Under the pieces are notes generated by a model. That model was not told where the DNA came from and did no database searches. It worked only from the letters and a program-made list of their open reading frames with translations. Source: Brasilonema sp. UFV-L1 (GTDB taxonomy: Bacteria; Cyanobacteriota; Cyanobacteriia; Cyanobacteriales; Nostocaceae). Taken from it: a stretch of DNA of 41,043 nt. Positions within the stretch are counted from its first letter, which is position 1, and every line of letters begins with the position of its first letter. The position numbers and the translations under genes were made by a program. Positions 1 to 41,043 of this stretch are shown here, piece by piece. The stretch covers positions 1 to 41,043 of the forward strand of contig NZ_QMEA01000050.1 in assembly GCF_012912105.1 (NCBI RefSeq), given 5' to 3'.

Positions 1-829
1 GTGCGGGGCGAGGGCGCGAAGAAGCTAACGTCGAAAAATCAAGTAGAGTATCTGGCAACTCAGATAAATAATTTGTCATGCCATTCTCCATCCATCTGAT
101 TTGTGTATAAATATAGACATTACCAACTCAAGAGTTAATTCTCGATTACGTGGTTTCTTGCATGGAGTCGTCATTGTGCTTTGAACGGAGCAAATGAATC
201 TTGTCATTCACAAGACTCTCTTCTCTAGCGAGTCTCTAAAAAATGCTTATTGACTTAAAACTGAGTTTTACTTTTGACTTAATTTGTACAAGTAAGCAAA
301 AGACCTTCAGTAATAAATCTGATTTTCTCGTTAAATACATAAATCAGACTTTTCGTCAATTACCTATGCACCAAATTTAGATGCGTTTGCCCCTGCTAAG
401 TAGGTCAGTGAAAATAAACACAACTATATTAATAAGGGTAAAGGGTAACGGTCCAAGGGAAAAACCTTTACCCTTTAACCCTGCCCCTTATCCCCAGAGG
501 GGACCCCACCTTCCCCTTTTCCCTTACAAAACGTTACATAGTTCGGTTTAATAGCGCCTATCTGCTTATGAGTCATTTTGTGTTCTCTAAAGTCGGTATA
601 TGATGTTCTACTTATTTAATGGGTGAAGGCTTAACTCATTTATGCAGTCACCAAGTAATTAACAGCCCAAAAAAGTCAAAGAAAATATCCCAAATGCTCG
701 TTGAAGTTTTTAATTTAATTACACATCTGTCAAAAGACGGAAAGTAAACGCAAAAATTTTAGTCCTTTAGCTATAAATTTGATACAATATCCCCTTGTTA
801 GTTATTCTGACCTTTCACGGGATGTAGAA
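1..829. other. Gene-free AT-rich stretch
   Basis: I see no convincing coding region, tRNA or rRNA here. The only structure I can point to is an imperfect inverted repeat at 435-448 and 468-482 (AGGGTAAAGGGTAA against its near complement), which could fold into a hairpin with a loop of about 20 nt. Its role is unknown; it is not followed by a T-run. Confidence 0.5.
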
Positions 830-1336
830 GTGCGGTTCGTTGGTAGCTGGCGCGACCTGAAAAAGGTCGTTTAGGACGGGAAGCCTACTTCCCTAGTGGA
901 CTCACACCCGCTACCCCTACGTAAAAAACTCATAAGAGTCCGGTCACGCCTCAAGTAAGTAATGAACGAGGTGGAGTGCAGACCACGAAAGAAACCAAAA
1001 CTGCTAGCCCTAAAGCGGTTAAGGAGCGAAGGGGTATCAATACTACTCGGTTAAGACTTTTTTGAACACCATAGACAACGACATTTCAATAGTTTTAGCC
1101 CCACCTAATTTCCTTAACCGAGCAGTATTGGAAGGGGTATCCTCTAATGGTGAACGTAAGTGAACTATCGTTTAAACTGCGTTATACGAAAAAGAGCCAA
1201 ATTGGGCTGACAGGCTCTGACCAAAAGGTGAATGGACGGGGTTTATACGTTAGCTTGTCGTGCTATTCTACAACTCGTGGGATAGCCTCCTGTGCAAATC
1301 TCAAGATTGCAGTGTGCAGTACAACACTCCTCGGTT
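830..1336 (+). other. Probable 5' remnant of a group II intron
   Basis: The stretch begins with GTGCGG, close to the group II 5' consensus GTGYG, and then reads like domain I of cyanobacterial group IIB introns: dense short stems, a segment GAACGTAAGTGAACTATCG near 1151-1169, and a later segment with GGACGGGG. This rests on remembered family sequence, not on an alignment. No intron-encoded reverse transcriptase and no domain V/VI is present downstream, so it would be a 5' fragment. A MITE at 1038-1130 interrupts it. The short ORF at 1147-1341 lies inside and has no protein-like character. Confidence 0.45.
1038..1130. mobile_element. MITE with 18-bp TIRs and 10-bp TSD (copy 1)
   Basis: The terminal inverted repeats are CAATACTACTCGGTTAAG at 1038-1055 and its complement CTTAACCGAGCAGTATTG at 1113-1130, with one mismatch. 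The element is flanked by a perfect 10-bp direct repeat GAAGGGGTAT at 1028-1037 and 1131-1140, the expected target duplication. At 93 bp it has no coding capacity. A second element with nearly the same ends lies at 39152-39246. Removing the element plus one target copy restores a continuous sequence in the presumed intron. Confidence 0.85.
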
Positions 1337-1405
1337 TTTAAATACGACTGCACAAAGCGATCGCTCATGACTAGCAGTTAAACACCCAAGGGGACAAGGC
1401 AATAA

Positions 1406-2254
1406 ATGAAAGACTTAGAAAACATTTTAGAATTAGCTCGTTCCGTATCTTGGGGAGCAACAGATAGATTACGGTCTTACTACCACCAGACGAGCGACGA
1501 CAACCTAGAAGTACAGTATAAACAAAATGAGCCTGTCACGATTGCAGATGTAAATGTCAATCATTACATCCTGGAGAATCTGCAAGGAGTTTTGGGTGAT
1601 AAAGATTTTGCTTACATTAGCGAAGAAACTTACACAGGACAACAAACTCCGCAAGAATGGGTATGGATCATTGACCCTTTGGATGGTACACGAGATTTTA
1701 TCGAAAAAACTGGGGAGTACGCAATTCACATCGCGTTAGTACACGAAACACGTCCGGTGCTTGCAGTCGTCGCAGTACCTGAAGCAGAAAAATTGTACTA
1801 TGCCATCAAGGGAAGCGGTGCTTTTGTGGAAACCCGTGAGGCGAAAAGTTTATCATTACGAGTGTCATCACGAGAACGCCTGGAAGATTTAACTCTAGTC
1901 GTCAGTCGTAGCCACCGTAATGAAAGATTAAATTACTTGCTGCAACATCTACCATGTCAAAATCAGAAAGCAGTTGGCAGTGTGGGCGGTAAAATTGCTG
2001 CAATTGTCGAACAACGAGCAGATGTCTACATTTCTCTTTCTGGTAAGTCTGCCCCAAAAGATTGGGATATAGCTGCTCCAGAACTTATCTTAACAGAAGC
2101 TGGTGGTCAGTTTACTCATTTTGATGGCACACCGCTGCAATATAACACTGGTGATGTGAATCAGTGGGGTGGTTTACTTGCGAGTAACGGTCAGTATCAC
2201 CAATTTCTTTGTCAGGAAGCAGAAAAAATATTAGCACAGTTTGAAAGTCACTAA
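1406..2254 (+). CDS. cysQ: CysQ-like 3'(2'),5'-bisphosphate nucleotidase / inositol monophosphatase family
   Basis: A 282-residue protein of the lithium-sensitive, Mg-dependent phosphatase family. The metal-binding motif DPLDGTRDFIEKTGEYAIH lies at about residues 92-110, and the second signature WDIAAPELILTEAGG lies near residue 220. Upstream EE in YISEET supplies a further metal ligand. Family members hydrolyse 3'-phosphoadenosine 5'-phosphate or PAPS in sulfur assimilation, or inositol phosphates; the DPLDGTRDF form fits CysQ better than classical inositol monophosphatases. It is cytoplasmic. The ATG follows a GGGGACAAGG stretch. The next gene starts 26 bp downstream on the same strand. Exact substrate is inferred. 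Confidence 0.85.
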   Translation: MKDLENILELARSVSWGATDRLRSYYHQTSDDNLEVQYKQNEPVTIADVNVNHYILENLQGVLGDKDFAYISEETYTGQQTPQEWVWIIDPLDGTRDFIEKTGEYAIHIALVHETRPVLAVVAVPEAEKLYYAIKGSGAFVETREAKSLSLRVSSRERLEDLTLVVSRSHRNERLNYLLQHLPCQNQKAVGSVGGKIAAIVEQRADVYISLSGKSAPKDWDIAAPELILTEAGGQFTHFDGTPLQYNTGDVNQWGGLLASNGQYHQFLCQEAEKILAQFESH

Positions 2255-2280
2255 ATGTTTTTCAATACAAAACAAATTCG

Positions 2281-3156
2281 ATGAAGCTGAATACCCAATG
2301 GTTGATCGTGATTTTGAGTGCGAGTATTATTTTTGGAGAACTTTACGGCTGTACAACTAACACCAGCACTCTTGTGAAGAATAAGGAGATCGCAAATACC
2401 CAAGCACAACAAGAGATTATCATCGGTGGTCAAAGTAGCACTTATCCGACTATGAAAATACTAGCTGATGTCTACACAGCCAAAGTTAAAAACATTCCAG
2501 TGTCTTTCGTCCCACCGAATCAACTGAAAATTGCTATTGCTGCTGTTAAAGAAGGACTACTTGATATTTGTAGCATGAGTGAGGAACTTCCCTCAGAAGA
2601 AAATGATGGCACACTGGACTATCGAGTAGTCACTAAGGACGCCCTTTTACTAGCCACACATCCGAGTGTTGAAGGCATTACTAACTTGACAACAGCAAAT
2701 CTCAAAGCAATTTACAGTGGTGCTATGAAGAATTGGCAGCAAATAGGCGGTCCTGATGCCAAAATTATAGTACTAGACTTACCAGATAATGAGCCAGCTA
2801 AACGCCTTCTACGGAAATATTACCAAGGTAAGGATTTGAAAAATTCGCCGCAAGCAGTGATTTTGAAGGATGAGAAAGATATTATCACAGCGTTACAAAA
2901 CACACCTTATAGCATTGGTGCTTTCTCTTCAGGCTACGCTATTTCTCACCATCTAGCCGTCAACCTTCTTAGCTTAAATGGTGTAGAAGCCACTCCAGAA
3001 AATGTACAAAGTGGTCGGTATCAAATGGTACGTACTATACGTCTTGTCTCGAAAAAGACGACTTCTGAGGCTATTGAGGCTTTTATTAATTTTACTAATA
3101 GCAAACAAGCAGCTTTAGCACTGCGTAAGTCCGCTTTTGTGTCATCTACCTATTAG
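2281..3156 (+). CDS. PstS-like periplasmic substrate-binding lipoprotein
   Basis: A 291-residue protein with an N-terminal hydrophobic segment ending in LYGC, a lipobox with the predicted lipidated cysteine at residue 24. The rest resembles the PBP-like domain of phosphate-binding proteins: a first strand followed by QSSTYPTMK, an AVKEGLLDICSMSEEL segment, then a second lobe with LKAIYSGAMKNWQQIGG, typical of PstS-type proteins. It is shorter and more divergent than canonical PstS. No Pst permease genes are adjacent, so ligand and partner are unknown. It follows the CysQ-like gene by 26 bp and may be co-transcribed with it. Confidence 0.75.
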   Translation: MKLNTQWLIVILSASIIFGELYGCTTNTSTLVKNKEIANTQAQQEIIIGGQSSTYPTMKILADVYTAKVKNIPVSFVPPNQLKIAIAAVKEGLLDICSMSEELPSEENDGTLDYRVVTKDALLLATHPSVEGITNLTTANLKAIYSGAMKNWQQIGGPDAKIIVLDLPDNEPAKRLLRKYYQGKDLKNSPQAVILKDEKDIITALQNTPYSIGAFSSGYAISHHLAVNLLSLNGVEATPENVQSGRYQMVRTIRLVSKKTTSEAIEAFINFTNSKQAALALRKSAFVSSTY

Positions 3157-3276
3157 GGTATATGCGTTATTTAATTTTTGTCAACAACTCTATTTTTATG
3201 ATTTGAATTACTATATAATAAAAGTTTCCACTATTTGATGTCATTTGGGTGATCTACTATTTTAGGAGTGGAATTT

Positions 3277-3462
3277 ATGAAAAAAGAACATCGAGTAACA
3301 GTCGTCAATGAGCGACTCAGAAATATCATTTCAAGAGTAGAATCTGCGCCGAACACGAATCATCTCAAGTTACTTGAACCCTCTGCACCCATACAGATAT
3401 TGCCAAAAACAAGTACTTGTTCTGGTGAGGATGAGAATTCAGATGTCAAGCAATCCCACTAA
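3277..3462 (+). CDS. Small hypothetical protein
   Basis: A 61-residue ORF with no family I recognise. I chose the ATG at 3277 over the GTG at 3268 because a clear AGGAG ribosome-binding site at 3264-3268 sits 8 nt upstream of the ATG and overlaps the GTG. The protein is basic near the start (MKKEHRVTVVNERLR) and has no membrane segment. The good ribosome-binding site is the main evidence that it is real. It stands between the PstS-like gene and an ABC ATPase, both on the same strand. Confidence 0.5.
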   Translation: MKKEHRVTVVNERLRNIISRVESAPNTNHLKLLEPSAPIQILPKTSTCSGEDENSDVKQSH

Positions 3463-3577
3463 ATACTAGCAAACGCAATGGCAACTACCCAAATGCGCGC
3501 CCGGAAAATCTTGATCGCGTTTTCATCTGGCACAATAGTCACAACAAGCGATCAACTTCTCTGTTGCCAAACGACTC

Positions 3578-4429
3578 ATGAGTGTTGCTGTTCATCTAGA
3601 AAACGTCTACAAACTTTACAATAATATTCCTGTGGTGAATGACCTCTCATTCACTATAAATGCGGGAGAAATGTTTGGTTTACTTGGTCCGAATGGTGCG
3701 GGTAAATCTACTACAATTCGGATGTTAACCACACTCACGAAACCAACTCAGGGACAGATACACGTCTTTGAACATGATGTGGTGAGCCAACCCATACTAG
3801 CAAAACAATGTCTAGGTGTTGTGTTACAGCAAATTAGTGTTGATGACGATTTAACAGTATGGGAGAATATGGAGCTGCACGGAAGGCTACATCACATTGC
3901 CAATCCTGGGCGACAGAAACTGATTCATCAATGGCTAGAGTATGTTGAACTGGCAACCAGACGTGATAATTTGGTAAAAAGTCTGTCTGGGGGTATGAAG
4001 CGACGGTTACAGATAGCAAGAGCTTTGTTACATCAACCGCAAATTCTGTTTTTAGATGAACCAACAGTCGGACTAGATCCTCAAACAAGGCGACGTCTTT
4101 GGGAAATTATTCGAGATTTAAACAAGCAAGGGATGACAATGCTGCTGACGACTCATTATATGGATGAGGTCGAGTATTTGTGTCATCGCATTGGTATTAT
4201 GGATAGTGGTAAGTTAATTTCTCTTGGCACATTACAAGAATTACGCTCTGCTCATGGCGAGGGTTTAGTGATCAAGCAAGTGGGAGATCGTTGGGAATAT
4301 CTTTTTTTCCCAACTTTAGAAGATGCAAACTCTTACCTCAATCAACAACAAGATAAAACAGGAATGATGGTTCGTCCCTCTAACTTGGAAGATATTTTCG
4401 TAGAACTCACCGGACGCAAGTTGGACTAG
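3578..4429 (+). CDS. ABC transporter ATP-binding protein (ABC-2/DrrA type)
   Basis: A 283-residue ATPase with all nucleotide-binding motifs: Walker A GPNGAGKST at about residues 37-45, signature LSGGMKRRLQIA, Walker B ILFLDEPTVGLD, and the H-loop TTHYMDE. The C-terminal extension after residue 220 matches the accessory region of DrrA/NatA-like subunits, which pair with a separate ABC-2 permease for export of drugs, lipids or polysaccharides. No permease gene follows: the next gene is convergent, with its stop codon only 7 bp away. The partner must be encoded elsewhere, or this subunit is orphaned. Substrate unknown. Confidence 0.9.
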   Translation: MSVAVHLENVYKLYNNIPVVNDLSFTINAGEMFGLLGPNGAGKSTTIRMLTTLTKPTQGQIHVFEHDVVSQPILAKQCLGVVLQQISVDDDLTVWENMELHGRLHHIANPGRQKLIHQWLEYVELATRRDNLVKSLSGGMKRRLQIARALLHQPQILFLDEPTVGLDPQTRRRLWEIIRDLNKQGMTMLLTTHYMDEVEYLCHRIGIMDSGKLISLGTLQELRSAHGEGLVIKQVGDRWEYLFFPTLEDANSYLNQQQDKTGMMVRPSNLEDIFVELTGRKLD

Positions 4430-4436
4430 TCTTATC

Positions 4437-5177
4437 TTATCCTCTCAAAGTTCGTAGTAAGTCTTCTACTCTTCCGACGCTATCTTGCTTGCCTTGCTTT
4501 TCATACAAATCACGGGCTTGTTGAAACGCTGCGATCGCATCTTTTGATTTGCCCTGTTTCATTAAAATATTACCCCGCAATTCATAAACTTGGGGATTTT
4601 TAGGATCAAGACTGACAGCTTGTTCGTACGCCCATTTCACATTGTTGTTTTCTCCCAAACGCAACAGAACTGTCGCTAACCCTATATAGGCGTTGACGTT
4701 ACTGCGGTTAGCTTGTATTGCACGACGGTAAGCCTCTTTTGCTCCCTTATTATCTCCCAAATTACCACTGACGTAACCCAAAGCATACTGATAATCGCTA
4801 TTGTTAGGATTTAAAGCAACAGCACGACGGTAAGCCTGTAGTGCTGCGGAAAAATTCCCTTGTAAGGCGTAGAGGTAGCCAATACCTGAAGAAATCGTAG
4901 CGTTTTTTGGCTCCAGTGCAGCTGCTCTTTGATAGATGGCGATCGCTCCATTATAATCACCACTATCTACCAGCCTCCGCCCTTCCTCCAAAAGTCCTTT
5001 TAATTCCTGACTACTTTGTTGTGGTACTGCTTCTTGAGCCTGAGTAACTAAAGGCATTGTTACTACAAAGCTCCCTAATAGGAGAACACTTACTAGAAAT
5101 GATGTTCGATTGTACACAGTTAGTTCCCTGAAAGTTTCTGCAACTGTTTCCCACAATCTCCGTGGATGCTTGTCCAT
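4437..5177 (-). CDS. TPR-repeat protein with N-terminal membrane anchor or signal
   Basis: A 246-residue protein. A hydrophobic segment SFLVSVLLLGSFVVTMPLV at about residues 26-44 followed by TQAQEA looks like a signal peptide with an unusually long charged n-region, or a membrane anchor. From about residue 55 to the end there are five tetratricopeptide repeats with the usual A-Y-A-P pattern (for example AIAIYQRAAALEPKN and ALQAYRRAVALNPNN). TPR domains are protein-interaction scaffolds; the partner is unknown. The gene is convergent with the ABC ATPase gene. Confidence 0.85.
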   Translation of the reverse strand: MDKHPRRLWETVAETFRELTVYNRTSFLVSVLLLGSFVVTMPLVTQAQEAVPQQSSQELKGLLEEGRRLVDSGDYNGAIAIYQRAAALEPKNATISSGIGYLYALQGNFSAALQAYRRAVALNPNNSDYQYALGYVSGNLGDNKGAKEAYRRAIQANRSNVNAYIGLATVLLRLGENNNVKWAYEQAVSLDPKNPQVYELRGNILMKQGKSKDAIAAFQQARDLYEKQGKQDSVGRVEDLLRTLRG

Positions 5178-5719
5178 TAAAACAGATATATTTGATTTTG
5201 CAAACTCTGTTTGTTTACTTTTACAAAATATTTACGATAAATTTTCTTTATTTCTGGGAACTGATACTATTTTGGATTTTAGATTCTAGATTTTGAATTG
5301 TGAAAGTGTTACTAGTAATCGCTTTTAGCGCTCTATCTGTCGCAATCACTTTTCAAATTAGTATTACAATAATTTAACAGTTTTTCCTCAGAAAATCTGC
5401 TTCTCAATTATCTGCTTGATGTTTCAACGTCTACTCCCTTCGGTGCTAGAAGAAATACCTATTTGAATGAACCGCTTAGCAAGAGTGTGTCCCGTTCGCT
5501 TTGCGCGTGCCCGTAAGAACTCAGGGACATACACACAAAGTACACAAACAAACAAGAGAAGAAGAACGGTAATTTTATGGTGGTAAGAAAGTAATCTTTG
5601 GTTTGCCGCCCTCCAAGCGTCTACGTATCCTTTGTGATATGCGTGACGTACTCCCGAACGTTCAACAAAATCTTACAACTCAAATAGGATCGCTATAGTT
5701 GTGTTTTTGAGGCAAATCC
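5178..5719. other. Intergenic region with dispersed-repeat remnants
   Basis: I find no coding potential. Around 5480-5545 there is a segment with TGTGTCCC and, after a GC-rich loop, GGGACATACACA, which resembles a degraded small palindromic repeat. The upstream region of the TPR gene (5180-5300) is very AT-rich and probably holds its promoter, but I cannot assign -10/-35 boxes with confidence. Confidence 0.4.
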
Positions 5720-6046
5720 ATGATTTTAACTACGACTGATGTCATTCAAGGAGCTATCATTCAATCATATTCAGGCATTGTAACGGCAGAAGTTGTCTAC
5801 GGCAGTAATTTTTTACGAGATTTTTTTGCTAGCATCCGAGATATTATAGGTGGACGCACAGGCAGTTACGAACGCCTATTTGAAGAAGGTCAACGTAAAG
5901 CTTTAGAAGAATTAGAGCGGCGAGCATTACGTCTAGGGGCAGATGCTGTTGTCGGCATTGAAATCGATACTGGCACAATCAATGTTGACCAATCAGGTGT
6001 TCTCCTACTAATTACTGCTACAGGTACTGCTGTCAAACTACGTTAG
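5720..6046 (+). CDS. YbjQ/UPF0145 family protein
   Basis: A 108-residue protein that matches the heavy-metal-binding domain family (YbjQ, UPF0145). Evidence is the overall length and the pattern GxIIQSYSGIVTAEVVYG near the start, the central RDIIGGRTGSYERLFEEGQ segment, and the end with EELERRALRLGADAVVGIEID. Family members form homopentamers and lack a firmly established function. There is no signal peptide. The gene is followed at once by a perfect 15-bp inverted repeat that may act as its terminator. It stands alone in its transcription unit. Confidence 0.85.
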   Translation: MILTTTDVIQGAIIQSYSGIVTAEVVYGSNFLRDFFASIRDIIGGRTGSYERLFEEGQRKALEELERRALRLGADAVVGIEIDTGTINVDQSGVLLLITATGTAVKLR

Positions 6047-6060
6047 CAGTTAGCAGTTAT

Positions 6061-6091
6061 CAGTTATCAGTGAACAGTTCACTGATAACTG
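6061..6091 (+). terminator. Perfect 15-bp inverted repeat, likely terminator, built on heptamer repeats
   Basis: CAGTTATCAGTGAAC at 6061-6075 is followed after one base by its exact complement at 6077-6091, then TTTCG. It lies 14 bp past the stop of the YbjQ gene. The left arm is part of a run of GTTAGCA/GTTATCA heptamers starting near 6042, so it may be a short tandem repeat that has become a hairpin. The T-run is weak. Confidence 0.55.
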
Positions 6092-6416
6092 TTTCGATAT
6101 TGATGAAAGATAAGAATGATAAAATTTCATTGAAGGATTCAAGATATCGTTCAATTATAGTGAAATGAACCTGATTCTGATTGTGTCGTTTTGTGACTTT
6201 TCTTCTTTTATTTATTAATTTTGTTAAGCAATGAAAACTTCAGAAAAAGTCACAAAAATTTGTGAAAAATAACAGATTTTTTTTATGACTTAGGATAGAG
6301 TCATGAACTATTTCCGCTGATAGATATTAAAAACTATAATAGGCAATTTAATTTTAATCATTAGCATGAATAGTTGAAGAAAAAACTTTATTGGAGTGGA
6401 AAGGAAAAAGTAGTCT
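6092..6416. other. AT-rich intergenic region
   Basis: No ORF or structured RNA recognised. A GGAGTGGAAAGGA purine-rich segment at about 6392-6405 probably includes the ribosome-binding site of the downstream membrane-protein gene. Confidence 0.4.
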
Positions 6417-7049
6417 ATGTCATATACTAATCGAGCAGGAAATGAGGTGATTACCGACCCTGCAGTAGTAGCTAGAGTTACTGATTATCACGATCTCGTT
6501 CGTTGGGGTCCTATCATTTCTGGTTTGTTGATTGCCTTAGCAACTCAATTGGTTTTAAGCTCTATTTTTGCTGCAATAGGAGCAGGTAGCATTGAAGCTT
6601 CAGGTAGACCGAGAACAATTGCTCCAGATGTGGCTGGGAATATTGGTATTTGGTCAACCATTGCTTTATTGATTTCGCTATTTACTGGTGCTTGGGTTAT
6701 GGCTCGTGCTTGTGGTCCAATGAACCGCAATACAGCTCTTCTCAACGGCGCAATACTTTGGGCAACAACTTTGGCAGTCAGCTCTTGGTTACTAGCTAGT
6801 GGAGTATCTGGTGCTTTTGGTATTGCTGCTTCTAATGCTGGAGAAGTCATTAACCAGGTGCAACAGCAAGGAGGCGTTCCTGTACCAAGAAATACAACTA
6901 ACGTCAGTGCGCAAGAAGCTCGTCAAATTGCAGCAAATGTACGTTCAGGATTGTGGTGGTTTGTATTTGGTTCTTTGTTAGGTTTACTTGCTTCAATGGT
7001 TGGAGCTGCTACAGGAAGTCGCAGTCCACGCAATAATCATTACGTCTAA
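6417..7049 (+). CDS. Cyanobacterial multi-pass membrane protein, function unknown
   Basis: A 210-residue protein with four predicted membrane segments: about residues 31-56 (PIISGLLIALATQLVLSSIF), 77-95, 108-135 (GAILWATTLAVSSWLLASGV), and 180-200 (WWFVFGSLLGLLASMVGAAT). The loop before the last helix is polar and Q/N-rich. It resembles cyanobacterial proteins labelled PhnA-like or of unknown function, with a small-residue-rich helix pattern; I cannot name a reaction. A purine-rich ribosome-binding region precedes the ATG. It is monocistronic, with a convergent gene downstream. Confidence 0.75.
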   Translation: MSYTNRAGNEVITDPAVVARVTDYHDLVRWGPIISGLLIALATQLVLSSIFAAIGAGSIEASGRPRTIAPDVAGNIGIWSTIALLISLFTGAWVMARACGPMNRNTALLNGAILWATTLAVSSWLLASGVSGAFGIAASNAGEVINQVQQQGGVPVPRNTTNVSAQEARQIAANVRSGLWWFVFGSLLGLLASMVGAATGSRSPRNNHYV

Positions 7050-7203
7050 AAATTTGTCTAGATTGAATCCTGCATGATTCTCAACTCAGCCCATAGCTCA
7101 CCGAAAAATGAATTTCCGAACTCAGAGTTTAAGTATACTAATTGTGGACTGAAATTCTAAATAATCAGTATTGAGTCCTCTCAAGAGGACTCTTGCTATA
7201 AGC

Positions 7204-7464
7204 TCATGCATGAAGATTCGCTTGCTCTTGCAACCACGGATCAACAGGTTGTCCATCTTTTCGACGTAACTCGATTTCAACAACCATAACTGATTTTGAA
7301 CCAGGAGGTGCAGGTTTTTGATGGAAAAGAATATCGTAATCTGCTGGGTTATGATTGCGCTCTTTTAGCCAATCATACACTTTTGTTGTCGCGAAAAACG
7401 ATTGCCCGTTCTCAAACATCCGGGTAATCTCCATTTGTAGAGTGTAGGGATTGAGTCTGCCCAT
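7204..7464 (-). CDS. Small conserved-looking hypothetical protein
   Basis: An 86-residue soluble protein with a well-formed mixed alpha/beta composition (LQMEITRMFENGQSFF, then VYDWLKERNH, then VMVVEIELRR). It does not match a family I can name. There is no signal peptide or membrane segment. The start at 7464 is the first ATG in the frame. Upstream on its strand is the 7577-8640 pseudogene region; downstream is the convergent membrane-protein gene. Confidence 0.65.
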   Translation of the reverse strand: MGRLNPYTLQMEITRMFENGQSFFATTKVYDWLKERNHNPADYDILFHQKPAPPGSKSVMVVEIELRRKDGQPVDPWLQEQANLHA

Positions 7465-7576
7465 TGTCTACTGCCTTTGTTTAGTAATCTAAAGTTAGGG
7501 ATTTCCCCTACTTTATGTTATCCGTTTCATGTGCAGTTCATCATTACCGAGATACAGGACAAGAAGCAGGTGTTTG

Positions 7577-7735
7577 TCAAGGGCTGTGAGGGTTGACATG
7601 ACTCGATTGCGCTACGAGTTCTATATTTCCATTGCTATCAACTATCCAACCAGTAGCTTCCACAATTTGAGTTGTCGCAGCCGCAACTTTGGGAGTATTT
7701 GAGACTGCTGTTGGTTGTGGCGAAATTGTTGTTTT
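7577..7735 (-). pseudogene. C-terminal remnant of a filamentous-haemagglutinin-type (two-partner secretion) protein
   Basis: Read on the minus strand, the frame ending with the stop at 7577-7579 encodes TTISPQPTAVSNTPK, then ATTQIVEATGWIVDSNGNIE, then LVAQSSHVNPHSP. A conserved EAxGWIVDxNGNIELVAQ ending is characteristic of large cyanobacterial FHA-domain exoproteins. Only the last 50 codons or so remain, joined in a different frame to the TPR remnant at 7734. FHA exoproteins often neighbour CHAT/TPR genes in cyanobacteria, so a deletion fusing the two is plausible. Confidence 0.55.
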
Positions 7736-8470
7736 AAATCTCGGCTATATTTTTTTGATTACCAATTTTGCTTATGGTGCGAGCAAAGTTGATACGTGCA
7801 TAGATACCAACTTGAGTGGTAGGCACAGTTGCTAATTGAGATTGGATTGTGGGTATTAATGTTTGGGCTTCTGCTATTCGTTCATTCAAGGCAAGCAAGC
7901 TGAGTTGATTGATTTGGGCTTGAACTTTGGTGAGTGGGTTGGATGCAACTAAAGCTGCATTTTCATAATGAGTTATTGCGTCTTCTATTTTACCTAAAAC
8001 TCTAGCAGTATTACCAAGGGAAAATTCTGTTAAGCTAATTTCTAAAGGCAGTTGCAGACGTTGGGCAATTTCTAAGCTTTGTTGTAAGTTTTCTTTTGAT
8101 TGTTCTAAGTCACCTAATTGTTGCTGGGCATTACCGAGAGAGCGTAAAGCAGTCACTTTTTCAAGTGAGTCAGGTTGGGTTTGTAACTGTTGGGAGACTG
8201 TATTCAATAGACATCTCCAGAAATTAATAAGGAAATACCCCGTCCTTAAGGATGGGGTTTAGTCCCTATTATGCGTTACGTGAAACTCTTGTAGAGACCG
8301 TACAGTACTGTCTCTACATTGTTTTCCAACAGAGGTCTATTGTATTGTTTACCTAATCGCTTCCAAATTTGCTCTGCTTGCTGTGATGTTTTTAGAGAGA
8401 CATCTGCTTGTCCTTGTGACAGTTGCAGTCCGCCTTGAATCTCTAGAGTTTGTGCTAGAACTTCCAGCAA
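7734..8470 (-). pseudogene. Broken TPR gene (CHAT-type TPR protein remnant)
   Basis: Two minus-strand pieces, 8276-8470 and 7734-8207, both read as tetratricopeptide sequence of the kind found before CHAT protease domains (AQTLEIQGGLQLSQGQAD in the first; LRSLGNAQQQLGDLEQSKEN and KVQAQINQLSLLALNERI in the second). The link between them is replaced by a short foreign segment at about 8211-8340 containing a TGTAGAGAC...GTCTCTACA palindrome, with loss of the intervening repeats. There is no secretion signal, and the CHAT domain expected downstream is absent. Confidence 0.7.
8290..8318. repeat. Small palindromic repeat inside the TPR pseudogene
   Basis: TGTAGAGAC at 8290-8298 and GTCTCTACA at 8310-8318 form a 9-bp stem with an 11-nt loop. 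The same TTGTAGAGAC core recurs at 15535 and 16798, so this is one of the dispersed palindromic repeats of this genome. A second hairpin, CCCCGTCCTTAAGGATGGGG, lies just upstream at about 8238-8257. Confidence 0.6.
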
Positions 8471-8492
8471 TTCTGACTTGGGTGGGACACAG

Positions 8493-8547
8493 GAAAGGTT
8501 ACAGCATTTTTGTTGTTTTTAGCATGATATCCGTGTCATCATGCTTA
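8493..8547. repeat. Dispersed hairpin repeat, copy A
   Basis: GGTTACAGCATTTTTGTTG followed by a palindrome AGCATGAT...ATCATGCT. A second copy is at 17814-17860. The stem arms agree, but the short loop (ATCCGTGTC here, GACACGAAT there) is inverted between the copies. It lies at the 5' edge of the broken TPR gene, as if inserted. Confidence 0.7.
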
Positions 8548-8870
8548 GCAGAACGCAAAGAGTGCCAACTTCCGTGCGGTTCTGCAATAGTCAGATTTCG
8601 CAAGAATTTCCCATTTCTATCTCACTGGTGCATAAGTTGATTTTGCTTGCACTTAATTAAAGAAGGAAGGGCAGCAAATAAGTCTGATTCACAAAATCGA
8701 TTTTTATCAATGCGTAAGTCCTCATCAGAAGGCAAAGCTAAAAGCCTCTGATTTACCACAGTGAATCAACCAAAGTCACTATAAATTTTTCAGCTTAAAA
8801 GTTCATATGTAATGAGTCACAAGTGATGCAAGATTACCAAGTAAAAATGTATTAAATCTTGGGATGAAAA

Positions 8871-9407
8871 ATGAAAAAAATTTTAGTGATAGATGATAAA
8901 CCTGAAAGTAAAAAACACTTAATTAAATGCTTAGAGGCAGCAGGTTTTGAAGTAATTTGCACAGGCAATCATTTTTTTAATGTTCAGCTAGGACAGGAGA
9001 AGTTGTCTACAGATGAGGAATGTGAAAAATCGAATACTCCTCAGTCTAGATTTCCATCAATTCCTCAACTACATGAAGTTTTCGAGTTTATTGAATTGAA
9101 CTATCATCAAAGTATTAGCCTCAAACAAGTCGCTCAAGCAGTTGGTTATTCGTCAGCTTACTTAACCAACTTGGTACGAAATCTTACTGGAAAAACGGTA
9201 AATGATTGGATTATTGAGCGTCGGATAGCCGAAGCATGCACCTTACTTTTATCAACTAACGACTCTGTTAATCAGATTGCTTTACAAGTAGGCTATAAAA
9301 ACATCAATCATTTTTACTCTCAGTTTCGCAAGTACCATAAAAATACTCCCCATGCTTGGAGAAAAGCACAGCGTTGTCAAGTCAGTCAGAACAAAATATA
9401 TAAGTAA
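8871..9407 (+). CDS. AraC-type transcription regulator with truncated receiver domain
   Basis: A 178-residue protein. Residues 1-32 (MKKILVIDDKPESKKHLIKC...GFEVICTG) match the first strand, acidic pocket and first helix of a response-regulator receiver domain, but the rest of the domain, including the phospho-acceptor aspartate, is absent. Residues 65-165 form an AraC/XylS DNA-binding domain with both helix-turn-helix units (ISLKQVAQAVGYSSAYLTNL and VNQIALQVGYKNINHFYSQF). It should bind DNA but cannot be regulated by normal phosphorylation. No obvious kinase partner is adjacent. A hairpin at 9488-9523 may be the terminator. Confidence 0.85.
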   Translation: MKKILVIDDKPESKKHLIKCLEAAGFEVICTGNHFFNVQLGQEKLSTDEECEKSNTPQSRFPSIPQLHEVFEFIELNYHQSISLKQVAQAVGYSSAYLTNLVRNLTGKTVNDWIIERRIAEACTLLLSTNDSVNQIALQVGYKNINHFYSQFRKYHKNTPHAWRKAQRCQVSQNKIYK

Positions 9408-9487
9408 ATAAAAGGGAACTTCGGAGCTTTGTATGTATAGCTGCACACGAATAGGGTGTCAGCGATAAAGATGACATGCTTCCAAAC

Positions 9488-9523
9488 AGCAGTAAGTGAC
9501 CGCCGAAGCGATCACTTACTGCT
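9488..9523 (+). terminator. Hairpin downstream of the AraC-type gene
   Basis: AGCAGTAAGTGA at 9488-9499 pairs exactly with TCACTTACTGCT at 9512-9523; the loop is 12 nt. An ATTTATTT stretch follows. It fits a terminator about 80 bp after the stop, though a dispersed palindrome is also possible. Confidence 0.5.
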
Positions 9524-9793
9524 ATTTATTTATGAAGTGTTTCACAAAAGACATTTATCATGTCTGAATAAACTACAATTTCTGAAATTTCAAAAATGAT
9601 GAATACCTAAAAATAGTTAATTGTTTTTATAGAAATAAATAAAAATAGTGAATTAATAAATAAAGATAGTGAATTAGCAATAAAGTCAATCAAGAATACT
9701 ATTGGTATTAGGAAAGGACGAAAGAGTTAGCCCTCAAGGTCAAGTTTCTTTCAATTAAATCAGGTATAAATGAACGCGAAGACGAAAACTTTT

Positions 9794-9961
9794 TAGGACT
9801 TACGCACGCTCACAAATTAACCATAATATGCATTATGCCAAATCAACGTTTCCGGCGCTGAACACAACCCTGATTTGGTCGCATATTGACTGTGTTGGGT
9901 GTTATGTGTGGCTCAAAAGCCTAGATTTAGTATAGTACATATGTATGATGCGTAAGTCCTA
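9794..9961. mobile_element. 168-bp MITE with 13-bp perfect terminal inverted repeats
   Basis: TAGGACTTACGCA at 9794-9806 and its exact complement TGCGTAAGTCCTA at 9949-9961 bound a non-coding stretch. Single ends of the same type occur at about 8711 (TGCGTAAGTCCTC) and 24685 (TTAGGACTTACACA), so it belongs to a dispersed family. It sits in the 650-bp gap between the AraC-type gene and the leader-protein cluster. No clear target duplication was seen. Confidence 0.7.
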
Positions 9962-10058
9962 CTTTTCTCAACGCATAATTTCTCAACCTATTTAATGACA
10001 ACTTTCCTTCAACGAAATCTTTAAAACAACAAAACTCAAATTCTCAAAGGAGAAAATC

Positions 10059-10583
10059 ATGGCAACCTACACAATCGAAGCAAATCTGGAACAATTTACT
10101 GAAGCAGATGGTGAGAGTTTGGAATTCAGTACGGAAGACTTGGAAGGTCTAGAAGCTGAGTCGATGGAAAGCACCAGCTTGGAAGATGTCAAGCCTGAGA
10201 GCGTAGCTGAGTCGCTAGAGGGTTTGATGGAGGGAGCGGAAGGAGCGGAAGCATATGGCTCCCGCCGCAGTCCTAGCAGTTCTGTGAACAAGCAGTTGCT
10301 CAAGACCTTCACAACTATTGTTAAGACATTGGTGAAGAAAATCATGAGCAACCCCAGAACTCGTACCAAATTGCAAGCGGCCATTCGCAAAGGTCCAACT
10401 GCGGTCGCCCAACTAATTACACCCAGCGTGGCTAAGGTATTACCTAGCTATTTCCGCTGGATGGCTCCTATTTACGTTCCTCCGGTTACTCGCGTCCTGT
10501 TTAGCCCTATCCGCAAACAGGCTGGGGTCAAAGCAGAGCAAGTTGAAGCAGCGCCTGAGTGGAATGGTTTTGGCAACTTCTAA
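10059..10583 (+). CDS. Leader-cationic tail protein, paralogue 1
   Basis: A 174-residue protein of no family I can name. Residues 1-66 are a strongly acidic leader (EQFTEADGESLEF, then TEDLEGLEAESME, then SLEDVKPESVAESLEGLMEG) homologous to the leaders of the RNase and CAP genes downstream. From residue 68 the charge flips: NKQLLKTFTTIVKTLVKKIM, then NPRTRTKLQAA, a helix with many lysines and arginines, and a hydrophobic segment YFRWMAPIYVPPVTRVLF. This suggests a membrane-active or bacteriocin-like mature part held by an acidic pro-region, but that is inference. There is no Sec signal. A good AAGGAG site precedes the ATG. Confidence 0.8.
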   Translation: MATYTIEANLEQFTEADGESLEFSTEDLEGLEAESMESTSLEDVKPESVAESLEGLMEGAEGAEAYGSRRSPSSSVNKQLLKTFTTIVKTLVKKIMSNPRTRTKLQAAIRKGPTAVAQLITPSVAKVLPSYFRWMAPIYVPPVTRVLFSPIRKQAGVKAEQVEAAPEWNGFGNF

Positions 10584-10716
10584 GGCTCAGGACGAGGGAT
10601 AAAAAAGGGTAATTAAAACGCCTTGCCGATTAAGGCTTCAGTTAGACTTAACACCGTCTGCACTACTCTACCTCAACTACCCTTTTGAAGAGAGGGAAGC
10701 ATCTTTCCCTCAATAC

Positions 10717-10754
10717 GGGCAACAGAACTAGAAGGTTTTTAGCTCTGTTGCCCG
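10717..10754 (+). terminator. Hairpin between leader-protein genes 1 and 2
   Basis: CGGGCAACAGA at 10717-10727 pairs with TCTGTTGCCCG at 10744-10754 (11 bp, perfect), followed by TTTCC. It lies 134 bp after gene 1 and before gene 2 and could terminate or attenuate transcription. Confidence 0.6.
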
Positions 10755-10863
10755 TTTCCTAGAAACTATCATCACTGAATTTTCTGTTCAACAAAGAATG
10801 ACATTTCGTTGTGTCAGTCCCAAATTAACCTGCAAAAAACTTAACTGAAAAAAGGAAACAATT

Positions 10864-11478
10864 ATGGCAACATACACAATTGAAGCAGATCTAGAACAAT
10901 TTACTGAAGCAGATGCTGAGAGTTTGGAATTCGCGACGGAAGACTTGGAAGGTCTTGAAGCTGAGTCGATGGAGAGCATCAGCTTGGAAGATGTCAAGCC
11001 TGAAAGCGTCGCCGAATCACTGGAGAGTTTGATGGAGGGAGCGGAAGGAGCAGAAGCAAATGGTTATAGGAATGGCTATACCCGCCGTAGTCCTAGCAGT
11101 TCTGTAAACAAGCAGTTGCTGAAGACCTTCACAATTATCGTCAAGAAATTGGTGAAGAAAATCATGAGCAACCCTAGAACTCGTACCAAACTGCAAGCCG
11201 CCACTCGCCAAGGTCCAACTGCGGTCGCCCGACTGCTTACGCCCAGCGTGGCTAAGGTGTTGCCCAGTTATTTCCGCTGGATGGCTCCTATCTACGTCCC
11301 TTTGGTGACTGTTGCCCTGTTCGTTCCCATTTGCAAACAGGTCGGGGTCAAAGTAGAAGAAGTAAAAGAATTAGAAGCAGCTAAAAAACGGCGCTTCCCC
11401 AAACCTACATCGGATCGCGTCAATAATCTCTTGACGGCTATTGATATAGGTACCAAATTTTTGCCTGGGCAAAAGTAA
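10864..11478 (+). CDS. Leader-cationic tail protein, paralogue 2
   Basis: A 204-residue paralogue of the gene at 10059. The leader (residues 1-66, EQFTEADAESLEFATEDLEG and onwards) and the cationic middle (NKQLLKTFTIIVKKLVKKIM) are nearly identical, as is the hydrophobic YFRWMAPIYVP segment. The C-terminus is longer and different: after residue 160 it carries a basic AKKRRFPKPTSDRVNNLL extension ending in FLPGQK, so the paralogues diverge mainly at the end. An insertion NGYRNGYTRR lies at the leader/tail junction, where a protease cut would be expected. A ribosome-binding site AAAAGGAAAC precedes the ATG. Confidence 0.8.
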   Translation: MATYTIEADLEQFTEADAESLEFATEDLEGLEAESMESISLEDVKPESVAESLESLMEGAEGAEANGYRNGYTRRSPSSSVNKQLLKTFTIIVKKLVKKIMSNPRTRTKLQAATRQGPTAVARLLTPSVAKVLPSYFRWMAPIYVPLVTVALFVPICKQVGVKVEEVKELEAAKKRRFPKPTSDRVNNLLTAIDIGTKFLPGQK

Positions 11479-11532
11479 TCAGCCCGATCGCAACTGAATT
11501 CTCCCTGACATAGCCGCTTCATTAATCCTTTC

Positions 11533-11700
11533 CAAAATTGGACAACCTATTGCCTAACGGCAACGCTACGAATCGGGCGAAAAAGGCGGTTTTTTATGTC
11601 AACAAGTAAAAATAATTGAGAATAACCGCCTTTTTCGCCCCCTCCACGAGTACTTGTGAAGCCTCCACGAGTACTCGTGGGGGAAGGTTGTCCAATTTTG
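11533..11700. mobile_element. Nested palindromic element between leader-protein genes 2 and 3
   Basis: The outer inverted repeats are 16 bp and perfect: CAAAATTGGACAACCT at 11533-11548 and its complement at 11685-11700. Inside lies a second perfect 17-bp inverted repeat, GGGCGAAAAAGGCGGTT at 11575-11591 against 11624-11640, and a third small palindrome CACGAGTACTCGTG at 11666-11679. It has no coding capacity. It could be a MITE or a strongly structured transcript between two paralogues. Confidence 0.75.
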
Positions 11701-11831
11701 TCTAAGTTTCCCCAAGCCCTCAAGAGGCAGGAGCTCCAGGGAGCCGCTTTTTTCTAATGATAAACAGGATGAGTCAACAGCTTCCTAAACTTGACTTGTC
11801 ACAAATCCTCAATTTCTCAAAGGAGACAATC

Positions 11832-12413
11832 ATGGCAACATACACAATCGAAGCAGATCTAGAACAATTTACTGAAGCAGATGCTGAGAGCCTGGAATTC
11901 ATGACCGAAGACATGGAAGGTCTTGAAGCTGAGTCAATGGAGAGCACCAGCTTGGAAGATGTCAAGCCTGAGAGCGTAGCCGAATCGCTGGAGGGTTTGA
12001 TGGAGGGAGCGGAAGGAGCAGAAGCAAATGGCTATGGGAATGGCTATACCCGCCCCAATCCTAGCAGTTATGTGAACAAGCAGTTGCTGAAGACCTTCAC
12101 AATTATCATCAAGAAATTGGTGAAGAAAATCATGAGCAACTCTAGAACTCGTATCAAATTGCAAGCTGCCACTCGCAAAGGTCCAACTGCGGTTGCTCAA
12201 CTGATTACACCCAGCGTGGCTAAGGTATTGCCAACGTATTTCCGCTGGATGGCTCCTATTTACGTCCCTCCGGTTACTCTTGCCCTGTTCTACCCCATTT
12301 GCCAACAGGTCGGAGTCAAAGCAGAGGAAGTTGAAGCACAGCCAGAATTTCTTCCTTTGTTGTTGAGTTTTCTTTCAACAATACCATCGCTTATCCCTCG
12401 TCGTCAAAAATGA
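11832..12413 (+). CDS. Leader-cationic tail protein, paralogue 3
   Basis: A 193-residue third paralogue. I start it at 11832, not at the upstream in-frame ATG at 11757, because the paralogues begin MATYTIEA and an AAAGGAG ribosome-binding site at 11818-11824 is placed correctly for this ATG. The acidic leader and the cationic and hydrophobic tail are as in paralogues 1 and 2 (YVNKQLLKTFTIIIKKLVKK, TYFRWMAPIYVPPVTLALF). The C-terminus again differs, ending in a hydrophobic FLPLLLSFLSTIPSLIP. A cluster of three suggests gene amplification with selection on the terminal segment. Confidence 0.8.
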   Translation: MATYTIEADLEQFTEADAESLEFMTEDMEGLEAESMESTSLEDVKPESVAESLEGLMEGAEGAEANGYGNGYTRPNPSSYVNKQLLKTFTIIIKKLVKKIMSNSRTRIKLQAATRKGPTAVAQLITPSVAKVLPTYFRWMAPIYVPPVTLALFYPICQQVGVKAEEVEAQPEFLPLLLSFLSTIPSLIPRRQK

Positions 12414-12433
12414 GGTTTGACTCACTCTACGCC

Positions 12434-12488
12434 AGCCCTCGCCTTGCTTGAAACAAACTAATTGCCTTCCCTGAAGGAGGCGAGGGCT
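12434..12488 (+). terminator. Inverted repeat after the third leader-protein gene
   Basis: AGCCCTCGCC at 12434-12443 pairs exactly with GGCGAGGGCT at 12479-12488; the loop is 35 nt. No T-run follows, so a terminator role is only possible. It lies in the 177-bp gap before the protease gene. Confidence 0.4.
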
Positions 12489-12590
12489 GACGACTGAGTG
12501 CATTGCATCCGCCCTCCGATTCCTCTCCCGATCTAGGAAGTTGGAGGCTGAGATCTGATTTTCTTTCATCAATACAAGAAGTAAAACCCT

Positions 12591-14291
12591 ATGAGTTTAG
12601 ATGATTTTTACTTAACAGGTGAGCAACTCGATAGCGCTTCAAACAAAGTCCGCGACCAGTGGGGAGCCGAGATTGACGACAAACTTGAAAATCTCTTAGA
12701 GTATCAGATCCTGGCTGAAGAAGGCGCAATTGAGTCTACTGAGCGCCAACGGGTGATTATTCATTATAAACCAACTAAGTCGTTCGACAATTGCCTGAAC
12801 GAGTTCGAGGACTTGGAGGACTCATATCAGAAACGCGGAGAAGACGTTGAATTCCAAGTGTTCGATGAATTTGAAAGCTTAGCAAATGAATCGATTGAGT
12901 CACTCTTGGAAGAGTTGCCAAACGCAGAGACTGGGGAACATTTAAGGTTGGGGAATGCTGTCGTTGCAAACCTCACCCCTGCCCAGATTAAACAAATTGC
13001 TAGTCGTAGTGATGTAGAACAAATAGAATTTGATAAGCCACTGAACTTGGAACTCGACCAGAGTGCTACAGCCGTGGGTGTGGTTGATGCTAGAATCCAA
13101 GGACTGGTTGGCACAGGCAAAGGCGTGATCATTGCTGTTCTAGATGGAGAAGTTGATATTAACCATCCTGACCTCAAGGGTCGTGTAGTTCACAAGCGGA
13201 ACTACACCAACGAAGAGTGGGGCAATCCTCATCCCCATGGAACTCATGTGGCGGGCATCATTGCAGGTAACGGCTCCAAGTACAAAGGCATGGCACCGGG
13301 GGCAATAATCTGGAACTATAAAATTTTCCCTACTCAACCTGGAGAATCGACCGAATCGAGGGGTGCTGATGCGATTGAAGATGTCGTAAAGGATATGCAG
13401 CAAGAGAAACGATTACGGATTGCTAACTGTAGTTGGGGATCGCCCAGCCCAACACTTGATGGCAATAGCGTTGTTTCCGAAACCGCTGAACGAGCGACGA
13501 AAATAGGCTTAGTGCTAGTGAAAAGCGCAGGCAATGATGGTACTAAAAGACCTGGACCCGGAAGCATTACTCTCCCGGCAGATGCCAGAGGTGATGTGAT
13601 TGTGGTAGGAGCGTCTAACCGTGATAGTACAAAGGTCATGCCTTTTAGCAGCCGGGGTCCAACGAGCGACGGGCGACCCAAGCCGGATATCTTGGCTCCT
13701 GGTGAATTGATTACGTCTGCCAAGCCTGGTGGCAGCTATCGGAGGGAGTCGGGTACCAGTATGGCATCTCCCCATATTGCCGGGATAGCTGCCTTGATTT
13801 TGGAGCGTTATCCAAAGCTTCAACCTATGCAGGTCAAGAGAATTCTGATGCAATCTGCCAAGAAACTGGCTTCTTCTGAGTTCGATGAAAATGCCCAAGG
13901 GGTAGGATTGGTGGATGCCGTTAAAGCGTTGCAGATTGCAGGACAACCGCTTGCAGAAGCAGAGAAGGTGACGCCTAGACCATCGGTTAAAGAATGGAAA
14001 CTGCTGGAGCAGGTCAACATTGCCGTGCGAAATACGGGGGATGAAACAATGCAAGCCGTGAAAGCGAGCTTAGTTGGACCATTAGGTATTAAAGTGACGA
14101 GTGCCGAACAAGACTATGGCACGTTGCGAGTCGGTGCAGAGACAACCCGCGACTTTGGAATTGAAGTGCCTTCAAAGTTCAAGTCGCCTCAATACAAGCT
14201 GACTTTAAACCTCAATTTCACGACACCAAGTGGCAAGAAGAAGACTTGCTCTTACAAGCTAACGCATCAAGTTCCCAGTCTTCGGCGCTAG
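12591..14291 (+). CDS. Subtilisin-like serine protease (S8 family)
   Basis: A 566-residue protease. The catalytic triad is Asp185 (AVLDGEVDINHPD), His216 (HPHGTHVAGIIAG) and Ser390 (SGTSMASPHIAG), with the oxyanion Asn315 in KSAGNDG. Residues 1-158 form an acidic N-terminal region whose second part (GNAVVANLTPAQIKQIASRS) resembles an I9-type inhibitory propeptide. Residues 465-560 look like a beta-sandwich (VNIAVRNTGDETMQAVKASL). There is no Sec signal, unusual for a subtilase, so it may act inside the cell or be exported by another route. Its position inside the leader-protein cluster suggests that it cuts the acidic leaders from their cargo; this is inference. Confidence 0.9.
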   Translation: MSLDDFYLTGEQLDSASNKVRDQWGAEIDDKLENLLEYQILAEEGAIESTERQRVIIHYKPTKSFDNCLNEFEDLEDSYQKRGEDVEFQVFDEFESLANESIESLLEELPNAETGEHLRLGNAVVANLTPAQIKQIASRSDVEQIEFDKPLNLELDQSATAVGVVDARIQGLVGTGKGVIIAVLDGEVDINHPDLKGRVVHKRNYTNEEWGNPHPHGTHVAGIIAGNGSKYKGMAPGAIIWNYKIFPTQPGESTESRGADAIEDVVKDMQQEKRLRIANCSWGSPSPTLDGNSVVSETAERATKIGLVLVKSAGNDGTKRPGPGSITLPADARGDVIVVGASNRDSTKVMPFSSRGPTSDGRPKPDILAPGELITSAKPGGSYRRESGTSMASPHIAGIAALILERYPKLQPMQVKRILMQSAKKLASSEFDENAQGVGLVDAVKALQIAGQPLAEAEKVTPRPSVKEWKLLEQVNIAVRNTGDETMQAVKASLVGPLGIKVTSAEQDYGTLRVGAETTRDFGIEVPSKFKSPQYKLTLNLNFTTPSGKKKTCSYKLTHQVPSLRR

Positions 14292-14340
14292 AACGTTGTG
14301 TCAGCAGAACGAAAACTTAACAAGGAGGTTCAAATTCAAA

Positions 14341-14733
14341 ATGAACATCAGTTTCACCACTATTGCACGGGGTAATGATAGTGGTTATCAAAGCGCCAGT
14401 CAAATAATGGTGATTAATAACTCAGAGCAATGGATCGATCTTTGGCAACAGCACACCTATAATACTGAACCACCGCCACCCGTTCCTCAAGTGGATTTTA
14501 CCCGTTACAGCGTAGTTGCTGTCTTTGCTGGAGAGAAGCCGACTGGCGGTTACTCGGTTGAGATTCTGAGTGTTGAAACCAGTGGTTCCCAAACTCAGAA
14601 GCAACTCGCGATTACCGTTCAGCAACGCCAGCCTGGAGCTGGAGATTTCGTGACAGAGGCGCTTACCTACCCATATCACATGATTAGGATTCCTAAAATT
14701 GATGCAAACAGGGTCGTCTTTAAAGACATTTAA
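14341..14733 (+). CDS. PrcB-domain protein
   Basis: A 130-residue protein starting at 14341, placed by the AAGGAGG ribosome-binding site at 14322-14328; the longer TTG-start reading is less likely. Residues 57-130 match the PrcB C-terminal domain (YSVVAVFAGEKPTGGYSVEI, then ITVQQRQPGAGDFVTEALTY, then PYHMIRI). In Treponema denticola PrcB belongs to the subtilisin-like dentilisin complex and helps PrcA/PrtP, so a position 50 bp after a subtilase gene is striking. It may be a chaperone, inhibitor or cofactor of the protease. A truncated second copy lies at 15595-15762. Confidence 0.8.
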   Translation: MNISFTTIARGNDSGYQSASQIMVINNSEQWIDLWQQHTYNTEPPPPVPQVDFTRYSVVAVFAGEKPTGGYSVEILSVETSGSQTQKQLAITVQQRQPGAGDFVTEALTYPYHMIRIPKIDANRVVFKDI

Positions 14734-15009
14734 CGAGAGCGCGTCGTTCGCAAGGGCATCACCGTCACCTGATCCCAATTTAATACACATCAACAATATG
14801 AGCAAAAATCATGAAAGCACAGATAGTCGAACAAGTTGAGCTTTTTTCCGAAGCAGAACTCCAGAGCCTAGAGTTCGTGCCAGAGGAATTAGAAGCCATT
14901 GAAGCAGAGCGCGTTCCTGATTTGGAAAGTATATCTTTTGAGGATATTGCTGAAGACTTGGAAGCTTACTTCAAGGGAGGCGTTGAAGAGGCTGCGTTAG
15001 AAAGCCGTG
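14572..15009. repeat. Duplicated segment, copy 1: end of prcB + spacer + leader
   Basis: This stretch is repeated, nearly gap-free, at 15598-16037 (offset about 1,027 bp). It spans the last 54 codons of the PrcB-domain gene, the spacer with CATCAACA, and the first 66 or so codons of the RNase gene. Similarity stops sharply where the RNase domain begins. Confidence 0.9.
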
Positions 15010-15314
15010 GCGGCAGGCGTGGCGGCAAGGGCAAACCTAGTCCAGCTGAACGAAATCAAATCAGAGATATCAAAGACAATATTACAAACGGTAGACTTGG
15101 TGGCAGAGTATATAACAATGCAGGAGGTCATGGGGGTACTCGATTAACTCCCGCTCGAAAGGGGCAGGAATATCGAGAGTACGATCTTGGTCAAGCTAAT
15201 GATGGTTCGCGTGGCAAGCACCGTCTCGTTGTATTGATCGGTTCAGACAGAAGATCCGTCGAAAAAATGTATTACACCAACAATCATTACACTTCCTTTA
15301 CTCCAATCAGGTAA
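14811..15314 (+). CDS. Leader-fused ribonuclease of the barnase/RNase Sa (N1/T1) family
   Basis: A 167-residue protein. Residues 1-66 are the acidic leader (FSEAELQSLEFVPEELEAIE, then SISFEDIAEDLEAYFKGG). After a glycine/arginine-rich linker (SRGGRRGGKGK) residues 78-167 match microbial guanyl-preferring ribonucleases: Glu123 in EYREYDL, Arg138 in KHRLVVL and His159 in YYTNNHYTSFTPIR correspond to barnase Glu73, Arg87 and His102, so the active site is intact. No Sec signal is present and no barstar-like inhibitor gene is found nearby. Cytoplasmic RNase activity would be toxic, so the leader or a partner must restrain it, or the protein is loaded into a delivery system. Confidence 0.85.
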   Translation: MKAQIVEQVELFSEAELQSLEFVPEELEAIEAERVPDLESISFEDIAEDLEAYFKGGVEEAALESRGGRRGGKGKPSPAERNQIRDIKDNITNGRLGGRVYNNAGGHGGTRLTPARKGQEYREYDLGQANDGSRGKHRLVVLIGSDRRSVEKMYYTNNHYTSFTPIR

Positions 15315-15594
15315 AATCAGCGTATTTACAGCTATTTTCAGTTAATTAAACTACAGATTTTCGTAGTGCGATCGCCTGATCTTGTAGGTTGGGTTAAGGC
15401 ACGAAACTCAACAAACCAACTATCGTCTTATATGGCGGTGGATTGTAGAGAAATCAAATTGTAACTTAATGTTGGGTTTCGTGATCGCGAAACCCAACCA
15501 ACACAAAAGAGCGATCGCTAATCTTGTAGAGACAGTCTTAAAAGTCAAGCGAAAGCGAGTGTAGGACGGGGAGCAAGATGCTCCCACTACCATC
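15315..15594. other. Spacer after the RNase gene, with dispersed repeats
   Basis: No ORF of barstar type or any other convincing gene. It contains a palindrome GTTGGGTTTCG / CGAAACCCAAC at 15471-15481 and 15488-15498, three GCGATCGC-type sites, and a TTGTAGAGACAGTCTTAAAAG unit near 15533 that is the same repeat as in the array at 16771-17215. Confidence 0.55.
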
Positions 15595-15762
15595 TTTGTG
15601 GAAACCAGTGGCTCCCAAACTCAGGAGCAACCGGCGATCGCGATTACCGTTCAGTATCGCCAGCCTAAAGCTGGAGACTTGGTGACAGAGGCGCTTACCT
15701 ATCCGTATCACATGATTAGGATTGCCAAAATTGATGGCAAGGTCGTCCTTAAACACATTTAA
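15595..15762 (+). pseudogene. Truncated second copy of the PrcB-domain gene
   Basis: From 15598 the sequence encodes VETSGSQTQEQPAIAITVQ, then TEALTYPYHMIRIAKIDG, and a stop at 15760-15762. It aligns with the last 54 codons of the intact gene at 14341 and keeps the reading frame, with some substitutions. The 5' part is missing and replaced by repeat sequence. It marks the upstream edge of the duplication that carries the leader of the CAP gene. Confidence 0.85.
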
Positions 15763-16037
15763 CCAAGCACGTCGTTTGCAAGGGCATCACCGTCATCCGA
15801 TCCCAATTCAATACACATCAACAACATGAGCAAAAATCATGAAAGCACAGATAGTCGAACAAGTTGAGGCTTTTTCAGAAGCAGAACTCGAGAGCCTAGA
15901 GTTCGTGCCAGAGGAATTAGAAGCCATTGAAGCAGAGCGAGTTCCCGACTTGGACAGTATATCTTTCGAGGAAGTAGCCAAAGACCTGGAAGCTTATTTC
16001 GAGGGAGGTGTTGAAGGAGCTGGGTTGGAGGCACGGC
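15598..16037. repeat. Duplicated segment, copy 2: end of prcB + spacer + leader
   Basis: The second copy of 14572-15009. The spacer and the leader-coding part are very similar at the DNA level, starting with the identical MKAQIVEQVE. After codon 66 the similarity ends and the CAP domain replaces the RNase domain. Confidence 0.9.
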
Positions 16038-16504
16038 GTCGGCCAGGTCGGCCGGTGAGGCCAGCAACGGCCCAATCGAGACTCAACATTCAAGAGATTT
16101 TAGCAGCTCATAATAAGTATCGATCAGAGGTAGGTGTTCCTCCCCTCAAATGGTCAGACACTTTGGCTAGAAGCGCTCAGCAATGGGCAAATCGACTGGC
16201 TTCAAGAGGTTCAGGTCTTCAACATAGTAGGTCTGGAGAGAACCTCTGGAGCGGAAGACCCTCAGGACGTTTTTCCTACACGCAGATGATAAATAGTTGG
16301 GGTAATGAAAAGAAATATTTTGTCAACCGTCCTAGCCCCAATTTCTCCACTACTGGTAAATTCGGAGATGTCGGTCACTACACCCAAATAGTTTGGAGAA
16401 ACACGACAGAAGTAGGTTGCGCTTTGGCTAGTCGTCATGGACAAGATTATTTAGTTTGTCACTACAATCCAGCGGGGAATGTTTCGGGGCAAAAAGTTTT
16501 TTGA
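15839..16504 (+). CDS. Leader-fused CAP (SCP/PR-1) domain protein
   Basis: A 221-residue protein. Residues 1-66 repeat the acidic leader of the RNase gene with few changes. After a basic linker (ARRRPGRPVRP) residues 82-221 form a CAP domain: HNKYRSEVGVPPLKW, then LQHSRSGENLW, GHYTQIVWRNTTEVGCA (CAP1) and YLVCHYNPAGN (CAP2). The usual cavity residues are present: His129, Glu134, Glu157 and His180. CAP proteins are normally secreted and bind lipids or act on other cells, yet no Sec signal exists here, again implying that the leader has a delivery or holding role. Confidence 0.9.
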   Translation: MKAQIVEQVEAFSEAELESLEFVPEELEAIEAERVPDLDSISFEEVAKDLEAYFEGGVEGAGLEARRRPGRPVRPATAQSRLNIQEILAAHNKYRSEVGVPPLKWSDTLARSAQQWANRLASRGSGLQHSRSGENLWSGRPSGRFSYTQMINSWGNEKKYFVNRPSPNFSTTGKFGDVGHYTQIVWRNTTEVGCALASRHGQDYLVCHYNPAGNVSGQKVF

Positions 16505-16526
16505 GCGGTGGTAACGCACCAAACCC

Positions 16527-16690
16527 TTAATAATAATGCGTTACGGATTTCATAAACCGCCACTTACTAGCAGCTGATACCACCTCATCACTATCTTGCA
16601 AGATGCTATCTGGTTCAACAAATTGCAAATTTATTCCAAAACGACTAAAAGACCGCAATTGAGCCAGTTCAGGATATTCGTCCAAGTGCG
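16527..16690 (-). pseudogene. Unidentified C-terminal gene fragment
   Basis: The minus strand encodes LDEYPELAQLRSFSRFGINL, then VEPDSILQDSDEVVSAASKW, with a stop at 16527. It has real protein character but runs into dispersed repeats (16690-16790) at its 5' side. I cannot name the family. Confidence 0.35.
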
Positions 16691-17215
16691 ATAGCGTTTG
16701 CGTAGCGCCCCCTATGCCTATGTCCTGCGGACACGCTCCGCTAACGGCACGGCTTCGCCTATCGGGGCTAGCGCTGCTGCAAGCAGATCGCATGATCTTG
16801 TAGAGACAGTCTTAAAAGGAATGCGAAAGCGAGTGTAGGAAGGATGATGAGCGTGCGATGTCTGCTCTTACAGTGCGATAGCGAAGCGCTGCTGCAAGCA
16901 GATCGCGCTTTCTTGTAGGGACTGTGTTAAAAGTCAAGCGAAAGCGAGTGTAGGACGGTTGATGAGCGTGCGATGTATGTTCTCAAGAGTGCGATAGCGA
17001 AGCGCTGCTGCAAGCAGATCGCGCTTTCTTGTAGCGACAGTCTTAAAAGTCAAGCGAAAGCGAGTGTATGATAGTTGATGAGCGTACGATGTCTGTTCGT
17101 CCAAGTGCGAGCGCTAATTTTGCCGAGATTATCTTAAAAGTCAGGCGAAAGCGAGTGTAGGAAGGTTGATGAGCGTGCGATGTCTGTTCGTCCAAGGGCG
17201 CTCGCTTTATATCAT
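16690..17215. repeat. Tandem array of about 115-bp units
   Basis: Units start with GCGCTGCTGCAAGCAGATCG at 16771, 16886 and 17002, with shortened units from 17111 to 17215. Each contains TTGTAGxGACxGTCTTAAAAG, then CGAAAGCGAGTGTAGGA and GATGAGCGTGCGATGT. The spacing is 115, 116 and 109 bp. A single unit piece lies at 15533-15575. The array is preceded (16690-16770) by a GCGTAGCGCCCCCTATG-type dispersed repeat. It is not a CRISPR array because the parts between repeats are also repeated. Confidence 0.85.
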
Positions 17216-17437
17216 AACAGGGACTTAAACTCGTTACGGGTTATCTGGCAATCGCGCAGTATTTGTGCTAGTAAACCCCGACCAATTGTTTCACCAGAAT
17301 GTTCTGGAACCACCGTTCGACGCCCATCACTATGTATCAAAATATGATGACTTCCAAGGCACCCTAGCAACTTCAAAACCTATTTTACCAAGTGCTGCAA
17401 TTGACTAGCGTCCTGTTAAACTTGGCAGTTGGCTCAT
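17212..17437 (-). pseudogene. hicA: Decayed hicA (mRNA interferase toxin)
   Basis: The minus strand starts ATGAGCCAACTGCCAAG and encodes MSQLPSLTGR, an in-frame stop, IAALGKIGFEVAR, a frameshift, then GSHHILIHSDGRRTVVPEHS and GETIGRGLLAQILRDCQ. This is the HicA double-stranded RNA-binding fold with its GSH-motif histidine, but a stop and a frameshift break it. Its start overlaps the hicB stop by 2 bp. Confidence 0.75.
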
Positions 17438-17647
17438 ACTTCAACCGCAACTCGTTGGACGCCCACAAAATCCAATGAATCCTGTTCTTCCTCAAATTCC
17501 AAACAGAGTTCGATAGCTTCAAGGGATACTTTCCATCAACTCATCTAAAGATTTGGCTTGCGTATGACATCCTGCAAGAACTGGAACCGAAGCGACAAAG
17601 TAGCCATCCGCATGTCGCTCGATAATCACATTAAATTCTCGCTTCAT
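17434..17647 (-). pseudogene. hicB: Frameshifted hicB (antitoxin)
   Basis: Begins at the ATG at 17647 with MKREFNVIIERHADGYFVA and SVPVLAGCHTQAKSLDELM, the typical HicB partial RNase H fold. After ESI the frame shifts; the other frame continues as SLEAIELCLEFEEEQDSLD and VGVQRVAVEV with a stop overlapping the hicA start. With a single indel repaired it would be a normal short HicB of about 72 residues. Both genes of the pair are dead. Confidence 0.75.
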
Positions 17648-17813
17648 GATTAGCTGCCCTTGCTTTTTATTCCATTCTCTCACGATTACAGGAGTGCGAT
17701 CGCTCATTTGTAGTTTGGGTTAATGTCCCGAAACTCAACAAACGGCGATCGCACATACAATAGCATTTGAAATGGATGCATATTTCACACCTTGCCAAGA
17801 TATAGGGAAGGTT

Positions 17814-17860
17814 ACAGCATTTTTGTTGCTTGTAGCATGATGACACGAATATCATGCTGA
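17814..17860. repeat. Dispersed hairpin repeat, copy B
   Basis: GGAAGGTTACAGCATTTTTGTTG and then AGCATGATGACACGAATATCATGCT at about 17834-17858. It matches copy A (8493-8547), with the loop in the opposite orientation. Confidence 0.7.
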
Positions 17861-17861
17861 T

Positions 17862-18005
17862 ATGAGCATTTTATTTAAAGACAAAGGCACTGAAGATATT
17901 TTTGATGGCAACGATACAAAAGCAGTTGTTGAGTCGCATTCTAAAGTTAATCTATACTCAAGGAAAAACCTGAAGTTTTCTAAGTACGGTAATCTGCAAT
18001 GCTAA
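17862..18005 (+). pseudogene. N-terminal remnant of a HigB/RelE-type toxin
   Basis: A 47-codon ORF starting MSILFKDKGTEDIFDGNDTK. A start of the form SFKxKGTEDIFDGxxTKAA is typical of HigB-type RelE/ParE toxins. After residue 22 the sequence no longer fits the family, and a stop follows at 18003-18005. No antitoxin gene follows. The dispersed hairpin repeat lies just before its start. Confidence 0.5.
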
Positions 18006-18061
18006 ATTTACTATGTAACCGTTAAAATTAAAACTAAAAAGTAAACTGAGGAGCCACCAAA

Positions 18062-18436
18062 ATGCAAGTGACATACGATTCTGATAAACGCAAACTGCTA
18101 TCATCTCTGTGTCATGGGGCGATTTTCTTTAGTACAGCATTGTTGTCTATTGGGATTCCAATTGCAATTAATTTAATTTCTGACGATCCAGTTGTTAAAA
18201 GCAACGCTAAAGAATCAATTAATTTTCACTTCAATGTTTGGTTCTGGGCAATTCTAATTGGAGTTCCAATTGGAATTCTATCTTGGCTCACCTTTGGCAT
18301 TGGCGGAATTTTGTTCTTTCCCGTTGTTGCTTTTGGCTTTGCACTGCACTGGGGACTGACAATTTGGGCGCTGTTGCACTGCTTCACCAAATCTGATGAA
18401 CCGTTTCGTTATCCATTTATTTTTCGACTTTTCTAA
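18062..18436 (+). CDS. DUF4870-type membrane protein
   Basis: A 124-residue protein with three hydrophobic segments at about residues 18-38, 56-78 and 82-106. The family pattern is seen in LCHGAIFF near the start, then VKSNAKESINFHFN before the second segment, and GLTIWALLHCF towards the end, where DUF4870 proteins keep an ESINF(Q/H)xxxW motif. Function is unknown. A GAGGAG-like site at 18049-18054 precedes the ATG. The gene stands alone within repeat-rich DNA. Confidence 0.8.
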   Translation: MQVTYDSDKRKLLSSLCHGAIFFSTALLSIGIPIAINLISDDPVVKSNAKESINFHFNVWFWAILIGVPIGILSWLTFGIGGILFFPVVAFGFALHWGLTIWALLHCFTKSDEPFRYPFIFRLF

Positions 18437-18994
18437 TCATACAGCGCATTGCAAGTCATTGAGGTACAGCACTTTTGTCTAAAAGCCAGGCAGAAAGCCA
18501 TTTTTACTTCTGTCGCTTGCGTGTTGTGCCTCTGGGCATATTCTGCTGAGTGGAACTCCGGAGTAGGTAGGGGAAACGCTCAAAAATTGCTGCTGTAAGT
18601 AAGTCGGCGTTAAAAAATCAACTTACGTTACAAAATGTAACATAAGCACATAGCATAAAAATGCCTCGTTATTTAACAGGTTTTACAAAACTCAACATAC
18701 ATTGGTTTTATCCAGTTACCAAGTACCCGCAGTATCAGTTATCAGTTATCAGTTTGAAGAAGAATGGGCTAGCCCCCTTAGGGGGCGCTGCGCAAACGCC
18801 CCGCTACGCTAACAGCAATTCTGAATTCAGTATTCAGAAGAAATAAATAAAGAATTGCGACTCCTGACCGGAGGCGGAGCTTTCCTTGCTCCGCTCCTGA
18901 CTCCTGAACGCCAGGTGCTGTAGCCTGTGGGACCCCTTCGGGGAAGACCTCCGGTCTCGCTGCGCGTTCCGCCAGTTGCCTGTTGTCGGGAAAA

Positions 18995-19041
18995 CGCCAC
19001 ATGCTTTAAGCCGGGAAACCCGTCCAACGCAGTGGCTCCCC
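18995..19041. repeat. Repeat shared with the C-terminal coding part of tnpB
   Basis: CGCCACATGCTTTAAGCCGG followed by GAAACCCGTCCAACGCAGTG and GCTCC aligns, with scattered mismatches, to 27791-27838 inside the tnpB gene. A further half copy (CCACCGCACTGGCTCCTC) is at about 19068-19085. It is a dispersed cyanobacterial repeat, or a piece shed from a TnpB-type element. Confidence 0.7.
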
Positions 19042-19098
19042 TCCCGCACTTCTGTTGTCGTCACCGTCCACCGCACTGGCTCCTCCTGACTCCTTCAC

Positions 19099-19142
19099 TG
19101 TGTACTGTTTACTGTTTACTGTGTACTGTGTACTGTGTACTG
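19099..19142. repeat. Heptanucleotide tandem repeat
   Basis: Six copies of TGTGTAC/TGTTTAC in a row plus two bases, the short tandemly repeated repetitive sequences typical of heterocystous cyanobacteria. Confidence 0.95.
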
Positions 19143-19198
19143 CTTGAACGTGCCGACTAACTTATTTCCTGGATGCTATCGCCCCTCCATCCGAAATC

Positions 19199-19354
19199 TC
19201 AAATCAGCGTCAGGTCATGGTCATCATTGACATTCTTGTTGGCAATTTCGGTACAACCAATGAAAGCCGAAATAGCTGTTTCCACTTCTGCTACTGAGGG
19301 TGGAAAAACTGAAATCTCTTCTACGTAAACGCCAGGAGTTTTGTACGCTGGCAT
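19199..19354 (-). pseudogene. N-terminal remnant of a contractile tail sheath gene (phage or eCIS type)
   Basis: A 51-codon ORF from the ATG at 19354 begins MPAYKTPGVYVEEISVFPPS, then VAEVETAISAFIGCTE. A start of the form PGVYVEEI...FPPSVAxVxTAIPAFIGYTE is characteristic of tail sheath proteins of contractile injection systems. The ORF ends after NDDHDLTLI, where full-length proteins continue for several hundred residues. The rest of the gene is absent; repeat DNA follows. An apparent gene end sits 12 nt upstream in the same frame. Confidence 0.75.
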
Positions 19355-19366
19355 AATTTTGGGTGT

Positions 19367-19446
19367 TTATGGTTTTGAAAGTTGAATCATCATATCTGCA
19401 TTCACTTGATCAGCACCAGATTGAGGCAAGCGCCCAATTAGCAAAT
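19367..19446 (-). pseudogene. C-terminal remnant of the gene upstream of the sheath gene
   Basis: The minus strand reads YLLIGRLPQSGADQVNADMM, then IQLSKP and a stop at 19367-19369. The close spacing to the sheath start (12 nt) suggests one former operon. In eCIS loci the gene before the sheath is often a DUF4255 protein, but this piece is too short to assign. A 69-bp MITE truncates it upstream. Confidence 0.45.
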
Positions 19447-19515
19447 AGACCTCTCCAAAAATCGATTTTTAGTGCAAGCGCCGTAAAGGTTTCATAGCCA
19501 TTTTTGGAGAGGTCT
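19447..19515. mobile_element. 69-bp MITE-like palindrome
   Basis: AGACCTCTCCAAAAAT at 19447-19462 and its exact complement ATTTTTGGAGAGGTCT at 19500-19515. It separates the tail-gene remnant from ruvC, ending 4 bp from the ruvC stop codon. On the RNA level it could also serve as a terminator for ruvC. Confidence 0.75.
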
Positions 19516-19518
19516 ACT

Positions 19519-20010
19519 CTAAATCTGAAACCAAGCAGTCAGCGCCACAGCCAATGCATCCGCCGCATCATCCGGATGGGGAATGTAGTCTAAATCCAAC
19601 TCCCGCGCCACTGCTTGCTGAACTTCGTGTTTTTCGGCGTTACCATATCCCGTTAACGCCTGTTTAATTTGGGCAGGGTTAAATTCCACTGTTGGTAAAT
19701 GATGCTGCGCCAACACCAACATGACTATTCCCCGCGCTTGCGCAATGAGGATAGTATTTGCCATACGATAGAAAAAGAGCTTCTCGATTGCTACCAGATC
19801 GGGTTGAAACTCTTTGATCAGGGTGTGCAAATCGTCGTACAACGTACATAGCCGCTGTCCGATTTCCGTATTAGCTGGCGTATTGATAACACCAAAATCT
19901 AGTAGGTTTACAGAATCATGTTGCACCCTGTTTTGATGTTTTTGGCATATAATCGCTCCAAATCCTAAAATTGCTAGTCCCGGATCTATTCCTAAAATTC
20001 GCTGTTCCAT
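19519..20010 (-). CDS. ruvC: Crossover junction endodeoxyribonuclease RuvC
   Basis: A 163-residue Holliday-junction resolvase of normal length. Catalytic acids are Asp9 (ILGIDPGLA), Glu76 (VAIEKLFF), Asp148 and Asp151 (PDDAADALA), matching the four-carboxylate RuvC site. The motif [16 protein letters not shown], in the family's usual form, follows Glu76. It acts with RuvAB in recombination repair, in the cytoplasm. It is transcribed away from yvcK, with about 175 bp between the starts. Confidence 0.95.
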
Positions 20011-20185
20011 TGACTTGTTGTTTTTTTTTGACCAAAAAGGCTATTGACTCGGTATACTGGCAATTTAGACTACGCATTTTGATCCAATCGGATTGAAAAG
20101 TGTAACAATTCCACACTTGGATTTCAACCAGGTGGTGTACATTTTCTGTTAATCACATTGTTAGTAGTACTGCTGTGGATCAGGT

Positions 20186-21553
20186 ATGTCATTTGGTTTT
20201 CTAAGACTTGCCCTTAAAGCCCTGCAAAAGCAGTCACGCACTCGCACTTCCCATCGAGTAAACCAGTGGTTCAAATGGTTATCTCCTGGGCTATCGGTGA
20301 AACGGTGGTTGCTCATTAGTGCTGGAGGCGTACTTTTAGCAAGTCTGGGATTTGCGATCTCGATTAGGCTAACGCCAATTTTTTGGGCAATTAAGTTTTT
20401 GAGGAGCATTCTGGGAGTCATCACCGAGATTGTACCGTACTACATTAGCGGACCTTTGGTGGTAGTAGGTGGCTTGTTGTTGCTTTTATGGGGACAAACT
20501 CGGACAGTAAGTTCAATTACTCAGGTATTGAGATCAGAAGGTGATGAAGAGCTTATTGATGTTCTTTTAGCACATCGCCGCTTGTACCGGGGACCGAAAA
20601 TTGTAGTTATTGGTGGTGGTACGGGACTTTCCACATTGCTTAGAGGTTTGAAAGTTTACAGCGCCAATATTACCGCCATTGTCACTGTAGCCGATGACGG
20701 CGGTTCTTCAGGACGGTTACGCCAGGAATTTGGTGTGCTACCACCAGGAGATATTCGCAATTGTTTAGCAGCACTAGCTGACGAAGAAAAGTTACTGACA
20801 GAACTGTTCCAGTACCGCTTTAAAGCTGGGGATGGTTTAACTGGTCATAGTTTTGGCAATTTGTTCTTGACGGCGATGAGTGACATTACTGGCGATTTAG
20901 AAAGAGGTGTCGCCGCCAGTTCTAAAGTCCTAGCAATCCGGGGACAAGTTTTGCCAGCAACCCTTAGCGATGTGCGCCTCTGGGCTGAGTTAGCTGATGG
21001 TCGCCGTATAGAAGGGGAATCTAAAATTACTGAAGCGGGTGGTACTATTGTCAAGATTGGCTGCATTCCTGCAAATCCGCCTGGTTTGCCAGCAGCTATT
21101 AAAGCAATTAAAGAAGCTAATTACATTATTATGGGTCCTGGTAGTCTTTACACCAGCGTGATTCCCAATTTGTTGGTACCAGAAATTGCTGATGCGATCG
21201 CCGCCTCAGAAGCACCACGTATCTACGTGTGCAACATCATGACACAGCCTGGAGAAACTCAGGGCTACACTGTAGCTGACCATATCAGGGCGATTGATAC
21301 TGCTTGCGGTAGACCCTTATTTAATGCTGTACTGGTACACAAAAAATCTCCTAGTGCCCGCGCACTGATCCGCTACGCCCAACAACAGTCCCATCCTGTC
21401 TTCTTAGATAGAGAAGCCATAGCCCAGTTGGGACGGCGAATTGTGATCGCGAATGTTATGCATGAAGATGAAACAGGTTGTGTGCGTCACAACTCCCAAC
21501 GACTAGCACGAGTGTTGTGGCGGTGGTATAGTGGAGCGCATCATAAAAAGTGA
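20186..21553 (+). CDS. yvcK: YvcK/CofD-like protein (gluconeogenesis factor family)
   Basis: A 455-residue protein. Residues 1-115 carry two hydrophobic segments (41-60 and 84-103), a membrane-anchored extension common in cyanobacterial homologues. The conserved domain starts at residue 138 with [17 protein letters not shown], then [30 protein letters not shown], and [12 protein letters not shown]. In Bacillus subtilis YvcK binds UDP-GlcNAc and is needed for growth on gluconeogenic carbon and for cell shape. It is followed after 143 bp by tsaE. Confidence 0.93.
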
Positions 21554-21566
21554 GGAGGACAAACCA

Positions 21567-21601
21567 ATTCAAAATTCAAAATTCAAAATTCAAAATTCAA
21601 A
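21567..21601. repeat. ATTCAAA heptamer repeat
   Basis: Five perfect tandem copies of ATTCAAA between yvcK and tsaE, another short tandem repeat of the cyanobacterial kind. Confidence 0.95.
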
Positions 21602-21696
21602 GGTCAAAAAAAATATGTGGAGGAAATGCGAATTGCGCGTAGCGCCCCATAGGACATATTCATGATTTTGAATTCCCCTCAAGGGGGTGACTGATA

Positions 21697-22158
21697 ATGA
21701 AATTTTTTCTGGCAGATACAACCGCAACGCGAAAACTTGGAATTATTCTTGGTCAATCGCTGAAGGCTGGTAGTGTCATTCTACTACAAGGTGATTTGGG
21801 TGCTGGCAAAACGACTTTGGTGCAAGGTATTGGGGAAGGTTTGGGTATCAGTGATCCAATTGTTAGCCCAACTTTCACCCTCATTAACGAGTACACAGAA
21901 GGACGCCTTCCTCTTTACCATCTGGATTTATATCGTTTGGAACCCAATGAAGTCACCGCCTTAAATCTAGAAACTTATTGGGAAGGTGTTGAGATGACAC
22001 CAGGAATTGTCGCAATTGAGTGGGCCCAACGTATGCCCTATAAACCAGATAGCTATTTTAGCGTACGCTTAACTTATGGAGATGAAAACACTCGGAATGT
22101 GGAAATAACACCGTATAATTGCGCTCTCAGCGAAGAAATCGCTACTATGCGTATATAG
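21697..22158 (+). CDS. tsaE: tRNA threonylcarbamoyladenosine biosynthesis ATPase TsaE
   Basis: A 153-residue P-loop protein. Walker A is GDLGAGKTTLVQGIGEGLG at about residues 32-50, followed by VSPTFTLINEY and LYHLDLYRLE, the standard TsaE motifs, and then IVAIEWAQRMP. TsaE works with TsaB, TsaD and TsaC to make t6A37 in ANN-decoding tRNAs and is normally essential. The last 14 bp overlap, tail to tail, with the PAP2 gene on the other strand. Confidence 0.95.
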   Translation: MKFFLADTTATRKLGIILGQSLKAGSVILLQGDLGAGKTTLVQGIGEGLGISDPIVSPTFTLINEYTEGRLPLYHLDLYRLEPNEVTALNLETYWEGVEMTPGIVAIEWAQRMPYKPDSYFSVRLTYGDENTRNVEITPYNCALSEEIATMRI

Positions 22159-23257
22159 TTTGTACTTTCTCTGTTTTTTGTGAATGTATAAGTCCTGATA
22201 TTGTGTGTAAATATATAGCTGATGAGTGGTATTTTTCCCTGAGTTCCAACCTTTTAATACAGGCAAGCAACCACACTAAACCTACAGCATAGCCAGCTAC
22301 CACATCAGTAGGCCAGTGTACACCAAGATAAAGCCGACTAAAACCTATCGCAACAATTAAGACAACCGTCAAGGCAAAAATTCGTCCTCGCCATTTCGGA
22401 AATTCCTTTGCCAAAATATAGCCTAAAAAGCCGTAAATCACCATTGACACCATTGCATGACCGCTAGGAAAGCTGTGGTGACCTACATTAATTATCCAGT
22501 CCCATAGGTCTGGACGTGCTCTACCAAACAGCAGTTTTAAAAAACAATTTAAGCTTACAGCACCAATTGCAGCGATGCTCAAGGTCGTTGCTTGAGTGCG
22601 ACGTTTATAACGCAGCAGTCCTGTTCCCAATCCCAAACAAATCAACAGCAAAAAGGTTGGATCGCCAAGAAAAGTGATACCAAGCATGATGCGATCAAGA
22701 AGTGGCGTATGTAGCTTCTGAATTGCTAGTAAAATGCGTTCGTCAAGTCCATATCTGTGTAGCAGCCCTGTGCATAGAACAAGAGTAGAAACAGCAGTTC
22801 CTGATACTAAAATAAGTTGACTGCCCGCTTGCTCTAATTGTTTTTTCACATGCGTTTGGGTGCTTTCTTGTTTCTGAACGCTGGCTGTCAGCTGATTTAA
22901 TTTTCTTTTGTTTATAGGTAAAATTTTTGCTTCTTCTGGCGCTGTGCTTATGTAAGTTGTCCTTACAGGTAATTTTGTGCCTTGTTTTCTGTAATCCAAG
23001 ACAATTCTTTCAAGAAGCGAGGCTATAGCATTTGGACTGAAATCTGAATGGAAAAGAACAAGAACATTTCCTGTATCATGATTGGCACGAACTTGTCCAA
23101 TGCCTTTCTTTTGTGATAATTTCGATTCCAGATATTTTTTGAGATTTTCCGAACCATAAAGTCCATTGACTTTGTATCTCGCTCTTCCTTTAACAGCAGT
23201 GTGTATTGCCCGAACTAAAGGATTTTGATTGAGGTGGTTATGGAAATGAATGCTCAT
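22145..23257 (-). CDS. HMA2-domain plus PAP2-type membrane phosphatase
   Basis: A 370-residue fusion. Residues 10-85 resemble the HMA2 ferredoxin-like domain (HTAVKGRARYKVNGLYGSE, then IGQVRANHDTGNVLVLF). Residues 150-350 form a PAP2 phosphatase with several membrane helices and all three active-site motifs: KLLFGRARPD, FPSGHAM, and SRLYLGVHWPTDVVAGY. PAP2 enzymes dephosphorylate lipid phosphates such as phosphatidate or undecaprenyl diphosphate. The HMA2 domain may sense metals or mediate contacts. The 23424 gene upstream on the same strand encodes another HMA2 protein. Confidence 0.85.
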   Translation of the reverse strand: MSIHFHNHLNQNPLVRAIHTAVKGRARYKVNGLYGSENLKKYLESKLSQKKGIGQVRANHDTGNVLVLFHSDFSPNAIASLLERIVLDYRKQGTKLPVRTTYISTAPEEAKILPINKRKLNQLTASVQKQESTQTHVKKQLEQAGSQLILVSGTAVSTLVLCTGLLHRYGLDERILLAIQKLHTPLLDRIMLGITFLGDPTFLLLICLGLGTGLLRYKRRTQATTLSIAAIGAVSLNCFLKLLFGRARPDLWDWIINVGHHSFPSGHAMVSMVIYGFLGYILAKEFPKWRGRIFALTVVLIVAIGFSRLYLGVHWPTDVVAGYAVGLVWLLACIKRLELREKYHSSAIYLHTISGLIHSQKTEKVQTIYA

Positions 23258-23423
23258 TTTTCTAACTTATGATTTCAGTCAAACTGTATCTAAATTTGAC
23301 AGGTGGGACATGAACCGGAAACGATGTCAATGGTAACTGTGTTGGCAAAAACGACACAACGCCAGCTACTCTGTGAGAAGCCGCGCTACGCACGGCTTAC
23401 CCTTGATTCGTTATGCTTTGCGA

Positions 23424-24029
23424 TTACGCGGAACGCAGTGCTGTTCCCGTAGCGTCTCCATCCGGAGAAGGCAATCGCCATCGCTTGTTAGGCAAGATAA
23501 ACATGGTAGCAGATTTTAGTCTCTTGATCATGCTTTTCGCGCTCTTGAGCAGTCGTTCCCAAATGTCCGTCCTAAACCGCCGATACACAATAGCGTTACG
23601 CGCTTGGTTGATGTTACGTGTACTGTCAATTAGGTTGATGAGAGCATCAAAGATAGCTCTCATAATAGATTTTGTTGTTACTTGTGGTGGCAAAACTATA
23701 TTTGGGGCGGTTTGAATAACATTGACCAGATGCGATCGCATTTGGTTATCTGAAATCACGCCTCGTTGATAACTGACGACAATAGATGCAGCTGTCGGGT
23801 TAACACGGACATTCGTAATCCTAGAGTCAGATTCTATCACCTGCTTGAGTTTATTCGCATACTCAGAATCTTTGACTAGCCGAGGAATACGAAAACGAAT
23901 TCGTCCAGGAATTGCATGGGCAACGCTATAAGATACCTCTTCAGGTGGCGCTGTTTTTTGAGCTACACTTGAGGTTGTCTTTTTCGCTTGTTGATGCTTA
24001 TTGGAATTAGAGCGTTTTCTAGAAGTCAT
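23424..24029 (-). CDS. HMA2-domain protein
   Basis: A 201-residue protein with a lysine/serine-rich start (MTSRKRSNSNKHQQAKKTTS) and an HMA2-like domain at about residues 33-105 (VAHAIPGRIRFRIPRLVKD, then RITNVRVNPTAASIVVSYQR). The fold is that of metal-associated domains, but the CxxC pair is missing, so metal binding is doubtful. The C-terminal residues after NKRW (LPSPDGDATGTALRSA) are encoded by a dispersed repeat, so the native end was probably replaced. It lies 166 bp upstream of the HMA2-PAP2 gene and may be in one operon with it. Confidence 0.75.
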   Translation of the reverse strand: MTSRKRSNSNKHQQAKKTTSSVAQKTAPPEEVSYSVAHAIPGRIRFRIPRLVKDSEYANKLKQVIESDSRITNVRVNPTAASIVVSYQRGVISDNQMRSHLVNVIQTAPNIVLPPQVTTKSIMRAIFDALINLIDSTRNINQARNAIVYRRFRTDIWERLLKSAKSMIKRLKSATMFILPNKRWRLPSPDGDATGTALRSA

Positions 24030-24148
24030 ACTAAAAGTTTCAGTTTAAAAAAGGAAACAAGATATTTGAAATTTCTAATTTTTTATAATTTGTCATAAAG
24101 TTGGTAAGTGTTACAAAAGCCAACTATGTTTAGTTTTATAAATAGTTT

Positions 24149-24279
24149 TAAGTAAGTCGGCACAAAGAAACCGAAGCATGTAACAGAATGTAAAGTACGC
24201 CAAATCCTTGTGATTGCTTCGTTTCACTGCGTTCCACTCGCTGCGGACATACCTTGAAATTTTTACGCCGACTTACTTA
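24149..24279. mobile_element. 131-bp MITE with 13-bp TIRs
   Basis: TAAGTAAGTCGGC at 24149-24161 and its exact complement GCCGACTTACTTA at 24267-24279. The inside has TTCGTTTCACTGCGTTCC repeat sequence. A half copy is at about 18597. It lies upstream of the HMA2 genes. Confidence 0.75.
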
Positions 24280-24811
24280 GCTTAACTTAAATTAAGCTTT
24301 TTTCCTAGTTAAGAAATCTTTACATAGTTTTGTTAACTTTGACCTACCTACTAATTGCATCGGCTTCGTCCTTTATCATTTGTAATTTCTAGCTACAGAG
24401 AACTCAAAACAAAGGACAAATAACGACCATAACACCCTATCTTACAACTCAAAAAGCATTGCTATATCTAACTGTAGTCATACTCTAATACAGTTGCTGA
24501 TAAGATAATTGGCAAGAACGGTAACCAATGCAATCTTACGTTGCATGCAACGTCTCTACACTTGTGAAATCTCCGAAAACAATCTTTAACAGCAACCGTA
24601 TTGAGTCATACTCTACCAATAACGTTTTGATGACATTAATCTCCTAGTTGTATTGCAAAAACTGAGATTTGTTCAGTAGAAGTTAGGACTTACACATTGA
24701 CAGAAAGCTGAGTATATACGTCATTGTATTACAGAAGATAATACCTTTGGCTGGTTTAATCACTGTGATCTATTTACCTGAAAATTGCTGTAAACATTTT
24801 CAGCCTGCTTC
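24280..24811. other. Gene-free AT-rich region
   Basis: No coding region recognised. It contains a TTAGGACTTACACA sequence at about 24684-24697 that matches one end of the MITE family at 9794. I see nothing else. Confidence 0.45.
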
Positions 24812-25055
24812 CTAACGACTGACTGTGCGATCGCACATACTGCTAATTTCAGCATCGGCATCATTGGGGTTAGTTTTGAAATACTCACCCATGAACGCAC
24901 ACCCCTCCCTACGTAAATAATCAAAATTCCATCTCCACAGTCTCACCGCCTTGTCACCACTTGCCGTTGCCAGCATTTTGCCATCCGGGCTGAAGCGAGT
25001 GCCAAAAACCGTGCTTGTATGCCCAAAGAGGCTAGTCCAAAAAGTATCAGGCATT
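24812..25055 (-). pseudogene. C-terminal WD40-repeat gene fragment
   Basis: The minus strand encodes [20 protein letters not shown], then [20 protein letters not shown], a complete WD40 blade, followed by [20 protein letters not shown] and a stop at 24812. This ending is common in large NACHT-WD40 proteins of filamentous cyanobacteria. The 5' part is missing; a hairpin repeat at 25062-25099 abuts the break. Confidence 0.75.
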
Positions 25056-25061
25056 GCTGAC

Positions 25062-25099
25062 AGTCGATATAATCCTTTTGCCAAAGGTTTATATCGACT
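25062..25099. repeat. 38-bp near-perfect hairpin
   Basis: AGTCGATATAATCCTTT pairs with AAAGGTTTATATCGACT apart from one mismatch; the loop is only TGCC. It sits at the broken edge of the WD40 fragment and 30 bp from the pyrC stop. Confidence 0.7.
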
Positions 25100-25132
25100 C
25101 TTAATTCTACAGAGCAAACCACAATGGTTTGA

Positions 25133-26455
25133 CTAATGACTAAAAGTTAAAGCTTGACCTCGCACCTCTTTTAGTACCTTGCCTTTTTCATACACAACCT
25201 GACCACCTACTATAGTTAACACAGGCCATCCAGTTAAATTCCAGCCTTCAAAAGGACTCCAACCACACTTGGTTAACAATTCCTCGCGTAACACAGGACG
25301 ATAAGTATTTAAATCGACAAGAACTAAATCGGCATCATAACCAGGAGCGATCGCCCCCTTATTTGGGATACCATATGCCTTAGCTACGGCTCGTGACATC
25401 CACTCAGTGACTTGAGCAACGGTACATTGTCCTTGCATTGCAGCGGTTAACATCAGAGGTAGAGAAGTTTCTACACCAGGCATTCCAGAGGGACTATTTG
25501 GATACTCTTGAGCTTTTTCTTCCAAAGTATGCGGCGCGTGATCTGTGGCGATGAAATCAATAACTCCATCACGTAAAGCTTGCCAAAGGACTTCGTTATC
25601 GTGAGGCGATCGCAAAGGTGGATTCATCTGCGCTAAGGTACCAATCTTCTCATATGCACTGGTATTGAGTAACAAATGCTGGGGCGTCACTTCTGCTGTC
25701 ACCCAACTCGGTTTATCCTGACGCAGTAAGTCTGCTTCTTCTGCTGTTGACATATGCAGAATATGTAGACGACGTTGATATTTTTTAGAAAGTCCTAATG
25801 CTTGCTGCGTTGCGAGTAGCGCTGCTTGATTATCTTGAATTTGAGAATGAACTGCTACGTCATGAATTCCGGCAAATTCCTTGCGACGTTCGTTAATTCT
25901 GGCTTGGTCTTCAGCATGAACAGCAATCAAACGTTCGCCTTTAGAAAATATAGCCTCCAAGGCAGCGTCTTGGTCAACCAGTAACTGTCCATGCATTGAA
26001 CCCATGAAAATCTTGATTCCACAAGTTGGCTTTGCCAAAAGTAAATCAGGCAGATTGTCTGCAGTTGCCCCGATAAAAAAGCCATAATTAACCAAGCACT
26101 TTTGTGAGGCTCGTTGTAGCTTATCATCAAGAGCTTGCTGGGTAGTCGTTAAAGGACGCGTATTCGGCATTTCCAAAAAGGAAGTCACTCCCCCTTTGGC
26201 ACAAGCACAACTGGCGGTAAATAAGTCTTCCTTATGTTCCAGTCCTGGTTCGCGAAAGTGGACTTGTGGATCGATTACTCCTGGCAACAAAGTTAACCCG
26301 TCTGCGTCAATTTCTGTAGTTGAGGGTGTGGCAGAAATTTCTGGTGCGACTTCGACTATCGTGCGATCGCTCATCAACACATCCCCAACAAGTAATTCAC
26401 CATTGGGTAAAACTATTCTCGCGCGACGAATCAGTAAACTCATAGAAGATGACAT
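25133..26455 (-). CDS. pyrC: Dihydroorotase-family amidohydrolase
   Basis: A 440-residue cyclic amidohydrolase of the dihydroorotase type (carbamoyl aspartate to dihydroorotate, pyrimidine synthesis). Motifs: DPQVHFREPG at 62-71, GGVTSFLEMPNTRP, IKIFMGS with the lysine expected to be carboxylated, AVHAEDQ, HILHMSTAEE, and ATDHAPHT with the catalytic aspartate. The first histidine of the HxH zinc pair is Gln64 instead. Cyanobacterial homologues may share this. It could be a second dihydroorotase-like enzyme with a changed metal site. It is monocistronic. Confidence 0.85.
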   Translation of the reverse strand: MSSSMSLLIRRARIVLPNGELLVGDVLMSDRTIVEVAPEISATPSTTEIDADGLTLLPGVIDPQVHFREPGLEHKEDLFTASCACAKGGVTSFLEMPNTRPLTTTQQALDDKLQRASQKCLVNYGFFIGATADNLPDLLLAKPTCGIKIFMGSMHGQLLVDQDAALEAIFSKGERLIAVHAEDQARINERRKEFAGIHDVAVHSQIQDNQAALLATQQALGLSKKYQRRLHILHMSTAEEADLLRQDKPSWVTAEVTPQHLLLNTSAYEKIGTLAQMNPPLRSPHDNEVLWQALRDGVIDFIATDHAPHTLEEKAQEYPNSPSGMPGVETSLPLMLTAAMQGQCTVAQVTEWMSRAVAKAYGIPNKGAIAPGYDADLVLVDLNTYRPVLREELLTKCGWSPFEGWNLTGWPVLTIVGGQVVYEKGKVLKEVRGQALTFSH

Positions 26456-26711
26456 CGGGTTAACTGCGTTTAAACAAAGGACTGAGTGTGAGAGATCACT
26501 ATTTATAATAGGTTAAACTTAGTTGGACTCTTTGCGGAGGTTTTGTGTCTTTTGTTACAAATAAAGTTGATGATTCATAATGTTCGGAAATACTTAGTTA
26601 AAATGATTACAGATCTCAATCGCTAATTTGTAAAGTTAAAATAAACAAACACAGCATCCCTATTGCCGCAAGTCAATAAAGCGCATCTCAAGCAATTACT
26701 TTTGTAATTTC
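26456..26711. promoter_or_regulatory. Divergent promoter region between pyrC and lepB
   Basis: 256 bp separate the two divergent starts, so both promoters must lie here. It is AT-rich; I cannot assign boxes or operators with confidence. Confidence 0.4.
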
Positions 26712-27362
26712 ATGCAAAATCAAGTGTCTGATAACAACTCTAGCCAGAAACAACCCAATAACTCTTGGATTGCAGAACTTAGTAGGACAGTTATATTAAG
26801 CATAGTTCTAGCATTAGGAATTCGTACATTTGTTGCCGAAGCTCGTTGGATTCCTTCTGGTTCGATGGAACCAACCTTGCATGGTGATCCAAATCAGTTG
26901 GAAGCAGACAAAATTATTGTCGATAAATTAAGTTACAGGTTTTCTGAACCGAAACGCGGAGATATTGTAGTATTTTCTCCTACTAAAGAGCTACAAAAAG
27001 AACAGTTTCAAGATGCTTTTATTAAGCGTGTGATTGGCTTACCAGGAGAAAAAGTAGAACTGAAAAATGGTCAAGTTTATATCAATAATCAACCATTGCC
27101 AGAAAGCAAATATTTAGCACAAAAACAACGTACAGCAGTTATGGATGTTTGCATTTCAGGTCAGCAACCGTCTTTTCTGGCGCAACCAGTCACCATACCT
27201 GCTGATTCATACTTAGTGTTAGGGGATAATCGTAAAAGCAGCTATGATAGCCGCTGCTGGGGTGTTGTTCCCCGTGAAAATATCATAGGACGTGCAATTG
27301 TTCGCTTTTGGCCTGTTCAGAGAATTGGGACAATAGATAAGGAGCCCTTGTATCCGCAGTAA
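26712..27362 (+). CDS. lepB: Signal peptidase I
   Basis: A 216-residue type I signal peptidase. After a polar start, one membrane helix ([19 protein letters not shown]) is followed by the catalytic serine in [10 protein letters not shown] and the catalytic lysine in [15 protein letters not shown]. Downstream are the conserved [14 protein letters not shown] (box D) and [12 protein letters not shown] (box E). It removes Sec and Tat signal peptides at the cytoplasmic or thylakoid membrane. It stands alone. Confidence 0.95.
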
Positions 27363-27610
27363 GTTAAGAATTCAGGAGCCAGAATATGTCCTGCAGACGC
27401 GTGCGCAAAGCGCATACACCAGATGACAGTTAAAAACTTTAATTTCTCATTCAGAACAGGCGGATGGGGAATTTCGCGGAATTAGTTAAATTCCTGAATT
27501 CATACCAAGTTGCAGTCAAACATGGTATCCTGTCATTGCGACTGGAACAAAGTGGAAGGAAGCAATCTCATAAACCTGAACACTACAACAGAACGCAAAT
27601 TGGTATCACT
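27363..27610. other. Intergenic region after lepB
   Basis: It contains dispersed-repeat pieces (near 27385-27420, with TGCGCAAAGCGCATACACC) and CATACCAAGTTGCAGTCAAA at about 27500. No gene recognised. Confidence 0.4.
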
Positions 27611-27673
27611 TTGACGTACTCCCTGGCATAAATGCACAGGGATTCTTAAAAGATGTTACGAGGCAGACTAAAG
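27611..27673 (-). ncRNA. Likely right end / omega RNA 3' region of the TnpB element
   Basis: On the minus strand, after the tnpB stop, the sequence runs into AATCCCTGTGCATTTATGCC and AGGGAGTACGTCAA, a hairpin plus end like those of other TnpB elements. The omega RNA scaffold usually overlaps the tnpB 3' end and this region, with the guide directly after it (from about 27610 downward). Assigned by position and hairpin only. Confidence 0.45.
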
Positions 27674-28963
27674 TCATGCCTCTCCACCTTTCTTCCTGCT
27701 TCTTTGACTCTTAACTAGACTGTTGCCAGTCCCCGTCAGACCGTCTCCACAGGCAATTTGATCCACGCTGCGTCCCAGCGCGTTGATCCACGCCAGATGC
27801 CTCAAGTCGGGAGACCCGCCCACAGCACTGGCTCCTCTGTTTCGGATCACTTGTGCAGCAGCAACATCTCTATGTGTTGTGTAGCCGCACTCAGGACAAG
27901 AGTGAATCCTGTCCTTTAATTCTTTTTTCCCAGTGTGAGCATCACATTGGGGGCAAACCTGCGAGGTGTAGTCTTTGTTCACTTTCGCGAAATACACTCC
28001 TCGCTTCCAACATACCCGTTGCAGAATTGAGACAAATTGCCCAAACCCAGCATCAAGTGTATGTTTACAAAACATCCCCTTAGCCCATACACGGAAATCA
28101 ATATCTTCAACAAAAATCATCCCAATATCATCGCAAAGTTTGTGAGTTAATTTAAATTGCCAATCTTTACGAGTATCAGAAATGCGTTGATGCAATCTTG
28201 CAATCTTTTTATTTAATTTGTGCCTATTTCTTGACCCTTTTTGCTTATTCTTCAATCTACGTTGCAGCAATTTAAGCTTGCGGTGTAGTGTTTGAAGAAA
28301 ACGAGGATGTTCAATCAAAGCACCATCAGAAGTTGCAACAAATTTATCTAGTCCCAAATCCAAACCTACAGGATGCCCAGCAGGAACTATATCAGGGACA
28401 TCAACATTGCATTCCAACGTGAGCATCAGGAAATATCCAGAAGCTTTGCGAACAACACGAACTTGTTTAACTGTAAAGCCATCAGGAATTTCACGCGATT
28501 TTACATACTCCATCCACCCAATTTGAGGCAACTTAATTTGATTGCCTTTTAGAATCTGACCTTCTCCCAATTGAGGATACACATAAGAACGCATTCTGTA
28601 CCGATTCTTAAAACGAGGAAAACCCATTCCTTTGCGTTTCATATCGATAAATGCAGTTTCCAGTTTTCTCAATACCTGTTGTAGCACTTGAGCATTAACA
28701 GTTTTAAGTTCTGGATATTGCTTCTTAGCTAAGGTCAGAGATTTAGCTTGAGCGTTGTAATTTGGATATGGCTCGTCTGCTGGAATGATGTACTCAGAGA
28801 CTAAAGAACAAGCATTAACAGGACCAGATCGAGAATTGATCCAATCCTTGCGTTCACGCAGAGCAAAGTTCCAGACTTTACGACACACATCTAATGTATG
28901 TTCAATCAGGTTAATTTGCTCTTTTGTGGGATTTGCTTTGTACTCGTAAGTTAAAGTTAACAC
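27674..28963 (-). CDS. tnpB: RNA-guided endonuclease TnpB
   Basis: A 429-residue TnpB with an intact RuvC site: Asp202 (GLDLGLDKF), Glu286 (FVEDIDF) and Asp366 (HRDVAAAQV). The zinc finger has Cys337, Cys340, Cys356 and Cys359. TnpB uses an omega RNA to cut DNA beside a target-adjacent motif, helping the element persist. The start is a GTG with a strong AGGAGG site that is partly covered by a 12-bp hairpin (28974-29005). Residues 375-391 (RNRGASAVGGSPDLRHL) are encoded by a dispersed repeat also found at 18995. Confidence 0.92.
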   Translation of the reverse strand: MLTLTYEYKANPTKEQINLIEHTLDVCRKVWNFALRERKDWINSRSGPVNACSLVSEYIIPADEPYPNYNAQAKSLTLAKKQYPELKTVNAQVLQQVLRKLETAFIDMKRKGMGFPRFKNRYRMRSYVYPQLGEGQILKGNQIKLPQIGWMEYVKSREIPDGFTVKQVRVVRKASGYFLMLTLECNVDVPDIVPAGHPVGLDLGLDKFVATSDGALIEHPRFLQTLHRKLKLLQRRLKNKQKGSRNRHKLNKKIARLHQRISDTRKDWQFKLTHKLCDDIGMIFVEDIDFRVWAKGMFCKHTLDAGFGQFVSILQRVCWKRGVYFAKVNKDYTSQVCPQCDAHTGKKELKDRIHSCPECGYTTHRDVAAAQVIRNRGASAVGGSPDLRHLAWINALGRSVDQIACGDGLTGTGNSLVKSQRSRKKGGEA

Positions 28964-28973
28964 TGTTCCTCAC

Positions 28974-29005
28974 CTCCTACAAAATAATACCATATTTTGT
29001 AGGAG
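28974..29005 (-). promoter_or_regulatory. Hairpin covering the tnpB ribosome-binding site
   Basis: CTCCTACAAAAT at 28974-28985 and ATTTTGTAGGAG at 28994-29005 form a perfect 12-bp stem with an 8-nt loop. On the minus strand the stem holds GTAGGAG, part of the Shine-Dalgarno sequence of tnpB, so folding would hide it. Confidence 0.65.
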
Positions 29006-29024
29006 TTAGTAGACTAAAGAGAAA

Positions 29025-29078
29025 CAACAGGTTAAAACCTGTTGCGTCGAGTTTCATCCCCTGGTTTCAAACCAGGGG
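29025..29078. repeat. Two palindromes at the left end of the TnpB element
   Basis: CAACAGGTT/AACCTGTTG at 29025-29044 and CCCCTGGTTTCAAACCAGGGG-type symmetry at 29058-29078 (10-bp arms around one base). Subterminal hairpins of this sort are recognition structures in IS200/IS605 elements. Confidence 0.6.
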
Positions 29079-29109
29079 TTCTCACTCTCCCATATTGTTT
29101 TTGATAGGA

Positions 29110-29196
29110 CATCATCTTTCCTTGGTTTGGGAAGACCCTGAGCGTCTGACTCCTGATGCAGAATACTTTTATTCTTTACCACAATCTGTGTCCTAA
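29110..29196 (+). pseudogene. 3' end of a gene truncated by the TnpB element
   Basis: The frame ending at the stop 29194-29196 encodes GHHLSLVWEDPERLTPDAEY, then FYSLPQSVS. It stops 3 nt before the MoxR-type ATPase start, so the two were translated together. In cyanobacterial MoxR-VMAP conflict systems the gene before the ATPase encodes a VMAP-type protein whose end has a similar WEDPxRLPPDAE look; this match is from memory and tentative. Confidence 0.5.
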
Positions 29197-29199
29197 TTT

Positions 29200-29829
29200 A
29201 TGAATGATTGGAAAATCTTTAAGGGAGACGGAAAGCAACATGAAGACTGGAAACTTCCAGAACCACCAAGTTGGCGAAATTTCAGCAGCGATACTGACGG
29301 CGGGGCTAGTAAAAAGCAAAGACGGGGCGAGACATTCCAAGGACGTCCTGAAGAAATTGAATTAGTCAATGCAGCTTTATATTTACGACGACCTTTATTA
29401 TTGACTGGTAAACCAGGAACTGGTAAAACATCGTTAGCTTATGCAGTTGCTCATGAACTGCAGTTGGGAGAAGTGCTACACTGGTCGATTACAAATCGGA
29501 CTACACTTAAGGATGGGCTTTATCGCTACGATGCGATCGGGCGGTTGCAGGATGCAAAAGGTGCAGTTCAAGATCATCTGGAAGAAATTGGTAAGTATAT
29601 TGACTTAGGTCCACTGGGAACAGCTCTACTTCCCTCGGAAAAGCCGCGAATATTGCTGATTGATGAAATTGACAAAAGCGATATCGATTTACCTAATGAC
29701 TTACTGCACATCTTTGAAGAAGGGGCTAGAAGCTCTCCCGCGTTCTGCCGTTCGGCTTGTCGTATCTACGTCGATGCGGGCGTCAGGATCAGCTACTGCG
29801 GTTTTCGTGTTGCGTGTGCTGCCGTGTGA
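29200..29829 (+). pseudogene. Truncated MoxR-type AAA ATPase gene
   Basis: The first 174 codons encode a MoxR-like AAA+ core: ETFQGRPEEIELVNAALYLR, Walker A GKPGTGKTS at 70-78, Walker B RILLIDEIDKSD at 150-161. After HIFEEG the sequence changes to unrelated ARSSPAFCRSACRIYVDAG, so sensor regions and the lid domain are missing. The 3' end abuts tamB. It was probably the ATPase of a multi-gene conflict system together with the fragment upstream. The product is unlikely to work. Confidence 0.75.
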
Positions 29830-29839
29830 ACTGAAACGG

Positions 29840-32800
29840 TTAAAATCGTGTCTCATAATCAACTTGCAAACGACTGTCGTCTGATAAACTGGTTGAACCT
29901 CGCACAAGAACATCATCATTGACTCGATAGATAACGTTATAACGGAAAGGCTCATCAGTCAAGAAAACCCGCGAGAGGGAAAGGGAGAAATTCCGACTTA
30001 AATCAAACACACCTTCTGCTGTCAAACCGAGAACTGAAGTTGATGCTTCTTGTTCTTTTTTCCCCTGGTTGGAAACAGAGGTAGGATAAATACGAAACTC
30101 ACTAAAACCGATCGCCTGTCCAACCGAACTAATAGTTCCTTGCAAACTACCAAATATAGTTGAACCAGCTAAGCTAGCAATTCCAGTTGTTGCGTCTGAT
30201 TGCCCTAAGCTACTAAGACTATTAATAATTGAACCACCTAAGAGGGAAATAATTTCTGCTTCAGAGCGGTTAGGTTCGCTAGTTAATTCTAGATTATCAG
30301 ATAATCGACTCGCTGGTCCTGTTGCTCTGGCACGAACACGAACGGTACGTAAAGTTCCAAGGTTAGTTGCAGAAACATCGCTAATTTCGCTAGAAAAAGG
30401 AGAAGCCAAAACGCGATTAGCTGTTACCCCTGTTGCTTCTGGTACAATTGCTAAAAGTCGGACATCTAAATCGGGGTCAAGTCCTCGACTGGGGGTAAAT
30501 TCCGCAGTATGTTCATAACCCCGTTCTAAGGTAAACTGAGTAGTAAATAAGTTGACTTGTCCTCCTGTCAGACGAATCACTCCTTCAGGACGAGGCTTGG
30601 CTAATGGACCGTTGATAGTCAAATCACCTTTTGCATCAAAGCTAAGTATGGAAGGACTGAGTTCGCCTCCTGGTACAAAGCCGCCGAGTATCGGCTGAGT
30701 GGAGACACGAACACCTTTATCTAGAACAATCTGTAAATTGTTAAACGTTATGGGTAGCTTTGGTGGAGTCGCACCGGCTGCTGCGTTACCTTCTGTACCT
30801 TCTGGTTCTAGGTCAAAAGTCGTTGTTGCGCTATCAGGTGTACTAGCTTCTTCTGTTTCTGTTCGTTGTACGCTGAAAGTTTTTGTTGTATTATTGGTTG
30901 CATTATCGGTTGTCTTTTTTGTCGCTGATGATTTTGCATCAGCTGTATTGGATTGTCCGATGACAACTTGACCATTATTTAGCTGAATTTTGCCACCAAT
31001 GTCAGGCGATCGCGCACTTCCACGAATCACAACATCACCCGTGACACCTCCTTGATACAATCCTTGAACATTCAAATTCAGATTGTTCACTGATACAGTC
31101 AAGGGATTTGCGGAGGCTTGCTGCTGTGCTGCTTGATTTGCAAAAATCGGAAGAATTCCCGCAGCAGTCACGTTACCCTGATTATATAGCCCTTGAATAC
31201 CTTCAACTGTCAGCGTATCGCCGTTAAATTGGAGAGTTCCTGTGACATTTGTCAAGGGGTCGGCTAAAGCTTCAGCTTCAAAAGTCGCATTATTGACTGT
31301 GGCGACTCCGTTAATAATTGGCTGGTCTAAAGTCCCTTGGATATCGACATTGACTTGTCCTTGACCACCCACCCAAGTCACTTGCTTATTAGTCAATAAG
31401 TTTAACAGCGCTAAGCCTTCATCTTGCACTTTGGCGTTAATACTGATTTGATTGCTATCTGGTTGAACTGAAGCGAAGGGCAAAGCAAAAGGTATGTTTC
31501 CTGTAAGATTCACAGGTTGTGTCCCAGTCAACAACAGGGTACTGGCAAAATTCAAACGAGCTTTGTCATAATTAAAATTAACTCGTCCTGTCTGCACTGG
31601 TTCTTCATTAATCGTACCATCCACCAGCGTCAGTTCTCCTGAAGCACTGGGGTCTTTGAGATTACCACCTAGGTTCGCAACTGCACTCAACTGACCTGTG
31701 ACATCAACTGGTAATCTATCAATGAAAGGCTGTGCAAGTGATAAAGGTAAATTTGTCAGTTGCAACTGTCCGGAAAGTTGTTCTGTTCCTAATTGTCCGG
31801 AATAAGCCAAAACTCCTGGATTCAAATCCACACTGAATGGTGATAATGTCACAACACCATTTGCAAAAGTGCCTCTAGCTATGACATCCTTAATAGAGTA
31901 GTTACCCCATTGCCAGTTGTTACCCAGAAAATTAAAGCTGGCATTTAACCCCGACTGTAAAGAGCCAGCTACTTCAATCGCTCCACTCAAGACACCTCGT
32001 AATTCTGCAAGTGTAGGTAAAGTCGTTGGTTCTTTTTGCTGTGCTTGCTGTTGTCTGACTTGGGTTGCAATTTTTAAGAAATAATCTATCTGTGTGAGCA
32101 AATCTGTGTCTGGTAAACTGACAGGCTGAGTTTTCAGAACTTCAGCGCCTGCTAATTCCGGAGACTGCAATCCTCCACCAAAATCCTGAAAGTCATAGAT
32201 GTTGAATGCTTGTAGGAGTCTTTGGATTCTGGTTTGGTCAAAACTAGCGAGAAATTGAAATTGAGGATTGTTTCCTGTTTGCACTTTTCCACTCAGGGCT
32301 ATACTGCTGTCTCCTATTTGCAATTGACCATTCGTTAAGCTCGCAGTACCATCGGCATAACTGATGTTACCTCGAAATTCGTCTGCTGTGACTCTACCGA
32401 CGCGAGGTTTGGCGATCGCCACATCTCCCGCCGCACTATAGTTATTCAGATTCACAGTCAAGTTGGCAGATGCTTGTCCTGCGAGAGGTTTCAAAGTATC
32501 GTTAGGAATGAGTCCCTCAACAAGAGCGACAGGAAAACTGCGCGCATTGACAAGCAAGTTGTCTCCCTCTGTTCTCCCGGTTGCAACTGCTTCACCACGT
32601 CGGAATAAAAATGAAGTTGGGCGATTGTTCGCACTAATATCAACTGCAACTTGGTCTTGCTTACCTGCCAGTCGCAATTGTCCGCCTTGCCCTCCCTGAT
32701 ATCTTACATTCCCAGCCAACACAGGGTCAAACGCTAAACCATTGACATTCAAATTTTCCAGACGAATGTTTCCAAAAGCCTGAGGTGTTGTTGGGGTACC

Positions 32801-35731
32801 TCTGACTTGTCCTGTAAAATCAAGTTGCCCTTTTAAGGCGACATTATTAGGAAGGTTCGAGCTCGCTCTTTGTAAATTGTAATTCCGCGCTTGGACATTG
32901 AGGTTGAAACCAGTGACTTGAGGTGTACCTGTTTGCGGTACTTGAACAGCAACAACACCGTTAGCACTTAATCCGGGAGATGTGGCGCGTTGAAGAATAA
33001 TCTGTTGTCCATTCCACTGAACTTGTGCTGTGATTGGTTGTGCAAGCAGCGATAATCCTTGTGATAAGTTTACTTGTCCGGCGGCTCGAATATTGGAAAG
33101 CGCGAAAGATTTCGTTGTTCCTGCTAAACCCAAGCTGCTATTGAGTCGCCCTTGCAGTTGTTCGGAGAAACGGTTGAGTTGAACTTGGGAAATATTCGCA
33201 ACTGCTTGCCAACGACCATTATTCAGATTAATGTTTCTGACATTAACTGTACCACCTGCGACACCACTCAGGTTTGCTTGTCCGGAAGCTTGAATGTCTG
33301 ATGGTTGAAACGAAGCAGTCGTTCCCGATAAATTCAACTCACTGCTTAAGACTCCGGCTTGAAGCTGAGATGGTACCTGTGCCAAACGGCTTAATTGAAT
33401 TTGTTGAGCATTAACAAAAGCTCGCCAACGACCATTATTCAGATTAATATTTCTGATATTTACCGTACCACCTGCGACACCACTAAGGTTTGCTTGTCCA
33501 AAAGCTTGAATGGTTGAAGGTTGGAAAGAAGCAGTCGTTCCGGATAAATTCAATTCACTGCTTAAGACTCCAGCTTGAAGCTGCGGTGGTACCTGTGCAA
33601 AACGACTTAATTGAATAAGCTTGGCATCAACCGAAGCTTGCCAGCGACCTTGTGCTACCTGACCTCTCCCCCTAATTGTACTACCTGCTAGTTTCACAAG
33701 AGCATCTGCGAGTACAAGGCCTTGTCCTCGTTGATTCACAACAACTTGTCCAGTGGTGGGGTAAGTGGCTGTGGGTGCTTGTACTTGTGCGACTGTTTGC
33801 AGATTGCCGAGTGAGCCAAAAGTCTTAGCGTTTGCCGATACATTACCAATGGTAAAATTGGGTGAAGCTTTGTAAGCTTTGGCGATCGCATCACCTGGTA
33901 AATTTTGAGCTTGAACATTTAACGAAACTCTACCCCCAGGTGCTAACTGAACTTGACCGTTTGCGGTGACTTTTCCTCCTATTTCTGGAGTAGCTTGAAC
34001 ACTGGCGATATCTACTTGTAACGGTTGCTTACCAAGAGAACCAGAGACTTTGGCGTTGGCTGATATACCACCAATATTGAAGGGAACTGAAACGCCATAA
34101 CCTTGGGCGATCGCATTTCCTGGTAAATCTTGAGCTTGCACATTTAACAAAACGTTACCTTGAGGAGCAAGTTGAATTTGACCGTTTGCGATAATTTGCC
34201 CTCCCGCTGGTGGTGTCGCTTGAATGCTGGCAATATTGATTGCTAAAGGCAGTTTACCACCAGGGGAACCAGAAATTTCTGCTTTTGCCGATACAGGACC
34301 AATACTTGTGGGAGGAGTAAAGCCGTAACTTTTTGCCAGTAAATCTGCTGAGAGACCTTCGGCTTGGATATCAAATTTCACTCCACCCTGTTGGGAATTC
34401 GCTCCGAGTGGAATTTGACCGCTACCTGCAATTCGTCCACCTGTAGCAGGGATTAACTGTAGATTAGAAACTGCAAGACTAGATGCTGCTTGAGATACAC
34501 TCAGACGAAAGCCAGTGCTAATAGTGTTAAAGAGAACACGGTCAACTTGAACAGGTTTTGTGTTGCTTGCGGTTCCACTCAAGATTGGTTGTTGAATTGG
34601 TCCTTGCAACTGAATGTTTGATTGTACTTCTCCAGTCACTGGAACAGGTAAATTAACTTTGAGCGAATCTAAGACATTTTTCGCACTGACTGGTTTTACC
34701 TGAGCCGTAATATTGTAACCTGTTTGAGTGTTGAGAGCTCCATTAACCAGAGTGGGAACTTTGCCATAATTCGTACTCAGATTTTCAAGGGCAATTGTCT
34801 GCCCTTGGAAGATTAATCTCCCGTTGGAATTGATAAACTTTTGGGGAACGTTTTGAATTTGAGCCGTGACTTGATTCGCAACAGCAGTTCCATTAATCGC
34901 AATGTCCTGCTTTTGTGGTTGTTCTTGATCAGGTTGTAATTGTACTGCTAAATCACCATCCACACGACCTGTTTCCAAAACAATTGGTAGCTCAATTAAC
35001 CGACTGACATCAGATGCTTGTAGATTTTGTGTTTGCAGCTTGAGGTTCGTTTGTAGTGTTGGTAATTGTGTTTCTCCAGCTATTTTGAGTGTTCCTCCTG
35101 TGGTTGGTTGAGCACCAATATCATAGTTTATTCCTTTATTTTGAGGCAAAAGTCGGGCAGTTCCATTCACTTGGTCTAACGTGACTGAGCCTTTGGGCTT
35201 CGTTGGTGTAGGATTTGGTACTAACACCACATCTCCATTTTGAACCCTGATTGTCTGCAACTCAGTTTGAATAACGCCTTTTCCTTCTCCCGTCTTAATT
35301 GTAGTACTTATCCAGCTTCCTTGCTTATCCTGTTCAAGATAAACATCCGGTTGAACTAAAGTTACATTTAACGCCAATGTTCTATTGGTGAGGAGTCGCA
35401 AGGGGGAAAATCCTACATCTACAGCTTTGACTGCAACTCTGTCTGGATCAGTGGGAGTTGCTGGAATGGAAAGTGAACCAAATCTTATACTAGACAGCGA
35501 AAACCGCTCAACAGTTCCCACCTTAACAGGTCTTCCTAGCAGATCCTGAAGATTTTTTTCAACCAAAGGTGCTAAATTTTTATATACATAATTCCTCGCC
35601 CAAAAAAAACCACCGATAATTCCAGCTATCAAAACAGCTCCGAAAACAACACCAGTACCTCCTAACACAAGGAGCCACAAACGACGATTTTTAGGCTCCT
35701 GCTCATTTCCTGAATTTGGGGAACGCGTCAT
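29840..35731 (-). CDS. tamB: TamB-like translocation and assembly module protein
   Basis: A 1963-residue protein. A single N-terminal membrane helix (LLVLGGTGVVFGAVLIAGII, about residues 18-40) anchors a very long beta-helical region of repeated strands, ending in the DUF490/TamB C-terminal domain (AEIISLLGGSIINSLSSL, then ATTGIASLAGSTIFGSLQGT, then FSLSLSRVFLTDEPFRYNVIY). TamB-family proteins bridge inner and outer membranes and carry lipids or support outer-membrane assembly. Residues 700-870 hold two near-identical blocks (LSRFAQVPPQLQAGVLSSEL and its repeat), a sign of internal duplication. Long for the family but normal for cyanobacteria. Confidence 0.9.
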   Translation of the reverse strand: MTRSPNSGNEQEPKNRRLWLLVLGGTGVVFGAVLIAGIIGGFFWARNYVYKNLAPLVEKNLQDLLGRPVKVGTVERFSLSSIRFGSLSIPATPTDPDRVAVKAVDVGFSPLRLLTNRTLALNVTLVQPDVYLEQDKQGSWISTTIKTGEGKGVIQTELQTIRVQNGDVVLVPNPTPTKPKGSVTLDQVNGTARLLPQNKGINYDIGAQPTTGGTLKIAGETQLPTLQTNLKLQTQNLQASDVSRLIELPIVLETGRVDGDLAVQLQPDQEQPQKQDIAINGTAVANQVTAQIQNVPQKFINSNGRLIFQGQTIALENLSTNYGKVPTLVNGALNTQTGYNITAQVKPVSAKNVLDSLKVNLPVPVTGEVQSNIQLQGPIQQPILSGTASNTKPVQVDRVLFNTISTGFRLSVSQAASSLAVSNLQLIPATGGRIAGSGQIPLGANSQQGGVKFDIQAEGLSADLLAKSYGFTPPTSIGPVSAKAEISGSPGGKLPLAINIASIQATPPAGGQIIANGQIQLAPQGNVLLNVQAQDLPGNAIAQGYGVSVPFNIGGISANAKVSGSLGKQPLQVDIASVQATPEIGGKVTANGQVQLAPGGRVSLNVQAQNLPGDAIAKAYKASPNFTIGNVSANAKTFGSLGNLQTVAQVQAPTATYPTTGQVVVNQRGQGLVLADALVKLAGSTIRGRGQVAQGRWQASVDAKLIQLSRFAQVPPQLQAGVLSSELNLSGTTASFQPSTIQAFGQANLSGVAGGTVNIRNINLNNGRWRAFVNAQQIQLSRLAQVPSQLQAGVLSSELNLSGTTASFQPSDIQASGQANLSGVAGGTVNVRNINLNNGRWQAVANISQVQLNRFSEQLQGRLNSSLGLAGTTKSFALSNIRAAGQVNLSQGLSLLAQPITAQVQWNGQQIILQRATSPGLSANGVVAVQVPQTGTPQVTGFNLNVQARNYNLQRASSNLPNNVALKGQLDFTGQVRGTPTTPQAFGNIRLENLNVNGLAFDPVLAGNVRYQGGQGGQLRLAGKQDQVAVDISANNRPTSFLFRRGEAVATGRTEGDNLLVNARSFPVALVEGLIPNDTLKPLAGQASANLTVNLNNYSAAGDVAIAKPRVGRVTADEFRGNISYADGTASLTNGQLQIGDSSIALSGKVQTGNNPQFQFLASFDQTRIQRLLQAFNIYDFQDFGGGLQSPELAGAEVLKTQPVSLPDTDLLTQIDYFLKIATQVRQQQAQQKEPTTLPTLAELRGVLSGAIEVAGSLQSGLNASFNFLGNNWQWGNYSIKDVIARGTFANGVVTLSPFSVDLNPGVLAYSGQLGTEQLSGQLQLTNLPLSLAQPFIDRLPVDVTGQLSAVANLGGNLKDPSASGELTLVDGTINEEPVQTGRVNFNYDKARLNFASTLLLTGTQPVNLTGNIPFALPFASVQPDSNQISINAKVQDEGLALLNLLTNKQVTWVGGQGQVNVDIQGTLDQPIINGVATVNNATFEAEALADPLTNVTGTLQFNGDTLTVEGIQGLYNQGNVTAAGILPIFANQAAQQQASANPLTVSVNNLNLNVQGLYQGGVTGDVVIRGSARSPDIGGKIQLNNGQVVIGQSNTADAKSSATKKTTDNATNNTTKTFSVQRTETEEASTPDSATTTFDLEPEGTEGNAAAGATPPKLPITFNNLQIVLDKGVRVSTQPILGGFVPGGELSPSILSFDAKGDLTINGPLAKPRPEGVIRLTGGQVNLFTTQFTLERGYEHTAEFTPSRGLDPDLDVRLLAIVPEATGVTANRVLASPFSSEISDVSATNLGTLRTVRVRARATGPASRLSDNLELTSEPNRSEAEIISLLGGSIINSLSSLGQSDATTGIASLAGSTIFGSLQGTISSVGQAIGFSEFRIYPTSVSNQGKKEQEASTSVLGLTAEGVFDLSRNFSLSLSRVFLTDEPFRYNVIYRVNDDVLVRGSTSLSDDSRLQVDYETRF

Positions 35732-36105
35732 AGTCGTTACCAGTATTGTTAGCTGAAGTGGGCAGTCAAATTAGCAATTTACAGTTTTCAAGAGCAAGTC
35801 AAAAGCTATGGTTTCAAGTTTTGGTTCTAAAACAATACAGAATTTATATTACTAGAAAGTTTCGTGTTTATGAAACTACATTTACGAGTTTTGATGAAGA
35901 TGACGAAGTTCGGTGATGATATCAATACTGAAACGACTATAGCGAGAAGACAAGCTGAAATGGTACAAATTTTGTGGTCAAATTCAAAATCTTATAAGAA
36001 ATCTGACTTCCGAAGTATTTTGATACTATCAGAAGGAAGACTTAACAGTGTTCATTGATCACTGAAACAAGAATTATTTATGAACTACCTATGCACTTTG
36101 CGTTG
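35732..36105. other. Intergenic region upstream of tamB
   Basis: The tamB promoter must lie here. The plus-strand ORF at 35864 has no protein-like features. No structure recognised. Confidence 0.4.
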
Positions 36106-36445
36106 CTAAGTGCGAGGTTTCTGACGCTTCAAGTGCCCTTGTTTGTCTAAATCCTCTAGAATGATACAAGGGGACGCCACTACTTTGATGGTGTTTGGGG
36201 TCAGACGGGGTGCAGTGCTATTGCTTAGCAGGCGATACTTAAGGCGATAAGCCAGAGGCATGAAGCGCCCATTGAGGTGTCATGTCATCGTATAAACATA
36301 AAAATTGCCCCTTTACAAAAAGCGCTGAATACCCTGAGGCGTCATGATGTTGTTGAACAAATTGATGGACGCTGGCATTTGCTCGTAGAGTTCTTTCGCC
36401 GTTGCGTCCTACAATTGTAGAATATCTCTTCTCTAAAGGGAACAT
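36106..36445 (-). pseudogene. Possible frameshifted hypothetical gene
   Basis: The minus strand encodes MFPLEKRYSTIVGRNGERTL to HASGLSP and a stop; a shift of one base allows YRLKYRLLSNSTAPRLTPNT and CIILEDLDKQGHLKRQK to the stop at 36106-36108. Both parts have protein-like composition, but I cannot name a family, so this is a weak call. Confidence 0.3.
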
Positions 36446-36495
36446 ATTTTAGGGAAAAAAGATGCTCAAAGTGTACTATTAATGGCAGAAAATCC

Positions 36496-38952
36496 ATGAC
36501 ATGGACACCTCTAAGAGAACGGATTCATAAACTGCCACTTGTTCTCGCCGGACCAATTCTTAGACGCACAGAACCCAATGCTGTAACAGTATGGGTGGCT
36601 TTGAAAGAAAGTCGTACTGTTACCTTAGAAATCTTTGATACTAACAAAAAAAGATTATTTAGTGGGAGTAGAAGAACGACTCGATTTGGGACTTATCTGC
36701 ACATCGTTGCTGTTACTGCCAAAACATCATCAAATCTACTTTTCAACGGAGTAAATTATCTTTACAATTTATATTTTGGTCATGGAGAAACGCTGACTCA
36801 GCCTGGTGTATTAACTCCAGAAGGGTCAATTGAAGACATTACATATTCGACCTATGACTTGCCAAGTTTCGCACTTGTACCAAGTCATTTAAACGATGTG
36901 CGAATTATTCACGGTTCCTGTCGCAAGCCTCACGGTGAAAGTCTTGATGCGCTTGCAACAGTAGACAAAATGATTAGAGAAGCGCTAGAAGTAGATCCAA
37001 AAAAACGACCGCATCAACTCTTTCTCACAGGTGACCAAATTTATGTAGATGATGTCGCTGATGCTTTACTTTTCATGTTGATGGATGCGAGTCACACGCT
37101 TTTGGGATGGACGGAAACATTACCAGATGTCAAAAATATTGACGAGTTAAATTCAGGAAAGCGTAATGATTTAGCAACACATACCGCTGGGTTTACAGCA
37201 AGTCTGAGCAAAATGAACACGATTTCTAATCTTGCCAAAAGTCATTTATTCACATTCGGTGAATTCTTGGCAATGTATTTATTTGCTTGGAGTGATGTGC
37301 TGTGGACAAAACCCGAAGATTTTCCAACATTTGAAGATGTTCATCCCGATGCACCAAAATCTAGAGGAGTTCAAACTTCATTTCAAGAAGACGTTGGCTA
37401 TTTACAAGATTTTCAGTCAACGCTGAAGGAGATTAGACGTGCTTTAGCAAATGTTCCCACATACATGATATTTGATGATCATGAAATTACAGATGACTGG
37501 TTTTTAAATATCGCGTGGTGCGATCGCACTCTCAATAAACCCCTCGGTAGGCGTGTACTGCAAAATGGTTTACTTGCTTGTGCTATCTGTCAAGCTTGGG
37601 GAAATACACCAGAACAGTTTGAACAAGGAAACCCAGGAGAAGCACTACTCAAAGCAGCCGAAGCGTGGTCAGCTTCTTTTAGTATAAACGCACAGCAGGA
37701 ACAAGAAATTGCCTTACGTATTGGTTTACCATCCCTTGCAGATATTAGAACAAGTCAGCCAAGGCGAGTCACCCATCAAGAAAGTTCTTTAAAATGGCAC
37801 TATACTGTGACTGGTCCAGAATATGAAGTTTTAGTTCTGGATACGCGAACATGGAGGGAATTTCCAGGCAAAGATTTTGATTTTCCCGGACTTTTAAGCG
37901 CGCAAGGATGTGATGAACAAATATCAAAAGTCGCTCGTCCCCAAAATACACGAGTCACTTTAGTTATATCACCTGGTCCCTTCATTGGTTTACCTTTTTT
38001 AGAAACTGTACAAAAGATTGCGAAAAGTGTTGCAGAAACACTAGGCGCTGCTGCTTGGGGTTTCGATCCAGAAGCTTGGGGTTTAGAAGAAACAGCTTTT
38101 GAAAGGCTGCTTGCTAGACTCGCACTACGAACATCATCTGCAAGGCAAAATCGTGTCATTATTTTATCTGGTGATGTTCATTATAGTTTTGCAGCGCGCT
38201 TACAATATTCAGCAATACGTCCTTTCCAAAGTTCCAAAAATCTCAAAACTGAACTTATTGTTGCTCAATTTACGAGTAGTTCGTTTAAGAATGAAGTCAA
38301 GGGTTTTGGTGGAAGTCATTCATTACATAAAAAAGGTTTTGTTCCTTTTGGGATTATCAAGTCTCTACCAACAGCAGAGATTCTCGGCTGGGAAAATAAA
38401 GGAGGAAAGGAACTCAAAATTGGTGGGTTTTATACTCTTGTAGATCAAACAGTTCAACATCTTCCTTGGAGGATAAAATGTAGTCCGGCTAAAGTAGATT
38501 TAGTGCAAGAACGCGATTTTTTGAGAGCATTACAAATCACCAGACAACCTGAATGGTGGTATCGGATTGATTTTTTATCAGCGAAACCAGAAGAAATTAA
38601 TGAACCCAGAAACTACAATCCCCAGCAATTATATTCTGTCAAAGCACCTCTACCAGGACAAGACCGCAAGCAACCTTTAGAACAATATCTGGCAATGGCA
38701 AGTAATTATCGCGATTATATAGGTAAGAAAGGGAAAGGTAAAGAAGTTGTAGGATTAAATAACATCGGTGAAATCACTTTTGAATTTGTTGATGGTAAAG
38801 AGATAGTTGTACAAACTCTTTGGTGGCGATTGGAAAGTTGGGAAAAGGGTAAGCTTTTGGAACCTTTCCCGTTAACTAGATGTGAAGTGTCGCTCGCGTT
38901 TGATAACCCAAATTATCCAATGGATGAGGTGTTGAAGGAAGTGAAACCGTGA
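36496..38952 (+). CDS. PhoD-like metallophosphatase
   Basis: An 818-residue protein. An N-terminal beta-sandwich (VTVWVALKESRTVTLEIF) precedes the PhoD-like metallophosphatase core: HGSCRKPHGESLDAL near residue 140, LTGDQIYVDDVADAL near 177, FDDHEITDDW near 326, and ILSGDVHYSF near 556, which carry the metal ligands. No Tat or Sec signal is visible, unlike secreted PhoD, so it may act in the cytoplasm. It is longer than typical PhoD because of an insertion at 210-300 and a C-terminal extension. Substrate unknown. Confidence 0.85.
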   Translation: MTWTPLRERIHKLPLVLAGPILRRTEPNAVTVWVALKESRTVTLEIFDTNKKRLFSGSRRTTRFGTYLHIVAVTAKTSSNLLFNGVNYLYNLYFGHGETLTQPGVLTPEGSIEDITYSTYDLPSFALVPSHLNDVRIIHGSCRKPHGESLDALATVDKMIREALEVDPKKRPHQLFLTGDQIYVDDVADALLFMLMDASHTLLGWTETLPDVKNIDELNSGKRNDLATHTAGFTASLSKMNTISNLAKSHLFTFGEFLAMYLFAWSDVLWTKPEDFPTFEDVHPDAPKSRGVQTSFQEDVGYLQDFQSTLKEIRRALANVPTYMIFDDHEITDDWFLNIAWCDRTLNKPLGRRVLQNGLLACAICQAWGNTPEQFEQGNPGEALLKAAEAWSASFSINAQQEQEIALRIGLPSLADIRTSQPRRVTHQESSLKWHYTVTGPEYEVLVLDTRTWREFPGKDFDFPGLLSAQGCDEQISKVARPQNTRVTLVISPGPFIGLPFLETVQKIAKSVAETLGAAAWGFDPEAWGLEETAFERLLARLALRTSSARQNRVIILSGDVHYSFAARLQYSAIRPFQSSKNLKTELIVAQFTSSSFKNEVKGFGGSHSLHKKGFVPFGIIKSLPTAEILGWENKGGKELKIGGFYTLVDQTVQHLPWRIKCSPAKVDLVQERDFLRALQITRQPEWWYRIDFLSAKPEEINEPRNYNPQQLYSVKAPLPGQDRKQPLEQYLAMASNYRDYIGKKGKGKEVVGLNNIGEITFEFVDGKEIVVQTLWWRLESWEKGKLLEPFPLTRCEVSLAFDNPNYPMDEVLKEVKP

Positions 38953-38966
38953 GTCACTTCGCTTTC

Positions 38967-39440
38967 TTAGCTTTGTTCTTCGTCTTCCTCTATTGTTGAA
39001 CGCATTTCAACTTGAATCAGTGAATTTTGTGCGAATGCAAATTCTTCAACGGGTTTACCATTTAGTAAGTGTTCTTGAATGATACGTTCACATACTTCAG
39101 GTGTAACGCTATAATACCATGTACCCTCTGGGTAAACGATAGCAAGTGGTCCAATACGGTTCGGTTAAGGGTAGTTCGGTGCTTAGAAAGCCGGTTTCGC
39201 GAAAGTTACCGGGTTTGCGGTCCGGGTGCTTATCCGAACCGTATTGGCAAGTGGTCCACCTTTGCAAAACATTAAACATTCCGCTTGTGTTCGATAAAAG
39301 TAGCATCCATTCTTTTCGAGTTCTTTGAGTCTCTTTCCCAAGTATTTCCAAGTTTTCTCACCATCTGTACTCAAACAACAAGCGTCACCAGTTGTTCTTA
39401 TACCTGTGCATAGCAGAATGTGACGTTCATATCCTCATAT
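38967..39440 (-). pseudogene. (2Fe-2S) ferredoxin-domain gene interrupted by a MITE
   Basis: The minus strand encodes HILLCTGIRTTGDACCLSTD, then NGCYFYRTQAECLMFCKGGP, an insertion, and [20 protein letters not shown] to the stop at 38967. The cysteine pattern CTG...CC...CLMFCKGGP is that of thioredoxin-like 2Fe-2S ferredoxins. The 95-bp MITE plus target duplication (105 bp) adds a stop codon in the frame. A further one-base shift seems present near the expected start (ATGAGGATATGAA), so exact start is unsure. Confidence 0.8.
39152..39246. mobile_element. MITE with 18-bp TIRs and 10-bp TSD (copy 2)
   Basis: CAATACGGTTCGGTTAAG at 39152-39169 and CTTATCCGAACCGTATTG at 39229-39246 match with one mismatch. 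The 10-bp direct repeat GCAAGTGGTC at 39142-39151 and 39247-39256 is the target duplication. The ends match those of the element at 1038-1130 in the CAATAC...TCGGTTAAG pattern, but the insides differ. Confidence 0.9.
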
Positions 39441-39449
39441 TTTCCTCAA

Positions 39450-41043
39450 CTACTGCAAGATGCTAGCGAGGCTGGCAACCACTTCAATCAAGTCATCCGG
39501 GTTAACAGGTTTTGAGAGATGTCGTTGAAATCCTGCCGCCGTTGCTTCCTGCTGGTCTTCCTCTTTGGCAAAGGCTGTCAGGGCGATCGCAGGTATACGC
39601 CACTTTGGTACTCTTTGGAGTCCTCGGATTCGGCGGATCAGTGAGTAACCATCCTCGTCCGGCATCCCAATATCACTAATCAAGATATCAATGTCTGATT
39701 TCGAAACAATATCGAAGGCTTCAGCCGCAGATGCTGCCATTGTCACCTGCGCTTGCTGTTGGTCCAAAACAAAAGCAATAAACTCTCGGTTATCCAAGTC
39801 ATCATCGACCACCAGAATTCGTAGCCCAACCAATGTCGGAAGTTCTTGAGACCCTGTTGCTGAATCTTCAACAGCGGTGATTGAAGGTTCTTGAGTCGGG
39901 AGTTGTACGCTAAAAGTAGCGCCTTTTCCAACGCCTGCACTAGCAGCATAGATACTACCACCGTGCAGTTCAACCAAGTGACGGACGATCGCCAAACCTA
40001 ATCCTAAACCACTTTGTGCTCGTGTTCTAGAAGCATCGGCTTGACGAAACCGCTCGAAAATAAACGGCAGGAAGTCTGCACGTATCCCCTGTCCAGTATC
40101 AGTCACTGTGATTTGAGCCAAAGAACCGACTTGTTGGAGTCGAATGTCAACCCGTCCACCAGAGTGAGTGAATTTGATAGCATTTGATAGCAAATTCCAC
40201 ACAATTTGTTCTAATCGATAAGCATCGCCTAGTACTTGTCTAGTACAGGGATCAAGCAGAGATGAAATTTGAATTGCTTTAGCTGTGGCGTTGGGCTGTA
40301 AGGTCTCAATCACTGCATCAATTACAGGAACTAAATAAACTGGCTCCCGTGAAATTTGCAGTCGATTTTGAATAATGCGAGAAACGTCTAAAAGGTCTTC
40401 AATCAACTTGTTCTGAAGCTGAGCATTACGCTCAATAATTTCGAGTGCTCGACTCACAATTGGGTCTTCAAATTGCCGCTTTCGCAGCAGTTTAGACCAC
40501 CCCAGCATTGAGTTGAGCGGATTTCGCAGTTCATGGGAAACGATCGCTAAAAACTCATCTTTAACCCGATTCGCTTGTTGGGCTTCCTGATACAATCGGG
40601 CATTATCCAGTGCGATCGCTGTTCGTCGTGCTAATTCTTCAGCCATTTCCAAATCAGCGCGATCGTAACGACGGTTCGCCTTTGTCAAGACGAAGGCAAT
40701 CATACCAAATTTTCGCTCAGATATCATCATCGGCACGATGATTTCGGCTTTGATCCCAAGCTGTTGAAGTAGATTAAGATGGTCTGCATCTTGGGCAATT
40801 TGTTCAAAGACTGAGTTAGCAATATCAGTTCTTAACTCGGATTGCCCCGTGCGTAACACCTTGGCACAACCATAATCTGCATCGGCAGGTGGTGGATAAC
40901 GTCGTCTAAGTTCGAGGAGCAATGCTGTTTGCGCTGGCTCTGATGCTGCCACAATCGGTTCACCAAACACAAGCGAGTTTGGTTCAACCACATCAACTAA
41001 ACAAATGTCCGCAAGGGTTGGGCTAATAAAGCGCGAAAAACTG
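39450..41043 (-). CDS. Hybrid sensor histidine kinase (GAF-HisKA-HATPase-REC), 5' end outside the window
   Basis: The open frame runs beyond position 41042, so the start lies outside; residues such as SPTLADICLVDVVEPNSLVF precede the GTG at 40991. Order: GAF domain (YGCAKVLRTGQSELRTDI to ARRTAIALDNARLYQEA), HisKA with the phospho-histidine in IVSHELRNPLNSML, HATPase with N box WNLLSNAIKFTHSGG and G boxes DTGQGIRADF and GLGLGLAIVRH, and a C-terminal receiver (ILVVDDDLDNREF, with the aspartate in ISDIGMPDEDGYS). It probably phosphorylates its own receiver and a separate output protein. Signal unknown. Confidence 0.92.
   Translation of the reverse strand, partial: SFSRFISPTLADICLVDVVEPNSLVFGEPIVAASEPAQTALLLELRRRYPPPADADYGCAKVLRTGQSELRTDIANSVFEQIAQDADHLNLLQQLGIKAEIIVPMMISERKFGMIAFVLTKANRRYDRADLEMAEELARRTAIALDNARLYQEAQQANRVKDEFLAIVSHELRNPLNSMLGWSKLLRKRQFEDPIVSRALEIIERNAQLQNKLIEDLLDVSRIIQNRLQISREPVYLVPVIDAVIETLQPNATAKAIQISSLLDPCTRQVLGDAYRLEQIVWNLLSNAIKFTHSGGRVDIRLQQVGSLAQITVTDTGQGIRADFLPFIFERFRQADASRTRAQSGLGLGLAIVRHLVELHGGSIYAASAGVGKGATFSVQLPTQEPSITAVEDSATGSQELPTLVGLRILVVDDDLDNREFIAFVLDQQQAQVTMAASAAEAFDIVSKSDIDILISDIGMPDEDGYSLIRRIRGLQRVPKWRIPAIALTAFAKEEDQQEATAAGFQRHLSKPVNPDDLIEVVASLASILQ

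Follow-up and report, generated by a model that had tools for sequence, protein, structure and literature searches.

Why would five neighbouring bacterial genes place one acidic leader in front of different domains, beside the genes for a protease and a PrcB-family protein? The question is raised by a 41,043-nucleotide stretch of DNA from Brasilonema sp. UFV-L1 (the window), in which an earlier note had described these seven genes. We found all five leader genes, the protease gene and the PrcB gene where they had been placed, but an AraC-family regulator and a PrcB remnant also belong to the cluster. The order runs from the regulator through three leader proteins with cationic helical domains, the S8 protease, PrcB and a leader-RNase to a leader-CAP protein. 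As the best reading, we infer from the sequences that the leader is an acidic pro-piece that S8 and PrcB would remove.

8871..9407, + strand: AraC-family regulator; short receiver-like N-terminus; PF12833, E 3e-22
10059..10583, + strand: A-type leader protein 1; acidic leader 10059-10253, cationic helical domain 10260-10547, short tail
10864..11478, + strand: A-type leader protein 2; longer C-terminal tail
11832..12413, + strand: A-type leader protein 3; hydrophobic C-terminal tail with basic residues at the end
12591..14291, + strand: S8 subtilase; acidic over its first ~150 residues, then the catalytic domain and a C-terminal region with a weak likeness to NPCBM_assoc
14341..14733, + strand: PrcB-family protein; PF14343 (PrcB_C), E 1.1e-19
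14571..15001, + strand: duplicated block, copy 1; PrcB 3′ end, spacer and K leader
14811..15314, + strand: K-type leader protein 1 (leader-RNase); leader 14811-15005, Gly/Arg linker, barnase-like RNase about 15048-15308
15595..15759, + strand: remnant of a PrcB C-terminus, upstream of the CAP gene; matches the profile over positions 76-131 of 131 (E 5.4e-20)
15597..16029, + strand: duplicated block, copy 2; ends at the leader/cargo junction
15839..16504, + strand: K-type leader protein 2 (leader-CAP); leader 15839-16033, Arg/Pro linker, CAP domain about 16100-16465

The AraC regulator is a neighbour in six of the seven loci with enough flank; it lies upstream, but downstream and reversed in locus L011. 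Its DNA was matched in L009, L010, L011, L012 and L016, with no match in L014. Lysozyme genes without the leader lie downstream in three distinct loci, and YkuD-domain genes occur among the cassette neighbours.

The common leader is about 60 residues long and starts MATYTIEA in the A-type and MKAQIVEQ in the K-type proteins. Identity to the first A-type leader is 89–90% for the other two A-type leaders and 39–43% for the K-type leaders. All ten leader pairs scored above each of 1,000 composition-preserving shuffles, with z scores of 10.1–10.9 between A and K types and 34–37 within groups. The resemblance therefore reflects homology and not common acidity, which bears out the claim that the five genes have one leader aligning better than random acidic sequence. 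The leaders are under purifying selection (dN/dS 0.10–0.35 in ten comparisons), and a structure model of the leader was of low confidence (block pLDDT 37–75). Leaders scanned against Pfam, NCBIfam and PHROG gave no significant match, hence no recognised trafficking domain at the N-terminus. Hydropathy revealed no Sec-like hydrophobic stretch in residues 1–50 of 27 leader proteins or of the window S8 or PrcB; the earlier note had likewise seen no Sec signal on its five leaders. With a fixed 60-residue cut, net charge was −12 to −21 over residues 1–60 and +7 to +21 over the remainder in all 27 leader proteins, the two nearly cancelling in each. A both-sided charge threshold was passed by 26 of the 27 and by none of 101 other ORFs. 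Leader and remainder charge were weakly correlated (r −0.42, 27 proteins), and the charge pattern could to some extent be coincidental, because barnase-like domains are often basic in any case.

The cargo behind the two K-type leaders had been proposed to be a barnase-like nuclease and a CAP domain, and Pfam agreed on both (PF00545, Ribonuclease, E 2.3e-8; PF00188, E 1.2e-25). The window RNase aligned with barnase and binase across the catalytic Glu, Arg and His, and it has the C-terminal strand; this is consistent with a barnase-type RNase, the phmmer alignment being weak (E 0.3–1). The RNase copy of L012 lacks the His part, as does the shortened copy of genome G647. Relatives of the RNase outside this family were detected on plasmids (E 6e-4, 37–39% identity) and are annotated as RHS in four records and as a hemagglutinin-repeat protein in one, which ends with its RNase match. 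An F-box-like domain is also among the cargo of cassettes. The K-type cargo of L009, L010, L011 and L014 had no convincing Pfam match; that of L014 scored 17.7 bits against DUF7645 (cut-off 27) and that of L010 matched one PHROG of unknown function (E 2.5e-5). Two Pfam-unmatched cargos gave no match in solved-structure searches, nor did one plasmid search.

The A-type cargo, earlier described as a cationic/hydrophobic tail, is cationic but is more than a tail, since all three proteins contain one conserved domain of ~95 residues. An AlphaFold2 model of A-type protein 1 has four helices within residues 72–154 (block pLDDT 83–89 over residues 81–160). The domain had no PDB sequence match and no usable fold match, and a weak Nif11 match came from a single protein only (E 0.0049). 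Two partial matches in the class search with this domain (E 5e-4 and 0.0095) were left out of the carrier count.

For the two genes within the cluster that had been called a subtilase and a PrcB-domain protein, Pfam gave the same assignment (PF00082, E 2.4e-59; PrcB_C, E 1.1e-19). D185, H216 and S390 of the subtilase, presumably its catalytic triad, are invariant in eight of eight aligned homologues, and its C-terminal region reached 22.3 bits against NPCBM_assoc, below the cut-off of 24.4.

The search with a leader profile that the earlier note had called for found other loci, with different cargo beside the same protease pair: nine distinct cyanobacterial loci carry the cassette, the leader constant and the cargo variable. 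Of 217 family genomes, the same 8 have both the leader and a close PrcB relative (E ≤ 1e-50; p 9e-15). Among 72,556 plasmid records, the same 4 have the leader together with S8 (E ≤ 1e-60) and a close PrcB (identity >60%), so the expected co-occurrence with S8 and PrcB is upheld. The expectation of leader fusions in many genomes found no support, given these 8 family genomes and the 2 of 291 found in a class sample; four marginal, partial leader matches in the order search (E 0.004–0.009) were not taken as carriers. PrcB by itself does not mark the cassette: 12 of 291 class genomes gave a match at E ≤ 1e-4, and ten of these lack the leader (best of those E 3.5e-36). We conclude that the cassette is rare and patchy among cyanobacteria and strictly linked to S8–PrcB in the genomes searched. 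Three cassette plasmid records are predicted to be mobilizable. We also considered a phage origin and rejected it: in viral contigs, none of the 191 and 48 pattern matches to the leader and the A-domain was confirmed.

Between loci, the leader, S8 and PrcB are conserved and the K-type tails differ. DNA similarity to L009, L013 and L014 ends at leader residues about 59–69. In the window, the copied 437-nt block of PrcB end and leader, whose two copies are 87.2% identical over 437 aligned positions, precedes the tail of the second K gene, and that tail is unrelated to the first. Between the window and L016, dS was 0.18 for the RNase cargo versus 0.97 for its own leader, 1.04 for PrcB and 1.64 for S8 (Fisher tests of cargo against leader, PrcB and S8: p 2e-4, 1e-6 and 1e-13). 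The grouping of the cargo contradicts that of leader, PrcB and S8 (bootstrap 0.98 versus 0.00). We rejected the idea that an overlapping reading frame keeps silent divergence low, since the other frames of the window copy contain stops, and an excess of amino-acid changes in the RNase cargo was not significant (p 0.09). On these comparisons, the history of the RNase tail is different from that of its own leader, PrcB and S8. As in polymorphic toxins, a constant N-terminus precedes variable C-termini, some of them toxin domains, and C-termini are exchanged by recombination; the resemblance to such toxins that had been suggested for a leader with exchangeable C-termini, tied to a protease and PrcB, thus finds support in exchange seen in the sequences.

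Given this separate history of the RNase tail and its relatives annotated as RHS and hemagglutinin-repeat proteins, we read the cluster as a conflict cassette, in effect a small polymorphic toxin system whose toxins are zymogens. We give this reading roughly even chances. Toxin-like domains would be made as pro-proteins in which the ~60-residue acidic leader masks the cationic cargo and replaces a separate immunity protein. S8, held or matured by PrcB, would cut the Gly/Arg-rich junction behind the leader and free the cargo. The A-type proteins, which in some cases have hydrophobic-basic tails, would be freed likewise and are probably membrane-active partners. New weapons would arise by copying of the PrcB 3′ end and leader, with a foreign C-terminal domain becoming fused to the copied leader, and use would be against neighbours. 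No barstar match was found in the window's genome (G000), in G647 or in plasmid records W01 and W02, a test that is strong for the window's genome only, since the RNase of G647, the other whole genome searched that has one, is the shortened copy; an immunity protein of another family could exist. From the charge balance and the missing barstar, we lean towards inhibition or masking rather than loading or export. Against the zymogen reading, CAP and F-box-like domains do not belong to the classical toxins of bacteria and no exporter common to the loci was seen. The cassette appears to be a new design for toxins that are harmless until cut. More tentatively, and at somewhat under even chances, it may represent an undescribed toxin class in which interchangeable cationic toxins all carry their antidote within them, one short acidic pro-domain of universal use that a dedicated subtilase–PrcB complex takes off, so that new toxins need no new immunity genes. 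If so, toxin repertoires could diversify without a co-inherited immunity gene, one generic electrostatic pro-domain serving any cationic cargo; PrcB-family proteins would have a role beyond oral treponemes, and several unannotated cargo domains would become candidate toxins. The idea is directly testable, since cassettes occur in cultured strains (Tolypothrix sp. PCC 7601 and PCC 7712).

The same parts could instead serve suicide or defence inside the cell, which we consider unlikely. Pro-toxins, S8 and PrcB would all be cytosolic, and infection or plasmid loss would activate the protease, after which the RNase and membrane-active A-type proteins kill the producer. The parts examined have no Sec-like start, G000 lacks barstar, three plasmid records are predicted mobilizable and leaderless lysozyme genes lie downstream in three loci, all consistent with this account; S8 also matches the PADLOC subtilase model (E 1.5e-55) and IetS models (best E 2.7e-17), although a generic subtilase could produce such matches. 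The A-type, RNase and CAP proteins had no convincing PADLOC match (best E 0.0028), no conserved sensor gene was seen besides the AraC regulator, and cargo exchange and variety, CAP and F-box-like domains included, better fit attack on others.

No more probable is that the leader is not an inhibitor but a sorting signal for an export route, trimmed by S8–PrcB during or after export. Subtilases do remove the leaders from some peptides and from QhpC, and one leader on unrelated cargo, the Gly/Arg junctions and S8 matches to the NCBIfam mycosin, PatA and QhpE models (each under its cut-off) would suit such a signal. A sorting signal would not, however, need extreme acidity matched by cationic cargo, and inspection of gene lists by eye showed no transporter common to the loci. 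Clearly less credible is a system without toxins that serves development or envelope remodelling and whose enzymes have a pro-region in common by chance: it would account for the CAP domain and the lysozyme and YkuD-domain neighbours, but not readily for a patchy distribution (8 of 217), for the plasmids that carry the cassette in several strains, for the exchange of cargo or for an RNase related to polymorphic toxins. We think it very improbable that the proteins are cargo of an extracellular contractile injection system, as had been proposed, with the leader as loading signal. N-terminal loading signals are known for such systems (PMC11297309), and sheath matches (PF04984, E ≤ 0.001) occur in 157 of 217 family genomes, but they are no commoner in carriers (6 of 8) than in non-carriers (151 of 209; p 1.0), and are absent from three of seven carriers examined (G040, G644 and G645). 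The Pfam matches of the proteins searched included neither DUF4157 nor another PVC domain. We also rejected, as scarcely credible, the idea that the leaders are of the double-glycine kind, with a C39 peptidase-transporter to export and cut them: several leaders have Gly-Gly or Gly-Ala near the end, but the dipeptide is not conserved, being GG, GN, GY, GD, RG or AG in K-type leaders and GA, GE or GV among others in the A-type rows that reach that place.

In the open-access literature searched, we recognised no description of the cassette. In the available text of Zhang et al. 2012 (PMC3482391), polymorphic toxin systems pair Tox-Barnase with Imm-Barstar, and PrcB is not mentioned. Like those systems, the pro-toxin cassette proposed here has a constant N-terminus, exchangeable C-terminal toxin domains including Tox-Barnase, fixed-junction recombination and a putative processing protease; unlike them, it has a very short acidic leader in place of the trafficking domains listed there, separate S8 and PrcB genes and, in the window's genome, no barstar. 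A subtilase genetically coupled to a PrcB-family protein in one cluster is also found in the dentilisin complex (PrtP–PrcA–PrcB) of Treponema denticola, whose PrtP protein was undetected in a non-polar prcB deletion (PMC8167434). By analogy, PrcB may therefore stabilise or mature the S8 protease of the cassette. Unlike dentilisin, the cassette S8 and PrcB lack a Sec-like start by hydropathy, have no gene between them in the window and are partnered by leader-cargo proteins; PrcB matches NCBIfam denti_PrcB at E 2.3e-18, yet the cassette scores fall far under the dentilisin cut-offs (66.7 bits of 125 for this model, and 57.4 of 300).

QhpE, the cyanobactin proteases PatA/PatG and LanP are subtilases that process leader peptides; QhpE and PatA are also names of NCBIfam models in our S8 search. 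There, too, a subtilase is encoded beside leader-bearing substrates and leader removal completes the product, but the cargo consists of modified peptides or one enzyme subunit, whereas that of the cassette consists of different folded domains. Amphibian antimicrobial peptides and eosinophil major basic protein have an acidic pro-region that, up to its cleavage, offsets the charge of the cationic toxic part, as the leader may do here. Those proteins are eukaryotic, are secreted through the ER and have one cargo kind per pro-piece; the cassette, in contrast, is bacterial and sets its acidic pro-piece before several kinds of cargo.

Gene calls and Pfam searches bore out the earlier note's account of five genes and their products in the window. 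In three, an acidic N-terminus of about 60 residues (the leader) precedes a cationic helical A-domain (A-type; genes at 10059, 10864 and 11832), and in two it precedes variable cargo (K-type), an RNase (14811) and a CAP domain (15839). A-type and K-type leaders align at 39–43% identity and each leader pair scores above 1000 same-composition shuffles; we conclude that their likeness reflects descent, beyond acid richness alone. Ten leader comparisons gave dN/dS values of 0.10–0.35. Within the window's own genome the leader was detected in these five genes alone, and scans of the proteins gave no significant match for it in Pfam, NCBIfam, PHROGs or PADLOC.

We found nine distinct loci, the window included:

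window, Brasilonema sp. UFV-L1 (genome G000)
L009, Tolypothrix campylonemoides VB511288
L010, Nostoc favosum
L011, Richelia MAG
L012, Nostoc sp. FACHB-152
L013, genome G040, of a family other than the window's
L014, Nostoc sp. UHCC 0926 plasmid pn1
L016, Tolypothrix sp. PCC 7712 plasmid, counted together with the very similar copies L015 (PCC 7601) and L017 (NIES-3275)
L063, genome G743, short contig

All nine contain a subtilase (S8), a PrcB-family protein and at least one K-type gene (L063 retains only the S8 end, at the contig edge), and A-type genes were seen in eight; the contig of the ninth is too short to show whether it has any. The genes usually run from an AraC regulator through one to three A-type genes to S8, PrcB and one or two K-type genes; L011 has a second A-type gene after its K-type genes. 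Of the seven loci whose flanks reach far enough (all except L013 and L063), six have the AraC gene; it lies downstream and reversed in L011 and is absent from L014 by DNA comparison with the window. A further leader gene at L011:10642-11414 seems to continue in another frame and so appears split, its second piece having no Pfam match. A truncated leader gene at L063:980-1114, right after PrcB and ahead of an intact leader–RNase gene, is likely to be a dead cassette.

The presence of the cassette is patchy. The leader was found in 8 of 217 family genomes (with no hit in the six listed from the window's genus), in 2 of 291 class genomes (five-row profile) and in 2 of 388 order genomes, four marginal partial matches being left out of the last count. 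A pattern-based scan of one genome per species (84,980 species) yielded four confirmed loci, each of them from a cyanobacterium; it was not exhaustive, since fewer loci were confirmed than by the other searches together. Pattern-based viral searches confirmed none in viral contigs. ORFs beside the G040 cassette (L013:6857-10081) resemble plasmid partition and relaxase genes by eye, in line with a mobile setting.

PrcB relatives at E ≤ 1e-50 occurred in exactly the eight leader carriers among the 217 family genomes (Fisher p 9e-15; at most 19 candidates scored per genome), and two other family genomes gave weak matches near E 4e-7. Among 72,556 plasmids, the four records with the leader are also the ones with S8 at E ≤ 1e-60 and with close PrcB (>60% identity); two further records had distant PrcB matches. 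The A-domain search returned those four plasmids and one chance-level Fusobacterium match (E 0.3). At E ≤ 1e-4, PrcB was detected in 12 class genomes, ten of them without the leader. The best leaderless relative in the class set (E 3.5e-36 to the PrcB profile) lies at L051:7307-9487 in G149. Its neighbours are a trypsin-like protease (PF13365, E 5.1e-9), whose N-terminus is long and acidic, and a small carboxypeptidase-regulatory-like protein; this locus may follow the same PrcB–protease logic with another protease family.

Cargo has been exchanged behind the leader. In the window, a block comprising the PrcB 3′ end, a spacer and the leader occurs twice (14571-15001 and 15597-16029; 87.2% over 437 aligned positions), with the RNase behind one copy and CAP behind the other; the PrcB remnant ahead of the CAP gene is the scar. 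This layout recurs in L009, where the match is split into one part of 225 positions (96.9%) and one of 201 (86.6%) and the PrcB remnant carries an internal stop. The main DNA similarity to the window ends at about leader residue 59 in L009, 69 in L014 (starting in the third A gene) and 64 in L013 (starting in the S8 gene). Between the window and L016, silent divergence is 0.18 for the RNase, compared with 0.97 for its own leader, 1.04 for PrcB and 1.64 for S8 (Fisher p 2e-4, 1e-6 and 1e-13, respectively); the RNase shows more amino-acid than silent changes, an excess short of significance (p 0.09). L012 groups with L016 by leader, PrcB and the S8 C-terminal part (identity 0.88, 0.79 and 0.94), whereas by RNase, its shortened copy being used only up to the point of departure, it groups with the window (0.73 versus 0.58), with bootstrap 0.98 over 60 columns for the RNase and 0.00 for the other three. 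Thus the leader has its history in common with the protease rather than with the cargo. Many overlapping BLAST pieces at 16777-17210, downstream of the CAP gene, suggest an intergenic repeat, also present beside the L009 and L014 cassettes, which may help recombination there.

A barnase-like RNase forms the K-type tail in four lineages (window, L016, L012 and G743), the L012 copy stopping early without the catalytic-His part. CAP is a K-type tail in the window. L013 has a possible F-box-like region (E 1.3e-4; 22.0 bits, below the cut-off of 24.3). L009 has a Cys-rich tail of about 50 residues and a basic one of about 120 residues without assignment; the tails of L014, L010 and L011 have no assigned family. 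An L011 A-type protein carries CAP after its A-domain, which can therefore be a carrier module too. Plasmid relatives of the RNase outside the leader family (E 6e-4) are annotated as RHS-core (four records) or hemagglutinin-repeat proteins (one), and in the one relative opened the match ends three bases short of the gene end, which is how polymorphic toxins are built. Leaderless phage-type lysozyme genes (PF00959) lie downstream of a K-type gene in three distinct loci:

L016:13480-14091, preceded by a small gene, L,D-transpeptidase-like by eye
L010:10259-10999, preceded by a small gene, L,D-transpeptidase-like by eye, without Pfam match
L014:13201-14739, fused to a YkuD domain

Leader and cargo are oppositely charged. 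When all 27 full leader proteins examined (a set without L063, L015 and L017) are divided at a constant position, residue 60, the first part carries −12 to −21 and the remainder +7 to +21, summing to −8 to +4. A threshold of ≤ −10 and ≥ +8 captured 26 of 27, compared with 0 of 101 other ORFs from nine sequences. These ORFs were called mechanically from ATG on either strand with a minimum of 140 residues, so that some are not genes, and any with an acidic leader-like start had been excluded beforehand. The first part alone reached ≤ −10 in six of the 101. The junction between leader and cargo is Arg-rich and often Gly-rich.

Since the leader precedes unrelated cargo, travels with S8–PrcB, opposes the cargo charge and precedes an Arg-rich junction, a zymogen is the simplest joint reading. 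The acidic leader would mask the cargo in cis, and S8–PrcB would activate the masked zymogen; all cleavage and toxicity steps we infer. Deletion of prcB in Treponema denticola left PrtP protein undetected (PMC8167434). The A-type tail is predicted to form a four-helix cationic domain, its model giving no usable fold match; some copies have hydrophobic-basic tails, and as a guess it may act on membranes. Activation of the zymogen could take place outside the cell, inside a target cell or within a dying producer. Inspection of the gene lists by eye revealed no exporter common to the loci, and sheath genes are not enriched in carriers (6 of 8 versus 151 of 209 non-carriers). Upstream of the Nostoc plasmid cassette, L014:2659-7197 holds genes for an exoprotein with a two-partner-secretion (TPS) domain (E 4.1e-54) and for a TPR protein, CHAT-like by eye; in the window, the stretch matching that TPR gene contains no more than a TPR-like fragment (7734-8207).

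Searches of an open-access literature library gave no paper that we recognised as describing the cassette. S8–PrcB resembles dentilisin, yet scores far below the NCBIfam dentilisin cut-offs. Polymorphic toxin systems usually pair the toxin with a cognate immunity gene and carry a recognised trafficking domain; our searches, for barstar and for known domains in the leader, found neither. No barstar was present in the window's genome, in G647 (where the RNase copy is shortened) or in two Tolypothrix-type plasmid records; of the eight genomes or records searched, a set without G743, only G521 had a barstar, and its cargo is not an RNase. The cassette works like a polymorphic toxin system, but given these two differences we do not count it as a classical member.
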